DNA of 35,680 bases from Ammonifex sp. (GTDB lineage: Bacteria > Bacillota > Desulfotomaculia > Desulfotomaculales > Ammonificaceae), in assembly GCA_003604985.1 (NCBI GenBank), contig QZIW01000041.1, forward strand, positions 1 through 35,680. The letters are read 5' to 3'. Shown here piece after piece: positions 1 to 35,680 of this stretch; the first letter of the stretch is position 1, and each line of letters opens with the position of its first letter. Under the pieces are notes generated by a model. That model was not told where the DNA came from and did not search any database. It saw nothing but the letters and a program-made list of their open reading frames with translations. The translations under genes were made by a program, and so were the position numbers.

Positions 1-153
1 ATCTATTTGGGCCGGCGGAGAAAGTTGCGCAACCGTCGAGAAATCCGGTCCCCACCAGAATACAAAAGAAGAACAAGGGGAAATGGTCTATCAAGAACTT
101 AAACAACCCGACTATAACTAAGAAAAATATCTGGTTTAACTATTACCAACCTA

Positions 154-181
154 TTGACTGGACAGGATAGACCGTGATAAT
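154..181 (+). promoter_or_regulatory. Likely vegetative (sigma-A type) promoter
   Basis: A TTGACT hexamer at 154-159 and GATAAT at 176-181 are separated by 16 bases, close to the Firmicute consensus. Transcription would begin near 188, about 40 bases before the GTG start at 228. This is the best promoter I can see in the window and probably drives the HTH gene, the cell-wall hydrolase and perhaps the tRNA cluster, since no terminator is visible between them. Confidence 0.6.
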
Positions 182-227
182 ATGGAATTATATATGGTAT
201 CCCAATCCGGTCAAGGAGGGATTCAGT

Positions 228-1073
228 GTGCCCGAAAGCGGCGAAAAAAATGTCCAAAAGGGCCGTCCCCGGATAAAGATCAGCTTGAGGGCCTTCAGGG
301 CGCTCTGCGAAGCGGGGCTCCCGGACGACGCGGTAGCGGAGGCCCTCAACGTCTCTCGCCCCACCGTTGTGAGGCTCCGCCAGGAGCACAGCATCTCCCC
401 GAACAGGAGGAGGGGGGAGCGCGGCCCCGGAAGGGCCAGAACACAGAAGACGTACTACGAAGAAACCAAAAGAGTCCTCGGCAACCCTAAAGTCGCGCGG
501 ACCCTCGGCGACGCTGCCCGTGAGTTCAGGAAAAGCGGCGGGGACGAAGTTAAGAGCTTTATCGCCACCGGGCTCGACCCCGCGCCCGTTCCGGTCTTTC
601 TCCCCGGCCCTTATACTTCCGACCCGGAAAAAACAAACATCACCACAGTCAAATACGTCCTTAAAGCCGAAGAGCGCGCCCAGCAGGCCGCGGTCGCCGG
701 CGTCCCCGGCCCGGCGGTCTTCCAGCTTGCCCGGGTGATTAAGACCGCTTCGGAGAGCGTCGTGCGCCGCCTCGCGGCGAAGGCGGTTTCAGAAGCCTTC
801 TTCGTGGGCCTTCATCAGACCGTGGACGCGGTCTGTTCCTGGGTGGAAAAGCTCAAACTCAACCTGGAAGACCTGTTCGAGAAGTCCCGCGAGCGTTGGG
901 GGGAAGTTAAAGAAAAAGCCCTGGCCTGGGCTCCCGTAAAAGAAGAAAAGAAGCCTCTCTTCCGGTTCCGCGCCCCTTCGGACAACCGCGTCCGCACCGG
1001 GAAGGTGGGAAGCGGGGGAGGCAGGCAGAACGTAGAAGCCCGGAGGGCCTTTGCCGCCGCCAACGGTTATTAA
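228..1073 (+). CDS. HTH DNA-binding protein, function unknown
   Basis: A 281-residue protein. I chose the GTG at 228 because AAGGAGG at 213-219 sits 8 bases upstream; the longer reading from 174 has no ribosome site and overlaps the promoter. Residues about 15-55 read as a helix-turn-helix of the resolvase/transposase kind (SLRAFRALCEAGLPDDAVAE followed by LNVSRPTVVRLRQE). A very basic stretch rich in R, G and K follows. The middle and the C-terminal tail (rich in K, E and W) resemble no family I know. It is first in a probable transcription unit with the downstream hydrolase (35-base gap). It may be a regulator or a DNA-processing accessory of the element; that is inference. Confidence 0.6.
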   Translation: MPESGEKNVQKGRPRIKISLRAFRALCEAGLPDDAVAEALNVSRPTVVRLRQEHSISPNRRRGERGPGRARTQKTYYEETKRVLGNPKVARTLGDAAREFRKSGGDEVKSFIATGLDPAPVPVFLPGPYTSDPEKTNITTVKYVLKAEERAQQAAVAGVPGPAVFQLARVIKTASESVVRRLAAKAVSEAFFVGLHQTVDAVCSWVEKLKLNLEDLFEKSRERWGEVKEKALAWAPVKEEKKPLFRFRAPSDNRVRTGKVGSGGGRQNVEARRAFAAANGY

Positions 1074-1108
1074 GCGCACGCGCGTACCCTCCGGCTCAAA
1101 AGGGGGTA

Positions 1109-2863
1109 ATGCGCCTGGACGAAGAAAACATTGTCCAACAACTGCTGTCGCGCGGCCTGTCCCAGGCGTTCCGCCTCGCCAGGCATTTCGGGAAGCAGCT
1201 TCTCAAGAAGCTCCTGATAAAGGTTCTTGCCTGGCTGGCTGCGGTTTTAGCCCCGTTTATCATTCCTGTCCTGATCGCGTTTTTGATCTTCGGTTTTCTC
1301 TGCTTCTCCGTCTTCATACTGCCTAAATACATAACCCTGGGCGGCTCCGGCGCTCCGGGAACGATGGTCGTCGAAGCGACCGGCTACACCCCCGAGTACG
1401 AGAGCACCGGCAAGAACCCGGGCGACCCCGGCTACGGGGTGACCGCGACCGGAACTAAAGCGAAGCGCGGCACGCTGGCCGTTGACCCCTCTGTGATCCC
1501 CTTCGGGACGAAGATGTATATTCCGGGCTACGGCTACGGGACAGCCGAGGACACAGGAGGCGCGATCAAAGGCAACAGAATAGACCTGTTTTTCGACGAC
1601 GTTGACGAAGCCCTCCAGTGGGGCAGGAAGATCGTTTCCATCAGGCTTTTCGGCAGAGGTAAAAAAAGCAACAACCCGGCGATTTTTACCTGGGGGGAAG
1701 GCGACACCGGCTGGCCTTTTGAGAAAGACGAAAAGCTCTTCCAGAAATACCTCAAGCTCGACTCCGACTGGTTCAATCAATTCCAGGGCCGCTCCGAGCT
1801 TCTTGCCGAAAAAGTTGACTCCGCCTCCGGGGACGCTGCGAACGAAGACGCTGCAGTGGGTTCTATTTGGGGTTCCTACTCCGAGGTCGTGAGTGAAAAA
1901 GACCAACTCAGGCCCCACCGCATTTCCTGGGGACTACTGGCCTCTATGGACAAAGTCTTAGGCGATCCCGTCGTCCACGGCCAGCACGGGGTGGAAGACG
2001 ACCAGGAGACGAAAGGGAGAAAGCCCGACCCCGACAAGCGTTTCAAGGAACTTGAGCCCAGGGAAATCGAATGGGAGGAGTTCGACCTCTACTACTACCA
2101 CTGGTGGGAGACGGAAACGGAAGACGGCTGGGAGAGCCACTCGGAAGAGTACACCAAGAAGATTAAGCTCCTCAAGCGCGTTGACACCTGCGAAGCCGAC
2201 TTTTCTTACGCCTGGAAGCCGAAAGTGATCGAACAAAAGTCCGAGCACTCCTACCTCAAGGTAATCGTTCCTCAGTGCGCGGGCGTTGAGAAAAAAGGCC
2301 CGCTGTACGCCAGGCTCAAGGAGACGCTCAACTCTTACGGCTTGATAAAGGACTCCAACGTGGAGCTTGTCCTTCAACTGGCGATGAACCTGGACGAAAC
2401 CTTTCAGGCCGACGTTCAGGGCTTTAACTCCCCTTATGACCTGGCGATACCCGACGTCCGTTTCACGGGAGAGCCCGGAGAAATCGGCTGGCCGTGTCCC
2501 GGAAACGTAAGCTCTCCTTTCGGCTACCGGACGGACCCCTTCACGGGGGCAAAAAAGTTCCACGCCGGGGTAGACATCGCCAATCGGGAGGGCACAGAGA
2601 TAAAAAGCGCCGCGAGCGGCGTGGTGATCTGGACCGGGTGGGCAGGCGGCTACGGAAAGCGCGTGGTCGTCGACCACGGCTCCTTCAGGACGGCCTACGC
2701 TCACTTAAAGGAGATCCTGGTCAGGCCCGGCCGGGAAGTGAAGGGAGGCGACGTCATTGGGCTGATGGGCTCCACGGGGAGGAGTGCCGGCCCGCACTTG
2801 CACTTCGAGGTGATCGTCAACGGGGAGTATGTGAATCCGGTGGAGTTTATTAGTAACCGCTAA
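1109..2863 (+). CDS. Membrane-anchored 3D-domain + M23 peptidase cell-wall hydrolase
   Basis: A 584-residue protein. Residues about 35-75 form a hydrophobic membrane segment. Residues about 90-175 are a 3D domain (RlpA/MltA-type double-psi barrel) with GTLAVDPSVIPFGTKMYIPG, AEDTGGAIKGNRIDLFF, and the aspartates that name the family. A charged linker rich in W, E and K follows. Residues about 465-582 are an M23/LytM endopeptidase (SPFGYRTDP, FHAGVDIA, YAHL, GPHLHFEV, giving the HxxxD and HxH zinc ligands). The pairing suggests an enzyme that opens peptidoglycan locally, as VirB1/CwlT-like proteins do for conjugation machines. AGGGGG lies only a few bases before the ATG. Family assignment is firm; the conjugation role is inferred from context. 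Confidence 0.85.
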   Translation: MRLDEENIVQQLLSRGLSQAFRLARHFGKQLLKKLLIKVLAWLAAVLAPFIIPVLIAFLIFGFLCFSVFILPKYITLGGSGAPGTMVVEATGYTPEYESTGKNPGDPGYGVTATGTKAKRGTLAVDPSVIPFGTKMYIPGYGYGTAEDTGGAIKGNRIDLFFDDVDEALQWGRKIVSIRLFGRGKKSNNPAIFTWGEGDTGWPFEKDEKLFQKYLKLDSDWFNQFQGRSELLAEKVDSASGDAANEDAAVGSIWGSYSEVVSEKDQLRPHRISWGLLASMDKVLGDPVVHGQHGVEDDQETKGRKPDPDKRFKELEPREIEWEEFDLYYYHWWETETEDGWESHSEEYTKKIKLLKRVDTCEADFSYAWKPKVIEQKSEHSYLKVIVPQCAGVEKKGPLYARLKETLNSYGLIKDSNVELVLQLAMNLDETFQADVQGFNSPYDLAIPDVRFTGEPGEIGWPCPGNVSSPFGYRTDPFTGAKKFHAGVDIANREGTEIKSAASGVVIWTGWAGGYGKRVVVDHGSFRTAYAHLKEILVRPGREVKGGDVIGLMGSTGRSAGPHLHFEVIVNGEYVNPVEFISNR

Positions 2864-2881
2864 AAAAGCAAAACGCTGCAA

Positions 2882-2956
2882 TAGAGCGTCGTCCAAACGG
2901 CAGGACGCCGGGCTTTGAACCCGGAAACGCTGGTTCGAGCCCAGCAGTTCCAGCCA
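2882..2956 (+). tRNA. tRNA-Gln(TTG), degenerate acceptor stem
   Basis: The D arm (GTCC/GGAC), anticodon arm (CCGGG-CTTTGAA-CCCGG, anticodon TTG), T arm (GCTGG-TTCGAGC-CCAGC) and a GCCA end are all present. The 5' seven bases (TAGAGCG, 2882-2888) do not pair well with the 3' strand (AGTTCCA, 2946-2952), so the acceptor stem is broken or recombined. It lies 18 bases after the hydrolase stop and is followed at once by two further tRNA-like genes. It may be a pseudo-tRNA. Confidence 0.65.
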
Positions 2957-2958
2957 GC

Positions 2959-3035
2959 ACCCCGGTAGCTTAAACAGCGAGAGCCCCCACCTTGTAAGCA
3001 AAAAGGTGCGGGTTCGATTCCTGTCCGGGGCATCA
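2959..3035 (+). tRNA. tRNA-Thr(TGT)-like gene, probably degenerate
   Basis: The acceptor strands ACCCCGG (2959-2965) and CCGGGGC (3025-3031) pair at six of seven positions, the D arm GCTT/GAGC is present, and the T arm is GCGGG-TTCGATT-CCTGT. The loop CTTGTAA would give anticodon TGT, but the 3' side of the anticodon stem reads GCAAAAAGG instead of a complement to CCCAC, so the anticodon stem cannot form normally. A six-pair CACCTT/AAGGTG alternative gives a nine-base loop. The end is ATCA, not CCA. Either a decayed tRNA or an unusual one. Confidence 0.5.
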
Positions 3036-3038
3036 AGT

Positions 3039-3113
3039 GCGCTCGTAGCTCAACGGAAGAGCAACGGCCTTTTAAGCCGTGGGGTGGGGGTTCGAGTCCC
3101 TCCGGGCGCACCA
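3039..3113 (+). tRNA. tRNA-Lys(TTT)
   Basis: A canonical cloverleaf: acceptor GCGCTCG/CGGGCGC, D arm AGCTC/GAGC, anticodon arm ACGGC-CTTTTAA-GCCGT with anticodon TTT, T arm GGGGG-TTCGAGT-CCCTC, and an encoded CCA end. It is the only one of the three clustered tRNA genes that looks fully intact. Lys-TTT tRNA is a frequent target of anticodon nucleases, and mobile elements often carry spare copies. Confidence 0.92.
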
Positions 3114-3194
3114 AAAAAGTCACTAGGAGGCGACATCGTTAACAAGCTTAAGAACTCCAAGACGCCGACACTTTAGTATGGGAGGTGTCCTGAC

Positions 3195-3244
3195 GGCGCT
3201 CCTCCCTTGATTTCAATCAAGGGTATCCGCGCCGGGGAATTTCT
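3195..3244 (+). mobile_element. Solitary right end of a HEARO/IscB-type IS element
   Basis: An outer stem GGCGC/GCGCC (3195-3199 with 3229-3233) encloses TCCTCC and a perfect 9-bp hairpin CCCTTGATT/AATCAAGGG. The segment then runs to ATTTCT and directly abuts ATGA at 3245. The same architecture ends the two IsrB elements at 12451-12499 and 18220-18268. No nuclease gene or clear omega RNA precedes it; the 3121-3190 stretch may be eroded element sequence. It is most likely the scar or minimal relic of a third element. Confidence 0.55.
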
Positions 3245-3643
3245 ATGAGGGTTTTATACCAGTGTGAAATCTGCCGCCGCATTTTTCAAGAGAAAGAAGA
3301 AGCTGAACGGTGTGAAGCGCGGGGGAAGCCGCAGGAATACCCTGTTGGGATGTTGTTTGCTTCAGGGTACAGCGACATTGTGTTTGCCGTTGCCCGAAAC
3401 AACGTCGATGGCCACGCTAATTTTATCAGCGCGTGGGCGGCGCGGGACAACGGTTACGGTGATAATTACAATAAAACCTGCACCTGCTTATGTAGTGGCG
3501 AAGCAATGTCCTCGCCTGACCGTTCACTTCCTGCGTTTCAACGAATAGTTTCCAATCTTACGGACAGAAACATCCCTGTGGCCATATGGGACGGTGAGAA
3601 ACCGGTGGCATTGGAAGAGTTTCTTGCAGAATGCGCGTGTTAA
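3245..3643 (+). CDS. Hypothetical protein with N-terminal zinc-finger-like motif
   Basis: A 132-residue protein beginning MRVLYQCEICRRIF: the CxxC at residues 7-10 with a further Cys near residue 23 looks like half of a small zinc finger of the C2H2/FYDLN-like sort seen in many phage and plasmid proteins. Additional Cys residues cluster around residues 78-82 and at the C-terminus (AECAC). No known fold recognised beyond that. The start ATG lies exactly at the end of the IS right end, so the native ribosome site has been replaced; only a weak GGGGAA is nearby. The 3' end overlaps the next gene by 13 bases, implying translational coupling. Confidence 0.55.
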   Translation: MRVLYQCEICRRIFQEKEEAERCEARGKPQEYPVGMLFASGYSDIVFAVARNNVDGHANFISAWAARDNGYGDNYNKTCTCLCSGEAMSSPDRSLPAFQRIVSNLTDRNIPVAIWDGEKPVALEEFLAECAC

Positions 3644-4413
3644 TCTGCGGTGACCGCAACTGGACTGACTACGCCGCAATCTTGCGAGAACTGTCAAGGT
3701 TCCCGCCAGGCACCACCATTATCGAAGGAGGGTGTTGCGGCGCGGACAGGCTTGCCGCGGAAATAGCGCGAGAACTCGGTTTCAAGGTTACAGAGTTTCA
3801 CGCCGATTGGCAACGGTACGGCCGGGCCGCCGGCCCCATCCGCAACCGGCGGATGCTGGACGAAGGCAGGCCCGACCTTGTCCTGGCGTTTCACGCCGAT
3901 ATAAAAAAGTCGCGCGGGACGGCGGATATGGTGCGGCAGGCGCGCAGAGCCGGTGTGCCCGTGCAGGAGGAAATTCTGTTGCAGAAAAATCCAGGCTTGG
4001 CTTTGGAGCAGACCAAAAACCTGCCTTCTGAATCAGAGGAAGAATTCAACGGGCCGTTCGGCCCTATCCCTCCAGAGGTCGTCGAGCGTGTCAGAAGACG
4101 CTATGGCCTCTGCGCCGACCAGGTGCTCCAAGAGGCCAAAGACCCGCGCTTTTGCAACCCGATTTTGGTAACCCACAACGGCGAAACGGTCAGCCGCGCG
4201 GAGGAGTTTTACAACCGGCCCTGGTCGCTTGCGGAGCCCGAGCCCGGCAGCCTTACGGAGTATTACCGCAAAAGCGGGATCATTGTCCCGTGTAACGACG
4301 GTTGGAAGTTTATTAAGAAAGGAGATGGTAGCGGTGCGCTTGTTAGTAATATTGTTCACGCTGATGATGGTGTTAGCGACGCCCGCGTTTGCCCAGGAGC
4401 ACGCGCAGAATAG
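3631..4413 (+). CDS. DUF2493 (YspA-type, SLOG superfamily) protein
   Basis: A 260-residue protein. Residues 1-112 match the DUF2493/YspA SLOG domain: VLICGDRNWTD, TTIIEGGCCGADRLA, ADWQRYGRAAGPIRNRRML and PDLVLAFHAD. SLOG domains form Rossmann-like folds that bind nucleotides or nucleotide-derived signals; DUF2493 members are common on phages and plasmids and their activity is mostly undefined. Residues 113-260 are an extension without recognised domain, possibly a second small module (PIPPEVVERVRRRYGL...). It overlaps the preceding gene by 13 bases and its 3' part overlaps the start of the following membrane-protein gene. Confidence 0.8.
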   Translation: MRVLICGDRNWTDYAAILRELSRFPPGTTIIEGGCCGADRLAAEIARELGFKVTEFHADWQRYGRAAGPIRNRRMLDEGRPDLVLAFHADIKKSRGTADMVRQARRAGVPVQEEILLQKNPGLALEQTKNLPSESEEEFNGPFGPIPPEVVERVRRRYGLCADQVLQEAKDPRFCNPILVTHNGETVSRAEEFYNRPWSLAEPEPGSLTEYYRKSGIIVPCNDGWKFIKKGDGSGALVSNIVHADDGVSDARVCPGARAE

Positions 4414-4753
4414 CCAGGGAGCTCAGGGCAGCGCTCACGGCGCTTCCAATGCCCCCGCTAAAAAGACAATAGACGAAATCCGGCCGATCCCGCCGGATGA
4501 GATCGTGAAGTCCGCCGAAAAGGTCGGCGGCAACGTGGTCAAGCTCGGCCAGGGAGTGGCAAAGCAGTTGGTTCCGGTCTCTTTAATTGCCGCAGCTCTC
4601 TTAATCCTGGTCGGCGCGGCGGTGGCGAGCATAACCAAGAGCTTTCTAAAGGCGGGTTTCGGTGTTTTGGCCGGAATAGTAGTGCTCTACCTATTAGTCT
4701 TTCACTACGATAAGATCGTCGGCGGCTTCAAAGGTTTGGGTGTGGGAAACTGA
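4334..4753 (+). CDS. VirB2/TrbC-like small exported membrane protein (putative pilin)
   Basis: A 139-residue protein. The GTG at 4334 is preferred because AAAGGAG at 4318-4324 is 9 bases upstream; the ATG at 4325 touches that site. A signal peptide (LLVILFTLMMVLATPAFA, cleavage after AFA) is followed by a polar segment and two hydrophobic helices near residues 80-105 and 108-125 with a tiny loop, the layout of VirB2/TrbC-type conjugation pilins. No sequence signature proves this. The gene starts inside the end of the SLOG gene in another frame (80 bases overlap) and is followed by a palindrome and hairpin leader. Confidence 0.5.
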   Translation: MRLLVILFTLMMVLATPAFAQEHAQNSQGAQGSAHGASNAPAKKTIDEIRPIPPDEIVKSAEKVGGNVVKLGQGVAKQLVPVSLIAAALLILVGAAVASITKSFLKAGFGVLAGIVVLYLLVFHYDKIVGGFKGLGVGN

Positions 4754-4755
4754 CC

Positions 4756-4771
4756 GGGCACGCGCGTGCCC
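4756..4771 (+). promoter_or_regulatory. 16-bp perfect palindrome GGGCACGCGCGTGCCC (copy 1)
   Basis: A perfect inverted repeat directly after the stop codon at 4753, extended by one base pair on each side (18 bp in all). It shares the core GCACGCGCGTGC and the preceding GACCG with the palindromes at 8469 and 27220, which each lie just upstream of a parB-like gene. Candidate operator or parS-like ParB site; alternatively an RNA hairpin. Confidence 0.5.
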
Positions 4772-4789
4772 GATTGGTTTGTTTTCGAA

Positions 4790-4848
4790 AAACACCTCCT
4801 GCTTGCCGGGCTTCGTGCCCGGTTTTTCTTTTTCAGGAGGTGTTTGCG
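4790..4848 (+). promoter_or_regulatory. Hairpin/T-run leader abutting a sequestered Shine-Dalgarno (copy 1)
   Basis: The stem CCGGGC/GCCCGG (4806-4811 with 4817-4822) plus a T-rich tract is a textbook intrinsic terminator, yet the ribosome site CAGGAGGTG follows it directly. In addition AAACACCTCCTG at 4790-4801 is a perfect 12-base complement of CAGGAGGTGTTT at 4834-4845, so a larger fold would hide the ribosome site. The hairpin-to-SD segment recurs identically over 41 bases near 6066. It looks like an attenuator or translational switch for the gene at 4849. Confidence 0.55.
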
Positions 4849-5352
4849 TTGAAAAAAGAAGGGCCGGGCGAGCTGACACGGTTGGAGAACGCGGGATCCT
4901 CAGGAGTATGGCGGGCCCTTTTTGCGGCATTGCTGTGTATTTGCCGTATGCTGGCGGTCATGCTGGCGGTGATGCTTGTACTTCCTTTGGCCTTAAGCAA
5001 GGCGATTCTGGCATCCGTTGCCGCGGGATGGCTGCCGCCGAAAGCTGCGGTGATGGCGTATTTGCTTCCCTTGCCCTTCTTCCTGAGCCTTGCCGTGCTG
5101 TGCCCCCTTGCGCTACTTTTACGGAGTAGAGCACGCTGGGCGCAGATGCTGTACCGCGTGTTTGCAGGCGACACCGAGCAATGTGTGGACCGGGTGTTGA
5201 GCTGTTTCTTCAGTTCGGCGTCGCTACCGAGAGAGCCAGGCGGCGAGTTTGCCGCTGAGGGTAATATAGGCTACCAGAAAAAGAAGTGCCTGTATGCCAA
5301 CAGCCCAGGCGTGGAGAAAATTGATAGCCCACCGGACAAAGCCGAAAACTAA
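4849..5352 (+). CDS. Hypothetical membrane protein, probably 3'-truncated
   Basis: A 167-residue protein starting at TTG 4849, 8 bases after AGGAGGTG. Two or three hydrophobic helices lie at about residues 25-58 and 72-95 (ALLCICRMLAVMLAVMLVLP and LPLPFFLSLAVLCPLALLL). The C-terminal 45 residues after about position 5224 are translated from DNA that is the antisense of the convergent gene 5224-5973, where base composition also changes. I infer that the original gene ended elsewhere and was cut by arrival of the AT-richer insert. No family recognised. Confidence 0.5.
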   Translation: MKKEGPGELTRLENAGSSGVWRALFAALLCICRMLAVMLAVMLVLPLALSKAILASVAAGWLPPKAAVMAYLLPLPFFLSLAVLCPLALLLRSRARWAQMLYRVFAGDTEQCVDRVLSCFFSSASLPREPGGEFAAEGNIGYQKKKCLYANSPGVEKIDSPPDKAEN

Positions 5353-5973
5353 CTGGTTGCGGACGGCTACAAACCGGATTAGGACGACAAGCGATTGCGA
5401 AAATGCTATGAACATAGCCATAGCCAGCGCAACTAATCCAAAAAACTGGTACGCGGGTTGAAAGCCCAGAGGGTCTAACCTGAATGCGTCAAGGCCCTTC
5501 GTCCGGATCGATTGGAGGTAGGCGGTATAGGCAGGTTCGCTGAGGGAGCGGGAAAAGAGGTGAAAAATGTATGCAGATGCTGCAATACAGAGCAAACTCC
5601 AGATTGACCAAAGATTGAACCTGTCAATTGCCTTGTCCCGGAGCAAGGTTAACACCACAAACGACAGGATGGACGAGGCAAAGAACAAGAGGAGCAACCA
5701 GCCGAATTGAAGGATCTGGCTCTGATACTTTGATAGAAGCATAGCGGCAAACACTGCAGCAAAAAACGCGGCTATAAGGTAGGTGATGACGTCGGAATTG
5801 GACTCTGCTTCGGTCCTGAAAGCCCTACCGGAATAGCCCTGTGTGAGTACAATGTGCCGAAAGACCATCTCACCTTCTGGGCCGGAGTTTGGCTTTCGTG
5901 CAAAAAACACACCTGTTGCCAATCCCGCAACAACGCTAATAGCGAAGTTGAGAATTATTTCCGTCGGCGTCAA
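5224..5973 (-). CDS. Multi-pass membrane protein, unknown function
   Basis: A 249-residue protein with about five or six hydrophobic helices (residues 5-22, 62-80, 88-110, 122-140, 175-205, 220-243). The TTG start at 5973 has AAGGAGG 7 bases upstream. There are no recognisable catalytic motifs. It reads opposite to its left neighbours, and its 3' end overlaps the tail of the gene at 4849-5352 by 129 bases in convergent orientation. It marks the left side of a lower-GC insert that ends near 8055. Confidence 0.65.
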   Translation of the reverse strand: MTPTEIILNFAISVVAGLATGVFFARKPNSGPEGEMVFRHIVLTQGYSGRAFRTEAESNSDVITYLIAAFFAAVFAAMLLSKYQSQILQFGWLLLLFFASSILSFVVLTLLRDKAIDRFNLWSIWSLLCIAASAYIFHLFSRSLSEPAYTAYLQSIRTKGLDAFRLDPLGFQPAYQFFGLVALAMAMFIAFSQSLVVLIRFVAVRNQLVFGFVRWAINFLHAWAVGIQALLFLVAYITLSGKLAAWLSR

Positions 5974-6046
5974 AACAAATCCTCCTTAAACGCTTTCAGT
6001 TCGAGTAAAAGATAATTTTTCCTTTTTTTCAGACAGCAACGCTTTC

Positions 6047-6108
6047 TATAATTTGCGATCAGACACCGGGCTTCGTGCCCGGTTTTTCTTTTTCAGGAGG
6101 TGTTTGTA
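6047..6108 (+). promoter_or_regulatory. Hairpin/T-run/SD leader (copy 2) with upstream TATAAT
   Basis: TATAAT at 6047-6052 precedes the hairpin CCGGGC/GCCCGG (6066-6082), a T-rich tract and AGGAGGTG. The preceding bases ATAATTTGCGATCA also occur before copy 4 at 27063. If TATAAT is a -10 element the transcript would start just before the hairpin, making it a 5'-terminal attenuator. No convincing -35 is visible. Drives the microprotein at 6109. Confidence 0.45.
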
Positions 6109-6189
6109 ATGAAAGTTGTGCTCTTCTTCTATCGCGGGAAGGCCAAAGACCTGCTCGCCGCCCTGGAAATCAGGAGGTGTTTTTATTGA
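6109..6189 (+). CDS. 26-residue microprotein, copy A (divergent C-terminus)
   Basis: ATG start 9 bases after AGGAGG. The first 20 residues (MKVVLFFYRGKAKDLLAALE) match the microproteins at 8104 and 27121; the last six (IRRCFY) differ because the sequence runs into a second CAGGAGGTG ribosome site. Several differences from the other copies are silent (for example GTT/GTC, TAT/TAC, AAG/AAA). It is probably a relic or variant of the intact 26-residue gene. Function unknown; the hydrophobic N-terminus plus basic middle suggests membrane or nucleic-acid association, which is only a guess. Confidence 0.5.
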   Translation: MKVVLFFYRGKAKDLLAALEIRRCFY

Positions 6190-6320
6190 AAAACAAGAGG
6201 TACCGATTTTAGTTGTTCGCCGAAAAGGGCGCTGTTCCCCAGGACATACGGATTGCCGTGGAGGATGTTAAGGAACTGGCGGTTCAACGCAAATGGCGCC
6301 ATTATCCCGGGGCGTCATAA
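6186..6320 (+). pseudogene. Short degenerate ORF with in-frame TAG
   Basis: From TTG 6186, preceded by CAGGAGGTG, the frame reads MKNKRYRF, hits TAG at 6210-6212, then continues open as LFAEKGAVPQDIRIAVEDVK and a further 15 residues to TAA at 6318. The open stretch after the stop looks protein-like, so I regard it as a small gene broken by one nonsense mutation. No family recognised. Confidence 0.3.
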
Positions 6321-6355
6321 TTAAGCCTTATGCAAAACTGTTTTAGAATATATCT

Positions 6356-6703
6356 ATGAACAAAGAAGCGTTGAAACAGCAGGGGGTGCTGTGCTTGGTG
6401 GTTTTACTTATTATACTTATTATCTCTTTATCCTTGGGTCGTTTCGCCGTATCGAGTGACACTCGTAGTTCGAAAGGATTTCTTATTCGGCTCCCTGCGT
6501 GGTTAATCAAAGTCCTTTTTGGCAGCAAAAACAATGTTGTTCCAGTGGAACTATTAATGTTTCAGGTAGGCAATGTTCTTCTTTTAGGTATGCTATTCTT
6601 TGTTCAAATGTCAAACAGTTGTATAGGTATTCATCGGATGGTTTTTGCTTCTTGGGAGGCTTTTTCTGTGGTCTTGTTACTTGGGATAGCGTTTAGGAGA
6701 TAG
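6356..6703 (+). CDS. Small hypothetical membrane protein
   Basis: A 115-residue protein with a strong N-terminal hydrophobic helix (residues 11-30, rich in L, V and I), a second around residues 66-84 and a third at 96-112. There is no clear ribosome site before the ATG. AT-rich, like its neighbours. Its last 73 bases overlap the convergent gene 6631-7431. Not recognised; a moderate chance exists that it is not expressed. Confidence 0.4.
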   Translation: MNKEALKQQGVLCLVVLLIILIISLSLGRFAVSSDTRSSKGFLIRLPAWLIKVLFGSKNNVVPVELLMFQVGNVLLLGMLFFVQMSNSCIGIHRMVFASWEAFSVVLLLGIAFRR

Positions 6704-7431
6704 CTATCTTGGTATGAACTTAAAAAAGCGTCAAGGTCTTGAGACCGAGCCCAAACGTTGTCGAAGTAATCTTTGAAATATCGTGCAATACCCGGATCAT
6801 TAATTTGCAGGCCCGACGTTTTTTCCGGAATATCTCCCGAAATGGCCAAGAAAACGCGGGTTCCATCAGTAATAGCCATGTTTAACATTGGAAAGTCCGC
6901 TTGCCAATTACATACTTTCACGTAAAAATTTTTATGCTTCTCTTTGATTTTCAGCATTTCCTTACACCATTCCAGCATCTCTATGTTATTTACGGCCGTT
7001 ATTCTTCTGACCGGGCTTCCCGGATGGTCTTCACACCAGGTCTCCAATTTGTCATAGTATTTCTTACCCATTAAAAAGTAGGAGGGGGGTTCACTGCGGA
7101 TATGCGTCAAATCTAACGAATACTTTGCTTGTTTGAGCGCCTCGTTTAAGTCTTTATAGAATTCTTCATAAGTATCATACTTTCTAACGTCAACCCACCC
7201 AGTCATTGAAACGAGTGCCTTAACATTCTGGTCTAAAGTGTAAACTTTAGATACGGTTCTTATAACCATCAACAAAGCAGCTAATATGACAGGTATTTCC
7301 CAACCTTTCGGCAAAAGGCGTGTATGTTCTAAATAGTTAGACAGCAGTCCGATAATCGTAAAAACTCCTAAAAGAACCGATGTTACTTTTATTTCGAGTT
7401 GGTGGTTCTTTTCTTCAAACAAAGTCCCCAA
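6631..7431 (-). CDS. Two-helix membrane protein with PLD-like cytosolic domain
   Basis: A 266-residue protein. Two hydrophobic helices lie at residues about 15-32 and 45-60. The soluble part (about 85-245) has alternating strands and helices ending in GIARYFKDYFDNVW, a pattern seen at the end of phospholipase-D-like regulatory domains, but no HxKxxxxD motif is visible, so it would be a sensor or binding domain and not an enzyme. It lies 6 bases downstream of the GlpM-like gene on the same strand, so the two are probably co-transcribed. Function unknown; a membrane-linked sensor or immunity-type role is speculative. Confidence 0.6.
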   Translation of the reverse strand: MGTLFEEKNHQLEIKVTSVLLGVFTIIGLLSNYLEHTRLLPKGWEIPVILAALLMVIRTVSKVYTLDQNVKALVSMTGWVDVRKYDTYEEFYKDLNEALKQAKYSLDLTHIRSEPPSYFLMGKKYYDKLETWCEDHPGSPVRRITAVNNIEMLEWCKEMLKIKEKHKNFYVKVCNWQADFPMLNMAITDGTRVFLAISGDIPEKTSGLQINDPGIARYFKDYFDNVWARSQDLDAFLSSYQDSYLLNAIPSNKTTEKASQEAKTIR

Positions 7432-7437
7432 CTCCTC

Positions 7438-7788
7438 TTAAGGCTTAGCTATAAGTCGGAACAGGAATGTCACTAATACGGCCATTATTAGCCAACCCAA
7501 AAGACTTAAAAACATAGACTGCCACAGGGGAAGCTTCTTAATGGAAAAATACAGGACAAATAAAAATACAATTACGGTCGGCACAGAGTATAAACTCATA
7601 AGGACAATGTGTTGCAAAGTTTGTCTGCTTGTGGTCAGGGAAAGGAAATAGTAACCGACAATAGTTACAATAGGGAAGAGGACTGCTAGACCAGCCAGGT
7701 AATACTGTTTTGATTTCCCTAAATAGCTTATCAGTACAATCAAGCTTCCTCCGACGACAAACCTGATTAAAGCTTCAGAGATTGTCAA
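7438..7788 (-). CDS. GlpM-like membrane protein
   Basis: A 116-residue protein with four hydrophobic helices. It strongly resembles the GlpM family in order and key blocks: SYLGKSKQYYLAGLAVLFP, then GYYFLS, SLYSVPTVIVFLFVLYF and a last helix. GlpM is a small inner-membrane protein of unknown mechanism, linked in pseudomonads to glycerol metabolism and alginate. The TTG start lies after AGAGGGGAG. It is the first gene of a two-gene leftward unit in an AT-rich insert. Confidence 0.75.
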   Translation of the reverse strand: MTISEALIRFVVGGSLIVLISYLGKSKQYYLAGLAVLFPIVTIVGYYFLSLTTSRQTLQHIVLMSLYSVPTVIVFLFVLYFSIKKLPLWQSMFLSLLGWLIMAVLVTFLFRLIAKP

Positions 7789-7929
7789 TAAACTCCCCTC
7801 TTTTTAAAGGTTTACAATATTTATTTTTTCTCATTCTTTCAACAATTTCCTTCTTCAATTTTCTGATCTCGGCATACTTCTTTTTTAATCAGGGACCAAT
7901 TCTCGGAGGTCCCTAGGGGCATATATCGA
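7789..7929. other. AT-rich spacer without recognisable gene
   Basis: This stretch is dominated by T and A runs and holds no open frame or tRNA. A small inverted repeat GGACC/GGTCC (7893-7912) is the only structure noted. It separates the leftward GlpM-like unit from the tmRNA fragment. Confidence 0.5.
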
Positions 7930-8052
7930 GATAACACCCAGGGTGCCTGGCTGTGGGCCACTCGAGGTGCGAAAACCAAACCACAGCCTGCGCTCGGAGA
8001 GCCTCCTGTGGCTGATCCTTCAGACAGGGGTTCGATCCCTCCCCGCCTCCGA
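7930..8052 (+). ncRNA. ssrA: 3' fragment of tmRNA (ssrA), candidate attachment site
   Basis: The last 90 bases align by eye with the end of Bacillus-type tmRNA: GAAAACCAAACCACAGCCTG and GCTCGGAGAGCC correspond to the last pseudoknot and following helix, and CAGACAGGGGTTCGATCCCT plus CCGCCTCC to the T arm and acceptor strand. The 5' half, the tag reading frame and the CCA are missing; upstream is AT-rich unrelated DNA. CTCGGAGG at 7902-7909 pairs perfectly with CCTCCGAG at 8046-8053, possibly by chance. The 3' end of ssrA is a common integration target, so this may be an attR or attP copy. Confidence 0.5.
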
Positions 8053-8058
8053 GTAGAC

Positions 8059-8103
8059 AAACACCGGGATTTCCCGGTTTTTCTTTTTAAGGAGGTGTTT
8101 GCG
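8059..8103 (+). promoter_or_regulatory. Hairpin/T-run/SD leader (copy 3)
   Basis: ACCGGG-ATTT-CCCGGT (8063-8078) with a T-rich tract, followed at once by AAGGAGGTG and the TTG start at 8104. AAACACC at 8059-8065 can pair with GGTGTTT at 8094-8100, competing with the hairpin and hiding part of the ribosome site. It is the same arrangement as copies at 4790, 6066 and 27080. Confidence 0.55.
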
Positions 8104-8184
8104 TTGAAAGTCCTACTCTTCTTCTACTGCGGGAAAGCCAAGGACTTGCTCGCCGCCATAGAAGCGGCAAGGCGCGCGCATTGA
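8104..8184 (+). CDS. 26-residue microprotein, copy B
   Basis: The TTG start is placed after AAGGAGGTG. The peptide begins MKVLLFFYCGKAKDLLAAIE and ends AARRAH. Against the copy at 27121, six codons differ silently (CTA/CTG, GGG/GGT, AAG/AAA, TTG/CTG, GAA/GAG, CGC/CGT) and only two change the residue (F/Y and C/R), and the stop differs (TGA/TAG). That bias argues for selection on the peptide. Both intact copies lie upstream of a parB-like gene. Function unknown. Confidence 0.65.
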   Translation: MKVLLFFYCGKAKDLLAAIEAARRAH

Positions 8185-8248
8185 CCCGAGAGCTTGCGGT
8201 TGACTGACTTGTAAAGAAAGGGGGATCAGTGTCAATACTTCTAAATTC

Positions 8249-8488
8249 TTGAACCAATATTTGGAGCATTGCTACCCAAACATTAACAAAGCGGCCGGCA
8301 AAATTATGGACCTGTTGGCTGAGGAGGGATTGCTCATATGCGAGGCGAGGGAAGTGCTGCGGGAAGTGGAGCAGCCGGCTGGAATTAGTCAAATTGCCGC
8401 TGCCTCAAAAACGAGATGCCGGGCGTACCTGCCAGCAGGATTAAGCCGTTGTATCTTCGATTTCGACCGCGCACGCGCGTGCGCCTAA
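8249..8488 (+). CDS. Small hypothetical protein before parB
   Basis: A 79-residue reading frame from TTG 8249. Residues 1-45 look like an ordinary helical protein (KIMDLLAEEGLLICEAREVL), while the end is encoded by the palindrome at 8469 (RARACA), which is an unlikely protein terminus. The nearest ribosome site (GAAAGGGGG, about 8215-8223) lies some 25 bases upstream, and the GTG beside it is out of frame. A real start may be lost; treat as doubtful. The second parB module lacks this frame. Confidence 0.3.
   Translation: MNQYLEHCYPNINKAAGKIMDLLAEEGLLICEAREVLREVEQPAGISQIAAASKTRCRAYLPAGLSRCIFDFDRARACA
8469..8484 (+). promoter_or_regulatory. 16-bp perfect palindrome GCGCACGCGCGTGCGC (copy 2)
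   Basis: A perfect inverted repeat 30 bases before the parB-like start codon at 8514, preceded by CGACC. It is identical to the copy at 27220, which sits 37 bases before the second parB-like start. Length and symmetry are those of parS-type ParB sites or of an autoregulatory operator. Confidence 0.55.
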
Positions 8489-8513
8489 AATTTCTTCGAA
8501 AGGAGCTGGTCTT

Positions 8514-9866
8514 GTGCCGAACGAAGTCCCGATCAATGTCCCCAAGCCCCACCCCAAGAATGCGGAATACTTTTCCGAACCCACGCCCGAAGAGCGCGAA
8601 GCGCTCAAAACCAGCATCGCTTCCGAAGGCATCCGCGATCCTCTGAAGGTAACGCCGGATTACACGGTCGTCGCTGGACACCTGCGCTTGGAGATCGCCA
8701 AGGAGTTAGGCTTTGAGAGGGTTCCCATCCAGATCATCGACGGTAGCCCGGAGTATCTGGAGTACCTGCTGATCGCCGACAACGATGAGCGGCGGGTGTG
8801 TCGGGACTCGATCAAAAAGGCGAAGCGGGCGGAGTTTCTGAAGCGGTACTGGGGAGTTAAAAGTGAAGCTGGGAGACCCAAAAAATTACCGCAAAATGCG
8901 GTAATTAACTGTAAAACAATGGTAGATGTGGCAGAAGCGATAGGTGAGAGCGTTGACTCTACCCAGCGTCTCCTTAAGCTCAACGACCTGATTCCCGAAC
9001 TTCAACAACTTGTTTCCCAGGCCAAGCTCTCCCAGACCGCGGCTCACTCTTTGGCCTTTCTGCCTCCGGAAGAGCAAAAACAGCTCCTCGAAACCCTGGG
9101 CGAGCACGGCATCAGCGGTCTCTCCGTGAAGGAGGCGCAGAATCTCAGGCAAGAACTGGACTCTTCCAGGAAGGAAAAAGACGCACTGGCAGATCGTCTG
9201 ATGGAACTAGAGGAGAAGAAAAAAGACCTCTCCAGGCAGCTTGTAGAGGTCCAGGACTCCCTCACTTCAATAGAAGAAGAAGTCGCCGAGAAGCTGGGCC
9301 GGCAGTACGAAGAAAAACTCCAGGAGGCCCTCTCCGGCTTACAGAAAAGACTCCGGGAAAGCCGGGAGGAAGCTGAAGGGCTGAAGGCTAAACTCAAGGA
9401 GCTAAAGGGGAGACCCATTGAAAAGGTCGTCGAGAAAGTCGTCTACCAGACAGACCCCAAACAGGAAGAAAAACTGAGAGAGCAGGAACTCAAAATCGCG
9501 CTGCTCGAAACGCAGCTCCAGGATCTCCGGCAGGCTTCCTCTACGGAGCCGGACGGGCTGAGCGAGGAAATAGAACGCCTGCGCGCCGAGAAGAAGGTTC
9601 TAGAGGCCGAAGTTAAGCGCGGCCGTGCGGCGTCCCAGTTCACGCGGACGGTCAGGGGTCTTATCCGCCAACTCGAAAAAGAGGAGCCCACCATCGAAAA
9701 CCTTTCCTACTCGGTTGAAACCGGCGGCATGGCCCTCTACTTTGTCGAGGCCCAGCGCTGGATCGGGACTCTAGAACGCTACATCAGGCACATCAGGAAC
9801 GCCTTCGGGCAGTCCGACGTTATTGACGTTACGGGAGGCGAAGACAATGCTCGCAAAGTGCAGTAA
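8514..9866 (+). CDS. ParB-like protein 1 (ParB/Srx domain, HTH, long coiled coil)
   Basis: A 450-residue protein from GTG 8514 with GAAAGGAG 9 bases upstream. Residues 1-95 are a ParB N-terminal domain (HPKNAEYF, EREALKTSIASEGIRDPLKV, TVVAGHLRLEIAKELG, LLIADNDERR); residues about 130-215 hold the HTH region (VDVAEAIGESVDSTQRLLKL and SQTAAHSLAFLPPEEQ). Residues about 215-375 are a coiled coil rich in E, K and L. The last 75 residues form a block repeated in the gene at 10604. Family ParBs bind palindromic sites and CTP; here a plasmid-segregation or regulatory role is inferred. It overlaps the next gene by 20 bases. Confidence 0.8.
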   Translation: MPNEVPINVPKPHPKNAEYFSEPTPEEREALKTSIASEGIRDPLKVTPDYTVVAGHLRLEIAKELGFERVPIQIIDGSPEYLEYLLIADNDERRVCRDSIKKAKRAEFLKRYWGVKSEAGRPKKLPQNAVINCKTMVDVAEAIGESVDSTQRLLKLNDLIPELQQLVSQAKLSQTAAHSLAFLPPEEQKQLLETLGEHGISGLSVKEAQNLRQELDSSRKEKDALADRLMELEEKKKDLSRQLVEVQDSLTSIEEEVAEKLGRQYEEKLQEALSGLQKRLRESREEAEGLKAKLKELKGRPIEKVVEKVVYQTDPKQEEKLREQELKIALLETQLQDLRQASSTEPDGLSEEIERLRAEKKVLEAEVKRGRAASQFTRTVRGLIRQLEKEEPTIENLSYSVETGGMALYFVEAQRWIGTLERYIRHIRNAFGQSDVIDVTGGEDNARKVQ

Positions 9867-10626
9867 TACTGTCCCGCAGACCTCGCCGGCGGCTGAGTTG
9901 ATGCGGAAGTCGAAAGAGCAGGCCGGGGCGCTGGTCTCCGCGCTCCAAGCGCACGTAGTATTTCTTTCTGAACAGCTTGAAAAGGCGGTCGCCTTGCTGC
10001 CCACCGTCGCCATGTACGAAAAGCACGCCGCCGACCTCCGGGAGTACGGCGGGATCGAGTCCCCGGAAGCCTTGATCGACAAGGTGGTCATCACGCCCGA
10101 GAGAGAGAAGGAGCTAGCGTCCCTGATCCGCAGGAAGGTCGCAGAGTGGGCGAAGGGCCACCCCACACTCGCTCCCCTGGTCCCCACGGTTTACGGGTAT
10201 ATTTACGGGCAGTTCCGCCGCAATTTCGGGTGCCGCCGGCTGTCCCGCGTCCCTCCCCAGGAGTACCAGGAGATCGTCGAGTTCATCAGGACCCTCCGCG
10301 TCCCTTCCCTTGCCGACTTCGGGCCGCTGGCCGCGGTGCTGATGGTCAACCGGGCGATGTTTGGGATCAGCGCGGCCCGTGCGGCGGCGGTGTGCGGGGT
10401 GAGCAGCAGGGCCATCCGGCACTGGGAGACGGGCGAAAACGTCCCCAGTCCCAAGAACATCCCCGCGCTGGCGCGGTTTTTGGAGATGAGCGAGCGGAAG
10501 GTGGAGCACCTCGCCGAGCAGCAACGAGTGTTCAACGGGGAGCAGAGAGAGGAAAGGGCTCTGTCTCAGCGGCCTGCGGCGCAGCTCGAAAGGGGCGATC
10601 AGATTGGAGAAACGCTCAGTCCGTGA
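9847..10626 (+). CDS. XRE-type HTH protein following parB1
   Basis: A 259-residue protein from ATG 9847, with GGGAGGCG upstream and its start inside parB1. The N-terminal half is helical with no known family. Residues about 175-228 contain an XRE-like helix-turn-helix (AAAVCGVSSRAIRHWETGEN followed by PSPKNIPALARFLEM), typical of plasmid and phage repressors. The C-terminus is charged and runs 23 bases into the next gene. The overlap chain parB1-XRE-HTH/coiled-coil suggests one co-translated unit acting on the same DNA sites. Confidence 0.65.
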   Translation: MLAKCSNTVPQTSPAAELMRKSKEQAGALVSALQAHVVFLSEQLEKAVALLPTVAMYEKHAADLREYGGIESPEALIDKVVITPEREKELASLIRRKVAEWAKGHPTLAPLVPTVYGYIYGQFRRNFGCRRLSRVPPQEYQEIVEFIRTLRVPSLADFGPLAAVLMVNRAMFGISAARAAAVCGVSSRAIRHWETGENVPSPKNIPALARFLEMSERKVEHLAEQQRVFNGEQREERALSQRPAAQLERGDQIGETLSP

Positions 10627-11176
10627 ATGGGCCCCGGAAGCAATTAACCTGCGGGAGCGGGGCCTCCTGCGATCCGAGGTCGCCAGACGCCTCGGCGTGC
10701 CGGAGGGGTCGGTCTCCTGGGTCCTCTTCCTCCACCGGCGACTGTCCGAATCCGATTGGGAGGCGTTCCTCAAAGGAGATCTGAGCAACAGCGGAGCCGC
10801 CGCCCGGGCGAGGGAACAGCCCGAAGCGCGGAAAGAGTCCGGGGCGCGGCGAGAGACTGTCCCCGAAGCCCGCCTGCGTTCCGAGCTGACCCCCCTCCAG
10901 GAGGAGGTCGACCGCCTGCGCGCAGAGAAAAAGCTCCTGGAGAGGGAAGTCAGACGGGGACGCGCCGCCTCACAGCTTGCCCGGCACCTGAGAAAGGTGA
11001 ATCTTATTCTAGAAAAAGAAGAGCCGCAGGTGGAGTACCTGGCCAGGATCACGGACCTTTCTCTTTATTTCACAGAAGCCCAGCGCTGGCTGGGAACTTT
11101 GAAGAGGTACGAGCGCCATATAAAAGAAGCCCTGGAGGGGCGGATAACGATTGACGGTCAACCCACCCCTCACTGA
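10604..11176 (+). CDS. HTH + coiled-coil protein sharing its C-terminal domain with ParB1
   Basis: A 190-residue protein from TTG 10604, preceded by AAAGGGG. Residues about 10-45 form a helix-turn-helix (LRERGLLRSEVARRLGVPEG). A charged coiled coil follows. Residues about 105-180 match the end of ParB1 closely: both have RLRAEKK-LE-EV-RGRAASQ, EKEEP and YF-EAQRW-GTL-RY-RHI. A shared oligomerisation or partner-docking domain is likely. The last codons and the stop lie inside the omega RNA of the first IsrB element, so the original terminus was replaced by the insertion. Confidence 0.6.
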   Translation: MEKRSVREWAPEAINLRERGLLRSEVARRLGVPEGSVSWVLFLHRRLSESDWEAFLKGDLSNSGAAARAREQPEARKESGARRETVPEARLRSELTPLQEEVDRLRAEKKLLEREVRRGRAASQLARHLRKVNLILEKEEPQVEYLARITDLSLYFTEAQRWLGTLKRYERHIKEALEGRITIDGQPTPH

Positions 11177-11401
11177 AGTGAGGGGCTTGCCCTGGCGGGG
11201 GCAAGGGCAACTGGCTGACTAGGCGGCTGTATAAGCAGCAGAGGTCCGCGGGGCTATCCAATCACTTCCGGGTGTTTCGCCGGCCCGGGTTATGTGAGGC
11301 AGAACCGCTGAATGCCATGGCTGACTAAGACCAGCCTAAGCCTTGCGGACGGCGCCGAGGCGACAATCACTTCCGTATGGGAGAAAGGAGTATCCTTTTT
11401 T
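11157..11401 (+). ncRNA. Omega RNA (HEARO RNA) of IsrB element 1
   Basis: The hairpins CCCCTCAC-TGAA-GTGAGGGG (11166-11185) and CTTGCC/GGCAAG (11186-11205) are followed by a GGCTGAC block that can pair back to GTCAACC, and later by GAGGCAGAACCGCTGAATGC, the hallmark block shared with element 2. The first hairpin has a different sequence but the same shape in element 2. In this family the guide lies 5' of the scaffold, here in the bases just before 11157 (…AACGATTGACG). The RNA runs into the isrB ribosome site. Confidence 0.75.
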
Positions 11402-12469
11402 ATGTCAACAAAATCGAACGAGCAGCCGAGAGTGCCTGTAGTAAACGTGGACGGCAAACCCCTTATGCCCACCACGCCAAGGAAAGCAAGGCTGCTCATA
11501 AAAGACGGCTTGGCGAAGCCTCAGAGGAACAAGCTGGGGCTTTTCTACGTCCAGATGACCAGGCCGGTAGGGACAAAGACTCAACCGACGGCCCTGGCCG
11601 AAGACCCCGGCGCGAAGTACGACGGGGTGGCCGTGGCTTCGCGCAGACAGGTCGAACTCAGGGCCATGGTCTTTCTCCCCGACGACGTGCCCCAAAAGAT
11701 GGACGCCCGCAAAAACCTACGCCGGGCCAGGCGCTACCGCAAGACGCCCAGGAGACCCAAGAGGTTCGACAACCGGAAGAGGAAGAAATACTGGCTGGCC
11801 CCCACTCAGAGATCTAAAGTCGAGACCAGGCTGAAAGTCGTCAGGGAGCTTTGCAAAATCTACCCCATCCAGCTCATTGTCACCGAGGACGTGCGTTACA
11901 ACCATTACCGTTACAGGGACGGCAAATATTTCTCCACGGTCGAGATCGGCAAGACCCTGACCTACCGCGAGTACCGGAAACTCGCCGAGCTTAAGCTTGT
12001 GGAAGTTTCCGACACGGACGCCTGGCGGGAGAAGTTCGGACTGTTTAAGTTAACCACCAGGAAGTGGGAGCAGGTTCCGGAGACCCACGCGAACGACGCG
12101 GTGGCCATGCTGATGGGCACAACCGGGTGCGAAAACAACCCGTCCGCTCCGTTCTTCGTCTGGCGGCGCTTGCGTTACGCCAGGAGGAGCCTGCACCGGC
12201 AGAACCCGCAAAGAGGTGGTATGCGATCCAGATTCGGCGGCACTTCCAACGGCGGCTTTCTTTGCAAGGGCGACTGGGTGGAGGCCGAGAAAGCGGGTCG
12301 GGTTTACCGCGGTTGGGTGTGCGGCCTGCCGACGGAGATCACAAAACTGGTGGGCGTGGCCGACGCCGACGGTAAACGCATCGGCCAGTTCAGCCCGAAA
12401 AAAACGAGGCTGCTGGCGCGTTCTACAGGATTTTCGTGGAAGGAGGTGAAGACCGCATTCCTCCCCTGA
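11402..12469 (+). CDS. isrB: IsrB-type RNA-guided nickase (RuvC only, no HNH)
   Basis: A 355-residue protein from ATG 11402 with AAAGGAG about 11 bases upstream; an upstream in-frame ATG at 11312 lies within the RNA and is rejected. Visible parts: PLMP motif (20-23), RuvC-I with D68 (AEDPGAKYDG), arginine-rich bridge helix (103-125), RuvC-II with E162 (IVTEDV), RuvC-III with H229 and D232 (THANDAV), then the C-terminal RRSLH…GGMRSRFGG block. Only about 70 residues separate RuvC-II and RuvC-III, too short for an HNH insert. IsrB proteins use the omega RNA to nick one DNA strand. All RuvC acidic residues are present, so it may be active. Confidence 0.85.
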   Translation: MSTKSNEQPRVPVVNVDGKPLMPTTPRKARLLIKDGLAKPQRNKLGLFYVQMTRPVGTKTQPTALAEDPGAKYDGVAVASRRQVELRAMVFLPDDVPQKMDARKNLRRARRYRKTPRRPKRFDNRKRKKYWLAPTQRSKVETRLKVVRELCKIYPIQLIVTEDVRYNHYRYRDGKYFSTVEIGKTLTYREYRKLAELKLVEVSDTDAWREKFGLFKLTTRKWEQVPETHANDAVAMLMGTTGCENNPSAPFFVWRRLRYARRSLHRQNPQRGGMRSRFGGTSNGGFLCKGDWVEAEKAGRVYRGWVCGLPTEITKLVGVADADGKRIGQFSPKKTRLLARSTGFSWKEVKTAFLP

Positions 12470-12499
12470 CTGAAGTCAAGGGAATCCTGCGGTCGGTAT
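12451..12499 (+). repeat. Right end of IsrB element 1
   Basis: The outer stem GACCGCA/TGCGGTC (12451-12457 with 12488-12494) encloses TCC-TCC and an inner hairpin around CCCTGAC-TGAA-GTCAAGGG. The isrB stop codon lies within it. Followed at 12500 by TTGA, which supplies the start codon of the next gene. Confidence 0.65.
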
Positions 12500-12685
12500 T
12501 TGAAAAACATTCACATGGACCTCGACGGCGACGTTTTGGTAATCAGGGTCGACCTGACCAAAAGCTTTGGTCCGTCCACGTCCGGGAAAACAACTATTAT
12601 CGCTTCCACTGAAGGCAACGTGGCCGTGCCCGGACGTGAAGATGTTAAGGTCGGCGTCAATGTATATACGAAAAGGTCGACGTAG
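12500..12685 (+). CDS. Small conserved hypothetical protein (SGKTTIIASTEGN type)
   Basis: A 61-residue protein with a pattern I recognise from many small uncharacterised bacterial, archaeal and plasmid proteins: a two-strand N-terminus (DLDGDVLVIRVDL), FGPSTSGKTTIIASTEGNV, VPG and VGVNVY. The SGKT is not a Walker motif in context. Function unknown. TTG 12500 gives the usual family N-terminus but lies exactly at the element's right end, so the original ribosome site is gone; ATG 12515 is an alternative start. Confidence 0.6.
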   Translation: MKNIHMDLDGDVLVIRVDLTKSFGPSTSGKTTIIASTEGNVAVPGREDVKVGVNVYTKRST

Positions 12686-12716
12686 GAAACATTGCGCCTG
12701 CCGCAATGGACTGTAA

Positions 12717-12759
12717 TGCCGCCCGAGCCTTGATTTAAAAGGCTTCGGCGGCATTTTTT
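12717..12759 (+). terminator. Intrinsic terminator directly upstream of a ribosome site
   Basis: A strong stem TGCCGCC/GGCGGCA (12717-12723 with 12747-12753), continued by AGCCTT/AAGGCT, followed by a run of T. The next gene's GGGAGGTG begins 10 bases further on, leaving no room for a promoter in between. Confidence 0.75.
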
Positions 12760-12784
12760 AATTCATTGCGGGAGGTGTTTTGCT

Positions 12785-13714
12785 TTGGAACTCTTCGATG
12801 ATGTATTCAGGTCTGTCGCGCAGGGCAAGGAGTTTGCCGAGGTCTTCACGCCGGAAATTATCGACAGCCTGGCCGAGCTGAACGATTCGGAGTACGACGT
12901 GTTCAGGGTGCAGCTCGACGCCCACCTGATCCTGAACCAGATTGAAATGGAAGACATTAAGAACCTGGACAAGCTTGTCCGGGCGGCCCGGGCCAGGCTG
13001 GAGGAAAAGCGATCCAAGCTGCCCTTAGTGCCCTTAAGAGAGCAGCTGCCGGACGCCCCGGACAGCGCGCTCTTCGTCCCGCCCGGGTGGCTGCTTACGC
13101 ACGACGGGGTGTATCAGACTGACGCTCAGGGTGTCCCGAAACTCCGCGTATGCACATCTCCTATCTACGTCGCGGAGAAGCGCGTGGACCCCGACAGGAG
13201 AAGGACGCACTTTCTCCTATCAGTAAAGGTCGGAGAGTGGCGCACCACGGCGGTTCCCGCGTCGTTTTCGGGGAAAAAGGCGGCCTTCGCAATTACAGAC
13301 ATGGGCGTGCTGGTGCTGGACGCAAAGGCTTTCTCGCGGTACTGGGACGACTTCCTGCGGGTCAACTGGGACACCTTGCCCGTTACAGAGAGCGACTGCG
13401 CCTTGTACGACGAGCTCGTGTCTTATGTAGCGGACAGCCTCGGCAAGATCTCCGACGCCGGTCCCTGGGGCAAGCTGGTCGACGGCAAAGAAGGCTCTTA
13501 CCTGGCGCTGAAGCCCGAGGTTGTCAGGAGGTTTGCCAGAACCGCGGGCGTGGACTACGAGCACTTGCTCCTCTCCCTGCGGGAGAAGGGTCTTCTGCTT
13601 TCCGACGGCGGCTCCCGCCTTAAGACGGTCTGGTTCGGCGGCCGGGCCCGTCGGATGGTGGCGGTCGCTTGGGACCGGCAAGCTTCGGAGCTACGCTCTG
13701 CCTGCGGAGCGTAG
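12785..13714 (+). CDS. DUF927-like protein lacking an obvious ATPase core
   Basis: A 309-residue protein from TTG 12785 with GGAGGTG upstream. Residues 1-95 are helical. Residues about 98-200 (FVPPGWLLTHDGVYQ, VCTSPIYVAEKRVD, then strand-rich sequence) resemble the N-terminal part of DUF927 helicase-like proteins, and residues about 235-300 (a Lys-Glu-Gly-Ser segment, then LLLSLREKGLLLSDGG and a basic end) resemble their C-terminal wing. No Walker A or B lies between, so it may be a family member stripped of its motor. This is a by-eye resemblance only. The 3' end overlaps a perfect hairpin. Confidence 0.4.
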   Translation: MELFDDVFRSVAQGKEFAEVFTPEIIDSLAELNDSEYDVFRVQLDAHLILNQIEMEDIKNLDKLVRAARARLEEKRSKLPLVPLREQLPDAPDSALFVPPGWLLTHDGVYQTDAQGVPKLRVCTSPIYVAEKRVDPDRRRTHFLLSVKVGEWRTTAVPASFSGKKAAFAITDMGVLVLDAKAFSRYWDDFLRVNWDTLPVTESDCALYDELVSYVADSLGKISDAGPWGKLVDGKEGSYLALKPEVVRRFARTAGVDYEHLLLSLREKGLLLSDGGSRLKTVWFGGRARRMVAVAWDRQASELRSACGA

Positions 13715-13715
13715 C
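13690..13715 (+). other. Perfect 9-bp hairpin at gene end
   Basis: GCTACGCTC and GAGCGTAGC flank an 8-base loop across the stop codon of the preceding gene. There is no T-run, so it is a weak candidate for termination; it may stabilise the mRNA end or be a protein-binding inverted repeat. Confidence 0.4.
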
Positions 13716-13779
13716 AGTCGCCGACCCTGCGCGCACATTTTCGAAAGAAGAGCCTGTTCTGCGAGAGGAGACATTTTTA

Positions 13780-14325
13780 ATGCTTTCAGTCCAGTCCAAC
13801 CGGGGCCGCGCTCTGGAGGATTTAGTGGAGCGGGCCTTCGACAACGACCCCGGGTCGAAGATGTTTCACCAGAACAACAAGACAGTGATTCTCCGCGACG
13901 GGACAGCCTTTTACCAGAAAGGAAAAGGGGCGCCCGTGGACTTCGTAGGTACAGTGAGGGGAATCCCTGCGGCCGTGGAGTGCAAGGAGACTAGTTCTTC
14001 CAGGCTTTCTCTGGCGGAGAGCCGTTTCCCTGAAAAAGAAAAAAAGGCCCTGGAGGAATTCGAGCGGGCGGAAGGCAGGAGCTTCATAGTCGTAGCCTTT
14101 TGGAAAGAGGACTTGCTGGCCGTATTCACCGTGGACGCACTCAGGAATAGGAAGAGCCTTTCGCCAAAAGAGGCTGCGTTTACTCTCCCTGTAAGCCAAG
14201 CGATGCTTTTGCCACAGAAGATCTGGACGGCATCTGCCATCTTGAGAAACGAAGGAGAGGAATGTCTGTGCCGCACAACAGGAAGCCCCTGGGCATCAAA
14301 GCCTACGGCAGCATCCCGCACCTGA
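13780..14325 (+). CDS. RecU-like Holliday junction resolvase
   Basis: A 181-residue protein from ATG 13780 with GAGAGGAG upstream. It shows the RecU pattern: NRGRALEDLVERA at residues 5-17, KGAPVDFVGTVRG with the catalytic Asp, IPAAVECKET with the E-x-K core of PD-(D/E)xK nucleases, and RSFIVVAFWKEDLLAVFTVD. RecU resolves four-way junctions in Firmicute recombination and repair; phage and plasmid versions are common. The last 20 residues, encoded over the start of the ligase gene, look unstructured. Overlap with the next gene is 64 bases. Confidence 0.75.
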   Translation: MLSVQSNRGRALEDLVERAFDNDPGSKMFHQNNKTVILRDGTAFYQKGKGAPVDFVGTVRGIPAAVECKETSSSRLSLAESRFPEKEKKALEEFERAEGRSFIVVAFWKEDLLAVFTVDALRNRKSLSPKEAAFTLPVSQAMLLPQKIWTASAILRNEGEECLCRTTGSPWASKPTAASRT

Positions 14326-15008
14326 TCGGCAGCCGTACAGGGCCGGGCGACCACACCGTGAGCTCCGGTCAGCACCGCATCTGCGTCGAGAAAACGCGGG
14401 ATAGGCACGACCTGATTATAGTGGAAGAGAAACTCGACGGCAGTTGCGTGGCCGTTGCCCTCCTGGGCGGCAAAATCGTCCCCCTTGTTCGCGCGGGCTA
14501 CGTGGCTTGGTCATCTCCCTACGAGCAGCACCGCCTCTGGGCCAGGTGGGTGCAAGCCAATGAGGACAGGTTCCACGCGGTGTTAAATGAGGGTGAGCGG
14601 CTGGTGGGCGAGTGGCTGGCCCAGGCGCACGGGACTAGATATGCCTTGCCGCACGACCCGTTCGTCGCTTTCGACCTGATGCGGAGTCATATAAGGGAGC
14701 CGCGCTCCGTCTTCTGGGAGCGCGTAGCCGGGGTTTTCGTCACGCCGCGGGTCATCCATGTCGGCGTCGTCGTCAGCATAAAAGAAGTTCGCGCCGGGCT
14801 CAAACTGTCCGGCCACGGGGCACTCGACCCCGTGGAAGGCGCAGTCTGGCGCGTCGAGCGGGACGGAAAGGTTGACTTTCTTGCTAAATGGGTGCGGCCA
14901 GACAAAATCGACGGGCTGTATCTGCCGGAAATAAGCGGCGGGAAACCGGTCTGGAACTGGTGTTGCTCTGAAGAGAGTTCTGCCTTTCCCTCTGTGTCTT
15001 GCCGCTGA
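14262..15008 (+). CDS. RNA ligase / nucleotidyltransferase-superfamily ligase
   Basis: A 248-residue protein from ATG 14262 with GGAGAGG upstream. Ligase motifs are readable: motif I EKLDGS with the lysine that becomes adenylylated (about residue 57), a central GEWLAQAHG, motif III PFVAFDLM, motif IV EGAVWRV and motif V LAKWVRPDK. This set fits the RNA_ligase family (T4 Rnl2-like cores) more than DNA ligases, which carry an OB domain. It would seal nicks in RNA using ATP. Operon position between RecU and RNase HI suggests nucleic-acid repair; tRNA repair is a possible role. Confidence 0.75.
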   Translation: MSVPHNRKPLGIKAYGSIPHLIGSRTGPGDHTVSSGQHRICVEKTRDRHDLIIVEEKLDGSCVAVALLGGKIVPLVRAGYVAWSSPYEQHRLWARWVQANEDRFHAVLNEGERLVGEWLAQAHGTRYALPHDPFVAFDLMRSHIREPRSVFWERVAGVFVTPRVIHVGVVVSIKEVRAGLKLSGHGALDPVEGAVWRVERDGKVDFLAKWVRPDKIDGLYLPEISGGKPVWNWCCSEESSAFPSVSCR

Positions 15009-15020
15009 AAGAATACTTGG

Positions 15021-15053
15021 AAACCGGACCGAAAGCAGCCCGGTTTTTATTTT
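15021..15053 (+). terminator. Intrinsic terminator abutting the RNase HI ribosome site
   Basis: AAACCGG/CCGGTTT (15021-15027 with 15040-15046) and a T-rich tail, followed with no gap by GGAGGTGG at 15055. Another case of a terminator-like hairpin placed directly before a Shine-Dalgarno. Confidence 0.6.
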
Positions 15054-15067
15054 TGGAGGTGGTGCGC

Positions 15068-15727
15068 GTGCTTACAGTCTACTGCGACGGCTCCTGCGAG
15101 CCCAACCCGGGTGGTATTGCCGCGTTCGGCTGGGCAGTCTACGACGGCAAAGAAAAGGTTCATGAGTTCTACTCTGTTGCCTGTAAGGGAGAAGGCGCAA
15201 CTAATAACGTTGCCGAGTACAGCGCGGTTATTTCTGCCTTAAGCTGGCTTTTGGCCAACGGCTACGCAGAGAGGAGGGTCACCGTCCACTCCGACAGCGA
15301 GCTCCTGGTTCGCCAGCTTGCCGGGAAATACAGGGTCAAGGCCCCGAACCTTATCCCCCTGCACCGGCGGGCCCTGGAACTGGCCGCCCTCTTCAGGGAA
15401 GTCGCTTTCAGGTGGGTTCCCAGGGAGAAAAACGTCGAAGCCGACGCGCTTTCTCAAAAGGCCCGCCAGGGCGCCCTGTTGAGCCACGGAAGGGGGGAGA
15501 AGGCCCGGGGGCTGGCCCCGCTCGTCCGTCACCTGGAGGGCGGCCTGTACGCCGTGCCTTCGCAGTCGGATCCGTTCAAGACCTATACCGTGGACCTGTC
15601 GAGGAACACCTGCGACTGCCCCGACTTCCGGGCCAGGGGCAAGAGGCTGGGCTACTGCAAGCACATTCTTGCCGTGAGGGAGTTTGCGGAAGGGGCACCG
15701 GAAACGCATGTGCTCTGCGGAAGTTGA
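15068..15727 (+). CDS. RNase HI fused to a SWIM zinc finger
   Basis: A 219-residue protein. GTG 15068 is chosen because GGAGGT at 15055-15060 is spaced 7 bases; GTG 15062 is too close. Residues 1-135 are RNase HI: YCDGSCEPNPGG, NNVAEYSAVISAL, VHSDSELLVRQL and NVEADALSQKA supply the DEDD acidic residues. Residues about 150-210 carry CDCPDF…YCKHILAV, a SWIM-type CxC…CxH zinc finger. RNase HI degrades RNA in RNA-DNA hybrids; SWIM fingers bind DNA or proteins. I know of no common RNase HI-SWIM architecture, so the fusion is notable. The reading frame is continuous across the join. Confidence 0.85.
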   Translation: MLTVYCDGSCEPNPGGIAAFGWAVYDGKEKVHEFYSVACKGEGATNNVAEYSAVISALSWLLANGYAERRVTVHSDSELLVRQLAGKYRVKAPNLIPLHRRALELAALFREVAFRWVPREKNVEADALSQKARQGALLSHGRGEKARGLAPLVRHLEGGLYAVPSQSDPFKTYTVDLSRNTCDCPDFRARGKRLGYCKHILAVREFAEGAPETHVLCGS

Positions 15728-15776
15728 CTCCTTCTAACGTAGCGCTTAAAGACCTGGCTTTTGGAGGTGTATGGGT

Positions 15777-15941
15777 TTGGAAGGCGTGCTCTTTGCGGTC
15801 AACAGTGTTTGTTTTCTGGCGGCGTTTCCCCTGTACCTCTATTTTAGGGGTTGCGACGCAGTTGGGATGTATCTCGCGGGCGGCGCGGTCATCCTCTGCG
15901 GCCTTTCCAACGCGGCGCTGGTGATTGCCAGCCGTTTATAG
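15777..15941 (+). CDS. Small two-helix membrane protein
   Basis: A 54-residue peptide from TTG 15777 (GGAGGTG 7 bases upstream; the ATG at 15771 is too close to it). Two hydrophobic helices are separated by FRGCDAVG. It overlaps the upstream region of the peptidase gene. Unrecognised; the ribosome site and hydrophobic pattern support it being real. Confidence 0.5.
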   Translation: MEGVLFAVNSVCFLAAFPLYLYFRGCDAVGMYLAGGAVILCGLSNAALVIASRL

Positions 15942-15984
15942 GAAAACTTTCTCTCCGCGGCGAATCGAGTTGTGGGTGAGTGGC

Positions 15985-16659
15985 ATGGAGAGTGCTCTGT
16001 TGATGATGGCTTTTTCATTTCTTCCGGCGGTGATCTTAATGAAGGTACTGGACGTCCTCAAAGACGCGTGGGAAAAGCGGCGCATAGTCTTTCCCGTCAC
16101 GTGCCGGGAACTCGCCGAGGCGCTGCTGAGGGAAAATTCTCTCAACTATGAGGTGGTATGCGGCGGGTCACGGGTCCCCGGCCGTTGCGACTGGAAGCGA
16201 AGGGCGATCTATCTGAGCTACGAAAGCGAAAACAGGTGCTTGGCGGCGGTCTTTCAGGCAGCTCACGAAGTCGGCCACGCCTTTCACGGCCCGATGCCGG
16301 TGGTCCGGGCGCTGTCTCTTTTTTGGGGCGCTTACCTAGTTTGGCTGCTCCTGTGCCTCTGGGGCGGGCTTGCTTGGAGCGAAGGAACCTGGCGCCTGCT
16401 CTTGGCAGTGATGGCCTGCCTGTTTGGGGTTAGAATTGTTGACTCCTGGTTTGATGAACTGCGGGCCACGCGGTACGCGCGAAACCAACTGAAAAAGCTG
16501 GTCGTGGGTGACACGGAAAAAAGGGCCCTCCAGCTGCACTTCGCAGCGTACTGCCTTACACACATCGTCCTGCCGGTGTCTTTTTCGGCGGCGTTCCTTT
16601 CCGGCGGTCGGGTCTTCTGGTGTTTCGGTAAGTTGTTGGGAGGCAGTGGAATATGCTAG
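15985..16659 (+). CDS. YugP-like neutral zinc metallopeptidase, membrane-bound
   Basis: A 224-residue protein. An N-terminal membrane helix (residues about 3-22) precedes a domain with FQAAHEVGHAFHG at about residues 92-104, the HExxH-type zinc motif (here HEVGH) of the YugP/Zn_peptidase_2 family. Two more hydrophobic helices follow the motif, and a final one lies near the end, as in YugP. Such proteins are membrane zinc peptidases with unknown substrates. ATG 15985 is my choice; a GTG at 15976 is possible. The stop overlaps the start of the next small gene. Confidence 0.7.
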   Translation: MESALLMMAFSFLPAVILMKVLDVLKDAWEKRRIVFPVTCRELAEALLRENSLNYEVVCGGSRVPGRCDWKRRAIYLSYESENRCLAAVFQAAHEVGHAFHGPMPVVRALSLFWGAYLVWLLLCLWGGLAWSEGTWRLLLAVMACLFGVRIVDSWFDELRATRYARNQLKKLVVGDTEKRALQLHFAAYCLTHIVLPVSFSAAFLSGGRVFWCFGKLLGGSGIC

Positions 16660-16769
16660 GCGACTTTTCCAAGGTTCTTTTAGGGTTCTTCGACCAGGTT
16701 GTATTCCTGGCTGCTTTTGTTAACTTCATGTACTTGGTGGCAGCGGTTGCTTTAGCGCTGTGCCCCTGA
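16653..16769 (+). CDS. 38-residue single-helix membrane peptide
   Basis: ATG 16653 with GGGAGG upstream, overlapping the end of the peptidase gene by 7 bases. The peptide is a single hydrophobic helix (VVFLAAFVNFMYLVAAVALA) after a short amphipathic start. It may be an accessory subunit of the peptidase; it is followed by a terminator. Confidence 0.45.
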   Translation: MLGDFSKVLLGFFDQVVFLAAFVNFMYLVAAVALALCP

Positions 16770-16800
16770 GCCGGACAGAACCAAGAGCAACTACGCGGAG

Positions 16801-16830
16801 GACCGGACGAGTTCCGGTTCTTTTGCTTTT
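16801..16830 (+). terminator. Intrinsic terminator after the peptidase unit
   Basis: ACCGGA-CGAGT-TCCGGT (16802-16818) followed by TTCTTTTGCTTTT. It ends the small-membrane-protein/peptidase unit ahead of the second IsrB element. Confidence 0.65.
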
Positions 16831-16934
16831 CAGAGGACGTCGCAAGGCGTAGGCATTGTGCGCTTCACTCTTCTGTGCGGGCCGCGGAGCCGCTGTAGGG
16901 CTGTAGAAATAGTTTTTGCCTGTAAGGAGTTGCA

Positions 16935-17178
16935 GTCAGCCACCCACGGCTAAACCCGTGGGCTTGCCTTAGCGGAGGCAAGGGTAGCTGGTTGACTAGA
17001 CTAAGCCCTTCGAGGGCTACGCAAGCGGGGCTACAAGAACCTCCCGGGTGCTCGTTCCAGCCTGGGGACATTCGGCAGAACTGCTCAATGCCGCGTCCAG
17101 CGCTCAGCTAACTAAGTGCTGGACTAAGCCCTGCTTGCCTTGTCGAGGGACGCTCAACCGAAAGGGGGCACGATTACC
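16935..17178 (+). ncRNA. Omega RNA (HEARO RNA) of IsrB element 2
   Basis: GTCAGCC (16935) can pair with GGTTGAC (about 16991). In between are a CCCACGG/CCGTGGG-type hairpin and CTTGCC/GGCAAG, exactly as in element 1. Further on, CGGCAGAACTGCTCAATGCC matches the element 1 block GAGGCAGAACCGCTGAATGC, and GTCCAGC/GCTGGAC makes a 3' stem. The expected guide is the sequence just upstream (…TAAGGAGTTGCA). The RNA ends near the AAAGGGGG ribosome site of isrB. Confidence 0.75.
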
Positions 17179-18198
17179 GTGCAAAAAGTACCGGTAGTAC
17201 ACCTGGACGCTACACCGTTAATGCCGTGCTCGCCGTCGAAAGCAAGAAGGTTGCTCAAAAGCGGCGGCGCGGTCAAGAAGTGGACAAAGACAGGAATCTT
17301 TTACATCCAGTTAACTACTCCAACGGGCAAGCACACTCAACCATTGGCGTTGGGCTACGACCTGGGAGCCAAATACGATGGCCTTTGCGTAGCCAGCGAG
17401 AAGCGGATGCAGACCTCCGGGATGCTGGTAGTGGACAACAGGATAGCGAAGAAGATGGAGCGGCGCCGCAACATGCGCAGAGCCAGACGCTTCCGTAAGA
17501 CGCGCAGGCGGCCTGCAAGGTTTGATAATCGCAGTAAACCGGAAGGGTGGCTGCCGCCCAGCATTAAAGCGAAGGTGGAAATGCGGATACGATTCTTAAA
17601 ACACTTATTGGCGATCTACCCTATCACCACGGTAGCAGTAGAGGACGTAAAGATGGACGGTAACAAATTAAAAGGGCAAAAAGGCAGAAAGTACTGGACG
17701 TGGGTAATGGTAGGCAAAACCAAACTGTACCAATGGCTGAAGCAATATGTGGAACTAACGCTATACGAACGGTCAGACACCGTCCGGGTTAGAACCGAAG
17801 CAGGATTACGGAAGGTAAGCAAAAAAGGCGCCCGTGTATTTGAGTCTCAGGCAGTGGACGGGTTAGCCCTATGCTTATTGGCGTTGGGTACAAAAGACAC
17901 AGCGGTAACCGGTTTCAGCGTTTGGCGCACGCCCGACGTACCCAGGCGGCAACTGCATCGTCTGGAGCCGGGAAAAGGCGGTATCCGTCCGCCTTACGGC
18001 GGCAGCGTGGCGTTAAGCTTCAAGAAAAATACGGTTGTCGAGTACCACGGGAAGCTTTACCGCACAGGCGGCACAACCAAAGGGAGATTAAGCCTCCACA
18101 GCTTCGACCTTGATAACCGGCGGGTGACGCAAAACGCCAAGCCGGAGCAGTGTAAGAAGTTGTTTGTGCAGACCTGGTTTCAGAAAAAAGTGATTTAA
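17179..18198 (+). CDS. isrB: IsrB-type RNA-guided nickase 2 (RuvC only, no HNH)
   Basis: A 339-residue protein. GTG 17179 with AAAGGGGG 10 bases upstream is preferred over the upstream TTG at 17140. Parts in order: PLMP (13-16), RuvC-I D61 (GYDLGAKYDG), bridge helix MRRARRFRKTRRRPARFDNR, RuvC-II VAVEDV, RuvC-III QAVDGLAL, and RRQLHRLEPGKGGIRPPYGG, the C-terminal signature typical of IscB/IsrB. The gap between RuvC-II and RuvC-III is again about 70 residues, so no HNH. The usual DPG and the RuvC-III histidine are altered (DLG; SQAVD), yet the acidic residues remain. Activity is plausible but less certain than for copy 1. Confidence 0.85.
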   Translation: MQKVPVVHLDATPLMPCSPSKARRLLKSGGAVKKWTKTGIFYIQLTTPTGKHTQPLALGYDLGAKYDGLCVASEKRMQTSGMLVVDNRIAKKMERRRNMRRARRFRKTRRRPARFDNRSKPEGWLPPSIKAKVEMRIRFLKHLLAIYPITTVAVEDVKMDGNKLKGQKGRKYWTWVMVGKTKLYQWLKQYVELTLYERSDTVRVRTEAGLRKVSKKGARVFESQAVDGLALCLLALGTKDTAVTGFSVWRTPDVPRRQLHRLEPGKGGIRPPYGGSVALSFKKNTVVEYHGKLYRTGGTTKGRLSLHSFDLDNRRVTQNAKPEQCKKLFVQTWFQKKVI

Positions 18199-18219
18199 GA
18201 AAGAAAAGGAAAGGGGGAA

Positions 18220-18268
18220 CCTGTCTCCTCCCACGTTTAAAAACGCGGGTTTCCGACGGGTTATTTCT
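18220..18268 (+). repeat. Right end of IsrB element 2
   Basis: The outer stem CCTGTC/GACGGG (18220-18225 with 18255-18260) encloses TCCTCC and an inner hairpin CCCACGTTT/AAACGCGGG. The segment ends TTATTTCT and abuts ATGA, the start codon of the following gene, just as the solitary right end at 3195-3244 does. Confidence 0.65.
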
Positions 18269-19558
18269 ATGAGAAAAGGACGGTGGTTTTGCGTGCGAAA
18301 AACAGACCTAAAAAAGGCGGAGCGTTTGATCTGCTCCGTACTGGAGAGAAACCCGCGGGCAACCTGCGCGGAGCTGGCGGCAGCGCTCGGGGTCTGCTCC
18401 CGGGGCGTGACAGACATCGTGCGGCGAATCCGTGTGTCTGCATCGGCGGAAGCGCTCGCGCTCCTGGACGCGAGGGAAAAAGAGATCCGCTCCCGCTGGT
18501 GGGCGAAGAGGGCTCGGGATCCTGAAAAAGTCGTTGCGGAGATCAGGGCGTTCGCGGAAGAGCTGGGCAGGCCCCCGAAGATGTGCGATGCGGGCGCTCT
18601 GGCGTGCCGGGCGATAAGAGCGTTCGGTTCCTGGAACGCCGCCCTGCGCGCCGCGGGGCTTTCTCTTTTCAGGGTCTCCCTGCCCGGAGATCCCACTTCT
18701 AGGAGGGAGGCGCTCGTCGCGGCGGTCAGGAAGGCCGCCGAGGCCATTGGGCGTGCTCCGACATGTCGGGAGTACAACCGGGTGTGCGGGGGCCTGTCTC
18801 TACCAAAGGCCCAGGCTATACAGCAGTTCTTCGGCTCCTGGGGGAAATCGCTTGAGGAAGCGGGTCTAACGAACCCGAGGGACAAGAGGCGGGAGCTTCT
18901 TCAGGAAGCCGAAAGAATTTTGCTTTCGGGCGCGCTGTTTGTGAGCGCTTCCGGCCTGCCCGGGTCTCATTCGGAGAAAACCTTCGTCAAGCGTGTCCTT
19001 AAAGAAAAGGACGTGAGGGTCTTACTGATGCGGAAGCAGTCTGTAGAGAAACTCGACGCCGTTGCCAGGCTTAATTTCCCCGAACTCCCCGGCCTGGAGA
19101 GGGCCAGGGAATTTACTCTTCGCGCGGCCGCGGGGGAGGCTCTGGTGGAGATCGCCGCATCTGCGGGCCTGTCGAGTGAAAGGGTCCGGCAGCTCTTACA
19201 GGAGTATGTCGGGTGCGTTCTCGGAGAGGGCCTTTCGCAGAGAAAGCGTTCGGAGACCTCCCGTGAAGAGGCCGTTGCCTCGCTGCGGACGGCGGCAAAC
19301 CTCCTCGCCGGGATCCCCACGATTAAAGAATACGAGGAGCTGCGCCGTGCCGGAAACGGGCTGGTGCCTTTTCACAAGATATGGCGCACTTTCGGCTCCT
19401 GGCGGGCGGCACTGGGTGCGGCGTTTCTGGGTCAACCACCACTGGCCGAATTAAACAAAGACCTCAATTTTCCAGATATACCTGCCAGCATCGCAAGGGA
19501 GGTTGAAAGCAGTAACCCTACGTTTAACAAAACATTACAAAACATGACAAATGTATAA
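18269..19558 (+). CDS. HTH protein with three homing-endonuclease-associated repeats
   Basis: A 429-residue protein. An N-terminal HTH (CAELAAALGVCSRGVTDIVR, about 31-55) is followed by two consecutive repeats of the type seen beside homing endonucleases (FAEELGRPP…AFGSWNAALRAAGL and AAEAIGRAP…FFGSWGKSLEEAGL), then a sigma-region-4-like helix pair (EIAASAGLSSERVRQLLQEY), then a third repeat (AANLLAGIPTIKEYEELR…TFGSWRAALGAA). No nuclease motif is visible, so it is likely a DNA-binding regulator. The ATG at 18269 directly adjoins the IsrB right end; GTG 18293 is an alternative start. Confidence 0.7.
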   Translation: MRKGRWFCVRKTDLKKAERLICSVLERNPRATCAELAAALGVCSRGVTDIVRRIRVSASAEALALLDAREKEIRSRWWAKRARDPEKVVAEIRAFAEELGRPPKMCDAGALACRAIRAFGSWNAALRAAGLSLFRVSLPGDPTSRREALVAAVRKAAEAIGRAPTCREYNRVCGGLSLPKAQAIQQFFGSWGKSLEEAGLTNPRDKRRELLQEAERILLSGALFVSASGLPGSHSEKTFVKRVLKEKDVRVLLMRKQSVEKLDAVARLNFPELPGLERAREFTLRAAAGEALVEIAASAGLSSERVRQLLQEYVGCVLGEGLSQRKRSETSREEAVASLRTAANLLAGIPTIKEYEELRRAGNGLVPFHKIWRTFGSWRAALGAAFLGQPPLAELNKDLNFPDIPASIAREVESSNPTFNKTLQNMTNV

Positions 19559-19589
19559 CTTCGGAAAGCTATATTGGATGTGATGCAGG

Positions 19590-20156
19590 ATGAAAAAGCG
19601 GAAAAAGAACAAAAAGAAGTCGAGCGGTTTCGAAAGTGGGATAGGCTACACCGTCTGCGGCGAATTTTTCCCTGAAATTTACCCCGCCTTCCGCTCCAAG
19701 AAGTGGAGCCGCGGGGAAGAAGACCCCCTGGACACCGAGATGCGCCTCTTCTGCTCCTGCGAACGCTGGGCGTTCAACCGGCTGCTGGAAGGCTATTCCC
19801 GCGAAGAGCTTAAGAAGCAGGGCCAGGAGATATTCGGCATTAACTCCCGCTTTTGCGACAACGCCGTGTTAAAGGCCAAAGCCGTCATTGAATCTCAGAG
19901 AGAGCTGCTGACGTTAGAAGCCGCGGAGACGGAGACAAAGCTGGCCCGCGCGAAGAAAAGGCTTGGCTGGGCGGAGAAAGACCTGGAGAAAGCCATCGAA
20001 AAAAACGACCCGGCAAAGATCGAAAAAGCCAAGCGCGCCGTCCACGGCCGCAGAGCGCGGGTCAAAAAGCTGGCCGACAAACTGGAGGAACTGAAAGCCT
20101 ATCGGGACAACGGCACCATTCCCAAAGTAGTGTTCGGGGGCCGTTCCTTTTGCTGA
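19590..20156 (+). pseudogene. tnpB: Truncated TnpB (N-terminal part only)
   Basis: A 188-residue frame with features of the N-terminal region of long TnpB/IS605 OrfB proteins: CSCERWAFNRLLEGYSREEL, INSRFCDNAVLKAKAVIESQ, a charged coiled coil (105-170) and NGTIPKVVFGGRSFC. In intact relatives this last block leads into the WED and RuvC parts, which are missing: the frame stops at 20154 and no RuvC motif appears in any frame downstream. The start is ATG 19590. It could be a decayed gene, or a retained RNA-binding fragment working with the structured RNA that follows. Confidence 0.6.
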
Positions 20157-20369
20157 GTAGGCGACCCCGTTAGCCGGAGTGCGGAAACAGCCGGCAGGCG
20201 CCCTAACAGGGCGCGGGAGGCGGTGCTTTCCGCTTCGTGGTCTACGCAGGGTGGGTGGGAACCCTCTGGTTTTTCAACTGCTCTGTGCCCTCGAAGCGCA
20301 GTTCTCCCGTCCGGGTAGGACTCCCGGGCCGAGGTCTCCCTGTCGCGAAGTCCGCTCCCAGGAGCGGAC
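20157..20369 (+). ncRNA. GC-rich structured RNA segment downstream of truncated tnpB
   Basis: Over 210 bases with no convincing reading frame, packed with hairpins: AGCCGG/CCGGC (20170-20200 area), GCGCCCT-AAC-AGGGCGC, GCGG/CCGC, AGGGT/ACCCT, CCGGG/CCCGG and a perfect 9-bp GTCCGCTCC-CA-GGAGCGGAC at 20350-20369. It sits where a TnpB guide RNA (right-end RNA) would be, and also forms the 5' leader of the tad operon. I could not match it to a named riboswitch. It may be a TnpB omega RNA left after deletion of the RuvC part, or a leader regulator. Confidence 0.45.
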
Positions 20370-20445
20370 AAATCCAACCCAGAAAGGAGCGAAAACCTGG
20401 TCATGGGGAGGCCGGGTTCACAAAAACCAGCAATTGTTAGGTATT

Positions 20446-21999
20446 GTGAGCTTTTTTGAACCAGGCGAACAACAGTTGCGCGTCTATATCATTTTCGGAG
20501 ATTACACAGACAAGCTCTGCCGGTTCTTAAGTACGAAGTACGAAATAGCCGGCTCGGACCGCACCGTCGAAGCGGCGGTCGCCGCCGCCAAAAGTTTCCC
20601 ACAGCCGCCCGACGTGTTTCTGGTTTTAGGCTCGGCGCTTACTTCCGGGCTGGTCGGAGGAAGGATAGACCACGGGGCGGCTTTGGTCCAGAACCTCAAA
20701 GATCTCAGAAAGTCTTGCCCGACGAGCCGGGTGGTGGTCGTGCTTTCCCTCTCGGTAAGCGAATCTCTTGTCCAGGAGATAGCGAAGCTCGGCATTTACG
20801 ATGTCCACCGCGCGGAGGAAGTTCAGGTCGGCGAATTGATTTACTTCATCGACAACCCAAAGAACTTCGGGGACTTCGACGTGGACGTGAGGGCCGCGGG
20901 GAAGCTGAGCCAAGTTATAGTTCGGGAGCCCGACCCCGCGAAGGCGTCCTGGAAAGACCGCTTCCAGAGGGTCTTTAAAGTTTTTTCTCCCGGCTACGGA
21001 CCGAAGGAATTTCTTCCAAAGGCCCGGTTGGAAGTGGCCAGGCCCCAGATTGCCGTTGCGGTGGGCCTGTCGCTCCCCGGGATCCCCGCCGTCGAAGCTC
21101 CTCCGGCTTCTGCCGCAATAGTTTTCTTTGCTCCGGACAAGGCCGATCCCTCCCTTCTCCCGCCGGGGGCAAAGGGCTGCATCGTCGGGTCCGACGCGGC
21201 GGCCTGGCGGAAGGCGGCGCTCACGGGGTTGCCGGTGGTCTCTCAGGAAAAAGCCGCAACTTTAGCCCCTGTCTCCAGGGCCGCTTCCTGCACGGTAGTC
21301 TACTCTTCCTCCACAGCGGTCGGCAAGACCTCCGTGGCGTTCACCCTGGCGGCCCTCCTGGCGAAAGAAAGGCGGGTGTGCCTGGTGGACACCGACTCCG
21401 GCAAGCCCACCCTGACCCACCTTGTAACGGGGCAGTACGATACCGCGGGCAGCCTGGAGACGCCCTTCTCCACCAAATGGGGGTTCAGTTTTGTGCCGAA
21501 CGCGCCCGACGAAACCAGCGTCCAGGAGGCTAAAGAGGCCGTCGGGCGGCTTCTTGCGAAGTACGATGAGGTCGTGGTCGACTGCCCCGGGCGCTTGAAC
21601 CTGCTGCCCTATATGGAAGCGTTTCTCCGCAAAGCCGACAGGGTTCTGCTTGTTTCCGACTGCACCAACAGGTCGGTGGCGGCGGTGCGGAACTTCGCCG
21701 TGGGCGGTATGCGCGAACTGGGCATTGCCGACAAGACCCTCTTGGTGGTGAACAGAAAAGAAGCCAGGCCCTTCCTGAAGCCGAAGGAAGTGGCCGAAAG
21801 AGTGGGGATGCCCCTACACTTGGAGTTGCCCCACGATGCTTTAGTGGAACGGATGTTTGAGGAGCGGCAGCCCTTGACGCATTTCAAGACGAAGAAACCT
21901 TCGCCGTTCCTTGCGGCTGTTGAAAAGTTGCTGGAAAACAAAAAGGAAGGTGGCGCAAAACATGTTCAATCTAGTGTACCAACCAATAGTCCAGGCTAA
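20446..21999 (+). CDS. CpaE/TadZ-like protein 1 (receiver-like domain + ParA-type ATPase)
   Basis: A protein of about 517 residues. GTG 20446 or TTG 20476 are plausible starts (LRVYIIFGDYTDKLCRFL begins the receiver-like domain); the frame is open further upstream through the structured RNA, which I regard as non-coding. The C-terminal half is a SIMIBI ATPase: SSSTAVGKTSVAFTLAALLA (Walker A with lysine), CLVDTDSGKPTLTHLV, EVVVDCPG and VLLVSDCTNRS. CpaE/TadZ proteins position Flp/Tad pilus machinery at the pole or membrane. First gene of the tad operon, overlapping the EAL gene by 38 bases. Confidence 0.75.
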   Translation: MSFFEPGEQQLRVYIIFGDYTDKLCRFLSTKYEIAGSDRTVEAAVAAAKSFPQPPDVFLVLGSALTSGLVGGRIDHGAALVQNLKDLRKSCPTSRVVVVLSLSVSESLVQEIAKLGIYDVHRAEEVQVGELIYFIDNPKNFGDFDVDVRAAGKLSQVIVREPDPAKASWKDRFQRVFKVFSPGYGPKEFLPKARLEVARPQIAVAVGLSLPGIPAVEAPPASAAIVFFAPDKADPSLLPPGAKGCIVGSDAAAWRKAALTGLPVVSQEKAATLAPVSRAASCTVVYSSSTAVGKTSVAFTLAALLAKERRVCLVDTDSGKPTLTHLVTGQYDTAGSLETPFSTKWGFSFVPNAPDETSVQEAKEAVGRLLAKYDEVVVDCPGRLNLLPYMEAFLRKADRVLLVSDCTNRSVAAVRNFAVGGMRELGIADKTLLVVNRKEARPFLKPKEVAERVGMPLHLELPHDALVERMFEERQPLTHFKTKKPSPFLAAVEKLLENKKEGGAKHVQSSVPTNSPG

Positions 22000-22672
22000 G
22001 ACACAGCAGGTGATAGGGTACGAGGCGCTGCTCAGGCACCCGGAACACCGCTCCCCGGTGGAAGCGATAGAGGAGGCCCGGAAGCAGGGCACGTTGGTCT
22101 TCCTGGAGGCGGCCATTTTGGAAAGGGCCGCGCGGGACGTTTTCAGGACAAACGCCCGTCTCTGGTGGAACCTCACCTGGGACAACTTCGGCAACCCCGC
22201 TTTCGTGCCCAGGGTGGTCAAGAAGCTTGCGGAAACGGGAACGCACCCGTCGCAGGTGGTCGTCGAACTCTCCGAAAGGTCTTTGGTCGAGCAGGGGGCC
22301 TTTTTGGAGGCCCTGGAAAGGTGGGTCTACGACGGCTTCGGCGTGGCCCTGGACGATTTCGGCACGGGCGGCTCAAACCTGGCCCTGCTCCTAGGGCCCA
22401 TCAGGCCCCACGCCGTCAAGTTCGACCGGGCGCTGTGCGCCGGCGCGTCGGCCGACGAGGACAGGGGCCGGTTTTTGGTTTCCCAGATAAAAGAAGTATG
22501 GAGGCTCAACATCGACGTGGTCGTGGAGGGTATCGAGACGCGGGAAGACCTGGCCTTCTTCCGGGCGCTCTCCGTCCCGGTGGGGATACAGGGGTTCGTT
22601 TTCGGCTACCCCGCGATGTTTTCGGTGCTCCAAAACACCGAAGGGGAGTGGTTGAGAATTGCTTGCCGGTAA
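21962..22672 (+). CDS. EAL-domain cyclic-di-GMP phosphodiesterase in the tad operon
   Basis: A 236-residue stand-alone EAL domain from ATG 21962 with AAGGAAGGTGG upstream. Key motifs are present: YEALLR (EAL), WNLTWDNF with the metal-binding Asn, ELSER, ALDDFGTGGSNL (loop 6), VKFDRAL (catalytic Lys), VVEGIET and GIQGFVFGYP. The set suggests an active enzyme that linearises cyclic-di-GMP, although GG replaces the usual GY in loop 6. There is no membrane or sensory domain, so control may come through its operon partners. Overlaps of 38 and 14 bases tie it to the CpaE-like genes on both sides. Confidence 0.85.
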   Translation: MFNLVYQPIVQAKTQQVIGYEALLRHPEHRSPVEAIEEARKQGTLVFLEAAILERAARDVFRTNARLWWNLTWDNFGNPAFVPRVVKKLAETGTHPSQVVVELSERSLVEQGAFLEALERWVYDGFGVALDDFGTGGSNLALLLGPIRPHAVKFDRALCAGASADEDRGRFLVSQIKEVWRLNIDVVVEGIETREDLAFFRALSVPVGIQGFVFGYPAMFSVLQNTEGEWLRIACR

Positions 22673-23831
22673 GAGAATCCTGTTCGTGCTGAAAAACCCG
22701 CCCGCGGAGCGGTGGCTCGCGGGCCGCTGCAGCGGCGCTGACGTAAAGTTCGACGACCTTCCCGAAGGGTGGTCGCCGGACGCCGTGGTGGTCGTGGGGC
22801 GGTCTCCCGCCGGCGGGGTTGACGACCCGGCCGCGGTGGTGGAGCAGGCGCTCTCCAAGGGGGACAACCCGGTCTGCCTCGTCGTGTCCGGGCATGCCTC
22901 GGCGCTGGAGCGCAGGCTGCATCTGTTGGGTGTCCCGGAGGAGTGCGTCGTCTGGGCCAACGGTGCGGGCGTGCGCCCGTCCGAGGTGCTGAAGAAGCTG
23001 GGGGAGGCGGTAGAGAAGGACCTCCGCCCCGAGCCGGTGGTATTCGCGTTCCCCGGAGAAGAGCCGCTCCTGCACGCGGGCGCTCCGGAGAAAACGGCGC
23101 CTTTGGCCCCGCGGGAAGCGCCGGCTTCTCTCGCGGCGAAAGCCTTCCGTGGCGGCGAAGCCCCCGTGAACTGGAGCGCGCTGGCCCCGCACCGCGACAA
23201 GATCGTGGTCGTTACCGGCTCCGGAACGGGGGTCGGCCGTACGACACTGGCGGCTGCCCTGGCGACTCATGCTTTTTCCTTGGAGGAGAAGGTCGCAGCG
23301 GTGGACCTCGACCCTTCTCCCGAACTTGCGCTGCATTTACAGCGCCCTCAGCTTCTCCCGGTGCGCGAGGACGGGTTGGAGCGGTGGCTGCGCGGGCGGT
23401 CGCGCTACGGCAGCTTTTATGCCCCCGACGGAGCTTCCGATCTCGATCTTTTTGTCCTTCTCGGCGTGCTGGCCAGCCGGGGCGAGACGCTGGTGGTCGA
23501 CGCCCCCCTCGGTTTTGCCCCCTGGGACGAGTTCGCCAGGGTGGTCTTCGTGGTGGGCAGCGACCTGAGGGCCCTGGACGGCGCGAAAGGGAAGATACCC
23601 GCCGGGGCCGTCGTCGTGGCCTCGCGTGTCCAACCGGCGGACGCCAACGTCTGGCCGGGAGTGGTCGAGGACGCGCTCGGCGTGAAGCCCGCCGCGGTCC
23701 TCGTTGAAGATCCCGAGGGCTGCCGGGCGGCGGGAGCCAGGTTCGCGCCGGCGACCGAGTCCCCCGGCAGCACCATGCTGGCAAGGGCAATCGGAGAGCT
23801 GGCCCCGCTGATTTTTGGAAAGGGGAGGTAG
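22659..23831 (+). CDS. CpaE/TadZ-like protein 2, altered Walker A
   Basis: A 390-residue protein from TTG 22659, overlapping the EAL gene. Residues 1-150 form a degenerate receiver-like domain (VLKNPP, AVVVVGRSP, CLVVSG). Residues about 185-390 are a ParA/MinD-type fold: VVVTGSGTGVGRTTLAAALA, where arginine replaces the key lysine of GKT, then VAAVDLDPSPELAL and LVVDAPLG. ATP hydrolysis may be lost, suggesting a structural partner for the other two copies. Confidence 0.65.
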   Translation: MLAGKRILFVLKNPPAERWLAGRCSGADVKFDDLPEGWSPDAVVVVGRSPAGGVDDPAAVVEQALSKGDNPVCLVVSGHASALERRLHLLGVPEECVVWANGAGVRPSEVLKKLGEAVEKDLRPEPVVFAFPGEEPLLHAGAPEKTAPLAPREAPASLAAKAFRGGEAPVNWSALAPHRDKIVVVTGSGTGVGRTTLAAALATHAFSLEEKVAAVDLDPSPELALHLQRPQLLPVREDGLERWLRGRSRYGSFYAPDGASDLDLFVLLGVLASRGETLVVDAPLGFAPWDEFARVVFVVGSDLRALDGAKGKIPAGAVVVASRVQPADANVWPGVVEDALGVKPAAVLVEDPEGCRAAGARFAPATESPGSTMLARAIGELAPLIFGKGR

Positions 23832-23839
23832 TAAGAAAA

Positions 23840-24487
23840 GTGAAGCACAGGCTGTTTTTCACCGCCGCGGCGGTTTTTGCTTTTATTGCAGGAATGGCTG
23901 CCGTGGTCCTGGTCAACACCTACTTGAAGACGACCGGGATTGTGGTGGCCGCCCGGGACCTGGACGCCAACGTGGTGCTCACACAGAAGGACGTCCGGCT
24001 CGAAACCGTCTCTGCCAGAGTAGTCGGGCGCGGTGTTCTCAAAGACCTTTCCGGGGTAGTCGGCAAGGTAACGGACCGCCCGCTCCCGGGAGGCGTCCCG
24101 ATAACGTTCGGCTACTTGAGACATCCCCTTGCGGCCGGCGCCGCCGGAAGGCTGAGCAGCTACCCGGGTACGGTGGCGGTCTCGCTGCCGGCTAGCCCGG
24201 ACGTCACCGTTGGGGGATCGGTGAAGCCCGGCGACAAGGTGACCGTTTACGCGCTTTACAAAGCGGGGGCTCCGGCGGCTCAGGGCTCTACGGTCCCGTC
24301 GGGCTCCGTCGTTGAGCTCGCCGTGGACGTGCCCCTCCTGAGCGTTCCTTCCGCTTCTCCCAGCCAGGTAGCGTCGAACGCCGTGACGCTCGCGGCCGCG
24401 CCGGAGCAGGCTTCCCGTATCCTGGCGGCGAGGGCCGCGGGCGCGGAGATCGCGTGTGTCCTCCTCCCCGCCAGAAAGGAGGAGTAG
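23840..24487 (+). CDS. cpaB: CpaB/RcpC-like Flp pilus assembly protein
   Basis: A 215-residue protein from GTG 23840. An N-terminal membrane anchor (residues 5-27) is followed by an SAF domain (VVAARDLDANVVLTQKDVRL) and the CpaB/RcpC core (SLPASPDVTVGGSVKPGDKV, then AVDVPLLSV and the final LLPARKEE). CpaB proteins sit at the membrane or wall of Tad systems and in Gram-negatives support the secretin. Here no secretin gene exists, consistent with a Gram-positive host. Gaps of 8 and 3 bases to neighbours. Confidence 0.75.
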   Translation: MKHRLFFTAAAVFAFIAGMAAVVLVNTYLKTTGIVVAARDLDANVVLTQKDVRLETVSARVVGRGVLKDLSGVVGKVTDRPLPGGVPITFGYLRHPLAAGAAGRLSSYPGTVAVSLPASPDVTVGGSVKPGDKVTVYALYKAGAPAAQGSTVPSGSVVELAVDVPLLSVPSASPSQVASNAVTLAAAPEQASRILAARAAGAEIACVLLPARKEE

Positions 24488-24490
24488 CCG

Positions 24491-25774
24491 GTGGCATTCT
24501 TAGTCTTCGGCGACCGGGAGTTCCCAGACCGCTTCCTCAAGGCCGGCCTGCCCGTGGTGGGTGTGGCCCACGACACGGCCAGCGCCCTCGGTCACCTGAA
24601 AGCCTCCACTGCGGAGGACGTGGTGGTGGGGTTTCCCGGGTTCGAGGGGGAGGAGTTCGCGTTCCACGCAGCGGAGCTCTACCGCGACCGCCGATTCTAC
24701 CTGGCGTGCGACAGGCCCACGGCGGAGCTGTGGGCGCGCGCCGCGGCCCTGGGCGTCCAGCTCGTCAGCAGGAGAACGGCAGTTGAGGATGTCCGCCGGG
24801 CGGCCACTTCCCCGCGCGGGTCTCTGACCAACAGGGAGAGCGTTGACCCGGAAGTCCTGACCGAGGCCGACGCCGAGTACCAGACCGCGAAGGCTATCGC
24901 CCTGCGGACGCTCAAGCACCAGAGGATAGCTGTCTACTGCCCCTCCGGCGGCAAGGGCAAAACCGCGATCACGGCCAGCCTCGCGACCGTCGCCGCTGCC
25001 TGGACGAAGAGAAAAGGGCTCGAGTACAAGGTCTGCGTGGTCGAGGGAGCGCCGCCTACTCAACAGCAGTCGATCTGGGACTGGCTGCAGGTGCCCGAGA
25101 CCGTGCCGGTGGACATCACCGCCTGGGGGAAAACAGAGGGCCTGCCCGGGTGGGACGCGGTGGAAAGGCTGCTGGTCAACGTGGGAAGCGTTTCCCGCGT
25201 CAGTGACCTGGTGAACCTCTACTTTCTTCCCCCGCCCAGGAACCTGGCCGACGTGGTGAGCGGAGAGACCATGCTCAGGGTACTGGGCATCCTTGACCAG
25301 TATTTCGACCTGGTGGTGGTCGACCTCCCTCCCGATTTGCGCTACAACGCCGCGCTGGTGGCCGTGCAGACCTCCCCGGTCGTGCTGCTCGTCGTGACAC
25401 CGGAGAGGCCTGTCGTCAAGCAGTGTCAAACCGTGGTAAACCAGGCCCCGCGGCTTCAGATCAACCTCTCCGCGCTCCGGCTGGCGCTCAACTGCCCGCA
25501 CAGCCCGGCCGCGGTCTCCTTAGACCCCCGGAAGTACTCGGAGGCTCTGGGGGGGATACCGGCGATAGGCCCGGTGATCCCCCACGACCCGGACCTTGTG
25601 GCGCTTTTAAATAAAGGGGGGCTGCCGCCGGTCCTGGCGAAGCCCGACGGCCCATTCGGGCGCGCCATGTGGCAGTTGACCGGCGCAGTCCTGGGGCATG
25701 AGATCTTCCAGGGGGTCGAGAAGCGCCGCAGATCGCTCCTCGCATTCCTCAAGAGGAGGCTTGCCGCACAGTGA
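24491..25774 (+). CDS. CpaE/TadZ-like protein 3 (ParA-type ATPase)
   Basis: A 427-residue protein from GTG 24491, AGGAGG upstream. Residues 1-115 are a shortened receiver-like region (FLVFGDREFPDRFL). The ATPase begins near residue 150: AVYCPSGGKGKTAITASLA (deviant Walker A with lysines), CVVEGAPP, VVVDLPPDL (Walker B-like) and VLLVVTPERP. It overlaps tadA by 4 bases. It is the most ParA-like of the three and so the likeliest active membrane or polar positioning ATPase. Confidence 0.7.
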   Translation: MAFLVFGDREFPDRFLKAGLPVVGVAHDTASALGHLKASTAEDVVVGFPGFEGEEFAFHAAELYRDRRFYLACDRPTAELWARAAALGVQLVSRRTAVEDVRRAATSPRGSLTNRESVDPEVLTEADAEYQTAKAIALRTLKHQRIAVYCPSGGKGKTAITASLATVAAAWTKRKGLEYKVCVVEGAPPTQQQSIWDWLQVPETVPVDITAWGKTEGLPGWDAVERLLVNVGSVSRVSDLVNLYFLPPPRNLADVVSGETMLRVLGILDQYFDLVVVDLPPDLRYNAALVAVQTSPVVLLVVTPERPVVKQCQTVVNQAPRLQINLSALRLALNCPHSPAAVSLDPRKYSEALGGIPAIGPVIPHDPDLVALLNKGGLPPVLAKPDGPFGRAMWQLTGAVLGHEIFQGVEKRRRSLLAFLKRRLAAQ

Positions 25775-27045
25775 AGCACGAAGAGGCTTTAATCCAGACA
25801 CTCTTGAGCGGACACGCTTTCGTGGAGCACGACGCCGGGGCGGCGGAGGCCCTGCGGGTCCGCGTGCTGGACCGCGTCCGGAGGGAGAGCCCCCTGGCGC
25901 TGAAAGACCCCCGGAGACACGAAGGGTACCTCAGGACGGTCGCCCACCTGGAGTCCGACGCACGCCCCGACCTCATAGAGAGCGTGGTGCAGGACATCCT
26001 TGGCTACGGGCCCCTGCAGCGGTTTATCTACCCCGATCGGGAAGAAGACCGGGGTATTACCGAAGTAATGGTCACGGGCTACAACTTGGTCTACGTGGAG
26101 AGGCACGGCGTAATGGAAGAATCTACCGTGCGCTTCAGGGACGAAGATCACCTGTGTTCGGTCATCCAAAAGATCATAATGTCCTGCGGGCGCAGGATCG
26201 ACGAGTCCTGTCCCGAACAGGACGCGCAGCTCCCCGACGGCTCCCGCGTGAACGCGGCGATCCCGCCCATAGCGGCGAAGGGGGCCACGATGACCGTCCG
26301 GCGGTTCCCCGACCCCCTCGCCGTGGCCGATTTGGTCGCGTGCGGCGCCCTGACGCCCGAGGCCGCCGCCTTCCTGCGCAGGACGGTAGCGGAGGGGCTC
26401 AACGTCGTCGTGACCGGCGGTATGGGAAGCGGCAAGACCACGGTGCTGAACGCCCTGACCGACTTCATTACCGAGGCCCACGGTCCGGCGGCGTCGTTGG
26501 TGGTCTTCGAGGACGTGCTGGAGCTCCAGCCGCGGCACAAGAACACCCGCCACTTTCTGAGCCGCCCGCCGGGCCTCGACGGCACCGGGGGGATAAGCCT
26601 TTCGGACCTATCGCGGAAGATGCTGATGCGTTTGAGGCCGAACTTCATCGTCCTGGGCGAGTGCAGGGGCAGGGAGGCTTACGACGTAGTGACGGCGATG
26701 TGTATGGGCCACCCGGCAATGACCACCTTCCACGCCATAGATGCGGCGGACGCTGTTCTCAGGCGCTTCCCCGGGATGATCGTGATGTCGGACGAGGGGA
26801 AGGCGGAGGGGCGGCTTGCGGCGCTGGAACGGGTGGCCACGGCGGTGGACGTAGTGGTCCACTGCGCTAAAGTGACAGCCGGCGGCAAGAGTGAACGCAG
26901 GGTCGTCCAGGTCGCGGAAGTCCTGTCCAAAGAGACCTCCGACGGACAGGTGCCCGACCCACGGACGCTTTTCCAGTTCCGGGACGGGAGATTGGAGCAA
27001 GTCGCGAGCCCGAAAGTTTTTGCGAAAAAGAAGCTCCTGTTTTAG
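25771..27045 (+). CDS. tadA: TadA/CpaF-type secretion ATPase
   Basis: A 424-residue protein from GTG 25771. Conserved elements of the CpaF/VirB11 family: ILGYGPLQRFIYPD and ITEVMVTGYNLVYVERHG in the N-terminal domain, SCPEQDAQLPDGSRVNAAIPP, Walker A VVTGGMGSGKTTVLNAL, the Asp box VVFEDVLELQP, Walker B MRLRPNFIVLGECRG, and the His box GHPAMTTFHAIDA. It powers pilin assembly at the membrane. After it the operon is interrupted by a parB module, and the platform genes resume at 29420. Confidence 0.9.
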   Translation: MKHEEALIQTLLSGHAFVEHDAGAAEALRVRVLDRVRRESPLALKDPRRHEGYLRTVAHLESDARPDLIESVVQDILGYGPLQRFIYPDREEDRGITEVMVTGYNLVYVERHGVMEESTVRFRDEDHLCSVIQKIIMSCGRRIDESCPEQDAQLPDGSRVNAAIPPIAAKGATMTVRRFPDPLAVADLVACGALTPEAAAFLRRTVAEGLNVVVTGGMGSGKTTVLNALTDFITEAHGPAASLVVFEDVLELQPRHKNTRHFLSRPPGLDGTGGISLSDLSRKMLMRLRPNFIVLGECRGREAYDVVTAMCMGHPAMTTFHAIDAADAVLRRFPGMIVMSDEGKAEGRLAALERVATAVDVVVHCAKVTAGGKSERRVVQVAEVLSKETSDGQVPDPRTLFQFRDGRLEQVASPKVFAKKKLLF

Positions 27046-27061
27046 TTAAAAGCCGCAATGG

Positions 27062-27120
27062 GATAATTTGCGATCAAACACCGGGGTTTCCCGGTTTTTC
27101 TTTTTCAGGAGGTGGTTGCG
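27062..27120 (+). promoter_or_regulatory. Hairpin/T-run/SD leader (copy 4) with upstream GATAAT
   Basis: GATAAT at 27062-27067 and TTTGCGATCA match the sequence before copy 2. CCGGG-GTTT-CCCGG (27081-27094), a T-rich tract and CAGGAGGTG follow, leading to the TTG start at 27121. It also functions as the only terminator-like structure after tadA. Confidence 0.55.
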
Positions 27121-27201
27121 TTGAAAGTCCTGCTCTTCTACTACCGCGGTAAAGCCAAAGACCTGCTCGCCGCCATAGAGGCGGCAAGGCGTGCGCATTA
27201 G
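27121..27201 (+). CDS. 26-residue microprotein, copy C
   Basis: A TTG start follows CAGGAGGTG. The sequence MKVLLFYYRGKAKDLLAAIE then AARRAH differs from copy B by two residues but by six additional silent codon changes. It ends 18 bases before the palindrome and 71 bases before the parB2 start. The conserved placement next to both parB-like genes suggests it works with or regulates them. No known relative recognised. Confidence 0.65.
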   Translation: MKVLLFYYRGKAKDLLAAIEAARRAH

Positions 27202-27219
27202 AGAGCGTTTGCTTCGACC

Positions 27220-27235
27220 GCGCACGCGCGTGCGC
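27220..27235 (+). promoter_or_regulatory. 16-bp perfect palindrome GCGCACGCGCGTGCGC (copy 3)
   Basis: Identical to the palindrome at 8469 and, like it, preceded by TTCGACC, ending 37 bases before the parB2 start. Here it is followed by TTTTTC, so it could also act as a terminator hairpin; the other copies lack the T-run, which favours a DNA-binding site. Confidence 0.55.
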
Positions 27236-27272
27236 TTTTTCAGAAACCTTTTCCCGAAAGGAGATGATGTCC

Positions 27273-28559
27273 TTGCCTAACGAAGTCCCTATTTCTCTTT
27301 TAAAGTCCCACCCCAAGAACATGGAATACTTCTCTGAACCTGCGCCCGAAGAGTACGAAGCCCTGAAAAAGAGCATCGCTTTGGAAGGCGTCCGCGATCC
27401 ACTGAAGGTAACTCCCGACTACACGGTGGTCGCAGGCCATGTTCGGCTGGAGATCGCGAAGGAGCTGGGCCTGGAGAAGGTTCCCGTCCAGATCATCGAC
27501 GGCGATCCCAAGTACCTGGAGTACCTGCTTATTGCCGACAACGAAGAAAGGCGGGTGTGTCAGAACCCGATCAAGAAAGCGAAGCGAGCGGAGTTCCTGA
27601 AACGGTACTGGGGAGTGCGGCAAGGAAGCGCAAACCCCAAAGGAACGGCGGTTCCTCGTCAGGTTGAAAATCTACCTGACGATAAGAAAACTCTGTCCAA
27701 TGTTGCTGAGGCTATCGGAGAAAGCCTCTTTAGCACGAAGCAGCTTCTCAAACTCAACGACCTAATCCCATTTCTCCAGGAGCTTGTCTCCCAAGGCAAG
27801 TTTTCCCAGACGGCGGCCCACTCTTTGGCTTTCTTGCCTCCGGAAGAACAAAAGCAGCTACTCGAAGCCCTCGGTGAATCCGGCGTCTGCGGCCTCTCCG
27901 TAAAAGAAGCCCAGGAACTCCGCCGTCAGGTTGAGGCTGCCCGCAAAGAACGGGACGCCTTGGCCGAAAAGCTGGCCGAAGCACAGGAACGGGAACGTAA
28001 TACTGAACGCCGGATCGCTTCTATTCGCCAGCAAGTGGAAGATATAGAGGCTGAGATCGCTGAGAAGGTCGGCCGGCAGTACGAGGAAAAGATGCGGGAA
28101 AAACTGGCTGAACTTCAACGACAGACAGTTTCGCTCAAGACGGAAAAGGACGAGGCGCAGCGATCCATTACTTCGCTTAAAGCAAAGATTAAAGAATTGG
28201 AAAGCGCTCCACCTAAAGTCGTGGAAAAAGTCGTAGAAAAAGTTCCAGAGGATTATCAGCGGATCAAGAAAGACCTGGAGGTAAAAAGCAACGAACTGCT
28301 GGCCCTCACGCGTTCCCAGTTGCTACAAAAAGACCGCTACAAGATCCACGACATGTTTTCTGACTTGGTTCAAGCCCTCGGAAAACACATGAAGCGGATC
28401 GAACTGGAGATTAGTAAACACCCCGGCGATCCCGATATCTATAAAGACGCGACGGAATGCGCCACCCTCCTTGAAAAAAGCGCCGGCGAGATCAGGCGCT
28501 GGGTTAGCCCGAGAGGGGGTGTCGTGATTGAAGCCGACTTTACCACCCGATCCGTTTAA
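27273..28559 (+). CDS. ParB-like protein 2
   Basis: A 428-residue protein. TTG 27273 aligns with the ParB1 start (both begin with PNEVPI) and keeps the GAAAGGAG spacing; in-frame ATGs at 27264 and 27267 sit too close. The ParB/Srx domain (HPKNMEYFSEP, GVRDPLKVTPDYTVVAGHVR, LLIADNEERRVC) and HTH region are nearly the same as ParB1, then the coiled coil diverges and the C-terminal 80 residues (…DRYKIHDMFSDLVQALGKHM…) are unrelated to ParB1. It overlaps the next gene by 32 bases. Lying inside the tad operon, it is probably a transposed or duplicated module. Confidence 0.8.
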   Translation: MPNEVPISLLKSHPKNMEYFSEPAPEEYEALKKSIALEGVRDPLKVTPDYTVVAGHVRLEIAKELGLEKVPVQIIDGDPKYLEYLLIADNEERRVCQNPIKKAKRAEFLKRYWGVRQGSANPKGTAVPRQVENLPDDKKTLSNVAEAIGESLFSTKQLLKLNDLIPFLQELVSQGKFSQTAAHSLAFLPPEEQKQLLEALGESGVCGLSVKEAQELRRQVEAARKERDALAEKLAEAQERERNTERRIASIRQQVEDIEAEIAEKVGRQYEEKMREKLAELQRQTVSLKTEKDEAQRSITSLKAKIKELESAPPKVVEKVVEKVPEDYQRIKKDLEVKSNELLALTRSQLLQKDRYKIHDMFSDLVQALGKHMKRIELEISKHPGDPDIYKDATECATLLEKSAGEIRRWVSPRGGVVIEADFTTRSV

Positions 28560-29373
28560 CACAAAAGTAACCTTGCTGGAGTTGGAGCGGTTTGCCGAAA
28601 TCCAGGCCAGGAAAGAGATCCTTAACGAAATAGACATCGCGAGCGAGATATTCATTGCCAGGAATTGCTGCAGCGTGTATTACGCGGACCTGATGGATTT
28701 TGTTCCGCCAGGCACCGCCAGCAAATCCATGCTCCTGTCCTGGTTAAACGATAGCAAAAGAAAGCATAATCTTATTCGTCCGGGAGTGGTAACTTTGTAC
28801 CGGTACGACCGGCCCGACCACTTCCCCGGAGGGATATGGAGCGCCAATCGTCTTTGCCAGTACGTCGAATATCTGGCCAAAAAACTGACGGACAAAGGTT
28901 TTGTCAGGACGAACAAAAGGGCCTGCCTGTTTCGGGACTCGCTTTGCAATACCAACTGGTTCTTTAAAGCAGTAGCTGTGTGCGGGCTAAAACTTTTAGA
29001 AGACTGTTACCGGCAAGGCGCGTTAAAAAGCGATGTAGCCCAGGGGTATCTAAGTATAACCTTTAAAGAACGGGACCGGATGGAGGACACGGCGCGGGTT
29101 ATCGGCCGTTGCACCAAGAACCATGAAGTGCCGGTCGATTTACGCCGGGAGCTTAGAGAAATCGCCGAGGAAAGCATTAAACACGCCCTAAGAACCCATT
29201 TAGCAATAAGCGCGGATCACGAGGAACAGAAGATATTCGAAAAATGGGAGCCGAGCATCAGGGCGGCGCTTTCTTCCGCTTCGGAGAATGTTGCGATGGC
29301 GTTGGTGCTCCCGCATGCCGAAAACAACGCTATGGAACAACAAGAATTGGGTTTCGGTATCGGTATAATCTGA
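28528..29373 (+). CDS. Unrecognised protein coupled to parB2
   Basis: A 281-residue protein from TTG 28528, inside the end of parB2. Mixed helical sequence with a central region rich in aromatic and cysteine residues (YVEYLAKKLTDKGFVRTNKR, then LCNTNWFFKAVAVCG) and an acidic helical end. No family recognised. Position parallels the XRE gene after parB1, so it may be the dedicated partner of ParB2. Its base composition is slightly AT-richer than the flanking tad genes. Confidence 0.5.
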   Translation: MKPTLPPDPFNTKVTLLELERFAEIQARKEILNEIDIASEIFIARNCCSVYYADLMDFVPPGTASKSMLLSWLNDSKRKHNLIRPGVVTLYRYDRPDHFPGGIWSANRLCQYVEYLAKKLTDKGFVRTNKRACLFRDSLCNTNWFFKAVAVCGLKLLEDCYRQGALKSDVAQGYLSITFKERDRMEDTARVIGRCTKNHEVPVDLRRELREIAEESIKHALRTHLAISADHEEQKIFEKWEPSIRAALSSASENVAMALVLPHAENNAMEQQELGFGIGII

Positions 29374-29419
29374 AGCGGGCCGAGGCGCTTGAATTATTCA
29401 GAAAGAAGGTGGTCTGCTG

Positions 29420-30286
29420 GTGACTCTTCTCTTGTTCTTTTTAGTGGCGGCGTCGGTCTTCTGCCTTTTCCTTGGGATCGGGGCTCAAAGGGGCCGAAAC
29501 CCGGTGGCCGAGATGCTGGTCGTCCACCGGGAAAAGAGCGGAGGCGCACGCCGCTCTTTTTGGGCGGAGCTCTGGCAGGCGGACGACGACCTTTTGCCGG
29601 TCGGCCTGACGGCGGCCCTGGTCGCCGGGGCCACGGTTTTCGGCCTGGTGCGGTTTTTCCCTCTGGCGCTTTTAATCTCCATTTTGTCGTTCGTCTTCGT
29701 CCCGCGCGTCTACGCCCGGGTGCTCTTTCAGCGCAGGAAGGCCGCCTTCCTGCAGCACCTCGCGCGGTGTGTGGCGGGGATCTGCTCGGTGCTGCGCGCG
29801 GGCGGTTCGCTTTCCCATGCCTTGAAGTACGGGGCGATGAGCGTGCCCGACCCCGTGCGGGGCGAGATGTTGAAGGTGCTGGAGGAGTTCGAAAGCCATT
29901 CCCCGCTCGGCGAGGCCGCGGGGAGGATGGCCGACAGGGTGGGCCTAGACGAGGTCCGGGTTTTGGCCGAGGGGCTCGCGCTCTTAGCGGACGCGGGCGG
30001 CCCGGCGGGGATCAGGCTGCTGGAGGGCGCCGTCGAGTTCCTTAAAGAGCGTGCGCTCTTAAGGAGAAAGATAATGGCCAGCACGTCGGACGTGCGCTTC
30101 GGCTTTCTGGTCTCTTCTCTTGCGCCCTTCGGCCTGGCGGGGATCATGGCCCTGGCGATGTCGGAGTACCGCACGGCCTTTGAAACGACGGCGGGGAGGG
30201 CCCCGCTGTTCCTGGCGATCGGGTTGATAATCCTCGGCCACTTCATCGTCCGGCGGCTCTTTAAAGGCGCCGAGGAGGTGCTGTAG
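29420..30286 (+). CDS. tadB: TadB-like pilus platform protein (T2SSF domain)
   Basis: A 288-residue protein from GTG 29420 with AAGAAGGTGG upstream. An N-terminal membrane helix and paired helices at about 55-95 precede a T2SSF cytosolic domain (AFLQHLARCVAGICSVLRAG, LKYGAMSVPDPVRGEMLKVL, LLADAGGPAGIRLLEGAVEF), and two membrane helices close the protein. TadB and TadC form the inner-membrane platform driven by TadA. It shares its opening (FLGIGAQRGRNPVAEML) with the gene at 30602, a sign of duplication. Confidence 0.8.
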   Translation: MTLLLFFLVAASVFCLFLGIGAQRGRNPVAEMLVVHREKSGGARRSFWAELWQADDDLLPVGLTAALVAGATVFGLVRFFPLALLISILSFVFVPRVYARVLFQRRKAAFLQHLARCVAGICSVLRAGGSLSHALKYGAMSVPDPVRGEMLKVLEEFESHSPLGEAAGRMADRVGLDEVRVLAEGLALLADAGGPAGIRLLEGAVEFLKERALLRRKIMASTSDVRFGFLVSSLAPFGLAGIMALAMSEYRTAFETTAGRAPLFLAIGLIILGHFIVRRLFKGAEEVL

Positions 30287-30287
30287 G

Positions 30288-30581
30288 TTGTGGAGTGAGT
30301 TTCTCTCCGCGGAGGCGGAGGCGCTGTCGTTTTTCAGCCGCCTCCCGGACCTGCTGTGGGGCGTGCTGCTGGCCGTCCTCAGCATCCTGGCCGCCAGGCT
30401 GGTCTTTAGGGCGGCAGTCTGTTCCTTCTTCGGCAGGGACGAAGGTGCCGTTCTTGCGGCGCTGGCCGAGATGGCGGTGGCCCTAATGATGGGATTAAAG
30501 TTCTACCAGCAGCCCGGAGTGGTCTTTGTCCTGCTCGGCTACTTCGCCGCGGTGGCCCGGGTGTTCGCCGCGGCGCTCTAA
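30288..30581 (+). CDS. Small membrane protein between tadB and tadC
   Basis: A 97-residue protein from TTG 30288, overlapping nothing but starting 2 bases after tadB (GAGGAGGTG upstream). Two or three hydrophobic helices (LLWGVLLAVLSILAARLVF, then the final MMGLKF…FAAAL). No family known to me; position suggests a platform accessory. Confidence 0.5.
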   Translation: MWSEFLSAEAEALSFFSRLPDLLWGVLLAVLSILAARLVFRAAVCSFFGRDEGAVLAALAEMAVALMMGLKFYQQPGVVFVLLGYFAAVARVFAAAL

Positions 30582-30601
30582 AAGAAAGGTGGGTGTTCTA
30601 A

Positions 30602-31444
30602 TTGCTGTACGTCGCTCTAAGCCTCTTTTCCGCGCTGGGCGTCTTCTGTTTGCTTCTGGGGATTGCCTCTTTGAAGGGCCGCAACCCGGTGAGCGAGATG
30701 CTGGCCGTCCAAAACAAGGGCTCGGTGGTCAGGGCCCTGGGCCGGGCGGTCGAGCATGCCTCCTTCCTGCGGCGCGTCGTTTCAGCGGAGGCGGTCGCGA
30801 AGGACCTGCGGCGCTCCGGCTGGCGGTTTTCCGTCCAGGAGTTTTTAGGCCTCTGGTTCGGGATCGGTTTTGCGAGCCTGCTGGCTGCGGCGGTGCTGGT
30901 GTCGGCTCGCCCGGCGCTCTTCTTCTTTGCCTTCCCGCTTCCGTTGTTGGGGTTCGCTCTGCCCAGGTTCATCCTTTCCCAGAAGGCTTTCGAGATGCAG
31001 AAACAACTGGAGCGGGAGTTCATCGTGTTCGTCGAGAAGGTGGCGATCTGCGTCGCCGCCGGCGTCCCCTTACTGAAAGTCCTGGCTCAGCAGAGCGAGG
31101 GCTCCGGACCGCTGGCGGCGGAGGCGAAGATCGCGGTCGAGGAGGCCGCCGGGGGGAGGCTGGACCTGGCGCTTGAGCGGTTTGCGGACCGGGTGAATAC
31201 CGAGACCGCCCACGACTTCGCCGCTTCCGTGGGCAACGCCCTGAAGCACGGCAGTGCCAACCTGAGCGAGGTTCTCCTGGCGCAGTCCCGGGAGACTCGG
31301 CGGACGCGGGAGACGAGGATCGAGGAGGCCGCCAGGAAGATGGAGACAAAGGTGTTGATCCCGGTGGTGCTCACCGTGCTTCCGGCGACCACCATCCTAC
31401 TGCTGGGGCCTTTAGCCGTGGGCCTGGTGCGGTCGCTGAAATGA
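30602..31444 (+). CDS. tadC: TadC-like pilus platform protein (T2SSF domain)
   Basis: A 280-residue protein from TTG 30602 with AAAGGTGGG upstream. An N-terminal helix, then a paired-helix region, a T2SSF domain (EFIVFVEKVAICVAAGVPLL, then ALERFADRVNTETAHDFAAS and an RETRRTRETRIEEAARKMET helix) and a last membrane helix (PVVLTVLPATTILLLGPLAV). Partner of TadB in the inner-membrane platform. Confidence 0.8.
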   Translation: MLYVALSLFSALGVFCLLLGIASLKGRNPVSEMLAVQNKGSVVRALGRAVEHASFLRRVVSAEAVAKDLRRSGWRFSVQEFLGLWFGIGFASLLAAAVLVSARPALFFFAFPLPLLGFALPRFILSQKAFEMQKQLEREFIVFVEKVAICVAAGVPLLKVLAQQSEGSGPLAAEAKIAVEEAAGGRLDLALERFADRVNTETAHDFAASVGNALKHGSANLSEVLLAQSRETRRTRETRIEEAARKMETKVLIPVVLTVLPATTILLLGPLAVGLVRSLK

Positions 31445-31457
31445 GGGGGTGGCGCCT

Positions 31458-31556
31458 TTGACTTTCGTTTTGGGCTTCGTGGTCGGGGCGCTTGTCGGGT
31501 CGTTTGCGGGCCTTCTGGTATTCTGCATGTGCGTGGCGGCGAAAAAAGGAGGGTGA
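31458..31556 (+). CDS. 32-residue membrane peptide (DUF3789-like)
   Basis: TTG 31458 with GGGGGTGG upstream. Single glycine-rich hydrophobic helix (FVLGFVVGALVGSFAGLLVF) ending in CMCVAAKKGG, resembling tiny DUF3789-type peptides frequent on Firmicute mobile elements. It ends 6 bases before the TadG-like gene, with its last codons forming that gene's ribosome site (AAAAGGAGGG). Confidence 0.5.
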   Translation: MTFVLGFVVGALVGSFAGLLVFCMCVAAKKGG

Positions 31557-31562
31557 TCGGTT

Positions 31563-32126
31563 GTGTCCGGTTTTATGCGCGACGAAAGAGGGATGGCGGC
31601 AACAGTTGTCTCTTTGTTAATGGTTCCCCTGGCCGCGCTGCTCATGCTGATGATGTTCGACCTGGCCAGGATCCACCTGGTCAGGGGGCATCTCAGGACG
31701 GCGGCGGACGCCGGGGCGCTGGCCGCCGCGATGACCGCCGTTGCGGAGCCCCGGTACGTCTATAACGCGGTCTACGACGCCGACGGGAACTTCATTGCCC
31801 TGAACGCGGTGCTCGACGGGTACGACGCCGTGATAAAAGACCCCGTCCTGGCGGAGACCGCCGCCCGCGACGCCGCGCGGCGGAATTCGGGCTTCCTTAA
31901 TACCCAGAGAGAGGCGGGGCTGTTGGAATTTGAAGTTTCTCCCGCGCCGGCAAACGACAGCTTCGCGGGCCGGGTCGAGGGCGACGCTCAGAACAAGTAC
32001 CGCGTGTTGCTGAAGTCCAAGCTAAAGCTGCTCCTGGCCGGGCCCCTTGCGAAGCTCTACGGGGTGAACGACGCGGACAAGGGGATCGGCGCTACCGGGA
32101 CCGGAGAGGCGGTGGCATCGCCGTGA
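31563..32126 (+). CDS. TadG/TadE-like pseudopilin-type protein
   Basis: A 187-residue protein from TTG 31560 or GTG 31563, with AAAAGGAGGG upstream. It starts with the RDERGMAATVVSLLMVP motif: a short basic leader followed by a hydrophobic helix, as in TadG/TadE Flp-assembly proteins, then DLARIHLVRGHLRTAADAGA, typical of the TadG N-terminal module. The remaining part is a soluble extracellular domain. Probably processed or inserted at the membrane and exposed to the wall. The last 4 bases overlap the peptidase gene. Confidence 0.7.
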   Translation: MSGFMRDERGMAATVVSLLMVPLAALLMLMMFDLARIHLVRGHLRTAADAGALAAAMTAVAEPRYVYNAVYDADGNFIALNAVLDGYDAVIKDPVLAETAARDAARRNSGFLNTQREAGLLEFEVSPAPANDSFAGRVEGDAQNKYRVLLKSKLKLLLAGPLAKLYGVNDADKGIGATGTGEAVASP

Positions 32127-32818
32127 CCGAGGCTTTGTTTTTGTTGGTTCCCTTTGCTTTAGGAACAATTCTCGCGTCCCACGGCGGTCTCTTGGGCTAC
32201 CGGTTGCCGCGAAAGGGGAACGTTGTCTGGGTCCCTTCAAAGTGTGAGGGGTGCGGCAGGCGGCTTTCCCTTTTGGAGCTGCTGCCCGTAATCGGGTACT
32301 TACTGGCCCGGGGGCGCTGTCGGGAGTGCGGCTACCGGATACCCGTCGGGTATCCGCTGTCCGAAATGTTCCTAGGGCTGGTGTTTGCCGGGCTCTGGCT
32401 CAAACTTGGGCCGTCCGGCGCGTTCTTCCGCGCGGCGGTCGCGCTCACCCTACTTTTGGCGGCGGCCCTCTCCGACCTCGAAAAACGGGAGATCCCGGAT
32501 GCCCTGAGCGCGTCCCTGTTTTTCTTTGGGTTCCTCTTTTGGGGCCTTTCCGGGCACTGGTCCGCCCCCGTGATGGGGGCGCTGGCCTGCGGGGGGCTGC
32601 CCCTGGCGCTTGCCCTCATTTGCCCGCGCGGAATGGGGGGTGGTGACGCGAAGCTCGCTTTAGGGACAGGAGCGGTCCTCGGCCCTTTCGCCGGCGCGCT
32701 GGCGCTCGGCGTCGCTTCAGTTTCCGGCGCCGCTTGGGCGCTGTGCCTGCGGCGGAAGGAGGTCCCGTTTGTCCCGTTCCTCTTCGGCGGGGCGGTCTTT
32801 GCTCTGTTGCTGTCCTAA
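32123..32818 (+). CDS. Type IV prepilin peptidase (PilD/CpaA-like)
   Basis: A 231-residue protein from GTG 32123. It carries the N-terminal zinc-binding DiS_P_DiS domain (CEGCGRRLSLLELLPVIGYL … CRECG, two CxxC pairs) and the two catalytic aspartates: DLEKREIPD and GGGDAKL (GxGD). Multiple membrane helices. It would cleave the leader of the prepilins at 32844, 33116 and perhaps 31563. The zinc domain makes it more PilD-like than the short TadV/CpaA typical of tad loci. Confidence 0.85.
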   Translation: MTEALFLLVPFALGTILASHGGLLGYRLPRKGNVVWVPSKCEGCGRRLSLLELLPVIGYLLARGRCRECGYRIPVGYPLSEMFLGLVFAGLWLKLGPSGAFFRAAVALTLLLAAALSDLEKREIPDALSASLFFFGFLFWGLSGHWSAPVMGALACGGLPLALALICPRGMGGGDAKLALGTGAVLGPFAGALALGVASVSGAAWALCLRRKEVPFVPFLFGGAVFALLLS

Positions 32819-32843
32819 GAATACATTTAAGGAGGAAAAAAGG

Positions 32844-33044
32844 ATGCTCGAGAAGCTCAACGATTTCAGCTTGCGGGTCGCTGTGCGCCTTGTCTTGCGG
32901 GACGAGAGGGGCATCAGCGTCGTAGAGATGCTCCTGATTCTCGGCGTGGCGACCATTATCCTGGGCGGCACCTACTTCGGACTCAAGACGCTCGCGCCCG
33001 CCTGGTGGAACAGATACATAGTCCCGCAGTTTCCGACGACCTAA
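32844..33044 (+). CDS. Small Flp-like prepilin
   Basis: A 66-residue protein from ATG 32844 with AAGGAGGA upstream. A basic leader ends in RDERG, then ISVVEMLLILGVATIILGGTY: a prepilin cleavage site (G/ISVVE with Glu at +5) and hydrophobic helix, then a short tail rich in aromatic residues. Likely the main fibre subunit, given the small size and strong ribosome site. A terminator follows at 33062. Confidence 0.7.
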   Translation: MLEKLNDFSLRVAVRLVLRDERGISVVEMLLILGVATIILGGTYFGLKTLAPAWWNRYIVPQFPTT

Positions 33045-33061
33045 GAGCAACTGGTTTTCAG

Positions 33062-33095
33062 GCCCCTCGGGCAGAGGGGCTTTTCTTTTTTTCAG
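33062..33095 (+). terminator. Intrinsic terminator abutting the next ribosome site
   Basis: GCCCCTC/GAGGGGC (33062-33068 with 33074-33080) and a 12-base T-rich run, then at once CAGGAGAAAGGGGGTG and ATG 33116. It may set a high ratio of the small prepilin over the larger TadE-like protein by partial readthrough. Confidence 0.75.
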
Positions 33096-33115
33096 GAGAA
33101 AGGGGGTGAACCAAA

Positions 33116-34075
33116 ATGCAAAAACTTCGCAACCATAGAGGCATGACCACGATTGAAGTGCTTCTGATCACGCCGTTCGCGCTGTTCTTCTTTATGGCCG
33201 CAATCCAGGTCCTCCAGGCATTGGTGGTGCAGAACGTCGTCACGTCCGCCGCCAGGGAGGCGGCCAGGACTTATGCCGTCTATCACGACGCGGCCCTTGC
33301 CAGGCAGCGGGCCGATGAAGTGATCTCCGGGACGCTTCCGACGGGGAGGGAAGGTGAAGCAGTGGCGGCGGAGTCAGAAGGCTCCGGCGTTGAGTACCTT
33401 TCCGTCAACCTGTTCCAGATCAGCAACGACAAAGGCGACGTTGTTTTTCCCGTCACGGTGCTGAACACCGGACCGGACATCGTTTCCGACTATCCGGTAA
33501 ACCTGAGCTATCACCTAGCGGACGGCCAGGGGAAAACCGTGGTCTTGGACGGCGCGAGGACGGCGGTCGGCAGTTTGAAGAAAGGCGAGAGCCGCACGGT
33601 GACCTTGACCGTCCCGCAAAAAGACTTCGAGCACATGAAAAACAAAAGCCTGGTTCTTAAACTGGACCTGGTAAAGGAATACCGCTGGTGGGCTTCTGAG
33701 CGCGGCTCCCCGACGCGGAGCGTCACCTACGGTGAGCTGAAGACGGCCCTCGACGTGGCGGAGGAGCTTGAAAAAGCCAGGGGGAAAGGGAAGCACGTGG
33801 AGCACGGCCCTGCGCCGGAAGCGACCGATAAAGGGCAGCTTTCCATGTCCGGGCCCCATAAGGAGAAGGAGTACACCTGCAACTTCGACCCTGACAAGGA
33901 CGTTAAGCTCTACGACGACGGCGTATACTGCACCGCCGTGGTGGAGTACCACATCAGGACAATTTGCCCGGCGCTGCCAAAGCTCTTCAACCCGGACGTC
34001 AGCGCGTGGGCGAAGTGGATCGACGTAAGCGGCAAGGCTGCGTTCAAACACGAGTTGGAAACGGGCACGCCGTAG
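33116..34075 (+). CDS. TadE-like protein with large extracellular domain
   Basis: A 319-residue protein from ATG 33116. The N-terminus NHRGMTTIEVLLITPFALFF is a prepilin-like leader and helix with TTIE after the glycine, followed by TSAAREAARTYAVYHDAALA, the TadE module. Residues about 95-190 are strand-rich (VVFPVTVLNTGPDIVSDYPV), an immunoglobulin-like CARDB-type pattern, followed by a charged linker and a Cys-containing end. I infer a minor pilin or tip adhesin. Last recognised tad gene. Confidence 0.7.
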   Translation: MQKLRNHRGMTTIEVLLITPFALFFFMAAIQVLQALVVQNVVTSAAREAARTYAVYHDAALARQRADEVISGTLPTGREGEAVAAESEGSGVEYLSVNLFQISNDKGDVVFPVTVLNTGPDIVSDYPVNLSYHLADGQGKTVVLDGARTAVGSLKKGESRTVTLTVPQKDFEHMKNKSLVLKLDLVKEYRWWASERGSPTRSVTYGELKTALDVAEELEKARGKGKHVEHGPAPEATDKGQLSMSGPHKEKEYTCNFDPDKDVKLYDDGVYCTAVVEYHIRTICPALPKLFNPDVSAWAKWIDVSGKAAFKHELETGTP

Positions 34076-34105
34076 ATAAATGTGTTAACCCACCTCCGGC
34101 ATGAC

Positions 34106-34142
34106 GGCCCGGTCTTTTCAACGGGCCGGGCCGCGACTTTTT
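34106..34142 (+). terminator. Possible terminator after the tad locus
   Basis: GGCCCG/CGGGCC (34106-34111 with 34122-34127), then GGGCCGCGAC before TTTTT. The T-run is not adjacent to the stem, so termination is uncertain. Confidence 0.35.
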
Positions 34143-34171
34143 CTCGGATTTCGAAAGGGGTTTGGTGTGTT

Positions 34172-34411
34172 GTGCTGAACGGTGCCAAAGTTTATTTAAG
34201 CCCTGTGGTAGATCGGCGGGAACCGCTTTTGGAGTTAGTAGAAGCCCTCGGCGGGAAAGCGGTTTTTGACCCGAAAGAAGCGGCTGTCATCGTGGCGCCG
34301 GAACCCTTGGGAGACGTGCCCGAAGACGCTCAGGTGTTAATTCCCACGGGCGACGTGCTCGAGGCCTTCTACTTGTTTTGTCTTTGCAGGAGGAACTGCT
34401 TCACCGCCTGA
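34172..34411 (+). CDS. Small protein resembling a stalk (copper amine oxidase N-like) domain
   Basis: A 79-residue protein. GTG 34172 is selected because GAAAGGGG (34153-34160) is 11 bases upstream; the longer frame from 34082 runs through the hairpin. The pattern LNGAKVYLSPVVDRREPLLE followed by ALGGKAVFDPKEAAVIVA resembles the repeat of 'copper amine oxidase N-terminal' stalk domains common in Firmicute surface proteins, but no signal peptide is seen. Its end overlaps the convergent GNAT gene by 11 bases. Confidence 0.4.
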   Translation: MLNGAKVYLSPVVDRREPLLELVEALGGKAVFDPKEAAVIVAPEPLGDVPEDAQVLIPTGDVLEAFYLFCLCRRNCFTA

Positions 34412-35411
34412 AAACCAGCGCTGCGCATTCGCACGGGTTGCCGCAGGAGGGGCAGATGTAGCCTTTTTCTTTGCTTTCTTGATACCAGAAGCGGTCTATC
34501 TTCGTTTGTTCTTTAAAGCCCAGGTTTTCGAGCACGCCCCGCGCGTTGCAGCGGCCGTTTTCCACCCACGCGACGGCGATTTCCGTTGTTGATCCGTTTG
34601 ACCGCATCCACCCCAGGGCGGCGGACGCCAGTTTCAAGCCGACGCCCCGACCCCTTTGCGTCTCTTTCACGGCGAGAGACTTGAGGAATCCGCATTTATG
34701 GAATGCGAGGTCCGGCACCAGTGCGGCGATTTTCTCGCCGGTTGCCGGGGCAGAGTTCCAGATCTCGCAGATGACTGCGCCTAGGACGCCGCCTCTGCTG
34801 TCGATGGCTATGAACCCTTTTTTGTCCTTGTCTTTGGCGTAGGCTTCCAGTTGGTCCCGCGTAATGTAGCGTTCCCCCAGGCAGGTGCCGAAAAGCGCCA
34901 GGGCGTACGGCAGACGCTCCGGCGTCAGCGGCTTGACGGCTACAGGAAGGGACTTAGCAAAGAGGTAGCGTCCCATCTGGACGGACTTGTTTACGGGATC
35001 GTACCCTGCCCAGAGACCCTCAAGTTGTCCGTTGAGCAGGATGTCCAGGAAGACGACTCCGGTGCCGGGGTCTGTCGGGTCTTCGTTCTCATAGCTTCCA
35101 AGCAGGTATTTCTGCTGGACGATCCGGAGGTCCAGCTTCCATGTTCGGTTGCTGACGAGGTCGGTCGTCGATCCCACCACGCTGTCTCCTTTTTGCTGAA
35201 GAAGGGTTCTTGCTTTCCTCCAGGCCTTTTCCTTTCCGGGTTCGGTGTCCTCGTACCTGGACAGGTATTCGCCCGTCAGCCCGTACTTCCTGTTCAGGAC
35301 CGAGTTGCGGTAAGAAAGAACGACCCTTTTGAGGCTCCAGGCGAACGCTGCCCCTGCTAGGGCGATCAAAGCTTCTTTCCCCACGGGCATGAAGAGATCG
35401 AGGCCGACCAA
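34401..35411 (-). CDS. Membrane-anchored GNAT acetyltransferase with C-terminal zinc ribbon
   Basis: A 336-residue protein from TTG 35411 (AAGGAG upstream on this strand). A hydrophobic helix at residues 12-30 suggests a membrane anchor. Residues about 170-310 hold a GNAT fold: FIAIDSRGGVLGAVICEIW, FLKSLAVKETQRGRGVGLKL (acetyl-CoA loop RGRGVG) and NGRCNARGVLENLGF. The C-terminus YICPSCGNPCECAALVF is a short zinc ribbon. The acceptor substrate is unknown. It reads towards the tad locus. Confidence 0.7.
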   Translation of the reverse strand: MVGLDLFMPVGKEALIALAGAAFAWSLKRVVLSYRNSVLNRKYGLTGEYLSRYEDTEPGKEKAWRKARTLLQQKGDSVVGSTTDLVSNRTWKLDLRIVQQKYLLGSYENEDPTDPGTGVVFLDILLNGQLEGLWAGYDPVNKSVQMGRYLFAKSLPVAVKPLTPERLPYALALFGTCLGERYITRDQLEAYAKDKDKKGFIAIDSRGGVLGAVICEIWNSAPATGEKIAALVPDLAFHKCGFLKSLAVKETQRGRGVGLKLASAALGWMRSNGSTTEIAVAWVENGRCNARGVLENLGFKEQTKIDRFWYQESKEKGYICPSCGNPCECAALVFRR

Positions 35412-35500
35412 GAAGCTTTCTCCTTTTTGGAAACATTTTCTGGAGTTATTCGTTTTTTAAGTTAACAATTCCTGCTGAATACAAGGAGGATGGAAAACTG

Positions 35501-35680
35501 ATGAAATCTCTGCGGACTGTTGGTTTTGTTGTTCTCTGTGTCTTCTGTCTCGGCCTGGGCTTCGGCTCCGGCTGGTTCGGGGCGCGCTACAGTTATACCG
35601 TTCTCCCGGAAAAGAAAGCGAAGGAGGAGGCAAAGAAACAGCAGAAGGAGTTAGAGAAAATGGTTCGCTGCGGCAAGCTG
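35501..35680 (+). CDS. N-terminal part of a small membrane-anchored protein (runs off window)
   Basis: Open from ATG 35501 with AAGGAGG about 12 bases upstream; 60 codons visible. A signal-anchor helix (VGFVVLCVFCLGLGFGSGWF) is followed by a lysine- and glutamate-rich coiled coil (KAKEEAKKQQKELEK). The C-terminus is beyond the window. No family assignable. Confidence 0.5.
   Translation, partial: MKSLRTVGFVVLCVFCLGLGFGSGWFGARYSYTVLPEKKAKEEAKKQQKELEKMVRCGKL

What the first reader, a model, noticed from the sequence alone, without database searches (positions are those of the whole stretch)
11157..12499. Complete HEARO/IsrB RNA-guided nickase element inserted at the end of the parB1 cluster
The sequence directly shows a structured RNA region, an HNH-less RuvC protein with PLMP, bridge helix and all acidic residues, and a right-end double stem. 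The omega RNA starts inside the last codons of the HTH/coiled-coil gene, so the predicted guide (bases just before 11157) is that gene's own 3' coding sequence. Compact IsrB systems are rarely characterised, and this one looks intact.
Basis: partly seen in the sequence, partly recalled or inferred. Interest (0 to 1): 0.8.

Follow-up and report, generated by a model that had tools for sequence, protein, structure and literature searches.

The report
Ordinary RNA-guided nickase transposon (IsrB)
This is an intact small jumping element that carries an RNA-guided DNA-nicking protein (IsrB) and its guide RNA; it is a close cousin of the IsrB whose structure has already been solved, so it is a good clean example rather than something new.

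Summary
Window 11157-12499 is a complete IsrB (HEARO/OMEGA) element of IS200/IS605 type: left-end hairpin, omega RNA, HNH-less RuvC protein (11402-12469, 355 aa) and right-end double stem. The protein is 83.5% identical to Desulfovirgula thermocuniculi IsrB (PDB 8DMB), with RuvC acidic residues, PLMP domain, bridge helix and the TAM-reading Arg/Gln kept. Rfam HEARO matches end to end (59 bits, E 6e-11) but stays below the curated gathering score of 83. Related elements in other genomes fix the ends: left ends start GTCA, and all seven right ends stop directly before TTGAA, containing the known DtIsrB TAM (TTGA). In one relative, joining the flanks there gives a frame that aligns without gaps to an uninterrupted homologue. 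The left flank is therefore the guide, and flank+TTGA the target left after excision. The guide is the last codons of the upstream HTH/coiled-coil gene and occurs once in the genome. A Y1 transposase elsewhere in the genome could act in trans. One difference: the omega-RNA 3' tandem hairpins are rewritten, with the ribosome site in the second one. A second, divergent IsrB element lies at 16935. New member of a known kind; low interest.

The parts
11137..11156 (+). predicted 20-nt guide (GGGGCGGATAACGATTGACG), which is flanking DNA: the last codons of the HTH/coiled-coil gene
   Evidence: Lies directly 5' of the conserved GTCA left end; unrelated sequence at this place in every relative; a single match in the genome with up to 3 mismatches
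11157..11401 (+). omega RNA scaffold / left end of the element
   Evidence: RF02033 HEARO 11157-11370, 59 bits, E 6e-11; aligns to 7 relatives; consensus fold with 20 of 69 pairs showing compensatory change
11166..11185 (+). left-end hairpin CCCCTCACTGAAGTGAGGGG (SL1 of the omega RNA; IS200/605-type end hairpin)
11370..11398 (+). 3' tandem hairpins of the omega RNA: CUUCC-GUAU-GGGAG and AAAGGA-GUA-UCCUUU, the second holding the ribosome-binding site (AGGAG, 11386-11390)
   Evidence: fold; relatives have CUCC-GAAA-GGAG followed by GCCG-UGUAU-CGGC at this place
11402..12469 (+). isrB gene, 355 aa: PLMP domain, RuvC split by an arginine-rich bridge helix, no HNH, TAM-interacting C-terminal domain
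12451..12499 (+). right end with double stem (GACCGCA...TGCGGTC enclosing CCCCTGACTGAAGTCAAGGG); overlaps the 3' end of isrB
   Evidence: boundary from relatives
12500..12503 (+). TAM TTGA abutting the right end (TTGAA in all seven right ends); also the TTG start codon of the downstream gene
   Evidence: TAM preference of DtIsrB from PMC9581776
10604..11176 (+). host gene upstream: HTH/coiled-coil protein whose last codons are the guide; its present stop codon (11174-11176) lies inside the element's left-end hairpin
12500..12685 (+). 61-aa conserved gene directly downstream, probably separated by the insertion from its original upstream sequence
   Evidence: homologues in 14 related genomes, most matching from residue 1; where read, most start ATGAAAAACGT

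Best explanation
A non-autonomous IS200/IS605-type transposon encoding IsrB, an OMEGA nickase. A Y1 (HUH) TnpA acting in trans would move it as single-stranded DNA through the end hairpins, inserting between a flank and TTGAA without target duplication (boundaries shown by comparison; movement inferred). The transcript carries the adjacent 20 nt of flank as guide, followed by the omega-RNA scaffold; IsrB binds it (inferred from DtIsrB). When the element leaves, or meets a chromosome copy without it, the restored site reads guide+TTGA, a matched target with the right TAM. [quoted passage not shown] The benefit to the element is inferred by analogy with TnpB (PMC11870625).
For: Protein: 83.5% identity to DtIsrB over 352 aa; conserved N268, R326 and Q329, equivalent to DtIsrB N265, R323 and Q326, whose mutation reduces or abolishes nicking. 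AlphaFold model best match 8dmb_P, E 4.5e-55. RNA: HEARO full-length E 6e-11; 20 of 69 consensus pairs with compensatory change. Ends: GTCA at every left end and TTGAA after 7/7 right ends, where TTGAA occurs at about 0.0009 per position in the window. Joining the L010 flanks restores an ORF aligning without gaps across the joint to an intact homologue in G039. In a divergent IsrB group, two copies 99.9% identical in one genome (L014, L033) diverge at the left-end GTCA. Trans-acting tnpA candidate, 149 aa, with HIH motif and Y1_Tnp 119 bits, in the same genome. The guide matches only its own locus.
Against: HEARO score is below Rfam's gathering score. No empty site of this very locus was found in relatives, so the joint GACG|TTGA here rests on the family rule. 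No TnpA ends matching this element were shown, so the trans pairing is a guess. No expression or activity data. The omega-RNA 3' hairpins differ in sequence from DtIsrB.
Confidence: 0.93

Rival explanations
1. An inactive or decaying IsrB remnant that no longer nicks or moves.
For: No tnpA in the element; rewritten omega-RNA 3' hairpins; a relative in L003 carries an early stop in its IsrB and lacks a recognisable right end.
Against: Open frame of 355 aa with all tested functional residues; both ends present; both 3' hairpins still fold.
Confidence: 0.05
2. A domesticated RNA-guided regulator: IsrB uses the host-derived guide to bind DNA and control neighbouring genes rather than to keep the element in place.
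For: The element sits between two genes and the downstream TTG start codon is the TAM; nuclease-dead TnpB-derived regulators are known (own knowledge).
Against: RuvC residues are intact; guides differ at every insertion, as expected for a mobile element and not for a conserved regulator; no guide match outside the insertion site in the held, 73% complete genome.
Confidence: 0.02
3. An IscB or TnpB element instead of IsrB.
For: NCBIfam's IscB model matches the N-terminal half.
Against: That match is below the family cut-off (118 against 175 bits) and stops at residue 175; no HNH domain; best structure match IsrB 8dmb at 82% identity. The RNA lies 5' with the guide at its 5' end, whereas TnpB's lies 3' (own knowledge).
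Confidence: 0.01

Closest known systems
Desulfovirgula thermocuniculi IsrB (DtIsrB, PDB 8DMB; PMC9581776)
   Same: 83.5% protein identity, same domains and functional residues, same omega-RNA architecture, same LE/RE sequences, TTGA abutting the right end (locus L009, whose protein reads the same as 8dmb over the aligned region)
   Different: SL1 is short (8 bp) against a long SL1 in L009; 3' tandem hairpins are different in sequence with the SD in the second hairpin; N-terminus three residues longer; guide and site differ
Rfam RF02033 HEARO
   Same: full-length match to the covariance model, same order: structured RNA then ORF
   Different: 59 bits, below the gathering score of 83
OgeuIscB and other IscB
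   Same: PLMP, split RuvC with bridge helix, omega RNA upstream
   Different: IscB has an HNH domain and cuts both strands; only about 19% identity in the structural match

Membership tests
IsrB (OMEGA nickase) | RuvC nuclease with all three catalytic motifs | tested here: met
   D68, E162, H229/D232 aligned with DtIsrB
IsrB (OMEGA nickase) | no HNH domain, about 350 aa, short HNH linker | tested here: met
   355 aa; aligns to DtIsrB with one 3-residue gap near the N-terminus; only RRXRR found in Pfam
IsrB (OMEGA nickase) | PLMP N-terminal domain and bridge helix | tested here: met
   PLMP at 20-23; arginine-rich helix 95-112
IsrB (OMEGA nickase) | omega RNA (HEARO) directly upstream | tested here: met
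   RF02033 1-211 of 211, E 6e-11, but under the gathering score
IsrB (OMEGA nickase) | TAM (TTGA for DtIsrB) next to the right end, guide outside the left end | tested here: met
   TTGAA after all seven right ends; variable flank before GTCA
IsrB (OMEGA nickase) | RNA-guided nicking of the non-target strand | not testable with these tools
   shown for DtIsrB in PMC9581776, not for this protein
IS200/IS605 element | subterminal hairpins at both ends, insertion without target duplication | tested here: met
   hairpins; flanks joined without duplication restore an ORF in the relative L010
IS200/IS605 element | own Y1 transposase (tnpA) | tested here: not met
   none in 11157-12499; two Y1_Tnp genes elsewhere in the genome, so non-autonomous at best, as many IsrB/IscB elements are
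IscB | HNH domain inserted in RuvC | tested here: not met

The most novel reading that the evidence does not exclude
The omega RNA of this element has rebuilt its 3' tandem hairpins with new sequence while keeping their shape, moving the ribosome site from the first hairpin to the second. That would make it a natural variant in which IsrB binding and IsrB translation are coupled through a different hairpin.
Probability: 0.3. Interest if true: 0.3.

Novelty: new member of a known kind. Interest (0 to 1): 0.2.

Why it matters
It is a close, intact natural homologue of the structurally characterised IsrB, within a set of related elements with clean ends. They show from sequence alone that the TAM abuts the right end and the guide abuts the left end of IsrB elements, so the target is the element's own empty site. 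Useful as a comparison enzyme; it opens no new question by itself.

Tried and rejected
Empty site of this very locus: the upstream gene's homologues occur in only three other genomes of the order searched, and the two read closely (L034, L035) are followed by a terminator-like sequence, not by the downstream gene; the guide was absent from viral contigs. Viral contigs hold no close relative of this IsrB; plasmid relatives listed are at most 39% identical. Joining L003b's flanks gave no intact homologue outside the same genome; L008 and L009 joints were uninformative. A premature stop or frameshift in the window's IsrB was looked for and not found. Sigma-70-like promoter scan: none, not informative. 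A covariance model of the local family was not built because the Rfam model and the alignment already settle the RNA.

Full report
Observation. A default Rfam scan of the window reports only tRNAs, but a focused scan finds HEARO (RF02033) at 11157-11370 over the complete model, 59.0 bits, E 6e-11; the curated gathering score is 83 bits. The ORF downstream opens at 11312, but homology and the ribosome site put the start at 11402; the 355-aa product ends at 12466 with no internal stop. Pfam gives RRXRR (E 1.9e-41). NCBIfam's IscB model matches only residues 13-175 and below cut-off. Against the PDB the best hit by far is IsrB 8dmb_P, E 6.9e-199.

Protein. Locus L009, from a genome of the same order, encodes a protein that reads the same as the 8dmb chain over the aligned region. 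The window protein is 294/352 = 83.5% identical to it, with a single 3-residue gap near the N-terminus. With published DtIsrB numbering the two PLMP prolines (17, 20), the phosphate-lock Asn265 and the TAM-reading Arg323 and Gln326 map to identical residues P20, P23, N268, R326 and Q329. RuvC motifs DPGAKYDG, TEDVR and THANDA are intact. PMC9581776 reports that N265A reduces, and R323A and Q326A abolish, nicking. An AlphaFold model from a nine-sequence alignment (mean pLDDT 75.7) finds 8dmb_P first (E 4.5e-55), then IscB structures, then RuvC.

RNA. The scaffold aligns to seven relatives' left ends. A consensus fold has 69 pairs, 20 with at least one compensatory double change. The left-end hairpin CCCCTCACTGAAGTGAGGGG is 8 bp; in L009 and L004 it is extended. 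The 3' end differs: relatives read CTCC-GAAA-GGAG then GCCG-TGTAT-CGGC, while the window reads CTTCC-GTAT-GGGAG then AAAGGA-GTA-TCCTTT. Both hairpins are kept in shape, but the ribosome site sits in the second hairpin rather than the first, and the protein's N-terminus is rewritten (MSTKSNEQPRVPVV). PMC9581776 reports that the tandem hairpins contact the PLMP domain and that removing both lowers activity. Whether the change matters is untested; the isolated 56-nt stretch does not fold better than shuffles, so this point rests on the comparison.

Ends, guide and TAM. Across the elements in L003, L004, L008, L009, L010, L011 and the window, the left end begins GTCA and what precedes it is unrelated. 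The right end, readable in the window, L003, L004, L008, L009, L010 and L017, ends directly before TTGAA in all seven. TTGAA occurs at about 0.0009 per position in the window. TTGA is the TAM that DtIsrB prefers at 60 C (PMC9581776). In L010, joining the left flank to TTGA gives a 77-aa frame that aligns without gaps across the joint with an intact homologue in another genome (L064 in G039). In a divergent IsrB group, two copies in one genome (L014, L033) are 99.9% identical from the left-end GTCA (within four bases) to the end of the shorter locus and have different flanks. No empty allele of this very site was found.

Host genes. The guide is the final coding sequence of the HTH/coiled-coil gene 10604-11176, whose present stop codon (11174-11176) is supplied by the element. 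The TAM's TTG is the start codon of a 61-aa conserved gene, homologous in 14 related genomes and starting ATGAA(A/G)AACGT in those read. At the joint GACG|TTGA the upstream frame would run on for about 37 codons, overlapping the downstream gene. The exact pre-insertion C-terminus is not known.

Mobility. The element has no transposase. The genome (MAG, 73% complete, 89 contigs) has two Y1_Tnp genes; the one on contig C87 is a 149-aa IS200-type TnpA with an HIH motif and the catalytic Tyr region. Its flanking hairpins do not resemble this element's ends by eye, so the pairing is not established. The guide occurs once in the genome, at its own site, so the resident complex has no self-target in the held sequence unless the element leaves or an empty copy arrives.

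Mechanism. Shown here: the parts, ends, TAM position, guide position, and conservation of residues required for nicking in DtIsrB. [quoted passage not shown] spread of TnpB-bearing IS elements by guide-directed cleavage of empty copies (PMC11870625). Inferred: the same retention or drive role for a nickase.

Verdict. The finding is correct and well described. It is a new member of a known kind, very near the best studied member, and of low surprise.

Noticed in passing
window 16935-~18264: A second, divergent IsrB element: HEARO 16935-17158 (76.3 bits, E 4.5e-15) followed by a protein at 17182-18198 that is 40% identical to the first. Its RuvC-III reads SQAVD instead of THAND (His replaced by Gln), shared with relatives L014 and L033, so probably a subfamily trait. 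What follows its right end is ATGA, an NTGA-like TAM that may also be the start codon of ORF 18269.
   Followed up: partly
L003 3751-6159 (Desulfofundulus thermobenzoicus): An IsrB copy with an early in-frame stop and no recognisable right end, followed 2 kb downstream by a 320-bp miniature element made of left end, full omega RNA and right end with no isrB and its own guide: a possible trans-acting guide RNA or MITE-like derivative.
   Followed up: partly
L014 and L033: Two IsrB elements 99.9% identical at different sites of one genome, i.e. recent movement of the Gln-type IsrB subfamily.
   Followed up: partly
window 12500-12503; L004 5073: In the window, and probably in L004, the TAM TTGA coincides with the TTG start codon of the downstream gene, the element sitting between that gene and its original upstream sequence. 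Could reflect similarity of NTGA(A) to start-codon contexts; not tested statistically.
   Followed up: no
window 8514-9866 and 27264-28559: Two ParB-like coiled-coil paralogues of similar sequence; the first is followed by an HTH/ORF6C gene and the HTH/coiled-coil gene that shares its C-terminal region. RecU-, RNA-ligase- and RNase-H-like genes (13669-15727) and, from the translations alone, Tad/Flp pilus-like genes nearby suggest an integrated mobile element.
   Followed up: no
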